39,427 bases of DNA. It comes from an uncultured Eubacteriales bacterium (GTDB taxonomy: Bacteria > Bacillota > Clostridia > Oscillospirales > Acutalibacteraceae). This document shows, one piece after another, positions 1 to 39,427 of the stretch. The stretch covers positions 1 to 39,427 of the forward strand of contig CASFEZ010000029.1 of assembly GCA_949293815.1 (NCBI GenBank), written 5' to 3'. The position numbers and the translations under genes are program-made. Below the pieces are notes generated by a model. The model was not told the DNA's origin, made no database searches, and worked only from the letters and a program-made list of their open reading frames with translations. Within the stretch, counting starts at the first letter, position 1. Each line of letters starts with the position of its first letter.

Positions 1-1
1 C

Positions 2-268
2 GGCGGCGTTCGCTGCGCGGACTGCGGCGCTATCATTGAAGAGCCGACCATTGTTCCCGCCACCGGACATACGGATGCGGACGGCGATGGCAAGTGCGAT
101 CATGACGGTATGCCGGTGATTCCGGAGGGCGGTTATGATTTTGACACCTTCCGCTGCAAGATGTGCGACAAGTATGAAGCGAATAAGGATGTTCCGTTTG
201 TGGGCTTCATTTATACCATTGTGCACTTCTTTGTCCATCTGGCACACTATATCGGTTATTTGACCTGA
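2..268 (+). CDS. C-terminal end of a surface-type protein (partial at left edge)
   Basis: Only the last 88 residues are present; the gene begins outside the window. The frame is open from base 2 to a TGA at 266-268. The visible part has paired cysteines (CADCG near the start, CKMC in the middle), an acidic stretch HTDADGDGKCDHDG that resembles calcium-binding loops of dockerin or thrombospondin type 3 repeats, and a hydrophobic/aromatic tail (FVGFIYTIVHFFVHL...). This style of Cys/Asp/Gly-rich repeat is common at the C-terminus of large secreted proteins of gut Clostridia. Function cannot be assigned from the fragment. A strong terminator follows at 283-322. Confidence 0.6.
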   Translation, partial: GGVRCADCGAIIEEPTIVPATGHTDADGDGKCDHDGMPVIPEGGYDFDTFRCKMCDKYEANKDVPFVGFIYTIVHFFVHLAHYIGYLT

Positions 269-282
269 TTGCCTGTTTTTGT

Positions 283-322
283 GAGCCGAATCCTTTCTTT
301 TGGAGCGGATTCGGCTCTTTTC
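283..322 (+). terminator. Intrinsic terminator of the left-edge gene
   Basis: GAGCCGAATCC (283-293) pairs with GGATTCGGCTC (307-317), an 11-bp perfect stem, followed by TTTTCTT. It lies 15 bases after the stop of the partial gene. Confidence 0.85.
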
Positions 323-393
323 TTATGTTATCTTCCGATGGTACGCAAAAATGACAAAAAATGCACTTCTGTCTTTTCTTTTCCCGTTTTATA

Positions 394-402
394 TGGTATA
401 CT
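394..402 (+). promoter_or_regulatory. Extended -10 promoter candidate for the 94-residue membrane protein
   Basis: TGGTATACT (394-402) is an extended -10 box. I see no convincing -35. It is only about 20 bases before the start codon, so the leader would be very short; treat as tentative. Confidence 0.35.
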
Positions 403-422
403 GAGGAAAAGGATGTGTTGCT

Positions 423-707
423 ATGAATGGTATTCCCGCAATTTTATTGATGGTTTCCATGGCACTGACCTCGGTCAGCTCTCTGTTCGATGGAAAAAAG
501 AAAAACGCGCTGATTCTTTCCGGTATCGGCACCGCCATTGCCGCCTGTGCTGTTGCGGCAAAAAAGGAAACGGATAAACGCAAAGGCAAGAAAAAGGAGC
601 CAATTGAAGTTGAGGTAGAGGTTGTGATGTCATCGGATGCGCCCTCCGCCGACCAAACAGAGGACAATGTACCCGCCGCCCCTTTGCAGGAAGAAGCGGC
701 ACTGTAA
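423..707 (+). CDS. Small single-pass membrane protein, unknown function
   Basis: 94 residues. The ATG at 423 follows an AGGAAAAGGATG ribosome site. The N-terminus is hydrophobic (residues about 3-20), a second hydrophobic helix covers about 29-46 (ALILSGIGTAIAACAVAAKK), then a lysine-rich patch (KKETDKRKGKKKE) and an acidic, Ala/Pro-rich tail. The positive patch directly after the second helix suggests the tail is cytoplasmic. I do not recognise the family. It stands alone between a terminator at 283-322 and a shared bidirectional terminator at 748-791. Confidence 0.65.
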   Translation: MNGIPAILLMVSMALTSVSSLFDGKKKNALILSGIGTAIAACAVAAKKETDKRKGKKKEPIEVEVEVVMSSDAPSADQTEDNVPAAPLQEEAAL

Positions 708-747
708 AAAATGTCCCGTTGCTGAGATGCAGCTGCGGCTATTCCCC

Positions 748-791
748 AAAACCGCCCTTTTCGCTGAAAAATCAGCGAAAAGGGCGGTTTT
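748..791. terminator. Bidirectional intrinsic terminator
   Basis: AAAACCGCCCTTTTCGCTGA (748-767) and its exact complement (772-791) form a 20-bp perfect stem with a 4-base loop, A-rich on one side and T-rich on the other. It serves both the plus-strand gene ending at 707 and the minus-strand glucan synthase ending at 799. Confidence 0.9.
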
Positions 792-798
792 GCTTTGC

Positions 799-3700
799 TC
801 ACTTTCGGTTTTTTGGCAAATGGGCTTCCTCGGTATCGTCCGTTCCCTGCGGCGGGTACATTTCCTGCAAGGTGGATAAAAGCCATCCGGCTGCTCCGGT
901 ATACAGGCTCCATCCGCCCCGGCCTTCATAACCGTTCAGGGCGTAGATATCGCCGCTCAGGGCGTAGGGCTCGTTGCGGTAATCGCCGGTCAGCCCGTTT
1001 TCCTGAAGGCGGGTCATCGGGTTCAACGCCCGCAGCAGCTCTTCTGCTTCCTGCCGGAAGCCCTCCTGCCACAACGCCTTTAAGAACCAAACAGCGGCAT
1101 GGGTGTATTGTCCGCCGTTTTCCCGCACCCCCGGCGGATAAAAATTGACATAGCCGGTTCGTTTGCTTTCCGGCGTAAACGGCGGCCAAAATAACCGCAG
1201 CATTCGATTCGCCCGGTCATACAGCAGCTGCCATGCGCTTTTCAGCGCTGTGCGGCGGCGTTGCCGGTCTGGCAAATCCGCCAAAACCGCAAAGGTCTGG
1301 GGCAGCAGGTCAATTTGACAGGTTTTATTTCCTTTTGCGCCCATGGGCGTTCCATCGTCATAAAAAGCACGCAGGTACCATTCGCCGTCCCAGGCAGCTG
1401 TTTCCACCGCATCCGTCAGATCCTTTACGAGCTGCTCCAGCATTCCCGCTGTTTCACCGTCCCCGCGCTGGCGGCAAAGCGGTAAAAATGCCTTGGCTGT
1501 CATAATATAAAACATGGTCAGCCAAACGCTCTCCCCTTCCCCCTTTTCGCCCACGGCGCTATAAGAGTCGTTCCAATCCCCCGCGCCGATTTTCAAAAGA
1601 CCGTGCGTGCCTTTTTGACAGGCGCGGCGCAGCGCCCGCTTTGCGTGCTCATACAGCGTCGCTTTTTCCTCGCTTTGCCGGGGCGAAAAATACCGATCCG
1701 CCTCCCCGTCCCGCAGCGGTTCGCCCACAACAAACGGCAGCGGCACATCCAAAATCGCCGCGTCCGCCGTTTCTTTTATATATACCGCCGCCGCGTAAGG
1801 CAGCCAAAGCATATCATCGCTGCATCGTGTACGCACACCCCGCTTTTGCTGCCGCCCGCCGGGCAAAACCATATGCCACCAGTGCATCACATCCCCCTCC
1901 GGGAACTGGCTGGCGGCACTGCGGTACAGCTGCTCTTTCAGCAAAGCAGGCTGTATCGACACCAGGTTCATACAGTCCTGCAGCTGGTCACGGAAGCCGT
2001 ATGCGCCGCCGCACTGGTAAAAAGCACAGCGGGCAAATACGCGGGTACGCATGGTCTGATGCACCAAGTACCGGTTGGCAAAAGTTTGCAGCAGCGCATC
2101 ATCCGTTTGCAACACCGGCGCATATGGTTTTTGCGACGGCAGCGCCGCATCGGCAAGTATAACAGCGGCGTTCTCGCTCAAGCCGTAAGAAAGGCTGTAT
2201 TGCGCCTCCCATTCCGCTCCGGGCGCCAGGGTAAAGGGAATGGCAGCACTCACGCCTTCCGATAATGCAAGGGTTTTGCGGTACGGCAGCGATGGCAAAT
2301 AGGTCGCTCCGTTGCCCTGCAAATACAAATAGCCCTGGAAATCCGTCTGGTACGGGTTGGAAAACAGCACCCCGGCAGCCCGCTTGCGCCAGCATATGGT
2401 TTTACAGTAAGACAAATCCCGTCCCATCACCGGGCAAACGGTATAGTACAGCGTACCGCTGCAAACGGCACTGCCGGTATTTTTGACATGCACACAAAGT
2501 TTTTTGCGCAGTCCTTTCTCCGGCACGGAAACCGCCGCCGTGAACACCAGATTTTCCGCATGGCTCTTCCATTGTGCCCGCGCGTCACCGAGTACGGCGG
2601 CGGCGCCCGCTGTTAAATCCCAATGCTTCCCACCGATCTCCACGGATAAAATCTCACCCGCCGTGTCGGAATACGGGTCATTTATCCAGGGGGTCAGCTT
2701 GTTTTCCGCCGCGTTCATTGCCCAGGTGAATCCCAACGAGCGGTTGGACACCAAACAGCCGAAATTGCGGTTGGCCAGGGTGCGGCACCAAGGCACCGGC
2801 GGCTGCGTTACCACCAGGAAGCCTTCTGCGGTATCGCCGTTTTTATCGCCCCGGGGATTATAAGCCAGCGCCGCGAGCAAGGGAATCGGCTCTGCCGGCA
2901 TATCCGGCTGGTTTTTGGGATAAACCGCCTGCGCCAGTGCGTATAGGATATTCTCTGTGTCCGCGCCCAAAGAAGAACGCCGAAGCAAATGCACGCCGCC
3001 CTGATGCTTTTGCAGAAAACACCGCAAATCCTTTTGCGTTTCCGTTGCTTTTCCGCCGTTATCCGTATAAAGAATCGCCAAGTCATTGCGAAAACCACAG
3101 GCATTCAGCGCCGCACTGACAGCCGCAAAATCCTCTGCCGCCGCGCCGTCCTCCGTGCCGCAGTCAAAAACAAACAGCGCGTCATCACCGGAAATACCTG
3201 CCGCCCAAAGTCCGGCAATGCCGCCGCGATTGCGCTCGGCAAACGCTTGGTTCCGCCGGTGCGGACGAATGGCAAACAGAGAGTCACAAAGCAGCGATGA
3301 CATAATGGCATCCCGCCCGGGGCTTGCGGCAAATAACCTGCCCGCCGGCAAAAAGGCGCGGTTCTGTGCGCAAATCCATTGCTGCTGCGCCTCCCGGGGC
3401 GTTTTACCCGCTGCCAGCAGCAGAGAAAAACGCAGCTCTTTTTTTGCGCCGATGCGAAACGACGTCTTTGCAAAGAAACAGCCATCTGCTGCGCCGACAC
3501 GATTATTCAGCGTTGGATTTTTGGCAAACAGGGAGCCAATGCCCCCATCCGGCAAAAAGACCTCCTCCGGGTCGGTCGTGCAGGTATATGTCGCGTCCAA
3601 AAGTCCTGCCGCCAGCGCACACTCTGCTTTCTCCTGCCGTCTGGAAAAAATCAAACAATTGTCTTTCGCCGCATATTGCGACTGAATAAACAGCTTGGAA

Positions 3701-6700
3701 TAGGTGCGATGCGCGGTTTCCTCGTTTCTGCGTGTCAAAGACGGCTCAAAATATATAAGCAGTGAGCCATTCTGCGGCGCAGCGGTTAAGTTGCGTATGG
3801 AAAAACACACACGCATACAGGACAATTGTGTATGGAACTGCACCGTTTGCACCAATTCAAAATCTGCTGAACGGCTGCGGTATTCCGCGCCGTTTTTCCG
3901 ATAACGGCAAGTGTATTGGCGCGTTTTGTCCTCGCATGGGGCAAAGGTAAAAGGGAAAAGCCCTTTGTCGGTGCGCATGGCAGCAAAAATACCGCCGGGT
4001 GCGCCGCTGACGGATACGGTCTTGCGTAAAAGCTGAAACCCCTGAAAGGTAACCGCCATACAGCCGCTCTGATGCAGGGCGCCGCTCATCTCTCCGCCGG
4101 TATATACGGCAGACGGCAGATTCTCCGGCAGCTTGCCGCGCCGCTTCTCTTTCTCCGGCTCCGGCTTTTCCTTGGCAGGCGCATCATAATAAAAACTGTC
4201 GGCGGGAATTTTTTCCTCCAGCAATCCAACTGCCGCCGAAGCGTTCAGATCCCGCATCAGCCGCTTTTGCCAAATCATTCCATGCAGTGCGTTTTCCGCC
4301 GCCAACAGACTCATGCCCAAATGATGCACCATAAAACAGCGCACCGGCGATGGCTGCCCCGCCGTAGTGCGCGATGGCGTAAAATCCAACGCTTCAAAAA
4401 AACCGTACTTGCCTTTGATCGGATACTTTTCCAAGCGGTGCAGGTTTTGCAGGCTCTCTTCCGGAACAAAAGGCAGCGTTAAAAAAGTGGCATAGGGAGC
4501 TACTGTCAAATCCTGTCTCTCAAACCGCTTCAGCGCTGTCTGCGGCACGCCGTTTGCTTGGTAATGGTATTGCATTTGCTCATTAAACGCATAAAAACAG
4601 CTTTCCGAAATCCCCCAGGGGATATGATATTTTTGCGCATAACGCATTTGACTTTTGACACAGAACCACAAGCTCTCGCTTGACAGGGTGTTTTTTCCGG
4701 AGGGCAAAAACAAATAGGGCATGAAATATTCAAACATCGTGCCTGACCAGGACAGAGCGCCCGAATACCGACCGCATTTGGCAGTAGTACGCGCAAGCGA
4801 TGCCCAGTGTGCCCGATCCACTTGCCCGTCCGCCACCGCCATAAAGCTGGCCATGCGCGCCTCGCTCATCAGCAAATCATAATAAGAGGAAGAAAATGCG
4901 CCGCTTTGGCAATCGTAACCAATGGAGAACAGCTTTCGGTTTTTGTTATAAAAAACCGAAAGGTCGCATTCCCCGCGCAGCTTCCCCAGACGCACCGCAA
5001 GCGCCCCCAGGCGCGGCTCTTCGGACATATAGGCATACAGCCCCTCGCGCAGAGCCGTAATGCAGCAAATAAAATTACCGCTGTCAACAAAGGAAACATA
5101 ACCGGGCGCAAGCACCTGTAATGTACGGATATCGTACCAATTCATTAAATTACCGTGCCACTTTTCCAATTTTTCCACCGTGGTCAGCGTCAAATCCAAT
5201 CGTTCATACAGCTCGCGGCTGTCAATAAAGCCAAAGTCCCTCGCTGCCAGCGTAACACAAAGTGCCAGCCCGATGTTGGTCGGCGATGTGCGCTCCGCTG
5301 TTTCCGGCAAGGGGGAAATGCTGATATTATCCGGCGGCAGATAATGATATTTAGCCTGAAAGGTATCCAGAAAATAACGCCACATGCCGGCGCATTCCGA
5401 CAGCAGATATTCCCTGTCCGCGCCTGAAAATGCCGGTACGGCAGCGCGAAGAGGCTTTTGCGAAAACCAGGCATAAAATAAATCAAACACAAAAAACAAA
5501 CTGCATATCCGCTGCATCGGACCGCCGAAAACCGCCAGAAAAAGCGCCGCAGCCAATACAGGGAGCCGGGGCAGCAGAACGGCGTAAAAACCGCCCATCT
5601 GGTCGGCGGCGGCAGCTGTTGTCCAGGAAAGCAAATGTTTTTTGCTGACAGCCATCCGCCAGATGCTGCGTACCACGGCATCCAGCGCGTTCAGCCCCTC
5701 GACAGCCAGACGACCCATGCACAAAAACGCCCGCAAAAACGCGGACAGCGCTTCCGGCAGCGCGTCCTCCTTGTAAAGACCGGACAGCGCCCGCATGCCG
5801 CCGCGCAAAAGCGAGCCGATGCCGCTGACCATATCACCGAACGCATTGCTGAGAAGACAAATCCCTGCCACCGCTGCGCCCACTTTTCCGGGCAGAAAAA
5901 CCGACCCCAAAATACCCGCAAGGGCGGCAATAGGCGTTACCGCCCTACGAAGGTTATCAAACAGCTTATATTTTGCGTCAAAACCAAAGGGCGAAGGGGT
6001 TTTCTTTCCAAAAAACCATACTTTTGAGCGCAGCAGCGGCAGGTTTTGCATATCCCCGCGAATCCACCGGTGCTCACGCTTGAGATAAGCGGTTTCATTC
6101 TTGGGAAAATCATCGGTCAGCGTCATATCCGTCAGCGACAGAACCCGCAGAACAAGCCCCTCGGCAATGTCATGGCTGAGCATGCGCTCCGGTCGGAACC
6201 GTTCGTTCATGGTCTTATAAAACAGACCGGCGTGTACCAATCCCTTTCCGCAAAAAATACCATCAGAAAAATAATCGTTGTAAAAATCATTGGCGGTGCG
6301 GTCATAGGCGGCAATACCGCCGGAGCGGCACATATCCCGGGAAAAACAGGTCGAAGAAAAGCTGCGCACCGACGGCGCGGCGGACGGGGCAAAAATACCG
6401 TATCCCTGCCGAACCATATCGGTCAGGTTGTCCAGCTCCGGATGATTCAGCGGATGCACCGCCGCCGCCAGCGCATCTCCCAAAGCGCCAAAGGGGATTT
6501 CGGTATCCGAATCCAACAGCATGACATATTCCGACCGCAGCAGCGCCTGACAATCACCGTGCAGCACACAAAAATCATGCTTGCCGGTGGTCATATATTC
6601 GGTCAGCGCCAAAACGGCGCCCCGTTTGCGCTCCCGACCGATATATGCCTGCTCGGTCTGCGAAAAACTGCGCTCCCGCAGGCAAAGAACAAATTTACCG

Positions 6701-7758
6701 CCAAATTGCCCGTTCAGCCGGTCTATCATTTTTATCGCCGCTTCGGTATCGGTTTGATCCGACGGGGTTTCCACCTCACGGTTCGGCGCTAAATCTGCTA
6801 ACAGACAAACCACGGAAGCCGTTTGCCGGTTCGCCAGATACAATGTGCGCAAATGCGCTTCGGTTTGTTCCAATTCCGATGCTTTGGGCAGCATAGATGA
6901 AACAGCAATGACCACCTCGCTTTGTTGCCGTGCATATGTCTGCTCCATACGGAAAACCGGCGCGGGCTTTCTGCGCAGGGATGCGGTCATTCGCATAAGC
7001 AGCAAAATCATTTCCAGAACCGGCAAATACAACAGCACCCCAGCTGCCCAGTGCTGCAAAAGCATGCCCAATGCAAAACAGATACCCGCGGACAGAACAT
7101 AGGACAAAAGTATCAGCGCCATACCCTCTTTTTTTCTGCCCTTTCGCAGCGGCAGAAAAAAACCGCAATGCTTGCCCGCCGCGTCCGCCTGCCGCACAAT
7201 CTCGGCAGCATACGCCTCCTCTGAAATGCCCAGCTTTTTTGCCTGCTGTGCTGCTGTATGCAAATAAACCTGCTTGGTCTGCGGCTGCATGTATCTGTAA
7301 AGATTGGCTTTTTCCGCTGAAAAAATCAGGCTGACCCGGCAAAGCCGTTCTGTCAGAGACGGGAAGTGATAATCCTTCAAAACAAAAAAAGATTGCATTA
7401 CCTGACGCAGCACTGCATTCTGTTCCTGCGCAGCCGCCTCCGCCGCCCGCAGAACCAGGCAAAATAATACCGTATTGCGAAAATGTTCCGCCTGACTGAC
7501 CGAAAGGAAACCGTCCCATGCGTCTTCCAGTGCCTGCTGCCCGGGCAGTTTACCGCCCGGCAGCATTGCTTTTAATTTTTGGCAAAGCGCGTCAAACTCT
7601 CCGGTTTGCGAAAAAGCAGAAAAAGACGCAGGTCCCGCAGCCAAAGGGCGGCTTTCACGATATATTCCCTCGTACCAATCCAACGCCTCGCCGCCCTGAG
7701 ATGCCGCATAGCGCTTGATTTGACGCAGCGCCTTTTTCAACGGTTTTTCGTACCTCAT
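799..7758 (-). CDS. Cyclic beta-1,2-glucan synthase-like protein (GT84 / GH189 / GH94, NdvB/ChvB type)
   Basis: 2319 residues. Members of this family build linear beta-1,2-glucan from UDP-glucose with an N-terminal membrane glycosyltransferase, close it with a middle transglycosylase domain (GH189, Pfam glycoamylase) and trim it with a C-terminal GH94 phosphorylase domain. Visible here: membrane helices at about 213-255, 605-645 and 720-770; glycosyltransferase motifs LLDSDTEIP (about 414), SHDIAEG (about 528) and HRWIRGDMQ (about 562, the Q/RxxRW position); a glycoamylase-like region at about 790-1180 (WHGNLMNWYDIRTL, FVDSGNF); and a GH94 barrel at about 1230-2319 with GDWNDSYSAVG (about 2060) carrying the expected catalytic Asp. 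It is shorter than proteobacterial ChvB (about 2800). Start ATG 7758 follows AAAGGGTG. It is monocistronic, ending at the 748-791 hairpin. Whether the product is cyclic or linear cannot be read from sequence. Confidence 0.88.
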   Translation of the reverse strand: MRYEKPLKKALRQIKRYAASQGGEALDWYEGIYRESRPLAAGPASFSAFSQTGEFDALCQKLKAMLPGGKLPGQQALEDAWDGFLSVSQAEHFRNTVLFCLVLRAAEAAAQEQNAVLRQVMQSFFVLKDYHFPSLTERLCRVSLIFSAEKANLYRYMQPQTKQVYLHTAAQQAKKLGISEEAYAAEIVRQADAAGKHCGFFLPLRKGRKKEGMALILLSYVLSAGICFALGMLLQHWAAGVLLYLPVLEMILLLMRMTASLRRKPAPVFRMEQTYARQQSEVVIAVSSMLPKASELEQTEAHLRTLYLANRQTASVVCLLADLAPNREVETPSDQTDTEAAIKMIDRLNGQFGGKFVLCLRERSFSQTEQAYIGRERKRGAVLALTEYMTTGKHDFCVLHGDCQALLRSEYVMLLDSDTEIPFGALGDALAAAVHPLNHPELDNLTDMVRQGYGIFAPSAAPSVRSFSSTCFSRDMCRSGGIAAYDRTANDFYNDYFSDGIFCGKGLVHAGLFYKTMNERFRPERMLSHDIAEGLVLRVLSLTDMTLTDDFPKNETAYLKREHRWIRGDMQNLPLLRSKVWFFGKKTPSPFGFDAKYKLFDNLRRAVTPIAALAGILGSVFLPGKVGAAVAGICLLSNAFGDMVSGIGSLLRGGMRALSGLYKEDALPEALSAFLRAFLCMGRLAVEGLNALDAVVRSIWRMAVSKKHLLSWTTAAAADQMGGFYAVLLPRLPVLAAALFLAVFGGPMQRICSLFFVFDLFYAWFSQKPLRAAVPAFSGADREYLLSECAGMWRYFLDTFQAKYHYLPPDNISISPLPETAERTSPTNIGLALCVTLAARDFGFIDSRELYERLDLTLTTVEKLEKWHGNLMNWYDIRTLQVLAPGYVSFVDSGNFICCITALREGLYAYMSEEPRLGALAVRLGKLRGECDLSVFYNKNRKLFSIGYDCQSGAFSSSYYDLLMSEARMASFMAVADGQVDRAHWASLARTTAKCGRYSGALSWSGTMFEYFMPYLFLPSGKNTLSSESLWFCVKSQMRYAQKYHIPWGISESCFYAFNEQMQYHYQANGVPQTALKRFERQDLTVAPYATFLTLPFVPEESLQNLHRLEKYPIKGKYGFFEALDFTPSRTTAGQPSPVRCFMVHHLGMSLLAAENALHGMIWQKRLMRDLNASAAVGLLEEKIPADSFYYDAPAKEKPEPEKEKRRGKLPENLPSAVYTGGEMSGALHQSGCMAVTFQGFQLLRKTVSVSGAPGGIFAAMRTDKGLFPFTFAPCEDKTRQYTCRYRKNGAEYRSRSADFELVQTVQFHTQLSCMRVCFSIRNLTAAPQNGSLLIYFEPSLTRRNEETAHRTYSKLFIQSQYAAKDNCLIFSRRQEKAECALAAGLLDATYTCTTDPEEVFLPDGGIGSLFAKNPTLNNRVGAADGCFFAKTSFRIGAKKELRFSLLLAAGKTPREAQQQWICAQNRAFLPAGRLFAASPGRDAIMSSLLCDSLFAIRPHRRNQAFAERNRGGIAGLWAAGISGDDALFVFDCGTEDGAAAEDFAAVSAALNACGFRNDLAILYTDNGGKATETQKDLRCFLQKHQGGVHLLRRSSLGADTENILYALAQAVYPKNQPDMPAEPIPLLAALAYNPRGDKNGDTAEGFLVVTQPPVPWCRTLANRNFGCLVSNRSLGFTWAMNAAENKLTPWINDPYSDTAGEILSVEIGGKHWDLTAGAAAVLGDARAQWKSHAENLVFTAAVSVPEKGLRKKLCVHVKNTGSAVCSGTLYYTVCPVMGRDLSYCKTICWRKRAAGVLFSNPYQTDFQGYLYLQGNGATYLPSLPYRKTLALSEGVSAAIPFTLAPGAEWEAQYSLSYGLSENAAVILADAALPSQKPYAPVLQTDDALLQTFANRYLVHQTMRTRVFARCAFYQCGGAYGFRDQLQDCMNLVSIQPALLKEQLYRSAASQFPEGDVMHWWHMVLPGGRQQKRGVRTRCSDDMLWLPYAAAVYIKETADAAILDVPLPFVVGEPLRDGEADRYFSPRQSEEKATLYEHAKRALRRACQKGTHGLLKIGAGDWNDSYSAVGEKGEGESVWLTMFYIMTAKAFLPLCRQRGDGETAGMLEQLVKDLTDAVETAAWDGEWYLRAFYDDGTPMGAKGNKTCQIDLLPQTFAVLADLPDRQRRRTALKSAWQLLYDRANRMLRLFWPPFTPESKRTGYVNFYPPGVRENGGQYTHAAVWFLKALWQEGFRQEAEELLRALNPMTRLQENGLTGDYRNEPYALSGDIYALNGYEGRGGWSLYTGAAGWLLSTLQEMYPPQGTDDTEEAHLPKNRK

Positions 7759-7886
7759 GTAAACACCCTTTTGCTCTTTTTCTCATTAGTATTGCCACTG
7801 AGAGTAAAAAAATGTATGAGCGGATTGCGTCGGTTTGCTGAAAATGTAACGGAACACTGAATTTTGCGTTTTTTTTACAGGAGGGC

Positions 7887-7915
7887 TTGCGGCATTTTCT
7901 TTTATATGATACAAT
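7887..7915 (+). promoter_or_regulatory. Promoter for the 53-residue small protein
   Basis: TTGCGG (7887-7892), 17-base spacer, TACAAT (7910-7915). The GTG start lies about 32 bases downstream of the expected start site. Confidence 0.6.
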
Positions 7916-7953
7916 AGCTTTAGTCAATTTGTACAGAAAAGAGGTGGCATTGC

Positions 7954-8115
7954 GTGAATATCAACCAAATCATTACTTATTTGCTTTATATCATTCAGCT
8001 GGTGGAAAGAATCTTTTTGAAGTTCCTCAACCAATACGGCGATGGTGACTACTCCAGTTGGGACGATATTATGAACCCCACCACCACCGAACCCGTTGCG
8101 GAAACCACCGTATAA
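7954..8115 (+). CDS. 53-residue small protein with hydrophobic N-terminal helix
   Basis: A GTG at 7954 follows GAGGTGG (7941-7947) and a good promoter, and the frame runs to TAA at 8115. The protein has an amphipathic/hydrophobic first half (NINQIITYLLYIIQLVERIF), an acidic centre (GDGDYSSWDD) and a Thr/Glu tail (TTTEPVAETT). The pattern recalls the aromatic hydrophobic tail of the partial protein at the left edge, but the similarity is too weak to call homology. I do not recognise the family. The gene is followed after 9 bases by structured repeat copy A. Real expression is supported by the combination of promoter, RBS and downstream hairpins rather than by homology. Confidence 0.6.
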   Translation: MNINQIITYLLYIIQLVERIFLKFLNQYGDGDYSSWDDIMNPTTTEPVAETTV

Positions 8116-8124
8116 ACTGCAAAA

Positions 8125-8340
8125 CAGCCGGAGCTTTTGCCTTTTGCGCAAACCGAAAAGCAAAAGAATAAAAACAGAGACTGTCACACACAAATGGAAG
8201 CAGCAAAAAAGCTTTTATGTGCGGCAGTCTTTTTTTATAAAAAATAAAATTACTTTTCTAAGTGTGATCGCTCGCGGTACCATTGTACAGCTTTGGGGCA
8301 AAAAAACGCTTTCTACATCGAAATGAAGCTGCCCTTTTTT
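8125..8340 (+). repeat. Structured ~215-nt repeat, copy A
   Basis: Aligns along its length with 26965-27177. Both begin CAGCCG[G/A]AGC, share ACCGAAAAGCAAAAGAATAA, a central hairpin opening with GACTGT and closing with CAGTC (8179-8228 here), the loop GCAGCAAAAAAGC, CTTTTCTAAG, CGCTCGCGGTAC plus TGTACAGCT, and AACGCTTTCT, and end in a run of T. Copy A carries an extra A/T-rich stretch at 8228-8250. Both copies start 6-10 bases after the stop of a plus-strand gene and face a minus-strand gene, so a role as an elaborate 3' element or a small non-autonomous mobile element is possible. Confidence 0.8.
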
Positions 8341-8371
8341 ACTGTAGATAGCTCTGGCATAGCTTTTTCAG

Positions 8372-8411
8372 AAAAAAACTGCGTTTTCGGACAGATGCCG
8401 AAAACGCAGTT
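8372..8411 (-). terminator. Intrinsic terminator after rplL
   Basis: AACTGCGTTTTCGG (8377-8390) pairs with CCGAAAACGCAGTT (8398-8411), a 14-bp stem; on the minus strand it is followed by TTTTTTTC. It closes the ribosomal protein operon. Confidence 0.9.
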
Positions 8412-8432
8412 ATCTTCTTGAATAAAGCGAAC

Positions 8433-8810
8433 TTATTTAAGTTCCACTTTCGCACCGGCTGCTTCGAGTTTTTCCTTGGCAGCTTCAGCGTCGTCTTTGG
8501 ACATAGCTTCTTTCACGGTTTTGGGAGCGCCGTCAACAACCGCTTTCGCGTCGGCAAGACCAAGACCGGTAATTTCACGAACAACCTTAATAACGGCAAT
8601 TTTGTTCGCGCCGACTTCGGACAGAACCAGATCGAACTCGGTTTTCTCTTCAACAGCAGCGCCGGCGTCGGCAGCGGGAGCAGCAACAGCTACCGCAGCA
8701 GCGGCGGATACGCCGAATTTTTCTTCAACAGCGGACACGAGCTCGGAAAGCTCGAGTACGGAAAGTTCGCTGACAGCGTCAACGATAGCATTTATTTTAT
8801 CAGATGCCAT
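8433..8810 (-). CDS. rplL: 50S ribosomal protein L7/L12
   Basis: 125 residues, full length. L7/L12 forms the flexible stalk that recruits translation factors. The N-terminal dimerisation helix, Ala/Val-rich hinge ([16 protein letters not shown]) and C-terminal domain ([23 protein letters not shown]) are all present. An in-frame start five codons upstream exists, but the ATG at 8810 has GGAGG 7 bases before it and matches the family start MASDKINAI. It is the last gene of the operon; the strong hairpin at 8372-8411 follows at once and rpoB does not. Confidence 0.97.
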
Positions 8811-8847
8811 TTTAATTTCCTCCAAAATTTGATTTTAAGTGTATAAA

Positions 8848-9432
8848 TTATTCAGCTGCGTTGGGCTCTGCTTCAGCGGCAGGAGCGGTTTCTTCCGCAG
8901 CGGGGGCAGCTTCCTCGGCAGCGGGGGCGTCTGCGCCCTCGGCTTTCTTTTCCGCCAGCGCTTTAATCACGCGGGCGAACGAAGCCATAGGAGCCTGGAA
9001 TACACAGGCAACCTGCGTAAGAAGAACTTCTCTGGTGGGAAGTTTGGCAAGCGCATCGATTTTTTCAAGACTGATAACCTCTCCATCAAGGAAACCGCCC
9101 TTAATGGCGAAGGTCTTGTGAGAATCGGCAAATTTCGCAAGAATGCGGGCAGAAGCGGTATAGTCATCGGTGCTGACGGCAAGAGCAGTCGTACCTTCGA
9201 GGATGGTGTCCAGCCCCTCAAGCCCCGTTCCGTCGAGCGCAAGCTTCAGCAGGGTGTTTTTAACAACCTTATACTGAACACCCGCCTCGCGCAGCTCCTT
9301 ACGCAAAGTGGTATCGTCTGCAACGGAAATGCCCTTATAATCAACAATGACACCGGCGCAAGCGGATTTAATGCTTTCACTGATTGCGGCAACCTGCTGT
9401 TTTTTGGCTTCCAAAACTACTTGACTTGGCAA
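8848..9432 (-). CDS. rplJ: 50S ribosomal protein L10, TTG start
   Basis: 194 residues. L10 anchors the L7/L12 stalk on 23S rRNA. The conserved core (KKQQVAAISESIKSA, VIVDYKGISVADDTTLRKELREAGVQYKVVKNTLLKLA) covers about residues 10-165, followed by an Ala/Glu-rich tail of about 30 residues (repeats of AAPAAEE type) that the usual 165-175 residue L10 lacks. The start is TTG at 9432, with AGGTG 7 bases upstream; no ATG fits the conserved N-terminus. Its leader at 9465-9586 is the L10 autoregulatory RNA. rplL follows 37 bases later. Confidence 0.95.
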   Translation of the reverse strand: MPSQVVLEAKKQQVAAISESIKSACAGVIVDYKGISVADDTTLRKELREAGVQYKVVKNTLLKLALDGTGLEGLDTILEGTTALAVSTDDYTASARILAKFADSHKTFAIKGGFLDGEVISLEKIDALAKLPTREVLLTQVACVFQAPMASFARVIKALAEKKAEGADAPAAEEAAPAAEETAPAAEAEPNAAE

Positions 9433-9464
9433 ATTATTTCACCTGCCTTTTGATTGATAAATAA

Positions 9465-9586
9465 AAGCCTTTCCCGCAAAACCGGGAAAGGCGTAAAAAC
9501 AGAATCATCCTGTCGTTTCGCGCAATTCCTCGGCAGGCGGTAAATAACCTTTATGCAAATATGCACCTGCTGTCTTAAGAACAGCT
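9465..9586 (-). ncRNA. Ribosomal protein L10 leader (autoregulatory, RF00557 type)
   Basis: The transcript upstream of rplJ has the known L10-leader order: a CCTGCCGAGG-type strand, a kinked region ending CGACAGGATGATTCTG, then a terminator-like hairpin GCCTTTCCCGG/CGGGAAAGGC (9467-9492) and a T-rich tail. In this family L10(L12)4 binding to the leader stops synthesis of L10/L12. Recognition is by sequence pattern; a covariance search was not run. Confidence 0.82.
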
Positions 9587-9591
9587 TAATT

Positions 9592-9620
9592 AGTATAGCA
9601 TGAACAAACGGGTTTGTCAA
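9592..9620 (-). promoter_or_regulatory. Strong promoter for rplJL
   Basis: Reading the minus strand: TTGACA (9615-9620), 17-base spacer, TATACT (9592-9597). A consensus vegetative promoter that lets rplJL be transcribed independently of rplKA. Confidence 0.9.
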
Positions 9621-9626
9621 CCCTTT

Positions 9627-10340
9627 TTATTCAGCGGCGATCTGCATATTCAGATACTTATTGTAGTTGACTTTCACGCCGGGACCCATAGTAGAGGCAA
9701 CCGCACAGGAACGGATATACTGACCTTTGGTAGCGGCGGGACGCGCACGACCGATGGCTTCCATTAAGGTATTAAAGTTCTCTGCAAGCTTTTCGGCACC
9801 GAAAGAAACTTTTCCGATGGGGCAGTGAATGATATTGGTTTTGTCCAGACGGTATTCAATCTTACCGGCTTTCGCTTCGGTAACGGCTTTCGCCACATCC
9901 GGGGTCACTGTACCCGCTTTCGGGCTGGGCATCAAGCCGCGGGGACCAAGCACCTTACCTAAACGACCTACAAGACCCATCATATCCGGGGACGCAACGC
10001 AGACATCGAAATCCAAAAAGTTTTCGCCCTGGATTTTCTGCACCAAATCTTCCGCGCCTACGATATCCGCGCCGGCGGCCTCTGCGGCTTTAGCAGCATC
10101 GCCTTTGGCGAATACCGCAACGCGAACGGTTTTGCCGGTACCGTTGGGCAGCACAACCGCGCCGCGGACCTGCTGGTCGGCATGGCGGGAGTCAACGCCC
10201 AGACGAACATGGATTTCCACCGTTTCGTCAAATTTCGCCTTGGCGGTGTTGATAACCAGCGCCATGGCTTCTTCCGTTTCATACAGCTTTGCTCTGTCAA
10301 CGAGCTTTGCGCTTTCGCTATATTTTTTTCCGTGTTTCAT
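9627..10340 (-). CDS. rplA: 50S ribosomal protein L1
   Basis: 237 residues. L1 forms the mobile stalk at the E site and in many bacteria represses its own operon. Conserved segments: [28 protein letters not shown] (split across residues about 45-75), [15 protein letters not shown] (about 130-145) and [18 protein letters not shown]. The ATG at 10340 follows GGGAGG; an alternative upstream in-frame start adds six residues and has no ribosome site. It is 56 bases downstream of rplK, in the same operon. Confidence 0.97.
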
Positions 10341-10396
10341 GAATGAATTACCTCCCATAAGTGGTTATTCGGAAATGGTCCTCCCACGAGGGGGTG

Positions 10397-10822
10397 TCAG
10401 TCCGTAACAGTGACACCCATGCTGCGTGCCGTACCGGCGATCATGCTCATAGCAGATTCGACACTGGCGGCATTCAGATCGGGCATTTTCTGTTCGGCGA
10501 TTTTCCTAATCTGGTCTTTGGTGATGGTTGCAACCTTTGTTCTGTTGGGAACGCCGGAGCCGCTTTCAATGCCGCATGCCTTTTTAATCAGGACGGCAGC
10601 GGGAGGCGTTTTGGTTACAAACGAAAAGGTGTGGTCAGCGTAAACGGTGATAACAACGGGGATGATTAAGCCCACATCGTTCTTCGTTCTTTCATTAAAC
10701 TCTTTGGTAAACGCCATGATGTTGACGCCGTGCTGACCAAGAGCAGGACCTACAGGGGGAGCGGGAGTCGCTTTGCCTGCGGGAATTTGAAGTTTGATTA
10801 AACCGATAACTTTCTGTGCCAT
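10397..10822 (-). CDS. rplK: 50S ribosomal protein L11
   Basis: 141 residues, the usual length. L11 binds the GTPase-associated region of 23S rRNA. The proline-rich linker and N-terminal domain ([20 protein letters not shown], about 13-32) and the C-terminal RNA-binding domain ([19 protein letters not shown]) are intact. The ATG at 10822 has GGAGGTG 5 bases upstream and begins [12 protein letters not shown], as in the family; a longer frame upstream is not coding. Confidence 0.97.
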
Positions 10823-10926
10823 ATTGCACCTCCAAAAAAAATGTGGTAGTGGCGGGGCATTTGCAGCCCCTCCCACGAAAGCCAAGGCTTTCATAAAAGC
10901 GGCAAAAGCCGCGTTTTACCAATTTG
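10823..10926 (-). promoter_or_regulatory. Hairpin-rich spacer between nusG and rplK
   Basis: The minus-strand RNA holds GCGGCTTTTGCCGC followed by TTTTATG (10899-10912, a short terminator-like hairpin), then GAAAGCCTTGGCTTTC, then a G-rich strand GGGGCTGCAAATGCCCC before the rplK ribosome site. This could be a partial terminator and an L1/L11 target region, but no known motif is certain. Confidence 0.4.
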
Positions 10927-11484
10927 TTACGCAAGAAGCTCGACCTGATCCAAGCCGAGTTCAATGGGTGTTTCTCGCCCCATCATGGAAATGGTGACAC
11001 GAACCAAATCGTTGTCCACATCCAAAAATTCCACTGTACCGGAAAATCCATCAAAGGGACCGCCAATGACAGTAACCGGGTCGCCGACAGCATAGTTGAC
11101 TTCAACGACGCGTTTTTCCACGCCCAGGGCAATTACTTCTTTTTCCGTCAGGGGCACGGGCTTGCTCTCCGGACCGACAAAGCCTGTTACGCCGCGTGTA
11201 TTGCGCACCACATACCATGCCTCGTCCGTCATTTTCAAGCCGCCGATTTTTTCATCGTAATAAACGGCAAGTTTCACCAGAACATAGCCGGGGAAAATTT
11301 TTCTTTCCACTTCGCGTTTTTTGTCGTCCTTTACCTCGGTGACAAGCTCTGTGGGCACCCGAACCTCAAGAATCTGGTCGTGCATTTTACGGTTATCAAC
11401 AACTTTTTCAATATTGGACGCTACTTTATTTTCATAACCGGAATAGGTATGAACCACATACCATTTCGCGTCTTCAAATGTCAT
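10927..11484 (-). CDS. nusG: Transcription termination/antitermination factor NusG
   Basis: 185 residues. NusG binds the RNA polymerase clamp helices and couples transcription with Rho or the ribosome. The NGN domain starts WYVVHTYSGYENKVASNI (about 8-25), includes FPGYVLVKL, and the C-terminal KOW domain is VGDPVTVIGGPFDGFSGTV (about 133-152). The ATG at 11484 is preceded by AAGGAG at 11 bases; the GTG four codons upstream sits almost on the ribosome site and is unlikely. It lies 59 bases after secE. Confidence 0.96.
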   Translation of the reverse strand: MTFEDAKWYVVHTYSGYENKVASNIEKVVDNRKMHDQILEVRVPTELVTEVKDDKKREVERKIFPGYVLVKLAVYYDEKIGGLKMTDEAWYVVRNTRGVTGFVGPESKPVPLTEKEVIALGVEKRVVEVNYAVGDPVTVIGGPFDGFSGTVEFLDVDNDLVRVTISMMGRETPIELGLDQVELLA

Positions 11485-11543
11485 AGAAAAATGCACTCCT
11501 TACCGAACGCGCACTGCGCGTGTTAAAATTTACAGTTCCGCGA

Positions 11544-12002
11544 TTATTCCGCGTCCGCTTCCGTTGCACCGCTTTCTGAAGAAGCCGTGGTTTCCTCTGC
11601 CTCGGCGGCATCGGTTGTACCCTCTTCGTCTACTGCGTCCGCGTCGTCGTCAGCGCTGTCGCCGATTTCAGCCAGCGCTTCCGTCGAGGCCTGAACTGCT
11701 GCGGAAAGACCCCAGTCAACAATCCAGATACCGATACCGACAATCAAAACGCAGACGATAACAACACCGCTGCTTTTGATTACGGTTTTGCCGTCCGGCC
11801 AGATGACTTTTTTACAGGTTCCGCGGAAATCCTTAAAGAAGCGCTTAATGGCGCGCCCCATGCGGACGAAAATATTCGGTCTGTCTTCGTTTTTGGGTTT
11901 GTTTCTTTTAATGCGCTCTTTTCTTTCTTTTTCAGCAGCCTTGGCCGCTTCTTTTGCGGCTTTGGCTTCTTCCTTGGAAAGCTTGTCTTTGTTGTCAGCC
12001 AT
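11544..12002 (-). CDS. secE: Preprotein translocase subunit SecE with long N- and C-terminal extensions
   Basis: 152 residues, against about 60 in Bacillus. SecE clamps SecY in the membrane. The core is RAIKRFFKDFRGTCKKVIWP (about 50-69) followed by the membrane helix VVIVCVLIVGIGIWIVDWGL (about 80-99). Unusually there is a Lys/Glu/Ala coiled-coil-like N-terminal extension of about 45 residues and, after the helix, an acidic tail of about 48 residues rich in Asp, Glu, Ser, Thr and Ala that would lie outside the cell. The ATG at 12002 follows GGGAGGG. Between rpmG and nusG, the standard position. Confidence 0.93.
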   Translation of the reverse strand: MADNKDKLSKEEAKAAKEAAKAAEKERKERIKRNKPKNEDRPNIFVRMGRAIKRFFKDFRGTCKKVIWPDGKTVIKSSGVVIVCVLIVGIGIWIVDWGLSAAVQASTEALAEIGDSADDDADAVDEEGTTDAAEAEETTASSESGATEADAE

Positions 12003-12021
12003 GAAACGACCCTCCCGAATC

Positions 12022-12171
12022 TTACTTGGTTTCCCTGTGAAGAGTGTGCTTCTTGCAGAATCTGCAGTACTTGTTCATCTCCAGCCTGTCAGGGGTGTTC
12101 TTTTTGTTTTTCATTGTGTTGTAATTACGCTGCTTGCACTCTGTGCAGGCAAGAGTTATCTTAACTCTCAT
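12022..12171 (-). CDS. rpmG: 50S ribosomal protein L33, zinc-binding form
   Basis: 49 residues. Four cysteines in two CxxC pairs (ACTEC and YCRFC) mark the zinc-dependent C+ paralogue. The ATG at 12171 has GGAGGTG 5 bases upstream and gives [12 protein letters not shown], as in the family. First gene of the rpmG-secE-nusG-rplKAJL cluster; secE starts 19 bases after it, with no tRNA-Trp between them. Confidence 0.96.
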
Positions 12172-12184
12172 AACGGCACCTCCA

Positions 12185-12281
12185 TTAAATCTATGTAGCC
12201 TCCCTCTCAAAAACAGGGCACAAAAAAAGAACCCTCTTTGAGAGGTATCCTTACTTTACCACAGTTCAATTGATTTGTCAA
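12185..12281 (-). promoter_or_regulatory. Promoter and hairpin leader of the rpmG operon
   Basis: Minus strand: TTGACA (12276-12281), 17-base spacer, TAAAGT (12253-12258). In the leader, CCTCTCAAA near the start can pair either with the close GAGG (giving a small hairpin followed by GTTCTTTTTTT) or with TTTGAGAGG about 30 bases on. Two mutually exclusive pairings, one terminator-like, suggest attenuation, but this is inference. Confidence 0.75.
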
Positions 12282-12311
12282 CCTTTTTATCAGAAAAATA
12301 CGCCGTAGCGT

Positions 12312-12340
12312 CACAACAGGCTGCGTTTATCCATAAACTG
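12312..12340 (+). promoter_or_regulatory. Possible sigma-K promoter for dpaAB
   Basis: CAC (12312-12314), 17 bases, CATAAACTG (12332-12340) resembles the mother-cell sigma-K pattern (AC, 16-17 bases, CATANNNTA). dpaAB are sigma-K genes in Bacillus. Short motif, so only suggestive. Confidence 0.4.
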
Positions 12341-12390
12341 TAATGACCGCGGGCGTTTTACCCGCCGGAACGCTTGAAAGGACAGAACCT

Positions 12391-13251
12391 ATGGAACTGA
12401 CAATTTGCGGCGGTGACATCCGCCAGATATATATGGCGCACGCGCTCAGGCAAAAAGGGTACGATGTGCGCCTTACGCTGTTTGAAAAAGCGGCAAACGA
12501 AAAAAATGAAGGTAATACAAAAAAAGCCGTTCGCGGCTGCGACATCCTTTTGCTGCCCCTACCGGTCAGCCGCAGCGGCAAAACGGTAAACGCACCGTTT
12601 TCGGACACCGAACTGCCCGTAGGCAATTTGGCGGCGCTTCTGGGCGAAGGGCAAATCGTTTTGGGCGGCATGCTCCCCTTTACCCTTGCCGAGGCGCTGG
12701 AGGAAAAAAACATCCCCTATTTCGACTATTATAAAGACGAAACCCTCATCACCCGCAACGCCGTCCCCACTGCGGAAGGGGTTTTGGGGCTTTTGATTCA
12801 AAAAACCCCGGTTACCATTTGCTCCTCTTCCTGTTTGATTACCGGCTACGGCCGGTGCGGCAAGGCCATTGCGGCGCTTTTGCAGAAAAACGGCGCTGCC
12901 GTTACCGTTGCGGCTAGAAGCCCACTGGCACGCAAGGAAGCTGCGGCAAACGGCTGCGCTGTTTTATCCATCGACGAGCTTGCCGACGCGCCTGCGCCCT
13001 TTGATGCGGTGGTCAACACCATTCCGCATCGGGTCATTGAAAAAGAGCTGTTGCAGCGCCTGAAAAAAGAGACGGTGCTGGTGGAAATCTCCTCGGCACC
13101 TTTCGGGATTGACTTTGACAGTGCTTCGCAGCTGGGGCTGCAAATCATCAAAGCCGCCTCGCTGCCCGGCAAGGTATCGCCAAAAACCGCCGGAGAAATC
13201 ATTGCCGACACCGTTGACCGGCTGATTCAGCAACACAAGGAGGAGATTTAA
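12391..13251 (+). CDS. dpaA: Dipicolinate synthase subunit A (SpoVFA)
   Basis: 286 residues. With DpaB it makes dipicolinic acid from a dihydrodipicolinate-pathway intermediate in the mother cell, for the spore core. The N-terminal domain begins ICGGDIRQIYMA (about 5-16) and a Rossmann nucleotide-binding domain carries ITGYGRCGKAIAALL (about 150-164). The ATG at 12391 follows GAAAGGACAG; an upstream in-frame ATG has no ribosome site. Its TAA overlaps the dpaB ATG (TAATG), so the two are translationally coupled. Confidence 0.94.
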   Translation: MELTICGGDIRQIYMAHALRQKGYDVRLTLFEKAANEKNEGNTKKAVRGCDILLLPLPVSRSGKTVNAPFSDTELPVGNLAALLGEGQIVLGGMLPFTLAEALEEKNIPYFDYYKDETLITRNAVPTAEGVLGLLIQKTPVTICSSSCLITGYGRCGKAIAALLQKNGAAVTVAARSPLARKEAAANGCAVLSIDELADAPAPFDAVVNTIPHRVIEKELLQRLKKETVLVEISSAPFGIDFDSASQLGLQIIKAASLPGKVSPKTAGEIIADTVDRLIQQHKEEI

Positions 13252-13841
13252 TGAAAGACCCCGTTACATTGGGTTTTGCGATGACCGGCTCGTTTTGCAC
13301 CTTTCAAAAAGCGCTGGACACCATGCGCCAGTTGACCGCGCTTGGCTATCGGGTGCTGCCCATCCTTTCGTTCAACGCCTATTCGCTGGACACCCGTTTT
13401 GGGAAATGCGAGGATTTTAACCGCGAAATCGAAGAAATCTGTCAAAATCCAATCATTCACACCATCAATGGCGCAGAGCCCATTGGTCCCAAAAAACTGT
13501 TGGACGCCCTGCTGATTTGCCCCTGTACGGGCAACACGCTGGCAAAGCTTGCCGCCGGCATTGCCGACACGCCGGTAACATTGGCGGCAAAATCCCATTT
13601 GCGCAACCAGAAGCCGGTTATTATCGCCGTGTCCACCAACGATGCGCTGGCGGCAGCAGCAAAAAACATTGGCAGTTTGCAAAACCGCCGGCATTATTAT
13701 TTTGTGCCCTACCGCCAGGATGCGCCGGACGGCAAGCCCAATTCCATTGTGGCGGATTTTTCTTTGGCAGCGGATGCCGTTGCCGCCGCACTGGAGGGGC
13801 GGCAGCTGCAGCCCATTCTGCGCCAATCGCCGTCCGTATGA
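13251..13841 (+). CDS. dpaB: Dipicolinate synthase subunit B (SpoVFB), flavoprotein family
   Basis: 196 residues, full length. Flavoprotein (HFCD-like) subunit of dipicolinate synthase. Opens with PVTLGFAMTGSFCTFQKAL and contains ALLICPCTGNTLAKLAAGIADTPV (split around residues 85-110), the flavin-binding segment shared with phosphopantothenoylcysteine decarboxylases. The presence of dpaAB is the clearest sign that this organism forms endospores. A bidirectional hairpin follows at 13872-13902. Confidence 0.95.
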   Translation: MKDPVTLGFAMTGSFCTFQKALDTMRQLTALGYRVLPILSFNAYSLDTRFGKCEDFNREIEEICQNPIIHTINGAEPIGPKKLLDALLICPCTGNTLAKLAAGIADTPVTLAAKSHLRNQKPVIIAVSTNDALAAAAKNIGSLQNRRHYYFVPYRQDAPDGKPNSIVADFSLAADAVAAALEGRQLQPILRQSPSV

Positions 13842-13871
13842 AAGTATAATAGATTGCAACATAATAAACGC

Positions 13872-13902
13872 ACCCCGTTCTGCCGCAGAAACAGAACGGG
13901 GT
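13872..13902. terminator. Bidirectional terminator between dpaB and the beta-propeller gene
   Basis: ACCCCGTTCTG (13872-13882) pairs with CAGAACGGGGT (13892-13902), 11 perfect base pairs. It lies between convergent genes and is flanked by T-rich sequence on the plus side. Confidence 0.75.
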
Positions 13903-13930
13903 TTGTATTGTTTGGAACAGGGTGCCGCTG

Positions 13931-16135
13931 TTATGCTGCCGGCTGAGCGGCAGCGGAAACCACAGCCTCTTCCTGTAAGATACCGCTGCCGGTCATGGCG
14001 GGTGAATTGCCTTCATCCGTATCGCCGCCCGTAGCCGCAGCCGTGGTTGTTTCTGATGCGGAAGCAGACTCCGGTTCAGCAAAGGCAAGGAAATCCAGCC
14101 GCTCGCCTGCTCGGGTGTAGGAGGCAACGCCGCTTGTGGAAACCGCGAAAACGGTATCGCCGATAAAGCTGGCACGCACATCCTCTGAAAAAGCGTCCGA
14201 CACTTCTTCTGTTGTTGGCAGCAAGGCGCCCAGCGTCAGGCTTTGGCCGCTGACGGTCAGAGTTGCCACCACGCTTTGGTACCGGAAAGCCAGGTCACTG
14301 TCCCACAACACCTCCACCGCCACCCCGTACATGCCGCCGCTTAAATCGGCAAACTGCTTATGGGAAAATCCGGCTGCCAGGGAGGCGTTGGGGATGCGCA
14401 GGGTATCGATTTGCTGCGGTTTTTCGGGGTCGGATACATCGAACAGCGAAAACTGCACACTTCCGTCGGTGCCGGTTTCATCGCCGCCATAGCCCACGCC
14501 CAGCAGCAAGCCTTCGCCCACCGGATGCAGATAGGCGGAAAAGCCGGGAATTTTCAGCTCCCCTTTCAGCACCGGCGCTGCCGGGTCGGAACAATCAATC
14601 ACGAACAGCGGGTCGGTCTGGAAAAAGGTGACCAGATAACAGGTATTGCCGATGAACCGCGCTGCTTTCATCTCCTCGCCCGGCGCAATGTCCTGCAGCG
14701 TGCCGGTGACACGCAGGTCGGTTTTGCTTAAAACGGTCAGCATGGTAGAGGGACTATAGGCGGCATCATACACCTGGGTGGCGATACGCAAATAGCCGTT
14801 CTGCTCATCCAGCGAAAACTGGTTCAGCGGCGTACCGGCCACCAGTCCCGTACCAACGGAAGTCAGCCCATCAGTAAGAGAAAAGACCATGATTTTTGTG
14901 CCGCTGATGCTCTCAGACGATACCTCCTCCAGCCCGGCTACCTGCTGCGCGGCGCTGTCCAGCGACTGATAAGATGCCAGATACAGCGTATCCGCCGTGC
15001 AATAGCTTTCAAAGCTGTCGGCACATACCGCCAGCGATTCCGCCGTGCCGCTTTCGATTTGATAATCGGTAATCAGGGTATAGGCATTGCCGTAATCCCC
15101 GCAGGCGGCAATGCGGTCGGCGGGAATCGCCCCGGCGGAGGTTTCGGGAATACAGGTATCCCGCGCGGCGCTTACCGAGGACAGATCCGCCCAGTAGTTC
15201 GTCCAGAAAATCACCCGTTCGCCAATCTGGCGGGAGGATACATACATCCCGTCCTGGGTGAAATCATACAGCAGCGCCGGCGCGGCACGGTCGGTAATGT
15301 CATAGACCGCAAGGCGGGTGCTGACCCCGGTGCTGTAGTCGGCATAGCCGCCGTAGCGCACGCTGTCGTCCTCGCCCACAAGCGACAGCACCACAAGGCG
15401 GTTGCCGCTGACATAAATCTCCTGCATTTCCGTCCAGGTGTTCTCCTGCTGCGGCAGCGTCAGCACAGAAACCAGCCGCAGGTTTTCCCCATCGGCTGCT
15501 TCCGTAATCTGCACCGCTGACTGATCTCCCCAGCGCATCGCATAATACAGATACCTGCCGTCATTCTTCAGAATATCCGCCTCCTGCACGCCCTGCACCT
15601 GCACATTGGTTTCGCCGTGCATCGCCGCACCGGCAGTGGGTTCCGAAGGCTCCGCACCCGCCAAGCTGTCTGCATTCATATTAACCTGCGGTGCTCCCAC
15701 TGCATTCTCCGCAACCGTACCGTCAGTGACCGTGCCCCACGACTTCAAATCGTCCGCTTTCTGTTGCAGTGCAGCACCAACGGCAGCCCGCCGCAGGGCG
15801 GCGTAGCCGGAATAGGTTTCATAATCACCTACAAACTGAAAAGACGACACAGCGTCAGACTGCGTCTGCAAGTCGTTTCCCGTCAATTCCGGCGCAAACC
15901 ATCCCACACCGGCAGCCGCCATACAGACCACAACCACCACCGCTGCGGCGGCAAGATACCGGCGCACCGGCGTTCTGTTTTTAACAGCTTTCAGCGGCTT
16001 GCTGTTTTGTTTTTCCGCCTGTAAAAGCGTTTGAATATTTTCATGGCGCAGCGATTCGGGCAGAGGCAGGTTCCGGTTGGCTGCGTCAAACGTTTTACGG
16101 ATTCTTTCTTCGTCCTGTTTCCGATTCTCCATCAT
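13931..16135 (-). CDS. Membrane-anchored beta-propeller protein, probable sensor/anti-sigma partner
   Basis: 734 residues. The first 55 residues are charged and cytoplasmic, a membrane helix follows at about 58-82 (RRYLAAAAVVVVVCMAAAGVGW), and the rest is an extracellular beta-propeller of the Pfam Beta_propel type (VQGVQEADILKNDGRYLYY at about 180-200, then repeated Tyr/Gly-rich blades). The C-terminus is Ser/Ala/Glu-rich and low in complexity. Its ATG (16135) overlaps the stop of the sigma factor gene (ATGA) behind AAAGGATG, so the two are made together. By analogy with other ECF sigma operons the short N-terminus probably holds the sigma factor and the propeller senses an outside signal; no zinc anti-sigma motif is visible, so that is inference. 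Confidence 0.8.
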   Translation of the reverse strand: MMENRKQDEERIRKTFDAANRNLPLPESLRHENIQTLLQAEKQNSKPLKAVKNRTPVRRYLAAAAVVVVVCMAAAGVGWFAPELTGNDLQTQSDAVSSFQFVGDYETYSGYAALRRAAVGAALQQKADDLKSWGTVTDGTVAENAVGAPQVNMNADSLAGAEPSEPTAGAAMHGETNVQVQGVQEADILKNDGRYLYYAMRWGDQSAVQITEAADGENLRLVSVLTLPQQENTWTEMQEIYVSGNRLVVLSLVGEDDSVRYGGYADYSTGVSTRLAVYDITDRAAPALLYDFTQDGMYVSSRQIGERVIFWTNYWADLSSVSAARDTCIPETSAGAIPADRIAACGDYGNAYTLITDYQIESGTAESLAVCADSFESYCTADTLYLASYQSLDSAAQQVAGLEEVSSESISGTKIMVFSLTDGLTSVGTGLVAGTPLNQFSLDEQNGYLRIATQVYDAAYSPSTMLTVLSKTDLRVTGTLQDIAPGEEMKAARFIGNTCYLVTFFQTDPLFVIDCSDPAAPVLKGELKIPGFSAYLHPVGEGLLLGVGYGGDETGTDGSVQFSLFDVSDPEKPQQIDTLRIPNASLAAGFSHKQFADLSGGMYGVAVEVLWDSDLAFRYQSVVATLTVSGQSLTLGALLPTTEEVSDAFSEDVRASFIGDTVFAVSTSGVASYTRAGERLDFLAFAEPESASASETTTAAATGGDTDEGNSPAMTGSGILQEEAVVSAAAQPAA

Positions 16136-16677
16136 GTTTCATCCTTTCCGTCGTCTTCTCCAAGGGAATCACGCAGCTTTTGCATCGCACGGGACAGGCG
16201 GGAACGCACCGAGCCGGGACGCAGCTGCATCATTTGCGCAATTTCCCGGCTGGTATAGCCGCCGATGACCGAGAGCAGAATGATTTTTCGGTCCGTCTCG
16301 GGCAGCTTTTGCAGCGCTTCCGTAAGCGCCGCCGATTCGCTGAGTTCCCGACTGTCGCCGCTCACCATGTGTTCCACCTCAAACAGCGGTACATCGCCCT
16401 GCCGCCTGCTGCGTTTTTCAAGAGCGTCCTTACAGCAATTCGACAGAATCTTAAACAGCCACGAGCGGAACGCCCCGTTTTTGCGTAAAGACGGCAACGA
16501 CCGGTACGCGGTCAGCACGGCCGTTTGCACCGCGTCCTCCGCATCGTGCCGATTGCCCAGATAATAACAGGCAAAATGGTATAAATCCTCGGCATAGTGG
16601 CGATACAGCTCGGCAAACGCCGCGCTGTCCCCCTGTTTTGCCAACTGAACCGTTCTTTCTCGCATAACAGCATCCAT
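16132..16677 (-). CDS. ECF-type RNA polymerase sigma factor
   Basis: 181 residues. Region 2 (FAELYRHYAEDLYHFACYYLGNRHDAEDAVQTAVLTAY, about 18-55) recognises the -10 element, and region 4 (ALQKLPETDRKIILLSVIGGYTSREIAQMM, RSRLSRAMQKLRD) the -35. Regions 1.1, 1.2 and 3 are missing, as expected for the extracytoplasmic function class. The ATG at 16677 has AAAGGGGGC 7 bases upstream; eight extra upstream codons lack a ribosome site. The beta-propeller gene overlaps its stop. Confidence 0.94.
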   Translation of the reverse strand: MDAVMRERTVQLAKQGDSAAFAELYRHYAEDLYHFACYYLGNRHDAEDAVQTAVLTAYRSLPSLRKNGAFRSWLFKILSNCCKDALEKRSRRQGDVPLFEVEHMVSGDSRELSESAALTEALQKLPETDRKIILLSVIGGYTSREIAQMMQLRPGSVRSRLSRAMQKLRDSLGEDDGKDET

Positions 16678-16705
16678 AAGAACGCCCCCTTTCCTCTGCA
16701 TCTAT

Positions 16706-16733
16706 TAGACAGAAAACAGGAAAGAATTGTTGC
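16706..16733 (-). promoter_or_regulatory. Candidate autoregulated ECF promoter
   Basis: Minus strand GCAAC (16729-16733) and GTCTA (16706-16710), 18 bases apart, resemble the AAC / CGTC-like pair used by ECF sigma factors. No vegetative promoter is seen here. About 28 bases precede the start codon. Confidence 0.4.
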
Positions 16734-16773
16734 AGCGTATTTTATTTTTTTTGCTGCAGCCGACTGATAAAGA

Positions 16774-16804
16774 AAAGCGCCCGCAGGAAACTGGCGGACG
16801 CTTT
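16774..16804 (-). terminator. Intrinsic terminator after the aldolase gene
   Basis: On the minus strand AAAGCGTCCGCCAG pairs with CTGCGGGCGCTTT, with one bulge and a wobble, followed by TCTTTATC. It lies 22 bases after the stop. Confidence 0.7.
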
Positions 16805-16826
16805 ATGGTTTGTAAAACAGCGGATT

Positions 16827-17690
16827 TTATGCTTTGCCGACAGAGCCGAACAGCTCCATTTTTTCTTTGACGGTGTCGCAAATCGCCTGTGCGCCGGGCG
16901 CAAGGAGCTTACGGGGGTCAAAGCCCTTGCCCTGCAAGTCTTTGCCCGCTTCGATATACGCTCTGGTCGCGGCGGCAAAGCTGAGCTGGCACTCGGTGTT
17001 GACATTGATTTTGGAAACACCGAGAGATATGGCTTTTTTAATCATATCGGCGGGAATGCCGGTGCCGCCGTGCAGCACAAGGGGCATGGCGCCGGTTTTT
17101 TCCTGAATGGCAGCCAGGGTGTCGAACCGCAGACCCGCCCAGTTTTCGGGGTATTTACCGTGGATATTGCCGATACCGGCGGCCAGCATCGTAACGCCCA
17201 AATCGGCAATGCGCTTGCACTCGTCGGGGTCTGCCACTTCGCCCGCGCCAATTACGCCGTCTTCCTCGCCGCCAATCGAACCGACTTCCGCTTCAATGGA
17301 AAGCCCTTTTTCGTTGCAGATGGCAACCAGCTCTTTGGTTTTTTCAATATTTTCCTCAATGGGATAGTGCGAACCATCGAACATCACCGAAGAAAAGCCC
17401 GCTTCGATGCACTTCTTTGCACCCTCATAGGAGCCGTGGTCCAGATGCAGCGCAACCGGAACGGTAATGTTCAGCTCATCGACCATGGCGCTGACCATGG
17501 CGGCAACGGTTTTAAAGCCGCACATATATTTGCCCGCGCCCTCGGACACGCCGAGGATAACCGGAGAATTTAATTCCTGCGCAGTCAGCAGAATGGATTT
17601 TGTCCACTCCAGGTTGTTGATATTAAACTGACCGACGGCATAGTGCCCCGCCTTTGCTTTGGTAAGCATTTCTTTTGCAGATACTAACAT
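16827..17690 (-). CDS. fba: Class II (zinc) fructose-1,6-bisphosphate aldolase
   Basis: 287 residues, typical of the short class IIb enzymes. Cleaves fructose 1,6-bisphosphate to dihydroxyacetone phosphate and glyceraldehyde 3-phosphate in glycolysis. LHLDHG (81-86) holds the catalytic Asp84 and zinc ligand His85; GIGNIHGKY (about 176) and LVLHGGTG (about 206) give the other zinc histidines. GVSEGAGKYM precedes the active site. Tagatose-bisphosphate aldolase is in the same family and cannot be excluded, but no galactitol genes are near. The ATG at 17690 follows AGGAGG. It has its own promoter. Confidence 0.93.
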   Translation of the reverse strand: MLVSAKEMLTKAKAGHYAVGQFNINNLEWTKSILLTAQELNSPVILGVSEGAGKYMCGFKTVAAMVSAMVDELNITVPVALHLDHGSYEGAKKCIEAGFSSVMFDGSHYPIEENIEKTKELVAICNEKGLSIEAEVGSIGGEEDGVIGAGEVADPDECKRIADLGVTMLAAGIGNIHGKYPENWAGLRFDTLAAIQEKTGAMPLVLHGGTGIPADMIKKAISLGVSKINVNTECQLSFAAATRAYIEAGKDLQGKGFDPRKLLAPGAQAICDTVKEKMELFGSVGKA

Positions 17691-17729
17691 AACAAAAAAG
17701 CCTCCTGTTGTGCTTTGGATATTTTTACC

Positions 17730-17763
17730 GCCCTATTTTACTATAATATATAGGGCAAATCAA
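17730..17763 (-). promoter_or_regulatory. Promoter of fba with an embedded inverted repeat
   Basis: Minus strand TTGATT (17758-17763), 17-base spacer, TAAAAT (17735-17740). GCCCTAT (17730-17736) and ATAGGGC (17750-17756) form a 7-bp inverted repeat spanning the spacer and -10 box, as an operator would. Confidence 0.65.
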
Positions 17764-17797
17764 GTTCATTTTGTAAATTCTTTATCCGGCAGGCCGC

Positions 17798-18691
17798 TCA
17801 CCCTATTTCGGCAGCCGCCTCCTGCATCTTTTTCATATCCAGCTTTCTTTGCTGCCGTTTTTTTCTGGCTTTGTAATTCAGGAAATCATCCAGCTGCTTA
17901 TCGGCAATGGTATAAGCGCCTATGGGCAGGCTTTTTTTGCTGTACATACCGTGAAAATCACTGCCACCGGTAACAAGCAGCTTATGTTCCTTTGCCAGTT
18001 TCAAAAGCCGCGCCTCGGATACCGTGTCGCAGGACGGGTGGTATACCTCAACGCCGTCCAGCCCCAGCGGAATCAGCCGCTCCAGCGTATCAAAATTATC
18101 ATAATGCGCCGGATGCGCTAAAACGGCAATGCCGCCCGCGTCCCGAATCGCCTGCAAAACCTCCTCCGGCGCGGGAAAAATCGGGTTGACAGCAATATTG
18201 CTCTCGCCCTTGCGGATGAACAATTCCTCGTATACCTCACCGAACAGCATATCGGTACAGCCGGCCTCCATCAGCGCATGCATAATATGCTGTTTATAAA
18301 GATTGGTCGAACCGGTGGAGCGCTTCATAATAAATTCCGCGTCTATGCCGAACCGGGCTTTTGCCTTGAGCATCATAATCTGCCCGGCTTTTTTGCGAAT
18401 CACCTGATTTTTATGGCAAAGCCCTTCCAATCTGTCCGGAAAATCCGGCGAATAGCAAAGCAGATGGACATTCCTGCCGCTGATTTTATCGGTACAGGAA
18501 ATCTCGACACCGGGAATCACCTGTACCCCCTGTTTTTCACCAATCATTTTTGCCCGAATGGTACCGGCCATACAATCGTGGTCGGTAATGGCAATCACAT
18601 CCAAACCGCGCCCCCTCGCGAGCGATACAATTTCCTCAATGCCAACCGAACCGTCGGACAACCTGGTGTGGCAATGTAAATCTCCCTTCAT
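17798..18691 (-). CDS. PHP-domain phosphoesterase (YciV/RNase AM-like)
   Basis: 297 residues. The N-terminus DLHCHTRLSDG (4-14) is PHP motif 1; AITDHDC (about 34) is motif 2; IPGVEISC (about 58) and HPAHYDN plus GGSDFHG (C-terminal third) supply the remaining metal ligands. Members hydrolyse 3',5'-nucleoside bisphosphates or trim RNA 5' ends. The ATG at 18691 follows GAGGGAAA. It ends 35 bases before the fba promoter, so fba can also be reached by read-through. A candidate small RNA with its own terminator lies upstream. Confidence 0.9.
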   Translation of the reverse strand: MKGDLHCHTRLSDGSVGIEEIVSLARGRGLDVIAITDHDCMAGTIRAKMIGEKQGVQVIPGVEISCTDKISGRNVHLLCYSPDFPDRLEGLCHKNQVIRKKAGQIMMLKAKARFGIDAEFIMKRSTGSTNLYKQHIMHALMEAGCTDMLFGEVYEELFIRKGESNIAVNPIFPAPEEVLQAIRDAGGIAVLAHPAHYDNFDTLERLIPLGLDGVEVYHPSCDTVSEARLLKLAKEHKLLVTGGSDFHGMYSKKSLPIGAYTIADKQLDDFLNYKARKKRQQRKLDMKKMQEAAAEIG

Positions 18692-18756
18692 AAATTTCCC
18701 TCATCTACCTTTCTGCAAACTTATCCGCTGAAAGCACCTACTGTAAAATTCGCATA

Positions 18757-18890
18757 GGCAAAAAATAAGACGGCAAAAGTCTTGCCGTACCGAATCCATA
18801 CAGCGGATCATTCAGGCAAATGCGGATTTGCCGGAAACCTTCGGTATTTTTCCAAAAAGCCGCACAATACCGCAATTTATACTCTCTACT
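18757..18890 (-). ncRNA. Candidate small RNA or attenuated leader upstream of the PHP gene
   Basis: A consensus-like promoter (18897-18925) and an intrinsic terminator (ACGGCAA / TTGCCGT at 18770-18788 followed by CTTATTTTTT on the minus strand) bound about 135 nt with no ORF. Inside are three hairpins: CGGTATT/AATACCG, GGCAAAT/ATTTGCC with a 6-base or shorter loop, and GATCC/GGATTC. The arrangement is that of a riboswitch/attenuator for the PHP gene or a free-standing RNA. I do not recognise the class. Confidence 0.5.
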
Positions 18891-18896
18891 TAATCT

Positions 18897-18925
18897 ATTT
18901 TACATCGAAACCGCTTCCATTTCAA
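18897..18925 (-). promoter_or_regulatory. Promoter for the candidate RNA / PHP gene
   Basis: Minus strand TTGAAA (18920-18925), 17-base spacer, TAAAAT (18897-18902). Confidence 0.65.
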
Positions 18926-19025
18926 GTGATTTTATGATAAAATATTAAAAAAAGACGACTTTTCTTTAAAAATGCCAAATATAACTGTACATTTGCTACA
19001 GATTTGTCTGATAAAGGACGCGAAG

Positions 19026-20069
19026 ATGATGAATTGTAAAATTTTTTTGGGGCTGAGCGGCGGGGTGGATTCTTCGGTTTCCGCCCTCTTATTGCGGGAA
19101 GCCGGATATGAGGTACACGGTGTGATGCTTTTGCTCAAGCCGCCAAGCGAACAGCGGGAGCGGGAAGCGGCGCAGGCGCAGAATACCGCAAACGAGCTGG
19201 GGATACCGTTGCATTTTTTGGATGCGGTACAGCTCTTTCATGATACGGTAATAAATAATTTTATCAGTGAATATAAAATAGGACACACGCCCAATCCCTG
19301 TGTGCTTTGCAACCCGACCGTTAAATTTGCCGCGCTGCTGTCCTTTGCCGCCTCCATGGGCGGCGGCAAGATTGCCACCGGACATTATGTGGAAAAAATC
19401 CGGCTGCCGGACGGCACAGCCGCACTCCGGCGGCACAAAAGCCGCAAGGATCAAAGCTATTTTCTCTGCCGCCTGACCGAGGCACAGCTGGAAGCCGCCG
19501 AATTTCCCCTTGCCCCTTATCATAAGGAAGAAGTGCGCGCCATCGCCGCCGAACACGGACTGCCCTGCGCCAGCCAAAGCGACAGCCAGGAAATCTGTTT
19601 TATTCCGGATGGCGATTATGGGACATTTTTAACCGAAACCGGCGGACTTCAGGCGCAGCCGGGGCATTTCATTGATAAAAACGGAAAAATTTTGGGACAG
19701 CACCGAGGGATTATCCATTATACATTGGGACAGCGGCGAGGGCTGGAAATAGCGCTGGGCGAGCGGATGTATGTGTCGAGGCTGAATCCGACAGACAATA
19801 CCGTCACCCTTTGCACCGAGCAGGAGCGTTACCAGACAGAGCTTTTTGTAAGAGATTTGCATATGATACATGGCGATACCCCCCGAGAGGCGTTCTCGGC
19901 GGATGTCAAGGTACGCAGCACCGCCGCCCCTGTACCGGCGCAGATAACACCGCAGGCGGATGGCACCTGTCGCATCACCCTTTCAAAGAAGCAAACCGCC
20001 GCAGCCCCCGGGCAGACCGCCGCGTTCTATCGGGACGATATTCTGCTGGGCGGCGCGACGATTCTTTGA
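19026..20069 (+). CDS. mnmA: tRNA-uridine 2-sulfurtransferase MnmA
   Basis: 347 residues. Adds sulfur to position 2 of wobble uridine in tRNA Lys, Glu and Gln. The PP-loop LSGGVDSSVS (10-19) binds ATP; NPCVLCN (90-96) holds the nucleophile Cys95; SQEICFIPD holds the second catalytic cysteine (Cys191); GQRRGLEIALG marks the central domain. The ATG at 19026 (followed by a second ATG) sits behind AAAGGACG; an 18-codon upstream extension has no ribosome site. Slightly shorter than E. coli MnmA. It stands alone. Confidence 0.95.
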   Translation: MMNCKIFLGLSGGVDSSVSALLLREAGYEVHGVMLLLKPPSEQREREAAQAQNTANELGIPLHFLDAVQLFHDTVINNFISEYKIGHTPNPCVLCNPTVKFAALLSFAASMGGGKIATGHYVEKIRLPDGTAALRRHKSRKDQSYFLCRLTEAQLEAAEFPLAPYHKEEVRAIAAEHGLPCASQSDSQEICFIPDGDYGTFLTETGGLQAQPGHFIDKNGKILGQHRGIIHYTLGQRRGLEIALGERMYVSRLNPTDNTVTLCTEQERYQTELFVRDLHMIHGDTPREAFSADVKVRSTAAPVPAQITPQADGTCRITLSKKQTAAAPGQTAAFYRDDILLGGATIL

Positions 20070-20108
20070 TTCACGCATACGGAATGTGCCCATTTGCGTG
20101 ATTTTCTC

Positions 20109-20137
20109 TTGCATCCATGCGGCAGATATGCTAAAAT
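20109..20137 (+). promoter_or_regulatory. Promoter of the GH18 gene
   Basis: TTGCAT (20109-20114), 17-base spacer, TAAAAT (20132-20137). Just before it, TCACGCA and TGCGTGA flank an 18-base loop, a weak candidate terminator for mnmA. Confidence 0.6.
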
Positions 20138-20165
20138 ACCCAAAAACACGAAAGGGAAAGAGAAG

Positions 20166-21104
20166 ATGAAACATCTTGTCTGCGGAAGCTATATTCCCGC
20201 GAACGGTCTGACCGAAGCACAGCTTAGGGCCATTGATTTCGGAAAAATCACCCATGTTTTTGTTGCCTTTTCCGTATTGGAGAAACAGGCGGACACCGAT
20301 TTTTATGTGCCGGTGGTCAGCGAGGGGGTTGCCGACGGCATTCGCCTTTTGCAGCAGGAAATCAAACGCCAGAATGCGAACTGCCGCGTTGTTCTCTCCA
20401 TCGGCGGCGCATTTGCGGACTTTTTCTGTCCGGCGGTGCGTACCGGGGAAAACCGCCGCGCCTTTGCCGAAGCCTGCGCCGCGCTCTGCGAGGACTATTC
20501 CCTGGACGGCATTGATTTGGACTGGGAATTTCCCGGCATTCCCCACTGTGGGGTCATGGCATGCGAACACTGTGTGCATGATTTCACCCTGTTATGCCGT
20601 GTCCTGCGGGAGACGCTCGGCGAAAAGCTGCTGACCAGCGCCATGGGATCCGACCATTGGAACCGATTGGAAAATGACGAGCTGCGCGGTCTTTTGGATT
20701 ATGTGAATGTGATGACCTACGATATGGCGGACACCGACCACAGCGCCATGACCCTGACCCAAAACGCCATGGAGGGCTGGCAGGCGCAGGGCTACCGCCC
20801 CGAACAGCTGCTTTTGGGCGTGCCGTTCTATGGGCGCAGCACCGATGAAAGCTATAACTGGATGGGCTACCATACGGCCATGGAGGCGGTTCGCGCGGGC
20901 AAAGCGCAGCGGCTGCACACGGACAATCAGGATTATATTGTCTTTGCCGATGGCGCAAAGCTCGGGCTGGACTTTCCCGAATCGATTCGCAAAAAAATAA
21001 GCTATATTCAGCAAAAAGGCTTTGGCGGCATTTTCTGCTGGCAGGAGCTGACCGACCGGGACGGCGAGCTGCGCCGCGCCATGGCTGCGCTTCTGGATGC
21101 GTAA
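20166..21104 (+). CDS. Glycoside hydrolase family 18 protein, apparently cytoplasmic
   Basis: 312 residues. The GH18 catalytic signature DGIDLDWE is at 114-121, with Glu121 as the acid, preceded by the second GH18 motif VLSIGGA (about 76-82) and followed by VNVMTYDM (substrate Tyr/Asp) and GIFCWQ, the closing tryptophan strand. GH18 enzymes cleave beta-1,4-linked N-acetylglucosamine in chitin or N-glycans. There is no signal peptide, no LysM and no carbohydrate-binding domain, so it probably acts on imported oligosaccharides inside the cell. The ATG at 20166 follows GAAAGGGAAAG. Substrate is not assignable. Confidence 0.9.
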   Translation: MKHLVCGSYIPANGLTEAQLRAIDFGKITHVFVAFSVLEKQADTDFYVPVVSEGVADGIRLLQQEIKRQNANCRVVLSIGGAFADFFCPAVRTGENRRAFAEACAALCEDYSLDGIDLDWEFPGIPHCGVMACEHCVHDFTLLCRVLRETLGEKLLTSAMGSDHWNRLENDELRGLLDYVNVMTYDMADTDHSAMTLTQNAMEGWQAQGYRPEQLLLGVPFYGRSTDESYNWMGYHTAMEAVRAGKAQRLHTDNQDYIVFADGAKLGLDFPESIRKKISYIQQKGFGGIFCWQELTDRDGELRRAMAALLDA

Positions 21105-21151
21105 ACCATACGCCGTCTATAGCTTTTGTTTACCACTGCATATCCGACTTC

Positions 21152-21187
21152 ACCGCTTTTCCGCTCCATGCGGGAAAGCGGTTTTTT
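21152..21187 (+). terminator. Intrinsic terminator after the GH18 gene
   Basis: ACCGCTTTTCCGC pairs with GCGGGAAAGCGGT, loop TCCAT, followed by TTTTTTG. Confidence 0.88.
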
Positions 21188-21297
21188 GTTTTGGCAGCAA
21201 CATTGTTTTGATAGGAACATCTGTAAAATTTTTATGCGTCTTTCATGACTTTTTTATGACAAATAATTACAAATTGGTTAAAATAACCATTTCTCTA

Positions 21298-21326
21298 TTG
21301 TAATCCCCTTGCGCATGATTTATAAT
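21298..21326 (+). promoter_or_regulatory. Promoter of the LRR lipoprotein gene
   Basis: TTGTAA (21298-21303), 17-base spacer, TATAAT (21321-21326). Confidence 0.7.
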
Positions 21327-21332
21327 AATTTT

Positions 21333-21505
21333 AGTCTGAAATCCGCTTGGCGGCGGATTTCTCCCCGCTTTGCGGGGAGGGACGTTTCTCGTCCGGATGA
21401 GAACCTTGTATCATAAAATCTTTTGCCTTTGGGAAAAGAGCGACCGTTCGCCGTATTCCCTGACGGAAATGTTTTTCGTGGTACCACAAAAAAGGAGGTT
21501 ATATT
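21333..21505 (+). promoter_or_regulatory. Long structured 5' leader of the LRR lipoprotein gene
   Basis: About 170 nt between the promoter and the ATG. Three perfect hairpins follow one another: AAATCCGC/GCGGATTT, CTCCCCGC/GCGGGGAG and GGACG/CGTCC. Near the ribosome site there is a 10-base palindrome GTGGTACCAC (21479-21488). Not a recognised riboswitch class. Confidence 0.5.
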
Positions 21506-22222
21506 ATGAAAAAAATTTGTTTGGTTATGGCAGTGGTTTTGCTGTTCGGATTGCTGACCGGCTGCAACCAGCAGCCGCAGGATTCCGGCGAGGGTAGCCA
21601 CGGTGTAACCCTGGCGGAGGGGGAAACCGTGCAGCTGGACGATGGAAGAATCATTTTTTCTGACGGCTATGTCTATTCTTCTGACCAAAAAATCCTATAC
21701 GGCTATTCTGAACTGGAGGAAAACCGTGTGGAGGAAGACCATGACTTTGTGGTGCCCGACAGCGTGGAAGTCATTGAAAGCGAAGCCTTTTCCAATCTTG
21801 ATACACTGACCATGGGCAGAAATGTACAACAGCTGAGCGACAGGGCCCTGGCTGATTTTCATTGCACCCAGCTGATTTGGCCGGAGGACGGAAAACTGCA
21901 GACCATCGGCAAGGGCGCCTTTGCCGACATGAGCGGCATGGACAGCATCACCTTGCCCGATACGGTCACCGCGCTGGGCGAGGACGCCTTTGCGGGATCT
22001 TTCTTTACGACCATCGATCTGGGCAGCGGGATTCGCGAGGTCAAGAGCGGCACTTTCCGCGACTGTAAGAATTTAACCACCGTCACCTTCAGCGCAGACG
22101 CCACGGTCGCGGCGGACGCCTTCGCGGGCTGTGACGCCCTTACCACCATCCTCCTGCGCGACGCGGACGGCAATGTGACAGAGCATTCGCTCTCGATTTT
22201 AGAAGAATTAACCGAGGCATAA
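21506..22222 (+). CDS. Leucine-rich repeat (BspA/LRR_5-type) lipoprotein
   Basis: 238 residues. Lipoprotein signal peptide with lipobox LLTGC, Cys20 being the lipidated residue. After a linker, LRR_5 repeats occupy about 80-215 (VPDSVEVIESEAFSNLDTLT, IGKGAFADMSGMDSITLPDT, LGEDAFAGS, ADAFAGCDALTTI). BspA-type repeats are common surface adhesin or scaffold modules of gut and oral bacteria. The ATG follows AAAGGAGG at the ideal distance. It is monocistronic. Confidence 0.9.
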   Translation: MKKICLVMAVVLLFGLLTGCNQQPQDSGEGSHGVTLAEGETVQLDDGRIIFSDGYVYSSDQKILYGYSELEENRVEEDHDFVVPDSVEVIESEAFSNLDTLTMGRNVQQLSDRALADFHCTQLIWPEDGKLQTIGKGAFADMSGMDSITLPDTVTALGEDAFAGSFFTTIDLGSGIREVKSGTFRDCKNLTTVTFSADATVAADAFAGCDALTTILLRDADGNVTEHSLSILEELTEA

Positions 22223-22233
22223 TGGAAAGTATA

Positions 22234-22272
22234 ACGCGCCGATTTCGTTTTGAAATCGGCGCGTTTATTTTT
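22234..22272 (+). terminator. Intrinsic terminator after the LRR lipoprotein
   Basis: ACGCGCCGATTTC pairs exactly with GAAATCGGCGCGT, loop of 5, then TTATTTTTAT. Confidence 0.92.
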
Positions 22273-22357
22273 ATATTGGCAAGAAGTTAAGTCGAAGCAG
22301 GGGCTTTTTAGTGACCACTGGCGGCGCCAAGCGCCGCCCAAGGCGAAGCCCTCCGAC

Positions 22358-22388
22358 ACTAACCACTAACAACTAACCACTAATCACT
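22358..22388. repeat. Short tandem array of ACTAACCACTA-type units
   Basis: ACTAACC / ACTAACA / ACTAACC / ACTAATC units in a row, flanked on both sides by GC-rich palindromes (GGCGGCGCCAAGCGCCGCC at 22320-22338 and GGCGCCACTCGCGGCGC at 22389-22405). The 134-base spacer between the two convergent genes holds nothing else. Confidence 0.6.
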
Positions 22389-22406
22389 GGCGCCACTCGC
22401 GGCGCT

Positions 22407-23993
22407 TTAAACTTCACTCAGCGCAGGCTCCCGCTCTTCAACGGTGCTAATCCACATCTCCCGCCATTTTTTACCGGAAATTTTTTCGAGCTTTTGAATC
22501 TGTTCCACGCTCAAATCGGTGACAACCCGACCATATTCATGCCGTTCGGCAATAATCTGCTTCATCAGCTCATGATCCTTTTTGCTCATGGAATAGGCGT
22601 AAATCGCCAGCACCGAGCAGAGGGCAAAAATGGACGGCAGGATGGCAAAATTCAATTTCAGACCAAAGATGGTGCGGGCACTCTGGGCGGACGGTTCGCG
22701 CACCTGGGGGTCATAGCCGAAATCCTTTAACGATTTGCCGACGATATAGCTGGTTAAAGAGCTGATGGTTTTACTGAAAAAGGAACGGAAAGTGCTGACA
22801 ACCCCTTCCCGGCGGCGACCGGTAATCATTTCGTCCACATCGGTTACATCGGGCTGGATGTTCTCCCCCACAAAGCCGGGACCGGAGAAGCCGAAGTTGT
22901 ATAAAATCATGGAAAGCACAATAATGGTTCTCGTTACCGTTACCGGCGTATTGACGCCGATGAATACATTCATAAACAGCCCGACAATCATCAGCGGTCC
23001 CAATAGCTTGCCGCAGAAGGTCTTTTGTTTATAGCGCACCAGCAGGTAATTGATGGGCGAACCGCAGAACTCGGCTATGCCGGAAATAATGATAAAAGAA
23101 TTAAAAAACTGATACTGGTCGGCAACGCTGATAATGAAATACTGGTCGGTGATGCTGTAGAAATTCCGGCTCAGGGAATAGAACAGCGTAATAACAAAGT
23201 ATTGCCGGAACGCCCGGTTGGCGAATACCAGCCGGTATTCATGCCACAGGTACTTGAAATTCAGCGGTTCTTTCGGCTGCCCTAAGGAAGAGGGCTCTTT
23301 TGTCTTAAAAAAGCAAAGCACCAGCGGCCAGGCAAACCACAGAGCCAAAATCAGGCCAATCATCATATAATTGCCCCGGTGCGCCGGTTCCGGGTCGGGC
23401 AAATCGGTTAAGGCGACTCTGACATTGAACCCGCTGAGCGCCAGCGCCGTAAACACATAGGAGGAAACCTGCCCGATGGAGTTCATACAATATTCCACAA
23501 TTTTATACTGGGTGCGCTGAAAGTAATGGGGCGCAACCTGCGGGAGCATAGCGGTATGGGGGATGGACGCCATGGTATACCCCACCGAATAAAGCAGCCC
23601 CGCAAACAGGTACCAGAGCCAGGTTGCGCCGGTGCCGTTTTCGGAAATGCCAAAGGAGGTCCATTTCATAATATAGGACATACAGAACGGCAGCAGCGCC
23701 AGCAAAAGGTAGGGGCGGTGCCGTCCGAGCCGGGAGCGGGTACGGTCGGTAATCATGCCCATGATTGGGTCATTGAACGCATCGAACAGCCCGGTAATCA
23801 GCGAAATGGAACCCGCCTGCTCCGTATCCAGCCCCTCCACATAGGTCAGATACTGCTGGTGGAACTGACTGATCGGGTACCCCGCGCCGCCTAAGGTTAT
23901 GTTGGCGCAGGTATACCCCGCCGCCGGTTTGATAAAATCCTTTACGCTGCCCTCCAGGCCGACAATGTTTTTCAGTTTCTCACCCAATCCCAT
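22407..23993 (-). CDS. GPH-family (MelB-like) sugar:cation symporter, MFS superfamily
   Basis: 528 residues with about 12 membrane helices. The family signature FDAFNDPIMGMITDRTRSRL (about 69-88) is directly followed by GRHRPYLL, as in melibiose and glucuronide symporters (MFS_2). Such carriers import glycosides with Na+ or H+. The central loop and the Lys/Glu-rich C-terminal tail (about 60 residues after the last helix) are longer than in MelB. The ATG at 23993 follows GAGGAGG. No glycosidase or regulator is adjacent, so the substrate is unknown. Confidence 0.9.
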   Translation of the reverse strand: MGLGEKLKNIVGLEGSVKDFIKPAAGYTCANITLGGAGYPISQFHQQYLTYVEGLDTEQAGSISLITGLFDAFNDPIMGMITDRTRSRLGRHRPYLLLALLPFCMSYIMKWTSFGISENGTGATWLWYLFAGLLYSVGYTMASIPHTAMLPQVAPHYFQRTQYKIVEYCMNSIGQVSSYVFTALALSGFNVRVALTDLPDPEPAHRGNYMMIGLILALWFAWPLVLCFFKTKEPSSLGQPKEPLNFKYLWHEYRLVFANRAFRQYFVITLFYSLSRNFYSITDQYFIISVADQYQFFNSFIIISGIAEFCGSPINYLLVRYKQKTFCGKLLGPLMIVGLFMNVFIGVNTPVTVTRTIIVLSMILYNFGFSGPGFVGENIQPDVTDVDEMITGRRREGVVSTFRSFFSKTISSLTSYIVGKSLKDFGYDPQVREPSAQSARTIFGLKLNFAILPSIFALCSVLAIYAYSMSKKDHELMKQIIAERHEYGRVVTDLSVEQIQKLEKISGKKWREMWISTVEEREPALSEV

Positions 23994-24020
23994 AACAGCG
24001 CCTCCTCGCGCTTTTCTTTT

Positions 24021-24049
24021 ATTCTACCACACCGCGAAAGGGGTGTCAA
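24021..24049 (-). promoter_or_regulatory. Promoter of the GPH symporter gene
   Basis: Minus strand TTGACA (24044-24049), 17-base spacer, TAGAAT (24021-24026). Confidence 0.8.
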
Positions 24050-24071
24050 TCGCGCCGATTGGATGCACAGT

Positions 24072-24267
24072 GTAGGGGCGGGTCTTGTGCCCGCCCGGGG
24101 AAGGGGCAGAGGATTTCGGCTTCCGCGTACCAAGGAAGACGCACAAATGTATCGGTTTTATGATAAAAACCGTACAAACGAAAAACCGGATTACACCAAC
24201 GCCCGACCTGCGGTGGTATTGGGTTCTGACAGCTACGCCCTCGGGCGGGCACAAGACCCGCCCCTAC
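24072..24267. mobile_element. MITE-like element, 196 bp with 26-bp terminal inverted repeats
   Basis: The left end (24072-24097) begins GTAGGGGCGGGTCTTGTG and continues CCCGCCCG; the right end (24242-24267) is its exact reverse complement. Each end is itself a hairpin, GGGCGGG pairing with CCCGCCC. The interior has no ORF. A second copy of the left end, with matching inner sequence through GGAAGACGCACAAATG, starts at 39250. Confidence 0.75.
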
Positions 24268-24300
24268 GGAGTGTTTTAGAATGGACAGACAGGGAATCTG

Positions 24301-24846
24301 TTATCCTTTTCTGTCCTCCGCCAACACCCCCCAATGGCAAATATCCAGGTATTCCCCGTGGCGGTAAAATTTGGCGCGGCTTTTGCCCTCATAGGTAAAG
24401 CCGCATTTTTTTGCCACTGCGCCGGAGGCGGGATTTTTTTCCGCGTGGTCAATCTCCACCCGGTGGACGCCCACCTCGTCAAATAAAAACGCTATGACCG
24501 CCCGCACCGCCTCGCTGGTGATGCCCCGGTTCCAAAAGGCGCGACCGATGCAGTAACCCAGGGCGGCGATATGGGCGTTTTCATCGATGCTGACAACGCT
24601 GATCGAGCCAATGGGTGTACCGCTGTATTCGATCGCCCACTCGTAGGTTTGCGGGCGGCTATAATCCAAGCTGCGCAAAAACGCTTTGCTATCCTCTGCG
24701 GAGCGATGGGGTTCCCAGGTCAAAAACCGGGAAACTGCGGCGTCCTTCGCCCAGTTTTCATACATCGCTTCCGCGTCCTCCAGAGTGAACCGGCGCAGCA
24801 GCAGCCGTTCTGTTGGAAGCGGTACGGTTCCCTTATGCTTGAGCAT
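24301..24846 (-). CDS. GNAT N-acetyltransferase, RimJ/RimL-like
   Basis: 181 residues. Typical RimJ/RimL-type acetyltransferase: TERLLLRRFTLEDAEAMYENW (about 11-31), LGYCIGRAFWNRGITSEAVRAV (acetyl-CoA binding region, about 92-113) and NPASGAVAKKCGFTYEG (about 138-154). Homologues acetylate ribosomal protein N-termini or small molecules including antibiotics. The ATG at 24846 has GGAGG 8 bases upstream. The frame stays open further upstream, but that stretch is a leader ORF in another frame plus a terminator, so I exclude it. The 3' end nearly touches the MITE-like element. Its leader suggests inducible expression. Confidence 0.9.
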   Translation of the reverse strand: MLKHKGTVPLPTERLLLRRFTLEDAEAMYENWAKDAAVSRFLTWEPHRSAEDSKAFLRSLDYSRPQTYEWAIEYSGTPIGSISVVSIDENAHIAALGYCIGRAFWNRGITSEAVRAVIAFLFDEVGVHRVEIDHAEKNPASGAVAKKCGFTYEGKSRAKFYRHGEYLDICHWGVLAEDRKG

Positions 24847-24867
24847 GATTTTTTCCTCCTTCTTTAT

Positions 24868-24911
24868 GAAAATAAAAACAGCCGCAAGCTCCGGCGAAGA
24901 ACTTACGGCTG
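24868..24911 (-). terminator. Attenuator terminator upstream of the GNAT gene
   Basis: On the minus strand CAGCCGTAAG pairs with CTTGCGGCTG (24879-24911), followed by TTTTTATTTTC. It ends 22 bases before the GNAT start, so transcripts must read through it to express the gene. Confidence 0.8.
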
Positions 24912-24930
24912 CGTTTGGCTGTAAAGGGGG

Positions 24931-24948
24931 GAACGGAATCATCCGTTC
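24931..24948 (-). promoter_or_regulatory. Hairpin overlapping the leader-ORF stop codon
   Basis: GAACGGA and TCCGTTC form a 7-bp perfect stem with loop TGAT; the stop codon of the leader ORF lies in the loop. Likely part of the attenuation switch. Confidence 0.55.
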
Positions 24949-25046
24949 TGAGGGGCACAGACCAACGAAAACCAAAGCCCTTCTGCATGGCATTTCTGCT
25001 GCATCAGGACGGAATAACCCATATAGCCCATGGTTCTGGCTTTCAT
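24939..25046 (-). CDS. 35-residue leader peptide
   Basis: The ATG at 25046 has AAGGAG 8 bases upstream and lies about 25 bases after a consensus promoter; the frame ends with TGA at 24939. The peptide starts MKARTMGYMGYSVLMQQ and contains a repeated MGY triplet pair and a C-terminal GLWFSLVCAPQNG. It ends 28 bases before the attenuator terminator. Short leader ORFs in this position commonly stall ribosomes in response to antibiotics or amino acid shortage. No run of one amino acid is present, which favours a drug-type signal over amino acid starvation. The coding assignment rests on signals, not homology. Confidence 0.65.
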   Translation of the reverse strand: MKARTMGYMGYSVLMQQKCHAEGLWFSLVCAPQNG

Positions 25047-25077
25047 GGCGCGCGCTCCTTTTCCAAGATTTGCATAC

Positions 25078-25106
25078 AATATAACACGCCCCGCCTGCTT
25101 TGTCAA
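25078..25106 (-). promoter_or_regulatory. Consensus promoter of the leader/GNAT unit, inside a hairpin
   Basis: Minus strand TTGACA (25101-25106), 17-base spacer, TATATT (25078-25083). The -35 box sits in the loop of an 11-bp inverted repeat, CACGCTCCGCC / GGCGGGGCGTG (25085-25095 and 25109-25119). Confidence 0.82.
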
Positions 25107-25131
25107 GCGGCGGAGCGTGCCGGGTATTTTT

Positions 25132-25551
25132 TTATTCTTGTACCGGCGCCAGACGCTTCACCTGCCGGAAGGAGTACCAGAGCCAGCAGGCGGTAAACAA
25201 CGCCAGAAAGGCAAACCAGATATGGTAAATTTGCGTTTCATAGGCAGGAAACCCCGCAAAAGATACCGCATAAAACCCATACAGTCCGGTCTGCAAAAGG
25301 CTAAGGATAAAAAGCAGAGGGCGGCGCGATAAAATCAAAAAGGCCAATCCGACTGTGAACAGCAAAATACAGCACACCGGCAATAGAAGTGCAGCAACAA
25401 TTCCTATAACGAAGGTATGACCGATAATAAAAATATCTAGAAACTCAGAAGAAAGAACATAAAGAATATGAAGAGGCCATAATGCAATCAGCGTCCCTAC
25501 GCCGAACCAATGAAAAAAACGCAGTTGTTTATATTGTTTTACAGACATCAT
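25132..25551 (-). CDS. Small membrane protein with four helices, unknown function
   Basis: 139 residues. Hydrophobic helices at about 15-35 (HWFGVGTLIALWPLHILYVL), 42-70 (two closely packed: IIGHTFVIGIVAALLLPVCCILLF), 73-100 and 112-130, ending in a basic segment RQVKRLAPVQE. The start is at a double ATG (25551/25548) behind GAAGGTG; the frame stays open upstream but has no ribosome site and crosses an AT-rich promoter region. I do not recognise the family. Next gene downstream is the attenuated GNAT. Confidence 0.7.
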   Translation of the reverse strand: MMSVKQYKQLRFFHWFGVGTLIALWPLHILYVLSSEFLDIFIIGHTFVIGIVAALLLPVCCILLFTVGLAFLILSRRPLLFILSLLQTGLYGFYAVSFAGFPAYETQIYHIWFAFLALFTACWLWYSFRQVKRLAPVQE

Positions 25552-25629
25552 CGCACCTTCTTTCTGAAAAAATAGCTTGCATCCACTCAACAGCATACCT
25601 CTTATTTTGAAATCCAAAGTCACATTTTC

Positions 25630-25658
25630 ATTATAGCAATTGCTTTGCTTTTTCTCAA
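25630..25658 (-). promoter_or_regulatory. Promoter of the four-helix membrane protein
   Basis: Minus strand TTGAGA (25653-25658), 17-base spacer, TATAAT (25630-25635). Confidence 0.7.
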
Positions 25659-25776
25659 TACATAAAATTGATAAATATTTTACTATATTTTTATATATAT
25701 TCACCAATTCCCTTTTTCTGCCCTGCCCCAAAGACGAACCGGAAATGGCCTTACCGGAGAGAGCGGCGGGTTTCCC

Positions 25777-25805
25777 TTGCGTAAAATGGCGGGATATGGT
25801 ATCAT
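25777..25805 (+). promoter_or_regulatory. Promoter of the 4-hydroxybutyrate dehydrogenase gene
   Basis: TTGCGT (25777-25782), 17-base spacer, TATCAT (25800-25805), about 38 bases before the ATG. Confidence 0.6.
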
Positions 25806-25842
25806 ACAACCATCTATTTTTCCATAAAAAGGAGCGAGCGAG

Positions 25843-26958
25843 ATGGAACAATTGATTTTTCGACCGAAGCTATACCGGTTTGACACCTGCGCCGCCTTTG
25901 CCGAAGCCTTTGCGCTGGGCAAGGACGATTTGGTGCTGACGCTGCATTCGGTCTTTACGCCTTATTTTGATACGGAAAAAACGCCGGTGCAAACCCTGTT
26001 TTTGGATGATTACGGCAAGGGGGAACCGACGGACGATGTGGTCAACGCGGTGATTCAGAAGGCGGCTGCGCTGACCTATACCCGCCTTGTTGCCATCGGC
26101 GGCGGTTCGGTACTGGACACGGCCAAGGTCATTGCCGTCAGCGAAGGGCGGCACACGGATGCGCTGTATGAAAACCGGGAAACGCTCAAAAAGTCCGTAC
26201 CGCTGGTTCTGGTGCCCACCACCTGCGGCACCGGCAGCGAGGTGACCAATATCGCCATTATGACCCGCCAAAAGCTCGGGGTGAAAATGGGTCTGACCAG
26301 CGAGGCGACCTACGGCGATTATGCGGTGCTGATCCCCGAACTTTTGAAGAGCATTCCCTTTTCGGTTTTTGCCACCAGCTCCATTGACGCACTGGTACAC
26401 GCGGTGGAATCCTATCTGTCGCCAAACGCCACGCCATACACCCGCATTTTGAGCAAAGAGGCCATTTGCCGGATCATCACTGGGTATCAGCAGCTGCTGC
26501 AGGCCGGGAAAGAGCACTTGCCGGAATTTACCGACCAATTTCTGTTCTCCGCCAATATCGCCGGTCTCGCGTTCGGCACAGCAGGCTGCGCGGCGGTACA
26601 CGCCATGAGCTATCCGCTCAGCGGCGTTTACCATGTAGCCCACGGCGAGAGTAACTACGCCATGTTCACCGGCGTTTTGAAAAAATATATGCAAATTCAA
26701 TCCGATGGTGCCATTGCCGCGCTGAACGAGCTGCTTTCGGAGCAGCTGCACTGCGAGGTGGGCGCGGTTTATGACGAGCTGGAGAACCTTTTGAACCGGC
26801 TGCTGCCGAAAAAAGCGCTGCACGAATACGGCGTCAAGCCCGAAGAACTGCCCGTCTTTGCCGAAAATGTAATTGCCACCCAGCAGCGGCTGATGAAAAA
26901 CAGCTTTGTCCCCTTAAACGAGGAAACGGTGCTGGACATTTACCGGAATCTGTATTAA
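25843..26958 (+). CDS. 4-hydroxybutyrate dehydrogenase (iron-containing alcohol dehydrogenase)
   Basis: 371 residues, the same length as the Clostridium kluyveri enzyme (4hbD), which it resembles from end to end: the FDTCAAFAEAFALGKDDLVLT start, GEPTDDVVN, IGGGSVLDTAK (85-95, NAD binding), VPTTCGTGSEVTN (about 123-135), DALVHAVESYLSPNATPYT, and GCAAVHAMSYPLSGVYHVAHGE, which carries metal-binding histidines. The enzyme interconverts succinate semialdehyde and 4-hydroxybutyrate, a step on the way from succinate or GABA to butyrate. No CoA transferase or 4-hydroxybutyryl-CoA dehydratase gene is adjacent. RBS AAGGAGCGAG. Followed after 6 bases by structured repeat copy B. Confidence 0.9.
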   Translation: MEQLIFRPKLYRFDTCAAFAEAFALGKDDLVLTLHSVFTPYFDTEKTPVQTLFLDDYGKGEPTDDVVNAVIQKAAALTYTRLVAIGGGSVLDTAKVIAVSEGRHTDALYENRETLKKSVPLVLVPTTCGTGSEVTNIAIMTRQKLGVKMGLTSEATYGDYAVLIPELLKSIPFSVFATSSIDALVHAVESYLSPNATPYTRILSKEAICRIITGYQQLLQAGKEHLPEFTDQFLFSANIAGLAFGTAGCAAVHAMSYPLSGVYHVAHGESNYAMFTGVLKKYMQIQSDGAIAALNELLSEQLHCEVGAVYDELENLLNRLLPKKALHEYGVKPEELPVFAENVIATQQRLMKNSFVPLNEETVLDIYRNLY

Positions 26959-26964
26959 AAAATC

Positions 26965-27177
26965 CAGCCGAAGCAAAAGGGCTGTTGCCTTTCGCGCAGA
27001 CCGAAAAGCAAAAGAATAAAACATGGACTGTTACACGTAAATGGATGCAGCAAAAAAGCATTTATGTGCGACAGTCCTTGCTTTTCTAAGCGTTTTTTCG
27101 CCCGCTCGCGGTACTTTTGTACAGCTTCGGGGCGAAGAAAACGCTTTCTGCATCAAAAGGCAACAGCCCTTTTTTTA
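26965..27177 (+). repeat. Structured ~215-nt repeat, copy B
   Basis: Homologous to 8125-8340. Here the outer stem is perfect: AAAGGGCTGTTGCCTTT near 26977 pairs with AAAGGCAACAGCCCTTT near 27155, then T-run. The central hairpin (GACTGTTACACGTAAATG / CATTTATGTGCGACAGTC, 27026-27076) tolerates G-U pairs at positions that differ from copy A. A second domain pairs AAGCGTTTTTTCGCCC with GGGGCGAAGAAAACGCTT around a GTAC-TTTT-GTAC tip. It overlaps the last 3 bases of the minus-strand gene. Confidence 0.8.
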
Positions 27178-28002
27178 AGCGGTTTGTTTTCGCTTTCTGC
27201 GGCGCTTGACGATTGCGCGGATCATAAGAACAAGCACCACGATGATTACAATCGGAAGCAAGAACCGCAAGGCAAACAGCAATATCATGCGCAGCGGCTC
27301 CGGTCGGTTTTCATAATTGACATAATAGAGGGGCGCAGGGGAATCCAAATCCGGTTCCCGTTCCGCATCGGTTGGCAGCAGATAAAAAACCATGGCGCCG
27401 CCGACCTGCCGGGCAAAGGTCTTCATTGGCGTCTGGGCGCTAAGGGAGCCATGGCTTATATCCGCCAGAACCGGACTCGCGCTGTGGCACAGCCAGGGCG
27501 ATGCGTCATTCGGGCGGTAAGCGGAGATAAAGTAAAAGGAATCCTGATCATAGAGATAGTCCTCCCGCGCCCAGGAAACATGAAGCAAGTTGGCGTCCTC
27601 GCCGCGGAAAAACGGCTTGCCCGGCGCCCACTGCCAGCGCACGCAAACCGCAAGCCCGGTCAAATAGCCGGTTTGCGGATCTGCCATGACCGCCGCCGCG
27701 CTTTGCATTTGCATGTCGTTCTGATTGACGCTGCAAATTCCCTTCTCTGTGCTGATGCGCAGCACCTCGCTGCCCGGCACGGTTTGCAGCGAGGACAGCA
27801 CCGCGCTGACGGTCTGCTGCGTCATGCCCTGCAAAAAATCCGCCGGATACCCGAGCGCCAACAGATCCTCTACACTGCCCGTTTCCACCGGCAGGGATGT
27901 GGTGCCCTCCTCCAGAGTGGCGTCCGCCGCTGCGGCGGGACAGACAAAAGCATTCAACAAAAGAGTCAAAATAAGAAAACAACATAAGACCACACGCTTC
28001 AT
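27175..28002 (-). CDS. Secreted/membrane-anchored protein with signal peptide and C-terminal helix, unknown function
   Basis: 275 residues. Signal peptide at 1-26 (VVLCCFLILTLLLNAFVCPAAA with an AAA-type cleavage site), an extracellular domain of about 210 residues with no motif I recognise, then a membrane helix at about 240-262 (LLPIVIIVVLVLMIRAIV) and a strongly basic tail RRRKRKQTA. This is the layout of a type I anchored surface protein. The ATG at 28002 follows AAAGGAGG. Its stop lies in the T-tail of structured repeat copy B. Confidence 0.75.
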   Translation of the reverse strand: MKRVVLCCFLILTLLLNAFVCPAAAADATLEEGTTSLPVETGSVEDLLALGYPADFLQGMTQQTVSAVLSSLQTVPGSEVLRISTEKGICSVNQNDMQMQSAAAVMADPQTGYLTGLAVCVRWQWAPGKPFFRGEDANLLHVSWAREDYLYDQDSFYFISAYRPNDASPWLCHSASPVLADISHGSLSAQTPMKTFARQVGGAMVFYLLPTDAEREPDLDSPAPLYYVNYENRPEPLRMILLFALRFLLPIVIIVVLVLMIRAIVKRRRKRKQTA

Positions 28003-28129
28003 GATAGCGCCTCCTTTCTCCTTTTCATCCTTTCATACGAGCTTTTTATTCTCTTCTAAGAACCATTGACATCGCTTCCCTCCGCCAATACCCGCTATCT
28101 GCTTTACGCCGAACGGTTTTTACGATTTC

Positions 28130-28158
28130 AGTATAATGCAAATTTTATCATATGTCAA
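28130..28158 (-). promoter_or_regulatory. Promoter of the 275-residue surface protein
   Basis: Minus strand TTGACA (28153-28158), 17-base spacer, TATACT (28130-28135). The same bases read TATAAT on the plus strand (28132-28137), so a divergent start is possible. Confidence 0.85.
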
Positions 28159-28309
28159 TACTTATTAAAAATTTATAAATATATGATAAAAACTATAAGT
28201 ATTTACCAAATGCAAAAGCTGACGCGCAACAATAAGAACAGAAGAACTGCTGAACCGTTTTTCTACTTCTAAAAACATTGCGTAGGATAAACCGCATATT
28301 CTTAATACA

Positions 28310-28352
28310 TATGACGCGGATTTCCGAACAAATGGAACCGCGTCATTTTTTT
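28310..28352 (+). terminator. Orphan intrinsic terminator
   Basis: ATGACGCGG pairs with CCGCGTCAT, with an inner TTCC/GGAA stem, followed by TTTTTTTG. No plus-strand gene ends upstream of it. The 28031-28523 stretch otherwise holds only the minus promoter and AT-rich sequence. Confidence 0.8.
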
Positions 28353-28523
28353 GACTTTAACCGTTTTCAAACAAATCTTTATCGATTCGCAAAACTTTCC
28401 GCCGTATGCTATAGACACAACGAACGAGAGAAGCGGCAGGCAGAGAGGGCATTCCGTACGATGCTGCAAAGCAAAAAAATACCGCTTCTGTCGAAAACAG
28501 AAAGCGAAAAGGAGAGCTATTTT

Positions 28524-28892
28524 ATGTTGAAGAAAAATTTTGTATCCATGATTTTAGGAACCGTCGGCGGCATTCTGTTCGCCCTTGGGATGTGCATGTG
28601 TCTGTTGCCGGTCTGGAACGCCTTTACCCCCGGTTTGGTGGTCGGCGCGATCGGACTGGTGGTTCTGTTGGCGCTGCTGATTGTCCGCCGCAAAATGGAG
28701 GGCAAACCTGCTATCCACCTGACGGGCAAAGCCATTGGCTCTATCGTCCTCGGCGTGATCGGCGCACTGACGCTCGGCGCCGGCATGTGCATGGTGATGG
28801 TGTGGGATATGCTGGTTTTCGGCATCGCCGTAGGGCTTGTGGGGCTCGTCCTGCTGCTCTGCCTGATTCCGCTGGTCAAAGGCTTACGCTAA
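28524..28892 (+). CDS. Four-helix membrane protein with internal duplication, unknown function
   Basis: 122 residues. Two similar halves: ILGTVGGILFALGMCMCLLP... in the first and IVLGVIGALTLGAGMCMVMV... in the second, each made of two membrane helices and each carrying a GMCM motif, so the gene arose by duplicating a two-helix unit. A charged linker (RRKMEGKPAIHLTGK) lies between them. The ATG at 28524 follows AAAGGAGAG; an open frame extends upstream but has no start signal. A 29-residue peptide gene follows after 18 bases, probably co-transcribed. Family not recognised. Confidence 0.75.
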   Translation: MLKKNFVSMILGTVGGILFALGMCMCLLPVWNAFTPGLVVGAIGLVVLLALLIVRRKMEGKPAIHLTGKAIGSIVLGVIGALTLGAGMCMVMVWDMLVFGIAVGLVGLVLLLCLIPLVKGLR

Positions 28893-28910
28893 CTTCAGGA
28901 GGTGTCAACC

Positions 28911-29000
28911 ATGAAAAAGCGCATTGCCTTGCTTTCGGCAGGCTCTGCCGCGCCGGTCGGCGTGATCGTCCCTGTGGTTCACACGCTCGCAAAAAAATAA
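28911..29000 (+). CDS. 29-residue hydrophobic peptide
   Basis: ATG at 28911 behind a perfect AGGAGGTG (28897-28904) at 6 bases. The peptide has a basic start (MKKR), a hydrophobic core (IALLSAGSAAPVGVIVPVV) and a basic end (HTLAKK): a short membrane-spanning peptide. It follows the GMCM membrane protein at 18 bases, so they likely form an operon. Possible roles are a small partner of that protein or a toxin-like peptide; nothing decides between them. Confidence 0.6.
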   Translation: MKKRIALLSAGSAAPVGVIVPVVHTLAKK

Positions 29001-29036
29001 AGTAAGATGCCTGAAAAAACCGCAGCAATAATCGTG

Positions 29037-29063
29037 AACCGCTCTTTCCATTATAGAGCGGTT
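29037..29063 (+). terminator. Hairpin after the 29-residue peptide gene
   Basis: AACCGCTCTTT and ATAGAGCGGTT pair over 10 of 11 positions; the tail (TGCATTTCTG) is only weakly T-rich. A stronger hairpin follows at 29089. Confidence 0.5.
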
Positions 29064-29088
29064 TGCATTTCTGTCTGCCGATGCGGCA

Positions 29089-29128
29089 AAAAACAGCGGA
29101 ACGCTCAAAAAAGCATTCCGCTGTTTTT
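29089..29128. terminator. Bidirectional intrinsic terminator
   Basis: AAAACAGCGGAACGC pairs with GCATTCCGCTGTTTTT, A-rich on one flank and T-rich on the other, between convergent genes. Confidence 0.85.
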
Positions 29129-29136
29129 ACCATTCA

Positions 29137-30963
29137 TTATTGCCCTGTGACGCTTTCTGCAAACACCGGGTCGGAGGCGGGAAGAATTTCGCCGGAAGCG
29201 GTGGTGGATACGCTCAGAGTAACCGCATCGCCAACCGAGAACAGAACCACCTCGCTGCCGAGAGCGGCAGACACATAATAGTAAGTGCCGCTGCCGTCCA
29301 GCTCGATATAGTAATAGGTCGTACCGTCAATCACCGCGGTGCGGATATCGCTGATGGTTCCCGAAACAGTCTCGCTGTCGGCGGTGGGCGTATCATCATC
29401 GGTGGAGGGTGTGACATCGTCAGCTGCCACATTGCCGGTCATATCAATATCAATCACCACGCCGCGGGCTGCCAGCTTATTGATATACGCCTGCAAACAG
29501 GCTTTCAGGTCGGGGTTGTCGTCATCCGGACTGCGCACCGCGTCCGAGAACTGGTTGACATTGACCATCGCATAGGATTTTATCACATCATTTGCATCTT
29601 TTAAGGACATCAAATAAGTCGCTTCCCCGTCCAGATTGATTAAGATGGGGAAAGTTGCCTCCCAGCCCTTATCGGAAACAATACCCTTTGCGGACTCCTG
29701 CGCCGCGCGCTCCGTTGCGCCGGATACATTATAGAAATACGCATCCTTGGTGCGCTGGTTGATTACAACAAAGCCGAGGATGGATTCGTCGCTTGTCACG
29801 CTGGTTACACCGGTATACAGATATACGTCATCCTCAATGGCAAAGAAACTGGAGCCGGCGGTGGTCATTTTTACGCCGGTCTGACCGATATAGGCGTTGA
29901 TAAAGCCGCCCGCATATCTGCCGTAATAGTTATACTGTTGCAGCAGCAGATCGGTATCATACACCTGGTCAATCCAGGAAAGAGCCGTGCCGTCCGCGCT
30001 TACACCGGCTCGAATTTCCTCGATATTGTAATAATTGTGTTCGCCGGTCACGGCATTGACCAGCACCACGCCGACCACATCGTCGCCGCCCACAAGACCT
30101 ACGGTTTTGTCGATATGCTCGCAAACCCAATAGGGCGTGCCTTCATCATCGATTTCAAAAGAGGGCGTACCGAAAATATAGGTCGGATAGGCAAAGCGCA
30201 GCACACGCCCCAGATAGCGGGAGAAATGCTCCGAGGTAGAAATGGAGATGCCCTCCGGAATTTGCACCAGCTCGGATTCCTGGGTATTCATATTCACGAT
30301 AATATATCCCGGCAGACCGTCGGCACGGTTCTTCAGCCATTTGAAAATATCGCCGTATTGCAGCGGGAACACCCGATAGGGGGCATTTTTATAGTTAATC
30401 TGGGTGGAATAGGCGTTGGACACCTCAAACTGGGACTCCAAACCCACCAGCGCCAGATCGCCGAGGGTCTTGTCCGCCAAGCGCTCCGCCGCGTCCGCGT
30501 CAATCAGGGGCAGCTTATTGAAATCCTCAATGCTCTCGATGGCGGAAAAGCTGTCGGAAAACTCCGATTCCTCTACCGTCAGCAGCTGGGAATAGCTTTT
30601 GGCGCGGAACAGCGCCGCCGAGCTGATATAGCCGATGCCCAAAACCACCGCCAAAATGGCAATTAAAACAATGGGCGCAATGGCCTGCCGCTTGACATAG
30701 GGAATATACTCCGGTCGGGCAAACGCCTTGGAGGTAATCACCGCGCTGACAATATAGGACGCGAAGACAATCGCGAAATACATATAAAAATCAAGGGATT
30801 TGAAGTTCATGGGCGGCAGCAGGAAATAATACGCCACCACAGCCACCACCAGCATCACGCCGATGTTAATCAGAATCCGCAGCCATGATTTTTCCGGCGC
30901 GATATATGCGTCTTTAACGCCGGATTTGCCTTTTTTGGTAAAATCGACCTGAATCGGTTCCAT
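29137..30963 (-). CDS. Large membrane protein with three N-terminal helices, unknown function
   Basis: 608 residues. Helices at about 28-49, 57-77 and 95-115, then about 490 residues probably outside the cell: a mixed alpha/beta region with repeated segments such as GYIIVNMNTQESELVQI, VVLVNAVTGEHNYYNIEEI and FVVINQRTKDAYFYNVSG (each a beta pair of PepSY-like appearance), an acidic Thr/Asp linker (DDVTPSTDDDTPTADSETV, about 525-545), and a small C-terminal beta domain (SGTISDIRTAVIDG...). I do not recognise the family. The ATG at 30963 follows AAAGGAGTAG; an 18-codon extension upstream has no ribosome site. Confidence 0.75.
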   Translation of the reverse strand: MEPIQVDFTKKGKSGVKDAYIAPEKSWLRILINIGVMLVVAVVAYYFLLPPMNFKSLDFYMYFAIVFASYIVSAVITSKAFARPEYIPYVKRQAIAPIVLIAILAVVLGIGYISSAALFRAKSYSQLLTVEESEFSDSFSAIESIEDFNKLPLIDADAAERLADKTLGDLALVGLESQFEVSNAYSTQINYKNAPYRVFPLQYGDIFKWLKNRADGLPGYIIVNMNTQESELVQIPEGISISTSEHFSRYLGRVLRFAYPTYIFGTPSFEIDDEGTPYWVCEHIDKTVGLVGGDDVVGVVLVNAVTGEHNYYNIEEIRAGVSADGTALSWIDQVYDTDLLLQQYNYYGRYAGGFINAYIGQTGVKMTTAGSSFFAIEDDVYLYTGVTSVTSDESILGFVVINQRTKDAYFYNVSGATERAAQESAKGIVSDKGWEATFPILINLDGEATYLMSLKDANDVIKSYAMVNVNQFSDAVRSPDDDNPDLKACLQAYINKLAARGVVIDIDMTGNVAADDVTPSTDDDTPTADSETVSGTISDIRTAVIDGTTYYYIELDGSGTYYYVSAALGSEVVLFSVGDAVTLSVSTTASGEILPASDPVFAESVTGQ

Positions 30964-31032
30964 TTCGTCTACTCCTTTTTTGATTCTTGCCGCCGCAGCG
31001 CCGAAACGCGCTGCCAAAACAACAAGGATTGG

Positions 31033-31060
31033 TTTATATTATACTATACCGACAGGTCAA
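31033..31060 (-). promoter_or_regulatory. Promoter of the 608-residue membrane protein
   Basis: Minus strand TTGACC (31055-31060), 16-base spacer, TATAAA (31033-31038); overlapping TATAAT boxes are present too. Confidence 0.6.
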
Positions 31061-31189
31061 ATACAAGGGATTTTTGCAGAATGTAACAGTTCCGCCATAA
31101 AATCCCCCCGGTTTTTCCGCTTCTTTACCAAAAAAACGCCATCTGTCGCAAAATGCGGTCGCCCCCCGGCGTTTGCAGGCGGGGAACGG

Positions 31190-31218
31190 TTGCAAACGCC
31201 GTAAAATTGATGTACAAT
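31190..31218 (+). promoter_or_regulatory. Promoter of the YfbR-M42-GNAT-gamma-lyase operon
   Basis: TTGCAA (31190-31195), 17-base spacer, TACAAT (31213-31218), about 38 bases before the first ATG. Confidence 0.7.
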
Positions 31219-31256
31219 AGAGCGAAACCATTTGGCTTTACACAAAGGAGAACGCC

Positions 31257-31844
31257 ATGAGCAGCACTTTTTTTGCTTTTCTTTCCCGCATGAAATATAT
31301 CAACCGCTGGTCGCTGATGCGCAATACCTTTCCGGAGAATTTGAGCTCCCATTCGTTTGAGGTGGCGGCGCTGTCGCATATGCTGTCGCTCATCGGCAAC
31401 CGCCGGTTCGGCAAAGATTACAACAGCGAGCGGGCGGCGCTTTTGGGTCTTTACCACGATATGCCGGAAATTTTAACCGGCGATTTGCCGACCCCGGTAA
31501 AATATTATAACCCCGCCATTCTGGACGCTTATGCCGAAGTGGAGCTGGCGGCGAAGAATAAGCTGCTTTCTTCCCTTCCGGTGGAGCTGCAAGCGGATTT
31601 TGCGCCGCTTTTTACCGCAAATGAGGCGGATCAAGACCTTTACAAGCTCATTAAGGCAGCAGATAAAATCTGCGCCTATATCAAATGTTTAGAGGAACGC
31701 CGGGCGGGCAATACCGAATTTTACAAGGCGGAGGAATCCACCAGGCAGGCGATAGAGAATATGGACTGCCCGGAGGCGGCGGTATTCATGGAGGAGTTTA
31801 TTCCCGCCTTCGCGTTGACCCTGGATCAGATTTCCGACCGATAA
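31257..31844 (+). CDS. yfbR: YfbR-like 5'-deoxynucleotidase (HD domain)
   Basis: 195 residues, the family length. YfbR removes the 5'-phosphate from deoxynucleoside monophosphates. The HD metal site is visible: SSHSFEVAALSHML (30-43), LYHDMPEILTGDLPTPVKYY (65-84, with the His-Asp pair at 67-68), and the distal Asp in LYKLIKAADKICAYIKC (about 127-143). The start MSSTFFAFLSRMKYINRWSLM is typical. RBS AAAGGAG. First gene of a five-gene operon; the next starts 10 bases after its stop. Confidence 0.93.
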   Translation: MSSTFFAFLSRMKYINRWSLMRNTFPENLSSHSFEVAALSHMLSLIGNRRFGKDYNSERAALLGLYHDMPEILTGDLPTPVKYYNPAILDAYAEVELAAKNKLLSSLPVELQADFAPLFTANEADQDLYKLIKAADKICAYIKCLEERRAGNTEFYKAEESTRQAIENMDCPEAAVFMEEFIPAFALTLDQISDR

Positions 31845-31854
31845 GGAGAATGTT

Positions 31855-32865
31855 ATGCAGGATTTATTTACCCTTTTGGCGCGCTTGACGGCGCTGCCCA
31901 CCCCATCCGGGCAGGAGGGGAACGCGCTGCCCTTTTTCAAAGAGGTTTTGGAGCCGCTGGGCGCCAGCGTTTCCGGCGACCGGTTCGGTAATATCAAAGC
32001 GGTGTTCGGCAGCGGCGATGTATTTTTGGACGCGCATATCGATAAAATCGGCATGGTTGTCACCCATGTGGCGGAAAACGGCTTTTTGCGCGCCGCGCCG
32101 GTGGGACGCCTGGACGGACGCACCCTGGCGGCTGCGGATTTCACTGTTTTTGGCAAACAGCCGCTGTTTGCCACTGTCAGTGCAACGCCGCCCCATCTGC
32201 TGAGCGCCGAAAAGACCAATACCGTACCCGCGCCGGAGGAGCTGTGGCTTGACACCGGGCTTTCCGAGCAGGAAGCGCGGGAGCAGGTACAGCCCGGTGA
32301 CCGGATTCTGTTCCGCGGACAGACCGAGCGGCTGGGGGACGATACCGTCACTTCTCCTTATTTGGACAACAGCGCCGGCTGCGCGGTGCTTTTGCGCACG
32401 GCACAGCTGCTGCAAGAGCAGAACGCCCTGGACAATCTCACCCTCTGTTTTTCCGCCCAGGAGGAAGCAGGGCTGCGGGGCGCTGCGCCCTCTATCTTCG
32501 GTGAAAAACATACACGGGTATATGTGATTGATGTCAGCTTTGGGGAAGCGCCGGGCATACGGGCGGAAAACTGCGGAAAAATGGGCGGCGGCGCCATGGT
32601 CGGTTTTTCCCCGGTTTTGGATACGGATATTAGCCGTGCGCTCTGCCGGTTGGCGGAAGACGAGAACCTGCCCTGTCAGCGGGAAATCATGGGGGCGCAT
32701 ACCGGCACCAACGCGGATATTTTGTCCAAAACCGCCGGCGGCTTTGCGACCGCCATGCTCTCTGTGCCCATTCGCAATATGCACACCCCGGCGGAAACGG
32801 TACGGCTTTCGGACATCGAAAACACCGCGGCGCTGCTGGCGGCAGCCATTAGAAAGGGCGTGTAA
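31855..32865 (+). CDS. M42 family metallopeptidase, divergent copy
   Basis: 336 residues. M42 enzymes are cobalt/zinc aminopeptidases that form large tetrahedral complexes in the cytoplasm. Metal and catalytic positions remain: LDAHIDKIG (59-67, His61 and Asp63), YLDNSAGC (about 170-177), AQEEAGLRGA (about 200-209), VIDVSFGEAP and NMHTPAET for the C-terminal histidine. Two motif positions differ from the family rule: HIDK instead of HMDE, and LDNSAG instead of LDDRAG or LDNRAG, hinting at altered substrate preference. RBS AAGGAGAATG. The second M42 gene begins 3 bases after its stop. Confidence 0.9.
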   Translation: MQDLFTLLARLTALPTPSGQEGNALPFFKEVLEPLGASVSGDRFGNIKAVFGSGDVFLDAHIDKIGMVVTHVAENGFLRAAPVGRLDGRTLAAADFTVFGKQPLFATVSATPPHLLSAEKTNTVPAPEELWLDTGLSEQEAREQVQPGDRILFRGQTERLGDDTVTSPYLDNSAGCAVLLRTAQLLQEQNALDNLTLCFSAQEEAGLRGAAPSIFGEKHTRVYVIDVSFGEAPGIRAENCGKMGGGAMVGFSPVLDTDISRALCRLAEDENLPCQREIMGAHTGTNADILSKTAGGFATAMLSVPIRNMHTPAETVRLSDIENTAALLAAAIRKGV

Positions 32866-32868
32866 GAA

Positions 32869-33894
32869 ATGGATATGTTAGATACCATTGAGGCGCTGAG
32901 CCTGTTATGCGGCGCATCGGGCAGCGAGCGGGCGGTTCGGGAATGGATTATCGCCCGCCTGCCCGCCGATAAAACAGAATACACTGTGGACGTTATGGGC
33001 AATCTGCTGGTTACCTATCACGGGAACCGGCGCACGGGACAAAAAATCATGCTCGAAGCGCATATGGATGAGGTCGGCGTAATTGTAACATACATAGAAG
33101 AAAACGGGCTGCTGCGCTTTACCCCCCTCGGCGGCATCAGCCCCGCGGTGCTTTGCGGCAAGCGCATGGTCTTTACCAACGGTACAGTGGGCGTGATTGG
33201 CATAAAGCCCATTCATCTTTCCTCGGAAAGCGAAAGAACGCATTTTGCCAAAGCGGAGGATTTATATATCGACATCGGCGCAGCAAGCAAAGCGGAAGCG
33301 GGAAAGCGGGTCGCGCCCGGCGACACGGCTGTGTTTCAGTCGGAATTTATCCGTTTCGGTCATGGAAAAATCAAAGGCAAGGCGCTGGACGACAGGGCAG
33401 GCTGCGCGATGCTTTTGCAGCTGATGCAGCGGGACGATTTACCGGATCTGACCTTTGTATTTACCGTGCAGGAAGAAGTCGGACTGCGGGGCGCAGAAGC
33501 GGCGGCGTTTACCGTCGCGCCGGATTGGGCGCTGGTGGTGGAAACCACCACGGCGGCGGATTTGCCGGAGGTTGCCGGCGAAAAACAGGTTTGCCAATTG
33601 GGCAGCGGTCCCGCTGTTTCGTTCATGGACAGGGCAACCGTATATGACCCCGCCCTTTACCGCATGGCGATGGAGCTGGCACAAAAGCATCAAATTCCCG
33701 CCCAGACAAAAACCATGGTGGCGGGCGGCAACGACAGCGGCGCGGTGCATAAGAGCCGGGGCGGCGTGAAAACATTGGCGGTGAGCTTGCCCTGCCGGTA
33801 CCTGCACTCCCCCGCCTGTGTGCTGGACACGACGGATATTGACGCGGGGCTGGCGCTGCTTGAAAAACTGATCGGGGCGCTTGCCGATGCTTGA
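32869..33894 (+). CDS. M42 family aminopeptidase
   Basis: 341 residues. All canonical motifs: LEAHMDEVG (62-70), ALDDRAGC (about 176), VQEEVGLRGA (about 203), VVETTTAADLPE for the next metal carboxylate, AGGNDSGAVHKSRGG and YLHSPACV for the last histidine. The paralogue lies directly upstream; the two may form mixed complexes. The ATG at 32869 follows AAAGGGCG at some distance and a second Met two codons on is also possible. The GNAT ATG overlaps its last codons. Confidence 0.92.
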   Translation: MDMLDTIEALSLLCGASGSERAVREWIIARLPADKTEYTVDVMGNLLVTYHGNRRTGQKIMLEAHMDEVGVIVTYIEENGLLRFTPLGGISPAVLCGKRMVFTNGTVGVIGIKPIHLSSESERTHFAKAEDLYIDIGAASKAEAGKRVAPGDTAVFQSEFIRFGHGKIKGKALDDRAGCAMLLQLMQRDDLPDLTFVFTVQEEVGLRGAEAAAFTVAPDWALVVETTTAADLPEVAGEKQVCQLGSGPAVSFMDRATVYDPALYRMAMELAQKHQIPAQTKTMVAGGNDSGAVHKSRGGVKTLAVSLPCRYLHSPACVLDTTDIDAGLALLEKLIGALADA

Positions 33895-34636
33895 AGCCAT
33901 CAACAGCGGCAACCGGCAGGCATTTGCCCGACTTTGCGCATCGGATAATTTTGGCACACGCATTTTATCCGCTTACAATTATGAGCAGAACGACCCGGCG
34001 TCCGTTTTTCTTCTGGCGCGGAATACCGGCGGCGAGCCGGTAGGGGCGCTTTACCTGCGGGGCTTTTCGGCAACGATTTGCGGCCGCGCCACCGAGGAGA
34101 TGAGGGACTGCCTGACCTTTTTGGGCTGTCAAACCGTATTCTGCCGGGAAAGAGCCTTTCCGATAGAGAAACTGTCCCTGCAAAAAACCGGTTTTGTCGC
34201 CCGTTTGACCGACACGCCGCCCAAACCGCAGCAGCCAATACAGTTCATTGACGCAGAGAGCCTGCGCGGCATTTATCCCTGCCTCAAATGGGATTTACCC
34301 GAGGGCGACCGGTCCCCTTTGGGCAGCTGGTATGTGCAGCTGTCCCATCGGCTGCGGCACGATACCTGCCATATCGCCGCCGCCTGCCAAAACGGGCAGG
34401 CGGTATCGCTGGCGCTGACAGCGGCGGAAACGGAGAAAAACGCGGTGATCGGCTGTGTACGCACCCTGCCGGACTTCCGGCATCGGGGCTATGGGTCGGC
34501 GGTCTGCGCCGCCCTTTGTCAAGTCCTGTCGTCTTTGGGCAAACAGGTCTTTCTTTGTGCGGAAGACCCGCTGTTTTCCTTTTATCAACCCCTTGGGTTT
34601 ACCAAAATCTATACCTGGTGGAGCGGTAACATATGA
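33887..34636 (+). CDS. GNAT-family N-acetyltransferase with unusual N-terminal half
   Basis: 249 residues. The C-terminal part (about 150-245) has the acetyl-CoA signature: VIGCVRTLPDFRHRGYGSAVCAALC (split across about 190-214, the RxxGxG loop being RHRGYG) and FYQPLGFTKIYTWW. The N-terminal 120 residues look like a second, degenerate GNAT half with no loop motif. The ATG at 33887 overlaps the M42 stop at 33892-33894, and its own stop overlaps the next ATG (ATGA), so translation is coupled on both sides. Substrate unknown; the operon suggests amino acids or peptides. Confidence 0.85.
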   Translation: MLEAINSGNRQAFARLCASDNFGTRILSAYNYEQNDPASVFLLARNTGGEPVGALYLRGFSATICGRATEEMRDCLTFLGCQTVFCRERAFPIEKLSLQKTGFVARLTDTPPKPQQPIQFIDAESLRGIYPCLKWDLPEGDRSPLGSWYVQLSHRLRHDTCHIAAACQNGQAVSLALTAAETEKNAVIGCVRTLPDFRHRGYGSAVCAALCQVLSSLGKQVFLCAEDPLFSFYQPLGFTKIYTWWSGNI

Positions 34637-35907
34637 GTCATTTTTTATCCTTTTCAGAGCAAGTACAAAGCCTTTCCGAACAGGCGATGACGCGGGCGAA
34701 ACGCCATTTTGACGAAATCGAACGGATAACCGAATACAACCAGCAAAAGGTGCTTTCGGCCTTTATTGAAAATCGGGTCAGCGAAGCCTGTTTCGGCGCT
34801 TCCACCGGCTACGGCTACGGCGACCGGGGACGGGAAACGCTGGATCGGGTGGTGGCGGACGCCTTCGGCGCAGAGGACGCGCTGATTCGCCACAGCTTTT
34901 CCTGCGGCACCCATACGTTGGGCACGGCGCTGTTCGGCGTCCTGCGACCGGGGGACACGATGCTCTGCGTCACCGGCCGCCCCTACGACACCATTTGCCC
35001 GGTGATCGGCATTGCGGGCGAGCAGGGGCAAGGGAGCCTTGCGGACTTCGGCATATCGTACCGGCAGATAGACCTGACGGCGGACGGAAAAATCGACATC
35101 CCCGCCGTCAAAGATGCCCTGCGCGCCGATTCGTCCATTAAAATGGTCTATATCCAGCGCTCGCGGGGCTACAGCCTGCGTCCGAGCCTTTCGGTACAGG
35201 AGATTGGCGAGGTGGCTGAAGCGGTCAAAAGCGTTCGAGACGCAGTGGTCATGGTGGACAACTGCTACGGTGAGTTTGTGGAAACCGAAGAGCCGGTCAG
35301 CGTGGGCGTGGATTTGATGGCGGGCTCCCTGATTAAAAATCCCGGCGGCGGTCTTGCCCGCTGCGGCGGCTATATTGCCGGGAAAAAAGAGTGGATTGAA
35401 CAGTGCGCCTACCGCATGACGGTGCCCGGGCTGGGGCGGGAGGTCGGCGCTACCCTTGGCAATAACCGGGATCTGTTCATGGGTTTTTTCAACGCCCCCC
35501 ATGTCACCGGCGAAGCGCTGAAAACCGCCGTCTTTGCCGCCGCCCTGTTTGATGCAATGGGCTTTGACCCGACCCCGACGCCAGAGGAAACGCGGCGGGA
35601 TATCATTCAGGCAATCCACCTGGGAGGCGAAGAGAATCTGATCGCCTTTTGCCGGGGCATTCAAAAAGGCTCGCCGGTGGACGCTTTTGTCACGCCCGAG
35701 CCCTGGGATATGCCCGGCTACCCCTGTAAGGTCATTATGGCGGCAGGCGCGTTCATTATGGGCTCGTCCATCGAGCTGTCCGCCGACGCCCCCCTGCGCG
35801 AACCCTACGCGGTCTGGCTGCAAGGCGGCTTAAACTTCCACAGCGCCAAGGCAGGCATTCTCTACGCGGCGGAAGAAGTATTGAAAGTCAGCAAAGACAA
35901 GAGCTGA
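34633..35907 (+). CDS. Methionine gamma-lyase-like PLP enzyme (Pfam Met_gamma_lyase, YnbB family)
   Basis: 424 residues. Family historically called aluminium resistance protein; fold type I PLP enzyme close to cystathionine/methionine lyases. Key segments: GYGYGDRGRETLDRV (about 57-71), RHSFSCGTHTLGTALFG (about 86-102), YIQRSRGYSLRPSL, VMVDNCYGEFVE (Asp that contacts the PLP ring, about 210) and SLIKNPGGGLARCGGYIAG (about 232-250, Lys forming the Schiff base). Its physiological substrate is not established in the family. Last gene of the operon; a 13-codon scrap of a second copy lies at 36516. Confidence 0.92.
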   Translation: MSHFLSFSEQVQSLSEQAMTRAKRHFDEIERITEYNQQKVLSAFIENRVSEACFGASTGYGYGDRGRETLDRVVADAFGAEDALIRHSFSCGTHTLGTALFGVLRPGDTMLCVTGRPYDTICPVIGIAGEQGQGSLADFGISYRQIDLTADGKIDIPAVKDALRADSSIKMVYIQRSRGYSLRPSLSVQEIGEVAEAVKSVRDAVVMVDNCYGEFVETEEPVSVGVDLMAGSLIKNPGGGLARCGGYIAGKKEWIEQCAYRMTVPGLGREVGATLGNNRDLFMGFFNAPHVTGEALKTAVFAAALFDAMGFDPTPTPEETRRDIIQAIHLGGEENLIAFCRGIQKGSPVDAFVTPEPWDMPGYPCKVIMAAGAFIMGSSIELSADAPLREPYAVWLQGGLNFHSAKAGILYAAEEVLKVSKDKS

Positions 35908-35963
35908 TTATGCAATGCAATCCTGTTTTTACGCACGGAAAGCATCAAAAATGGCATGACCTT

Positions 35964-35985
35964 GCGCCGTTTGGCGCTTTCCTTT
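35964..35985 (+). terminator. Weak hairpin terminator after the gamma-lyase operon
   Basis: GCGCC-GTTT-GGCGC (35964-35977) followed by TTTCCTTTC. Short stem, moderate tail. Confidence 0.45.
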
Positions 35986-36021
35986 CGTCTATCGCCAGTG
36001 TAAATTTTAACTGCATTTTAG

Positions 36022-36049
36022 TTGACAATACAAAACAGCATGATATAAT
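36022..36049 (+). promoter_or_regulatory. Promoter of the DUF1648 gene
   Basis: TTGACA (36022-36027), 16-base spacer, TATAAT (36044-36049). Confidence 0.82.
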
Positions 36050-36118
36050 GAAAAAAAGATGTATAAACTCGGACCCGGCTATTTCAGCCCTTGAAAGATG
36101 GAAAAGGAGAGGATACCT

Positions 36119-36484
36119 ATGTTGGGACGCCGCCGGTTCAACCGTTCCCCATATGTCATGCCGGTTTTATGCACGGCGCTGAATGTTATTGCCATGCTCT
36201 TGTTTTGCGGCATCTTTTTCTACACTCTGCAAACGCTGCCCGATACCGTACCGCTGCATTATTCAACCGGCGTCGGTTTCGACCGGTGGGGGGACAAAAC
36301 GGAGCTGTATCATTTGGGAATCATTCCGCTGGTTACGACAGTTGTTGACACCCTGCTGTCCATCTTCTGGATACGAAAAGATTTGAACTGGGTTGCATAT
36401 TTCATAAACGGCATTACACTCTTTGTTACCCTGACCATGGCACTTGTCGCTGCCCTGATGGTAAGCGGTGCCGGCAGCGCATAA
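36119..36484 (+). CDS. DUF1648-type small membrane protein
   Basis: 121 residues. Helices at about 16-38, 66-86 and 90-116. Between the first two lies the DUF1648 signature LPDTVPLHYSTGVGFDRWGDK (split at about 40-60; compare the PxxIPxHFxxxGxPDxWGxK pattern of SdpI-like proteins). The domain occurs in SdpI-type immunity/signalling proteins and in orphan membrane proteins; function is not known here. The ATG at 36119 sits 6 bases after GGAGAGG; a 7-codon longer frame overlaps that site and is less likely. Confidence 0.82.
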   Translation: MLGRRRFNRSPYVMPVLCTALNVIAMLLFCGIFFYTLQTLPDTVPLHYSTGVGFDRWGDKTELYHLGIIPLVTTVVDTLLSIFWIRKDLNWVAYFINGITLFVTLTMALVAALMVSGAGSA

Positions 36485-36515
36485 TCTGCTTTCCGCTTTT
36501 CTTTTCAGGAACCGC

Positions 36516-36566
36516 ACCGGTCTCCTCTACGCGGCGGAAGAAGTGCTGAAGAACCAAAGCCAATGA
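36516..36566 (+). pseudogene. 3' scrap of a second gamma-lyase-like gene
   Basis: Encodes TGLLYAAEEVLKNQSQ followed by TGA, matching the C-terminus AGILYAAEEVLKVSKDKS of the gene ending at 35907. The 20 bases CTCTACGCGGCGGAAGAAGT are identical at 35860-35879 and 36525-36544. Upstream of the scrap the frame does not match the gene. Likely a duplication or replacement scar flanking the DUF1648 gene. Confidence 0.65.
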
Positions 36567-36594
36567 ACCATACTCACAGAAACCCTGCAATAAA

Positions 36595-36628
36595 ACCGCC
36601 CGGCAGAAACAATATCTGCCGGGCAGTT
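36595..36628. terminator. Bidirectional intrinsic terminator
   Basis: GCCCGGCAGA (36598-36607) pairs exactly with TCTGCCGGGC (36615-36624), loop of 7; minus-strand tail CGGTTTTATT. Confidence 0.7.
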
Positions 36629-36644
36629 TGCGCTGTAAATCAAA

Positions 36645-36682
36645 CAAAAACCTGCTGCCGCATACGCTTCGGCAGCAGGAAA
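36645..36682. terminator. Intrinsic terminator after the 219-residue membrane protein
   Basis: CCTGCTGCCG (36651-36660) pairs with CGGCAGCAGG (36670-36679); minus-strand tail TTTTTGTTTG, plus-strand tail AAAATTTATTTTTT. Confidence 0.82.
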
Positions 36683-36684
36683 AT

Positions 36685-37344
36685 TTATTTTTTATCCCAT
36701 TCGACCAAAGTGAATACAACCGACCAAACAATTACACCCACAAAGAGCAGCAGCATAAACAGATACGCGCTGCTTAAGCTCAGCAGGCGAATTTCCACCA
36801 GCTCACCGCTGCCGAACAGCGACATCAGCGATTCGCCCAAAGACGCCAGCCCGCCGGATAACTGATTGAGCAGATCCTCGCCCAAAAGGTCGGTAATGGA
36901 GATGCTGCCGTTCACCAACGGCTTGGCAATGTTGTTAAAGGACATATTCATGCCGAACGAGCACGCCGCGCCGATGGCGGAAAGCACCATGGCGCCGCGC
37001 TTGTTTTTGGAAAACAGGCCAAAGAAAATGACCAGCACCGCGCATACAATCGCCACGGCAAACAGCACCAAAAACACAATACCCGGCACCCGCACCGCTT
37101 CTACCACCGTTTCCGGCAGAGAATCCGCCGATAGATTCAGGGAAGAAAGCGTATCCCGATTGGCGATATACAGGTCGTACAAATCCTTCAGGCTGTAGGA
37201 ATCATCCAGCAGCACCGAGGGTGTCGAGCTGAAGAACGATGCGATGTCGGAAACAACAATGATTTTGACAAAGGGAGCAAAAATAAGCACGGGAAAAATG
37301 GCAAGTGCCAAAAGCACCGTTCCTATTTTATAAAATGCTTTCAT
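36685..37344 (-). CDS. Membrane protein with four helices, unknown function
   Basis: 219 residues. A signal-anchor-like N-terminus (about 5-30, KIGTVLLALAIFPVLIFAPFVKIIVV), two central helices (about 85-112 and 118-136), a soluble Leu/Ser/Gly-rich stretch, and a last helix at about 190-213 (AYLFMLLLFVGVIVWSVVF). The segment between helix 1 and 2 probably faces outside. No motif recognised. The ATG at 37344 follows GAAAGGATG; no clear promoter of its own, so it may depend on read-through from the aminotransferase gene. Confidence 0.72.
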   Translation of the reverse strand: MKAFYKIGTVLLALAIFPVLIFAPFVKIIVVSDIASFFSSTPSVLLDDSYSLKDLYDLYIANRDTLSSLNLSADSLPETVVEAVRVPGIVFLVLFAVAIVCAVLVIFFGLFSKNKRGAMVLSAIGAACSFGMNMSFNNIAKPLVNGSISITDLLGEDLLNQLSGGLASLGESLMSLFGSGELVEIRLLSLSSAYLFMLLLFVGVIVWSVVFTLVEWDKK

Positions 37345-37389
37345 CTGTCGGAATCATCCTTTCGGTATGCGTAACACAGTCATTCACAG

Positions 37390-37440
37390 AAAAAGGGGGA
37401 CACCACCGCAGCAAAGCTTCTGCGGCGGTTCCTCCCCTTT
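37390..37440 (-). terminator. Intrinsic terminator after the aminotransferase
   Basis: Minus strand: GGGGA and CCGCCGCAG pair with CTGCGGTGG and TCCCC around the loop AAGCTTTG, followed by CTTTTTCTG. Confidence 0.78.
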
Positions 37441-37459
37441 CATCAAACAGCACGTAAAC

Positions 37460-38935
37460 TTAAGCTTTGATAGCAACCTTCTCAAAGACGCGATCGAACC
37501 GGTTCAGCGCCTCATCAATCAGCTCCGGCGTATAGGCCGCGCTGGTGTACAGGCGGCTGCCCGCCAGCGTAACCAGACCTTCCGCCATGTAAGCGGCGCC
37601 CATATGCTCCATCTCTTTCTTTCTCTCGCTGGTCGCGTTGAGAACGCCGGGAATCTGCCACGGTTTGCTCCAATTGATGGAGAAATGCATGGTGCCTACG
37701 GTTTCCAAATGGCAGATGGACCCCTGGTTAAACGCCACGAAAGGCAGGGAATATTTATCAATCAGCTTCTGCAAACCGGCGGTCAGGCGATCACCCATCT
37801 GACCGGCAACCTGGCAGGCGTTATTCTTTTCAATTTCTTCCATGGTATAGTAACCGGCAACGCAGGAGATGGGCGTGGCAGCCAGCGTGCCGCCCATAAA
37901 CGCCTTGTGGACTTTGGTATCGCCGTCCAGACCAGCGCCGAGATATTTCATATATTCTCTCTTGCCGCCGATACCGCCCGCGCCCGGGTAGCCGCCGGCA
38001 ACCACTTTACCGAAGATGGTCAGGTCAGGCGATACGCCGAAGTAGCCCTGGGCGCCCGCCATACCGATACGGAAACCGGTAACAACCTCATCAAAAATCA
38101 GCAGCGCACCGTATTTGCGGCAAAGACGCTCTACGCCCTTATTGAAGTCCTTATCCAAAGGACGGGTGCCGCTTTCGGGACCTACCGGCTCAATAAAGAC
38201 CGCAGCGGTGCCGCCTCTGAGCTGGTTCATGCGCAGCTTTCTTTCCAAATCGTCCAAATCGTTGGGGAAGAATTCCTGGGTGTGCTTGAAGATATAAAGC
38301 GGAACGCCATGCGCCTGGGTGAATTTGGAACCGGGGATACGGATACCGTAGCCGAGCTGATCGCTCCAGCCGTGGTAAGCGCCGCCCATTTTCAAAATAT
38401 TCTTATTTTTGGTAGCCAGTCTTGCCACACGGATTGCCGCCATGCACGCCTCGGTGCCCGAGCCGAGCATACGGAACATATCGACAGAAGGCACATTGTC
38501 GATAATCTTTTTGGCAAGCTTGTATTCATACTCGTGGAACAGACCGGTGGAAGGACCGCAGTCATTCAACAGCTCAATAACCTTTTCGCGCACGGCGGGC
38601 GGGTTGGAGCCCAGAACGGTGGGACCGCCGGCCTGCAAAAAGTCGAAATACTCGTTGCCGTCAATATCATACAGCTTCATGCCGCTGGCTTTGGTGAAAA
38701 CCAGAGGGAAGGGATAGTTAAACGCAAGGTTGTGCTGTACGCCGCCGGGAATTGCTTTTTTTGCTTCATCAATCATTTCCTTGGACTTTTTGCATTTTTT
38801 ACCGTAATATTCGGTTTCATATTCCTGCAAAGCGTCAGGACGAATGGTATAAATCGGCTGTTTAATCAGATTATCCAGCTTTCTGGTGACTTCCGCAGCG
38901 TCATGATACTGCGAAATCGCAAATCTCGTGTCCAT
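37460..38935 (-). CDS. Class III PLP aminotransferase (glutamate-1-semialdehyde aminomutase-like)
   Basis: 491 residues. Fold type I class III aminotransferase: GSGTEACMAAIRVAR (about 162-176, phosphate-binding), AYHGWSD (about 188, stacking Tyr), LLIFDEVVTGFRIG (about 285-298, Asp contacting PLP nitrogen) and DLTIFGKVVAGGYPGAGGIGG (split, Schiff-base Lys at about 314). The segment resembles HemL (GSA-AM), but there is a 70-residue N-terminal extension and no haem gene nearby, so the substrate is open. An ATG at 38944 touches the AAAGGA site; the ATG at 38935 has 9-base spacing and is preferred. Confidence 0.88.
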   Translation of the reverse strand: MDTRFAISQYHDAAEVTRKLDNLIKQPIYTIRPDALQEYETEYYGKKCKKSKEMIDEAKKAIPGGVQHNLAFNYPFPLVFTKASGMKLYDIDGNEYFDFLQAGGPTVLGSNPPAVREKVIELLNDCGPSTGLFHEYEYKLAKKIIDNVPSVDMFRMLGSGTEACMAAIRVARLATKNKNILKMGGAYHGWSDQLGYGIRIPGSKFTQAHGVPLYIFKHTQEFFPNDLDDLERKLRMNQLRGGTAAVFIEPVGPESGTRPLDKDFNKGVERLCRKYGALLIFDEVVTGFRIGMAGAQGYFGVSPDLTIFGKVVAGGYPGAGGIGGKREYMKYLGAGLDGDTKVHKAFMGGTLAATPISCVAGYYTMEEIEKNNACQVAGQMGDRLTAGLQKLIDKYSLPFVAFNQGSICHLETVGTMHFSINWSKPWQIPGVLNATSERKKEMEHMGAAYMAEGLVTLAGSRLYTSAAYTPELIDEALNRFDRVFEKVAIKA

Positions 38936-38996
38936 TTTTGTCATTCCTTTCTCATTTAAGCAAAAAACGCGCAGTTATCCAATTGCACTCTGTAAT

Positions 38997-39025
38997 ATCT
39001 TACCACAAGTTTTGCCTGCCGTCAA
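38997..39025 (-). promoter_or_regulatory. Promoter of the class III aminotransferase gene
   Basis: Minus strand TTGACG (39020-39025), 17-base spacer, TAAGAT (38997-39002). Confidence 0.75.
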
Positions 39026-39249
39026 TATTCTGCGACAAAATCGGACGATGCGGCGAGTAACATACAGAAATAAGATAAAAGCGCATATTTTGTTTGGGAT
39101 TTGCAGTCACCCCAAGGCGACCGGGTGGAGGGTGGACGGCATAGCACCGCTGGGCGGCGCAGGGGGGCAGGCTTGTGGCTTGGCAGCCCTGTGGGCTGGA
39201 TGATAGATTGGCTGCATGTTTTCCGGATTTACAAAATAAAAAGCACTCC
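39026..39249. other. Gene-free stretch before the right-edge repeat
   Basis: No ORF with a ribosome site. The part 39110-39200 is unusually G-rich on the plus strand (GGGTGGAGGGTGGACGG, GCAGGGGGGCAGG), unlike the neighbouring genes, and may belong to another dispersed repeat. Confidence 0.4.
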
Positions 39250-39427
39250 GTAGGGGCGGGTCTTGTGCCCGCCCGGGGAAGGGGCAGAGAATTACGTTAC
39301 CCCGCCCCCCAGGAAGACGCACAAATGGATTGACATCGGAACGGTCAAATCGGATATGGAATACCACCCGGTAAAAACGGGTTTCTGCCACGCCAGACCC
39401 TCGCCGGTGTGGGGCGTTCCCATCCAC
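39250..39427. mobile_element. Second MITE-like element, cut by the window edge
   Basis: Begins with the same terminal repeat as 24072 (GTAGGGGCGGGTCTTGTG then CCCGCCCGGGG) and stays similar through AAGGGGCAGAG and AGGAAGACGCACAAATG (ending at about 39327); the interior then diverges. The right end is not in the window. Confidence 0.65.

What the first reader, a model, noticed from the sequence alone, without database searches (positions are those of the whole stretch)
8125..8340. A ~215-nt structured element present twice, each time behind a plus-strand gene facing a minus-strand gene
The copy at 8125-8340 and that at 26965-27177 share blocks over their whole length and a common plan: outer stem, central GACTGT/CAGTC hairpin with the GCAGCAAAAAAGC loop, a second domain tipped by GTAC-N4-GTAC, and a terminal T-run. 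Stems differ in sequence but remain paired, with wobble and compensating changes (outer stem perfect in copy B, different yet still partly paired in copy A). Both copies begin 6-10 bases after a stop codon. This is more than a terminator needs; it may be an undescribed RNA family, a 3'-UTR-derived RNA or a structured non-autonomous mobile element.
Basis: partly seen in the sequence, partly recalled or inferred. Interest (0 to 1): 0.75.

Follow-up and report, generated by a model that had tools for sequence, protein, structure and literature searches.

The report
Mobile hairpin elements at gene terminators
The two look-alike stretches are copies of a small, protein-free, strongly folding repeat that has spread through the genomes of certain gut bacteria by landing at the stop signals behind genes, and one subfamily duplicates the stop-signal hairpin when it inserts.

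Summary
Both copies are real, about 72-77% alike, start 6-15 bases behind a stop codon, and copy B folds far better than shuffles (z -9.5). They belong to a repeat family: 18 matches at E<1e-6 in the host genome. A covariance model of the second hairpin finds relatives in 16 of 150 family and 21 of 394 order genomes, but only the host itself among 398 genomes sampled from the phylum. That hairpin covaries. Rfam has no match. Best explanation: a non-autonomous, MITE-like DNA element aimed at terminators. In three groups of relatives 0 of 62 sites are divergent and 0 of 76 lie in genes; in the host 1 of 17 is divergent, a fragment. Some relatives carry near-identical copies. In a sister subfamily (CAG..TGTCGA ends) 21 of 23 loci have an abutting target duplication, usually a whole 20-29 bp terminator-like hairpin. 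The window's own GGGGCTG subtype shows no duplication (0 of 14 loci); its mobility rests on copy spread and one filled/empty comparison. Reverse transcriptase, Y1 transposase and Cas1 do not track the element: the mobiliser is unknown. Closest precedent: YPAL of Yersinia.

The parts
8125..8340 (+). Copy A of the element (GGGGCTG subtype), decayed outer stem and decayed lower part of arm 2
8113..8115 (+). Stop codon of the short plus-strand ORF (7954-8115, own gene call) before copy A
8178..8231 (+). Arm 1 hairpin of copy A (GACTGTC..GCAGCAAAAAAGC..GGCAGTC)
8260..8312 (+). Arm 2 hairpin of copy A, tip GTAC-N4-GTAC; covariance-model R1 match, 38 bits, E 1.8e-6
8377..8411 (-). Separate ordinary terminator-like hairpin of the facing minus-strand gene (rplL by eye), not part of the element
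26965..27177 (+). Copy B of the element (GGGGCTG subtype), complete three-way-junction fold
26956..26958 (+). Stop codon of the plus-strand ORF before copy B
26973..26992 (+). Outer stem, 5' arm (copy B)
27025..27077 (+). Arm 1 hairpin (copy B)
27088..27147 (+). Arm 2 hairpin (copy B), R1 match 87.7 bits, E 3.0e-20; the part shared by all subfamilies
27150..27176 (+). Outer stem, 3' arm, and T-run (27170-27176)
27175..27177 (-). Stop codon of the facing minus-strand ORF, overlapping copy B's T-run

Best explanation
The two copies are members of a superfamily of about 100-250 bp, protein-free (MITE-like) mobile DNA elements. Its hallmark is a conserved hairpin (arm 2) with tip [G/A]GTAY-N4-RTAC between CTCG and CTTCGG. 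Other parts (outer stem, arm 1) differ between subfamilies; where both arms are present they form a three-way-junction plan. Shown: the elements are multi-copy, sit almost only at gene 3' ends, and have near-identical copies in some genomes. Shown for the CAG..TGTCGA-ended subfamily: the element lies between two direct copies of one locus-specific stretch, usually a whole terminator-like hairpin (20-29 bp), abutting the element ends. Inferred: an unidentified transposase or integrase acts on terminators while they are extruded as hairpins, cuts the two strands on either side of the hairpin base and joins the element there, so that gap filling duplicates the hairpin whatever its length. Inferred: gene ends tolerate the insert because the GGGGCTG subtype ends in a GC stem plus T-run and can replace the terminator. 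For the window's own GGGGCTG subtype, mobility is inferred from copy spread, sister copies in SIG582 and one filled/empty comparison; no target duplication was found.
For: Copies: 18 own-genome places E<1e-6; SIG583 51 arm-2 matches. Distribution (own genome counted): 16 of 150, 21 of 394 in six families, 1 of 398. Pairing: 8 of 22 pairs and 29 cells changed on both sides in 18 sequences, 0 of 500 shuffles as high; 17 of 22 pairs and 396 cells in 137 distinct rows, 0 of 500 (model-fitted, opposite-strand rows included). Duplication: 24 parsed rows, one a mis-parse of a locus also listed correctly; 21 of the other 23 loci, in six assemblies, score >=24 (19 score >=30), against 7 (and 1) of 552 mismatched pairs; 19 of 21 duplicated stretches fold as a clear hairpin. 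A further locus, L302 in G128, scores 39. Sites in SIG583, SIG582 and SIG595/596/RGIG6294: 34 convergent, 28 tandem, 0 divergent of 62 with both neighbours called; 0 of 76 with arm 2 inside a called gene. Element-free gaps: divergent 25 of 84, convergent 9 of 84; Fisher p 3e-6 and 2e-8 for SIG583+SIG582. Recent spread: 16 of 23 SIG583 cores have a sister >=97% identical, tandem neighbours included. Filled/empty pair: SIG577 has an element 3 nt behind a stop where SIG583 has a plain terminator-like hairpin (by eye).
Against: No autonomous element or transposase with the same ends was found. The GGGGCTG subtype shows no target duplication: with corrected ends 0 of 7 G000 and 0 of 7 SIG582 loci reach score 24, and they score no better than mismatched pairs (an earlier version had several wrong 5' ends). 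G502 could not be parsed in either script. G000 copies are only 65-93% alike, so not recently mobile. In the own genome one of 17 sites with both neighbours called is divergent (L018, a fragment without an arm-2 match). Two of 23 CAG-type loci (L043, L073) show no duplication, and L135 and L142 only 13 bp. Two 3'-truncated copies still have duplications (L229, L230), which a two-ended DDE reaction would not readily give. In L112 and L136 the loop is inverted between the copies. In one search the measure 'further pair types' is not exceptional (63 of 500 shuffles reach it).
Confidence: 0.74

Rival explanations
1. A functional structured RNA family (3'-UTR-derived RNA or elaborate terminator) kept by selection at gene ends.
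For: Covariation. Copy B fold z -9.5. Position behind stop codons. In SIG595/SIG596/RGIG6294 the 7 tandem sites are all sense (two-sided p 0.016), and by eye the core differs less than its flanks. The short-hairpin scan finds no other terminator around copy B.
Against: Near-identical copies behind unrelated genes. Hairpin duplications around the element. 10 sense against 11 antisense tandem sites in SIG583 plus SIG582. A.C cells outnumber G.U cells outside one fixed position, 90 to 34. No promoter-like site around either window copy. No Rfam match. Patchy distribution.
Confidence: 0.15
2. REP-like element moved by a RAYT/Y1 (HUH) transposase.
For: Palindromic, intergenic, tandem arrays. RAYT-like single genes in RGIG6294, SIG596 and SIG582.
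Against: Y1 matches in 11 of 18 genomes, three of them without element matches (G008, G018, G022), and none in SIG595, G009, G024, G128; SIG583 with 51 arm-2 matches has only a 98-codon fragment. No arm 2 in any of 11 Y1/RT loci examined. The long duplications do not fit HUH chemistry as I know it (recalled).
Confidence: 0.05
3. Retroelement-like copying of an RNA into terminators (as group IIC introns target stem-loops).
For: Stem-loop target; truncated copies ending at the arm-2 tip yet flanked by duplications. Two element-rich genomes, SIG582 and RGIG7726, do have an RVT_1 match.
Against: RVT_1 in only 3 of 18 genomes and none in SIG583, SIG595 or SIG596. No group II intron Rfam match in 20 loci.
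Confidence: 0.04
4. Insertion by a Cas1-like integrase that duplicates a hairpin as CRISPR adaptation duplicates a repeat.
For: Same topology: a palindromic 20-30 bp unit is duplicated around the insert. Cas1 matches exist in G006 and, as a weak fragment, G128, both with duplications.
Against: No Cas1 match in SIG583, RGIG7726, G005 or G024, all with duplications; 7 of 19 genomes have one, without relation to the element.
Confidence: 0.02

Closest known systems
YPAL / RU-2 of Yersinia (review PMC2229807, section 11 and passages read; original De Gregorio et al. 2006 not seen)
   Same: About 168 bp, palindromic, mobile, intergenic; target duplications of variable length (3-26 bp); targets span or adjoin dyad symmetry.
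   Different: Other phylum; no sequence comparison was made. Here the duplicated unit is usually a whole terminator-like hairpin, and several subfamilies share one hairpin.
MITEs, including BOX/RUP/SPRITE of Streptococcus pneumoniae (review PMC10969869, passages seen)
   Same: Short, multi-copy, intergenic, terminal repeats in the CAG..TGTCGA subfamily, nesting.
   Different: No partner transposase identified; long hairpin-shaped duplication instead of a short fixed one; covariation in an internal hairpin.
Group IIC introns (PMC10190682, abstract and passages seen)
   Same: Target a DNA stem-loop (their preference for terminators is recalled).
   Different: No reverse transcriptase pattern and no intron match here; hairpin duplicated.
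IS1202 group (PMC10132070, passages seen)
   Same: Unusually long target duplications, 16-28 bp.
   Different: Full insertion sequences with a transposase (about 1.5 kb in Acinetobacter); no target found for the long-duplication group; Acinetobacter members have 5'-TGT ends, here CAG.
Intrinsic terminators
   Same: GC stem plus T-run right behind a stop codon.
   Different: About 200-nt branched structure, repeated across the genome.

Membership tests
MITE (non-autonomous DNA transposon) | Short, multi-copy, too small for a transposase gene | tested here: met
   About 190-250 bp; 18 own-genome places, 51 arm-2 matches in SIG583
MITE (non-autonomous DNA transposon) | Terminal inverted repeats | tested here: met
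   CAG..TGTCGA.AA at both ends in one subfamily; long outer inverted repeat in the GGGGCTG subtype
MITE (non-autonomous DNA transposon) | Target-site duplication | tested here: inconclusive
   Met in the CAG..TGTCGA subfamily, 21 of 23 loci; not met in the GGGGCTG subtype of the window, 0 of 14 loci
MITE (non-autonomous DNA transposon) | Autonomous partner with the same ends | tested here: not met
   None found in end-pattern scans of SIG583, RGIG7726, G005 or G000, SIG582, G009, G005, SIG583; assemblies incomplete
Known Rfam family | Match above gathering score | tested here: not met
   Window and 20 loci: no match on the element. Permissive scan of 7700-8500: on the element the best by E-value is DUF805b, 19.8 against 35.6 bits, E 0.006 for that small search
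REP/RAYT system | Y1 transposase gene associated with the repeats | tested here: not met
Group IIC intron | Reverse transcriptase / intron RNA | tested here: not met
CRISPR adaptation / casposon | Cas1 integrase present in active genomes | tested here: not met
IS1202 family | TnsB-like transposase | tested here: inconclusive
   PF09299 rang in none of 19 genomes and in no control
YPAL | Homologous sequence | not tested
   No YPAL sequence was fetched

The most novel reading that the evidence does not exclude
A mobility machinery of a kind not yet described recognises the shape of extruded terminator hairpins rather than sequence, cuts on the two sides of the hairpin base and so duplicates the terminator hairpin. 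The conserved arm-2 hairpin is its recognition or processing site; the five arm-2 halves I found without a normal right half all break or carry an insert at that tip.
Probability: 0.3. Interest if true: 0.82.

Novelty: new variant of a known kind. Interest (0 to 1): 0.62.

Why it matters
Terminators are natural safe landing sites, yet I know of few mobile elements that aim at them. A target duplication that usually equals a whole hairpin would make structure-directed transposition testable. The GGGGCTG subtype may also serve as the terminator of its host genes, so it links mobile DNA to gene-end architecture in gut Clostridia. The family has no Rfam match and I found no description of it; the held library (PMC open-licence papers only) was searched.

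Tried and rejected
Reverse transcriptase, Y1 transposase and Cas1 as mobiliser: tested over 18, 18 and 19 genomes, do not track. Mu-transpos_C: uninformative, controls silent. Autonomous element with CAG..TGTCGA or GGGGCTG ends: leads followed gave truncated copies, contig ends, coding-sequence chance hits, an IS3-like insertion (L270; IS3 naming recalled) and bare GGGGCTGTTGC hairpins (L262, L265, L271, L273, L275, L276), some of which look like internal deletions of the element. Viral contigs: 0 exact matches to one pattern. Gene conversion alone as the reason for near-identical copies: not excluded for SIG582, where interiors match better than 5' ends, but it does not explain the hairpin duplications. 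Sense-RNA selection from wobble bias: suggested by the 11 sequences, not borne out in 111 sequences.

Dropped or corrected rows: one search listed 24 rows, one (L208, n=1) a wrong parse of a tandem locus also listed correctly; I count 23. One search had wrong 5' ends for at least L005, L006, L031, L013 and L100; one search replaces it for seven G000 and seven SIG582 loci and again failed for G502. In one search, 29 rows lacked the right-half pattern and 21 the left-half pattern, against 84 full arms; reading the 29, five truly lack a normal right half (L011, L146, L229, L230, L231) and L010 is decayed past the tip; of the 21 I read only L014, L017 and L231 as clear half-arms. Scripts 68 (timed out), 69 and 70 were superseded.

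Full report
What is there. The two window copies exist as described. Copy B folds into an outer stem, a first hairpin and a second hairpin at -99.4 kcal/mol, z -9.5; copy A folds less well, -57.4, z -2.8. Both lie just behind a plus-strand stop codon and face a minus-strand ORF. In copy B the facing ORF's stop codon falls inside the element's T-run, and a pattern scan for short terminators finds none in 26900-27260 (the scan cannot see a stem as branched as the element's own). At copy A the facing gene has its own terminator-like hairpin at 8377-8411.

A repeat family, not a pair. Copy A as query finds 18 places at E<1e-6 in the own genome, itself and copy B included. Copy B finds matches at E<=0.001 in 9 of 40 genomes, the own genome included. 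The part shared most widely is the second hairpin (arm 2). A covariance model of it (R1, 18 sequences) gives matches at E<=1e-4 in 16 of 150 genomes of the family, 21 of 394 of the order, in six families, and only the own genome of 398 in a phylum sample. These counts include the own genome, the samples overlap, and large searches use stricter filters. All 59 stretches from an exact pattern scan of named genomes carry titles of uncultured Oscillospiraceae or Clostridia, many from ruminant gut; the same exact pattern has no match in viral contigs. Rfam has no match on the element.

Pairing is conserved. In the seed alignment 8 of 22 arm-2 pairs show changes on both sides (29 cells, 0 of 500 shuffles as high); one measure, the number of further pair types, is not exceptional (63 of 500). 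In a larger model-fitted alignment 17 of 22 pairs do (396 cells, 0 of 500), including the GTAC/GTAC to GTAT/ATAC change at the tip. That alignment is fitted to the structure and contains opposite-strand matches of the same places, so the size of the effect is inflated; the seed alignment is not so fitted, though I wrote its structure from the same sequences. Among 111 distinct sense rows, outside one position fixed as U.G (91 G.U cells), A.C cells (90, of which 24 at one possibly misaligned pair) outnumber G.U cells (34). That is not what a sense-strand RNA constraint should leave, and points to the hairpin mattering as DNA or on either strand. Related sequences are not independent, so I treat this as a hint.

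It inserts at gene ends. In SIG583, SIG582 and the trio SIG595/SIG596/RGIG6294, 62 sites have both neighbours called: 34 convergent, 28 tandem, 0 divergent; in 0 of 76 sites does arm 2 lie inside a called gene (home-made gene caller, sites found by a regular expression, tandem copies merged). Element-free gaps of at least 60 nt in the fetched SIG583 and SIG582 loci are divergent in 25 of 84 and convergent in 9 of 84; Fisher p 3e-6 and 2e-8 against the 49 sites of those two genomes. Reading the own genome, the 18 places are 9 convergent, 7 tandem, 1 divergent (L018, a fragment without an arm-2 match) and 1 with one neighbour missing. Tandem sites are 10 sense and 11 antisense in SIG583 plus SIG582, but 7 to 0 in the trio.

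One subfamily duplicates its target. Elements ending CAGACTGTCGATAAAG...TTTTCGACAAGCTG lie between two copies of a locus-specific stretch. Of 24 parsed rows one is a wrong parse; 21 of the 23 loci, in six assemblies (SIG583, RGIG7726, RGIG9411, G005, G006, G024), have a duplication of 13-29 bp (local score >=24) that abuts both element ends within 2 bases. Mismatched left/right pairs reach that score in 7 of 552. In 19 of the 21 the stretch folds as a clear hairpin, and the right copy is often followed by a T-rich stretch, as in an intrinsic terminator (by eye; not in every locus). L135 covers only one arm and the loop; L043 and L073 show no duplication. A further locus in G128 (L302) has one too. 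The length follows the hairpin, so a fixed stagger is unlikely; cutting on both sides of an extruded hairpin would give this. That step is inference. In L112 and L136 the loop is inverted between the copies and in L049 one copy carries a compensated pair change; I cannot explain these.

Recent spread and age. In SIG583 16 of 23 element cores have a sister at least 97% identical, tandem neighbours included, and SIG583 has 51 arm-2 matches. Copies in the window's genome are 65-93% alike, median 78%, in 10 full copies, hence older. Three loci could be compared between close species and carry the element in both; since every locus in that comparison was fetched because it held the pattern, this is biased towards presence. 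One filled/empty pair: SIG577 has an element 3 nt behind a stop where SIG583 has a plain terminator-like hairpin (by eye). Three further neighbour comparisons show orthologous genes without the element but no clean empty site.

The window's subtype. GGGGCTG-type elements show no target duplication: 0 of 7 G000 and 0 of 7 SIG582 loci reach score 24, and none of 42 mismatched pairs in each set does. G502, with 12 copies of this type, could not be parsed. The outer stem is often followed by a T-run and occupies the terminator place. Bare GGGGCTGTTGC hairpins occur behind genes; some look like deletion remnants of the element. Whether this subtype moves by the same machinery is unproven; it shares arm 2 and the site preference.

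Breakage at the tip. Of 29 rows flagged as lacking the right half of arm 2 (84 arms are full), five really do by my reading, and all five break or carry an insert within a few bases of the tip (L011, L146, L229, L230, L231). L014 and L017 keep only the right half, starting just behind the tip. L229 and L230 are still flanked by duplications of about 30 bp (by eye). Hairpin-tip cleavage would explain the breakpoints; this is inference.

Mobiliser. Y1 transposases (11 of 18 genomes), reverse transcriptases (3 of 18) and Cas1 (7 of 19) do not follow the element. End-pattern scans found no larger element with the same ends. Assemblies are incomplete and often break at element copies, so an autonomous partner may be missing.

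Known relatives. The nearest precedent is YPAL of Yersinia: about 168 bp, mobile, target duplications of 3-26 bp, targets at dyad symmetry (PMC2229807, section 11 read; the original paper not seen). Group IIC introns bind a DNA stem-loop target (PMC10190682, passages) and IS1202-group elements give 16-28 bp duplications (PMC10132070, passages). None fits in full, so I file this as a new variant of the MITE kind, with membership unproven on the points of a partner transposase and, for the window's subtype, of a target duplication.

Noticed in passing
window 9452-9597 (-): Ribosomal protein L10 leader (Rfam RF00557, 71.5 bits), the expected regulator of the rplJ-rplL operon beside copy A.
   Followed up: no
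L243 about 2120-2200 (reverse strand) and L246 about 2450-2530 (SIG583): A terminator-like hairpin followed by CAGACTGTCGAAAAA and then a second, different hairpin, with no element between: perhaps a footprint or another element with the same ends.
   Followed up: partly
L231 about 110-400 (RGIG7726): A roughly 280-nt insert with complementary ends sits in the arm-2 tip of an element copy.
   Followed up: partly
L216 (SIG595), L214 (SIG595), L106 (RGIG6294): Tandem arrays of arm-2 units at about 100-110 bp spacing, at least 8 units in L216; the last unit in L214 ends at the hairpin tip.
   Followed up: partly
L112 and L136 (SIG583): The loop of the duplicated hairpin is inverted between left and right copy.
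   Followed up: no
L253, L254, L255: Single RAYT-like Y1 transposase genes (naming by eye), with no arm 2 in the same locus.
   Followed up: partly
L270 (SIG583): An IS3-like insertion (recalled from its start sequence) in arm 1 of a GGGGCTG element at a contig end.
   Followed up: no
L129 3157-5031 and L141 2318-5548 (SIG595) against SIG596: 1.9 and 3.2 kb insertions close to element copies in SIG595 but not SIG596; no transposase recognised by eye.
   Followed up: partly
L018 (own genome, C13:40575-40655): An element fragment with arm 1 only between two genes called divergent, the one such site in the own genome.
   Followed up: no
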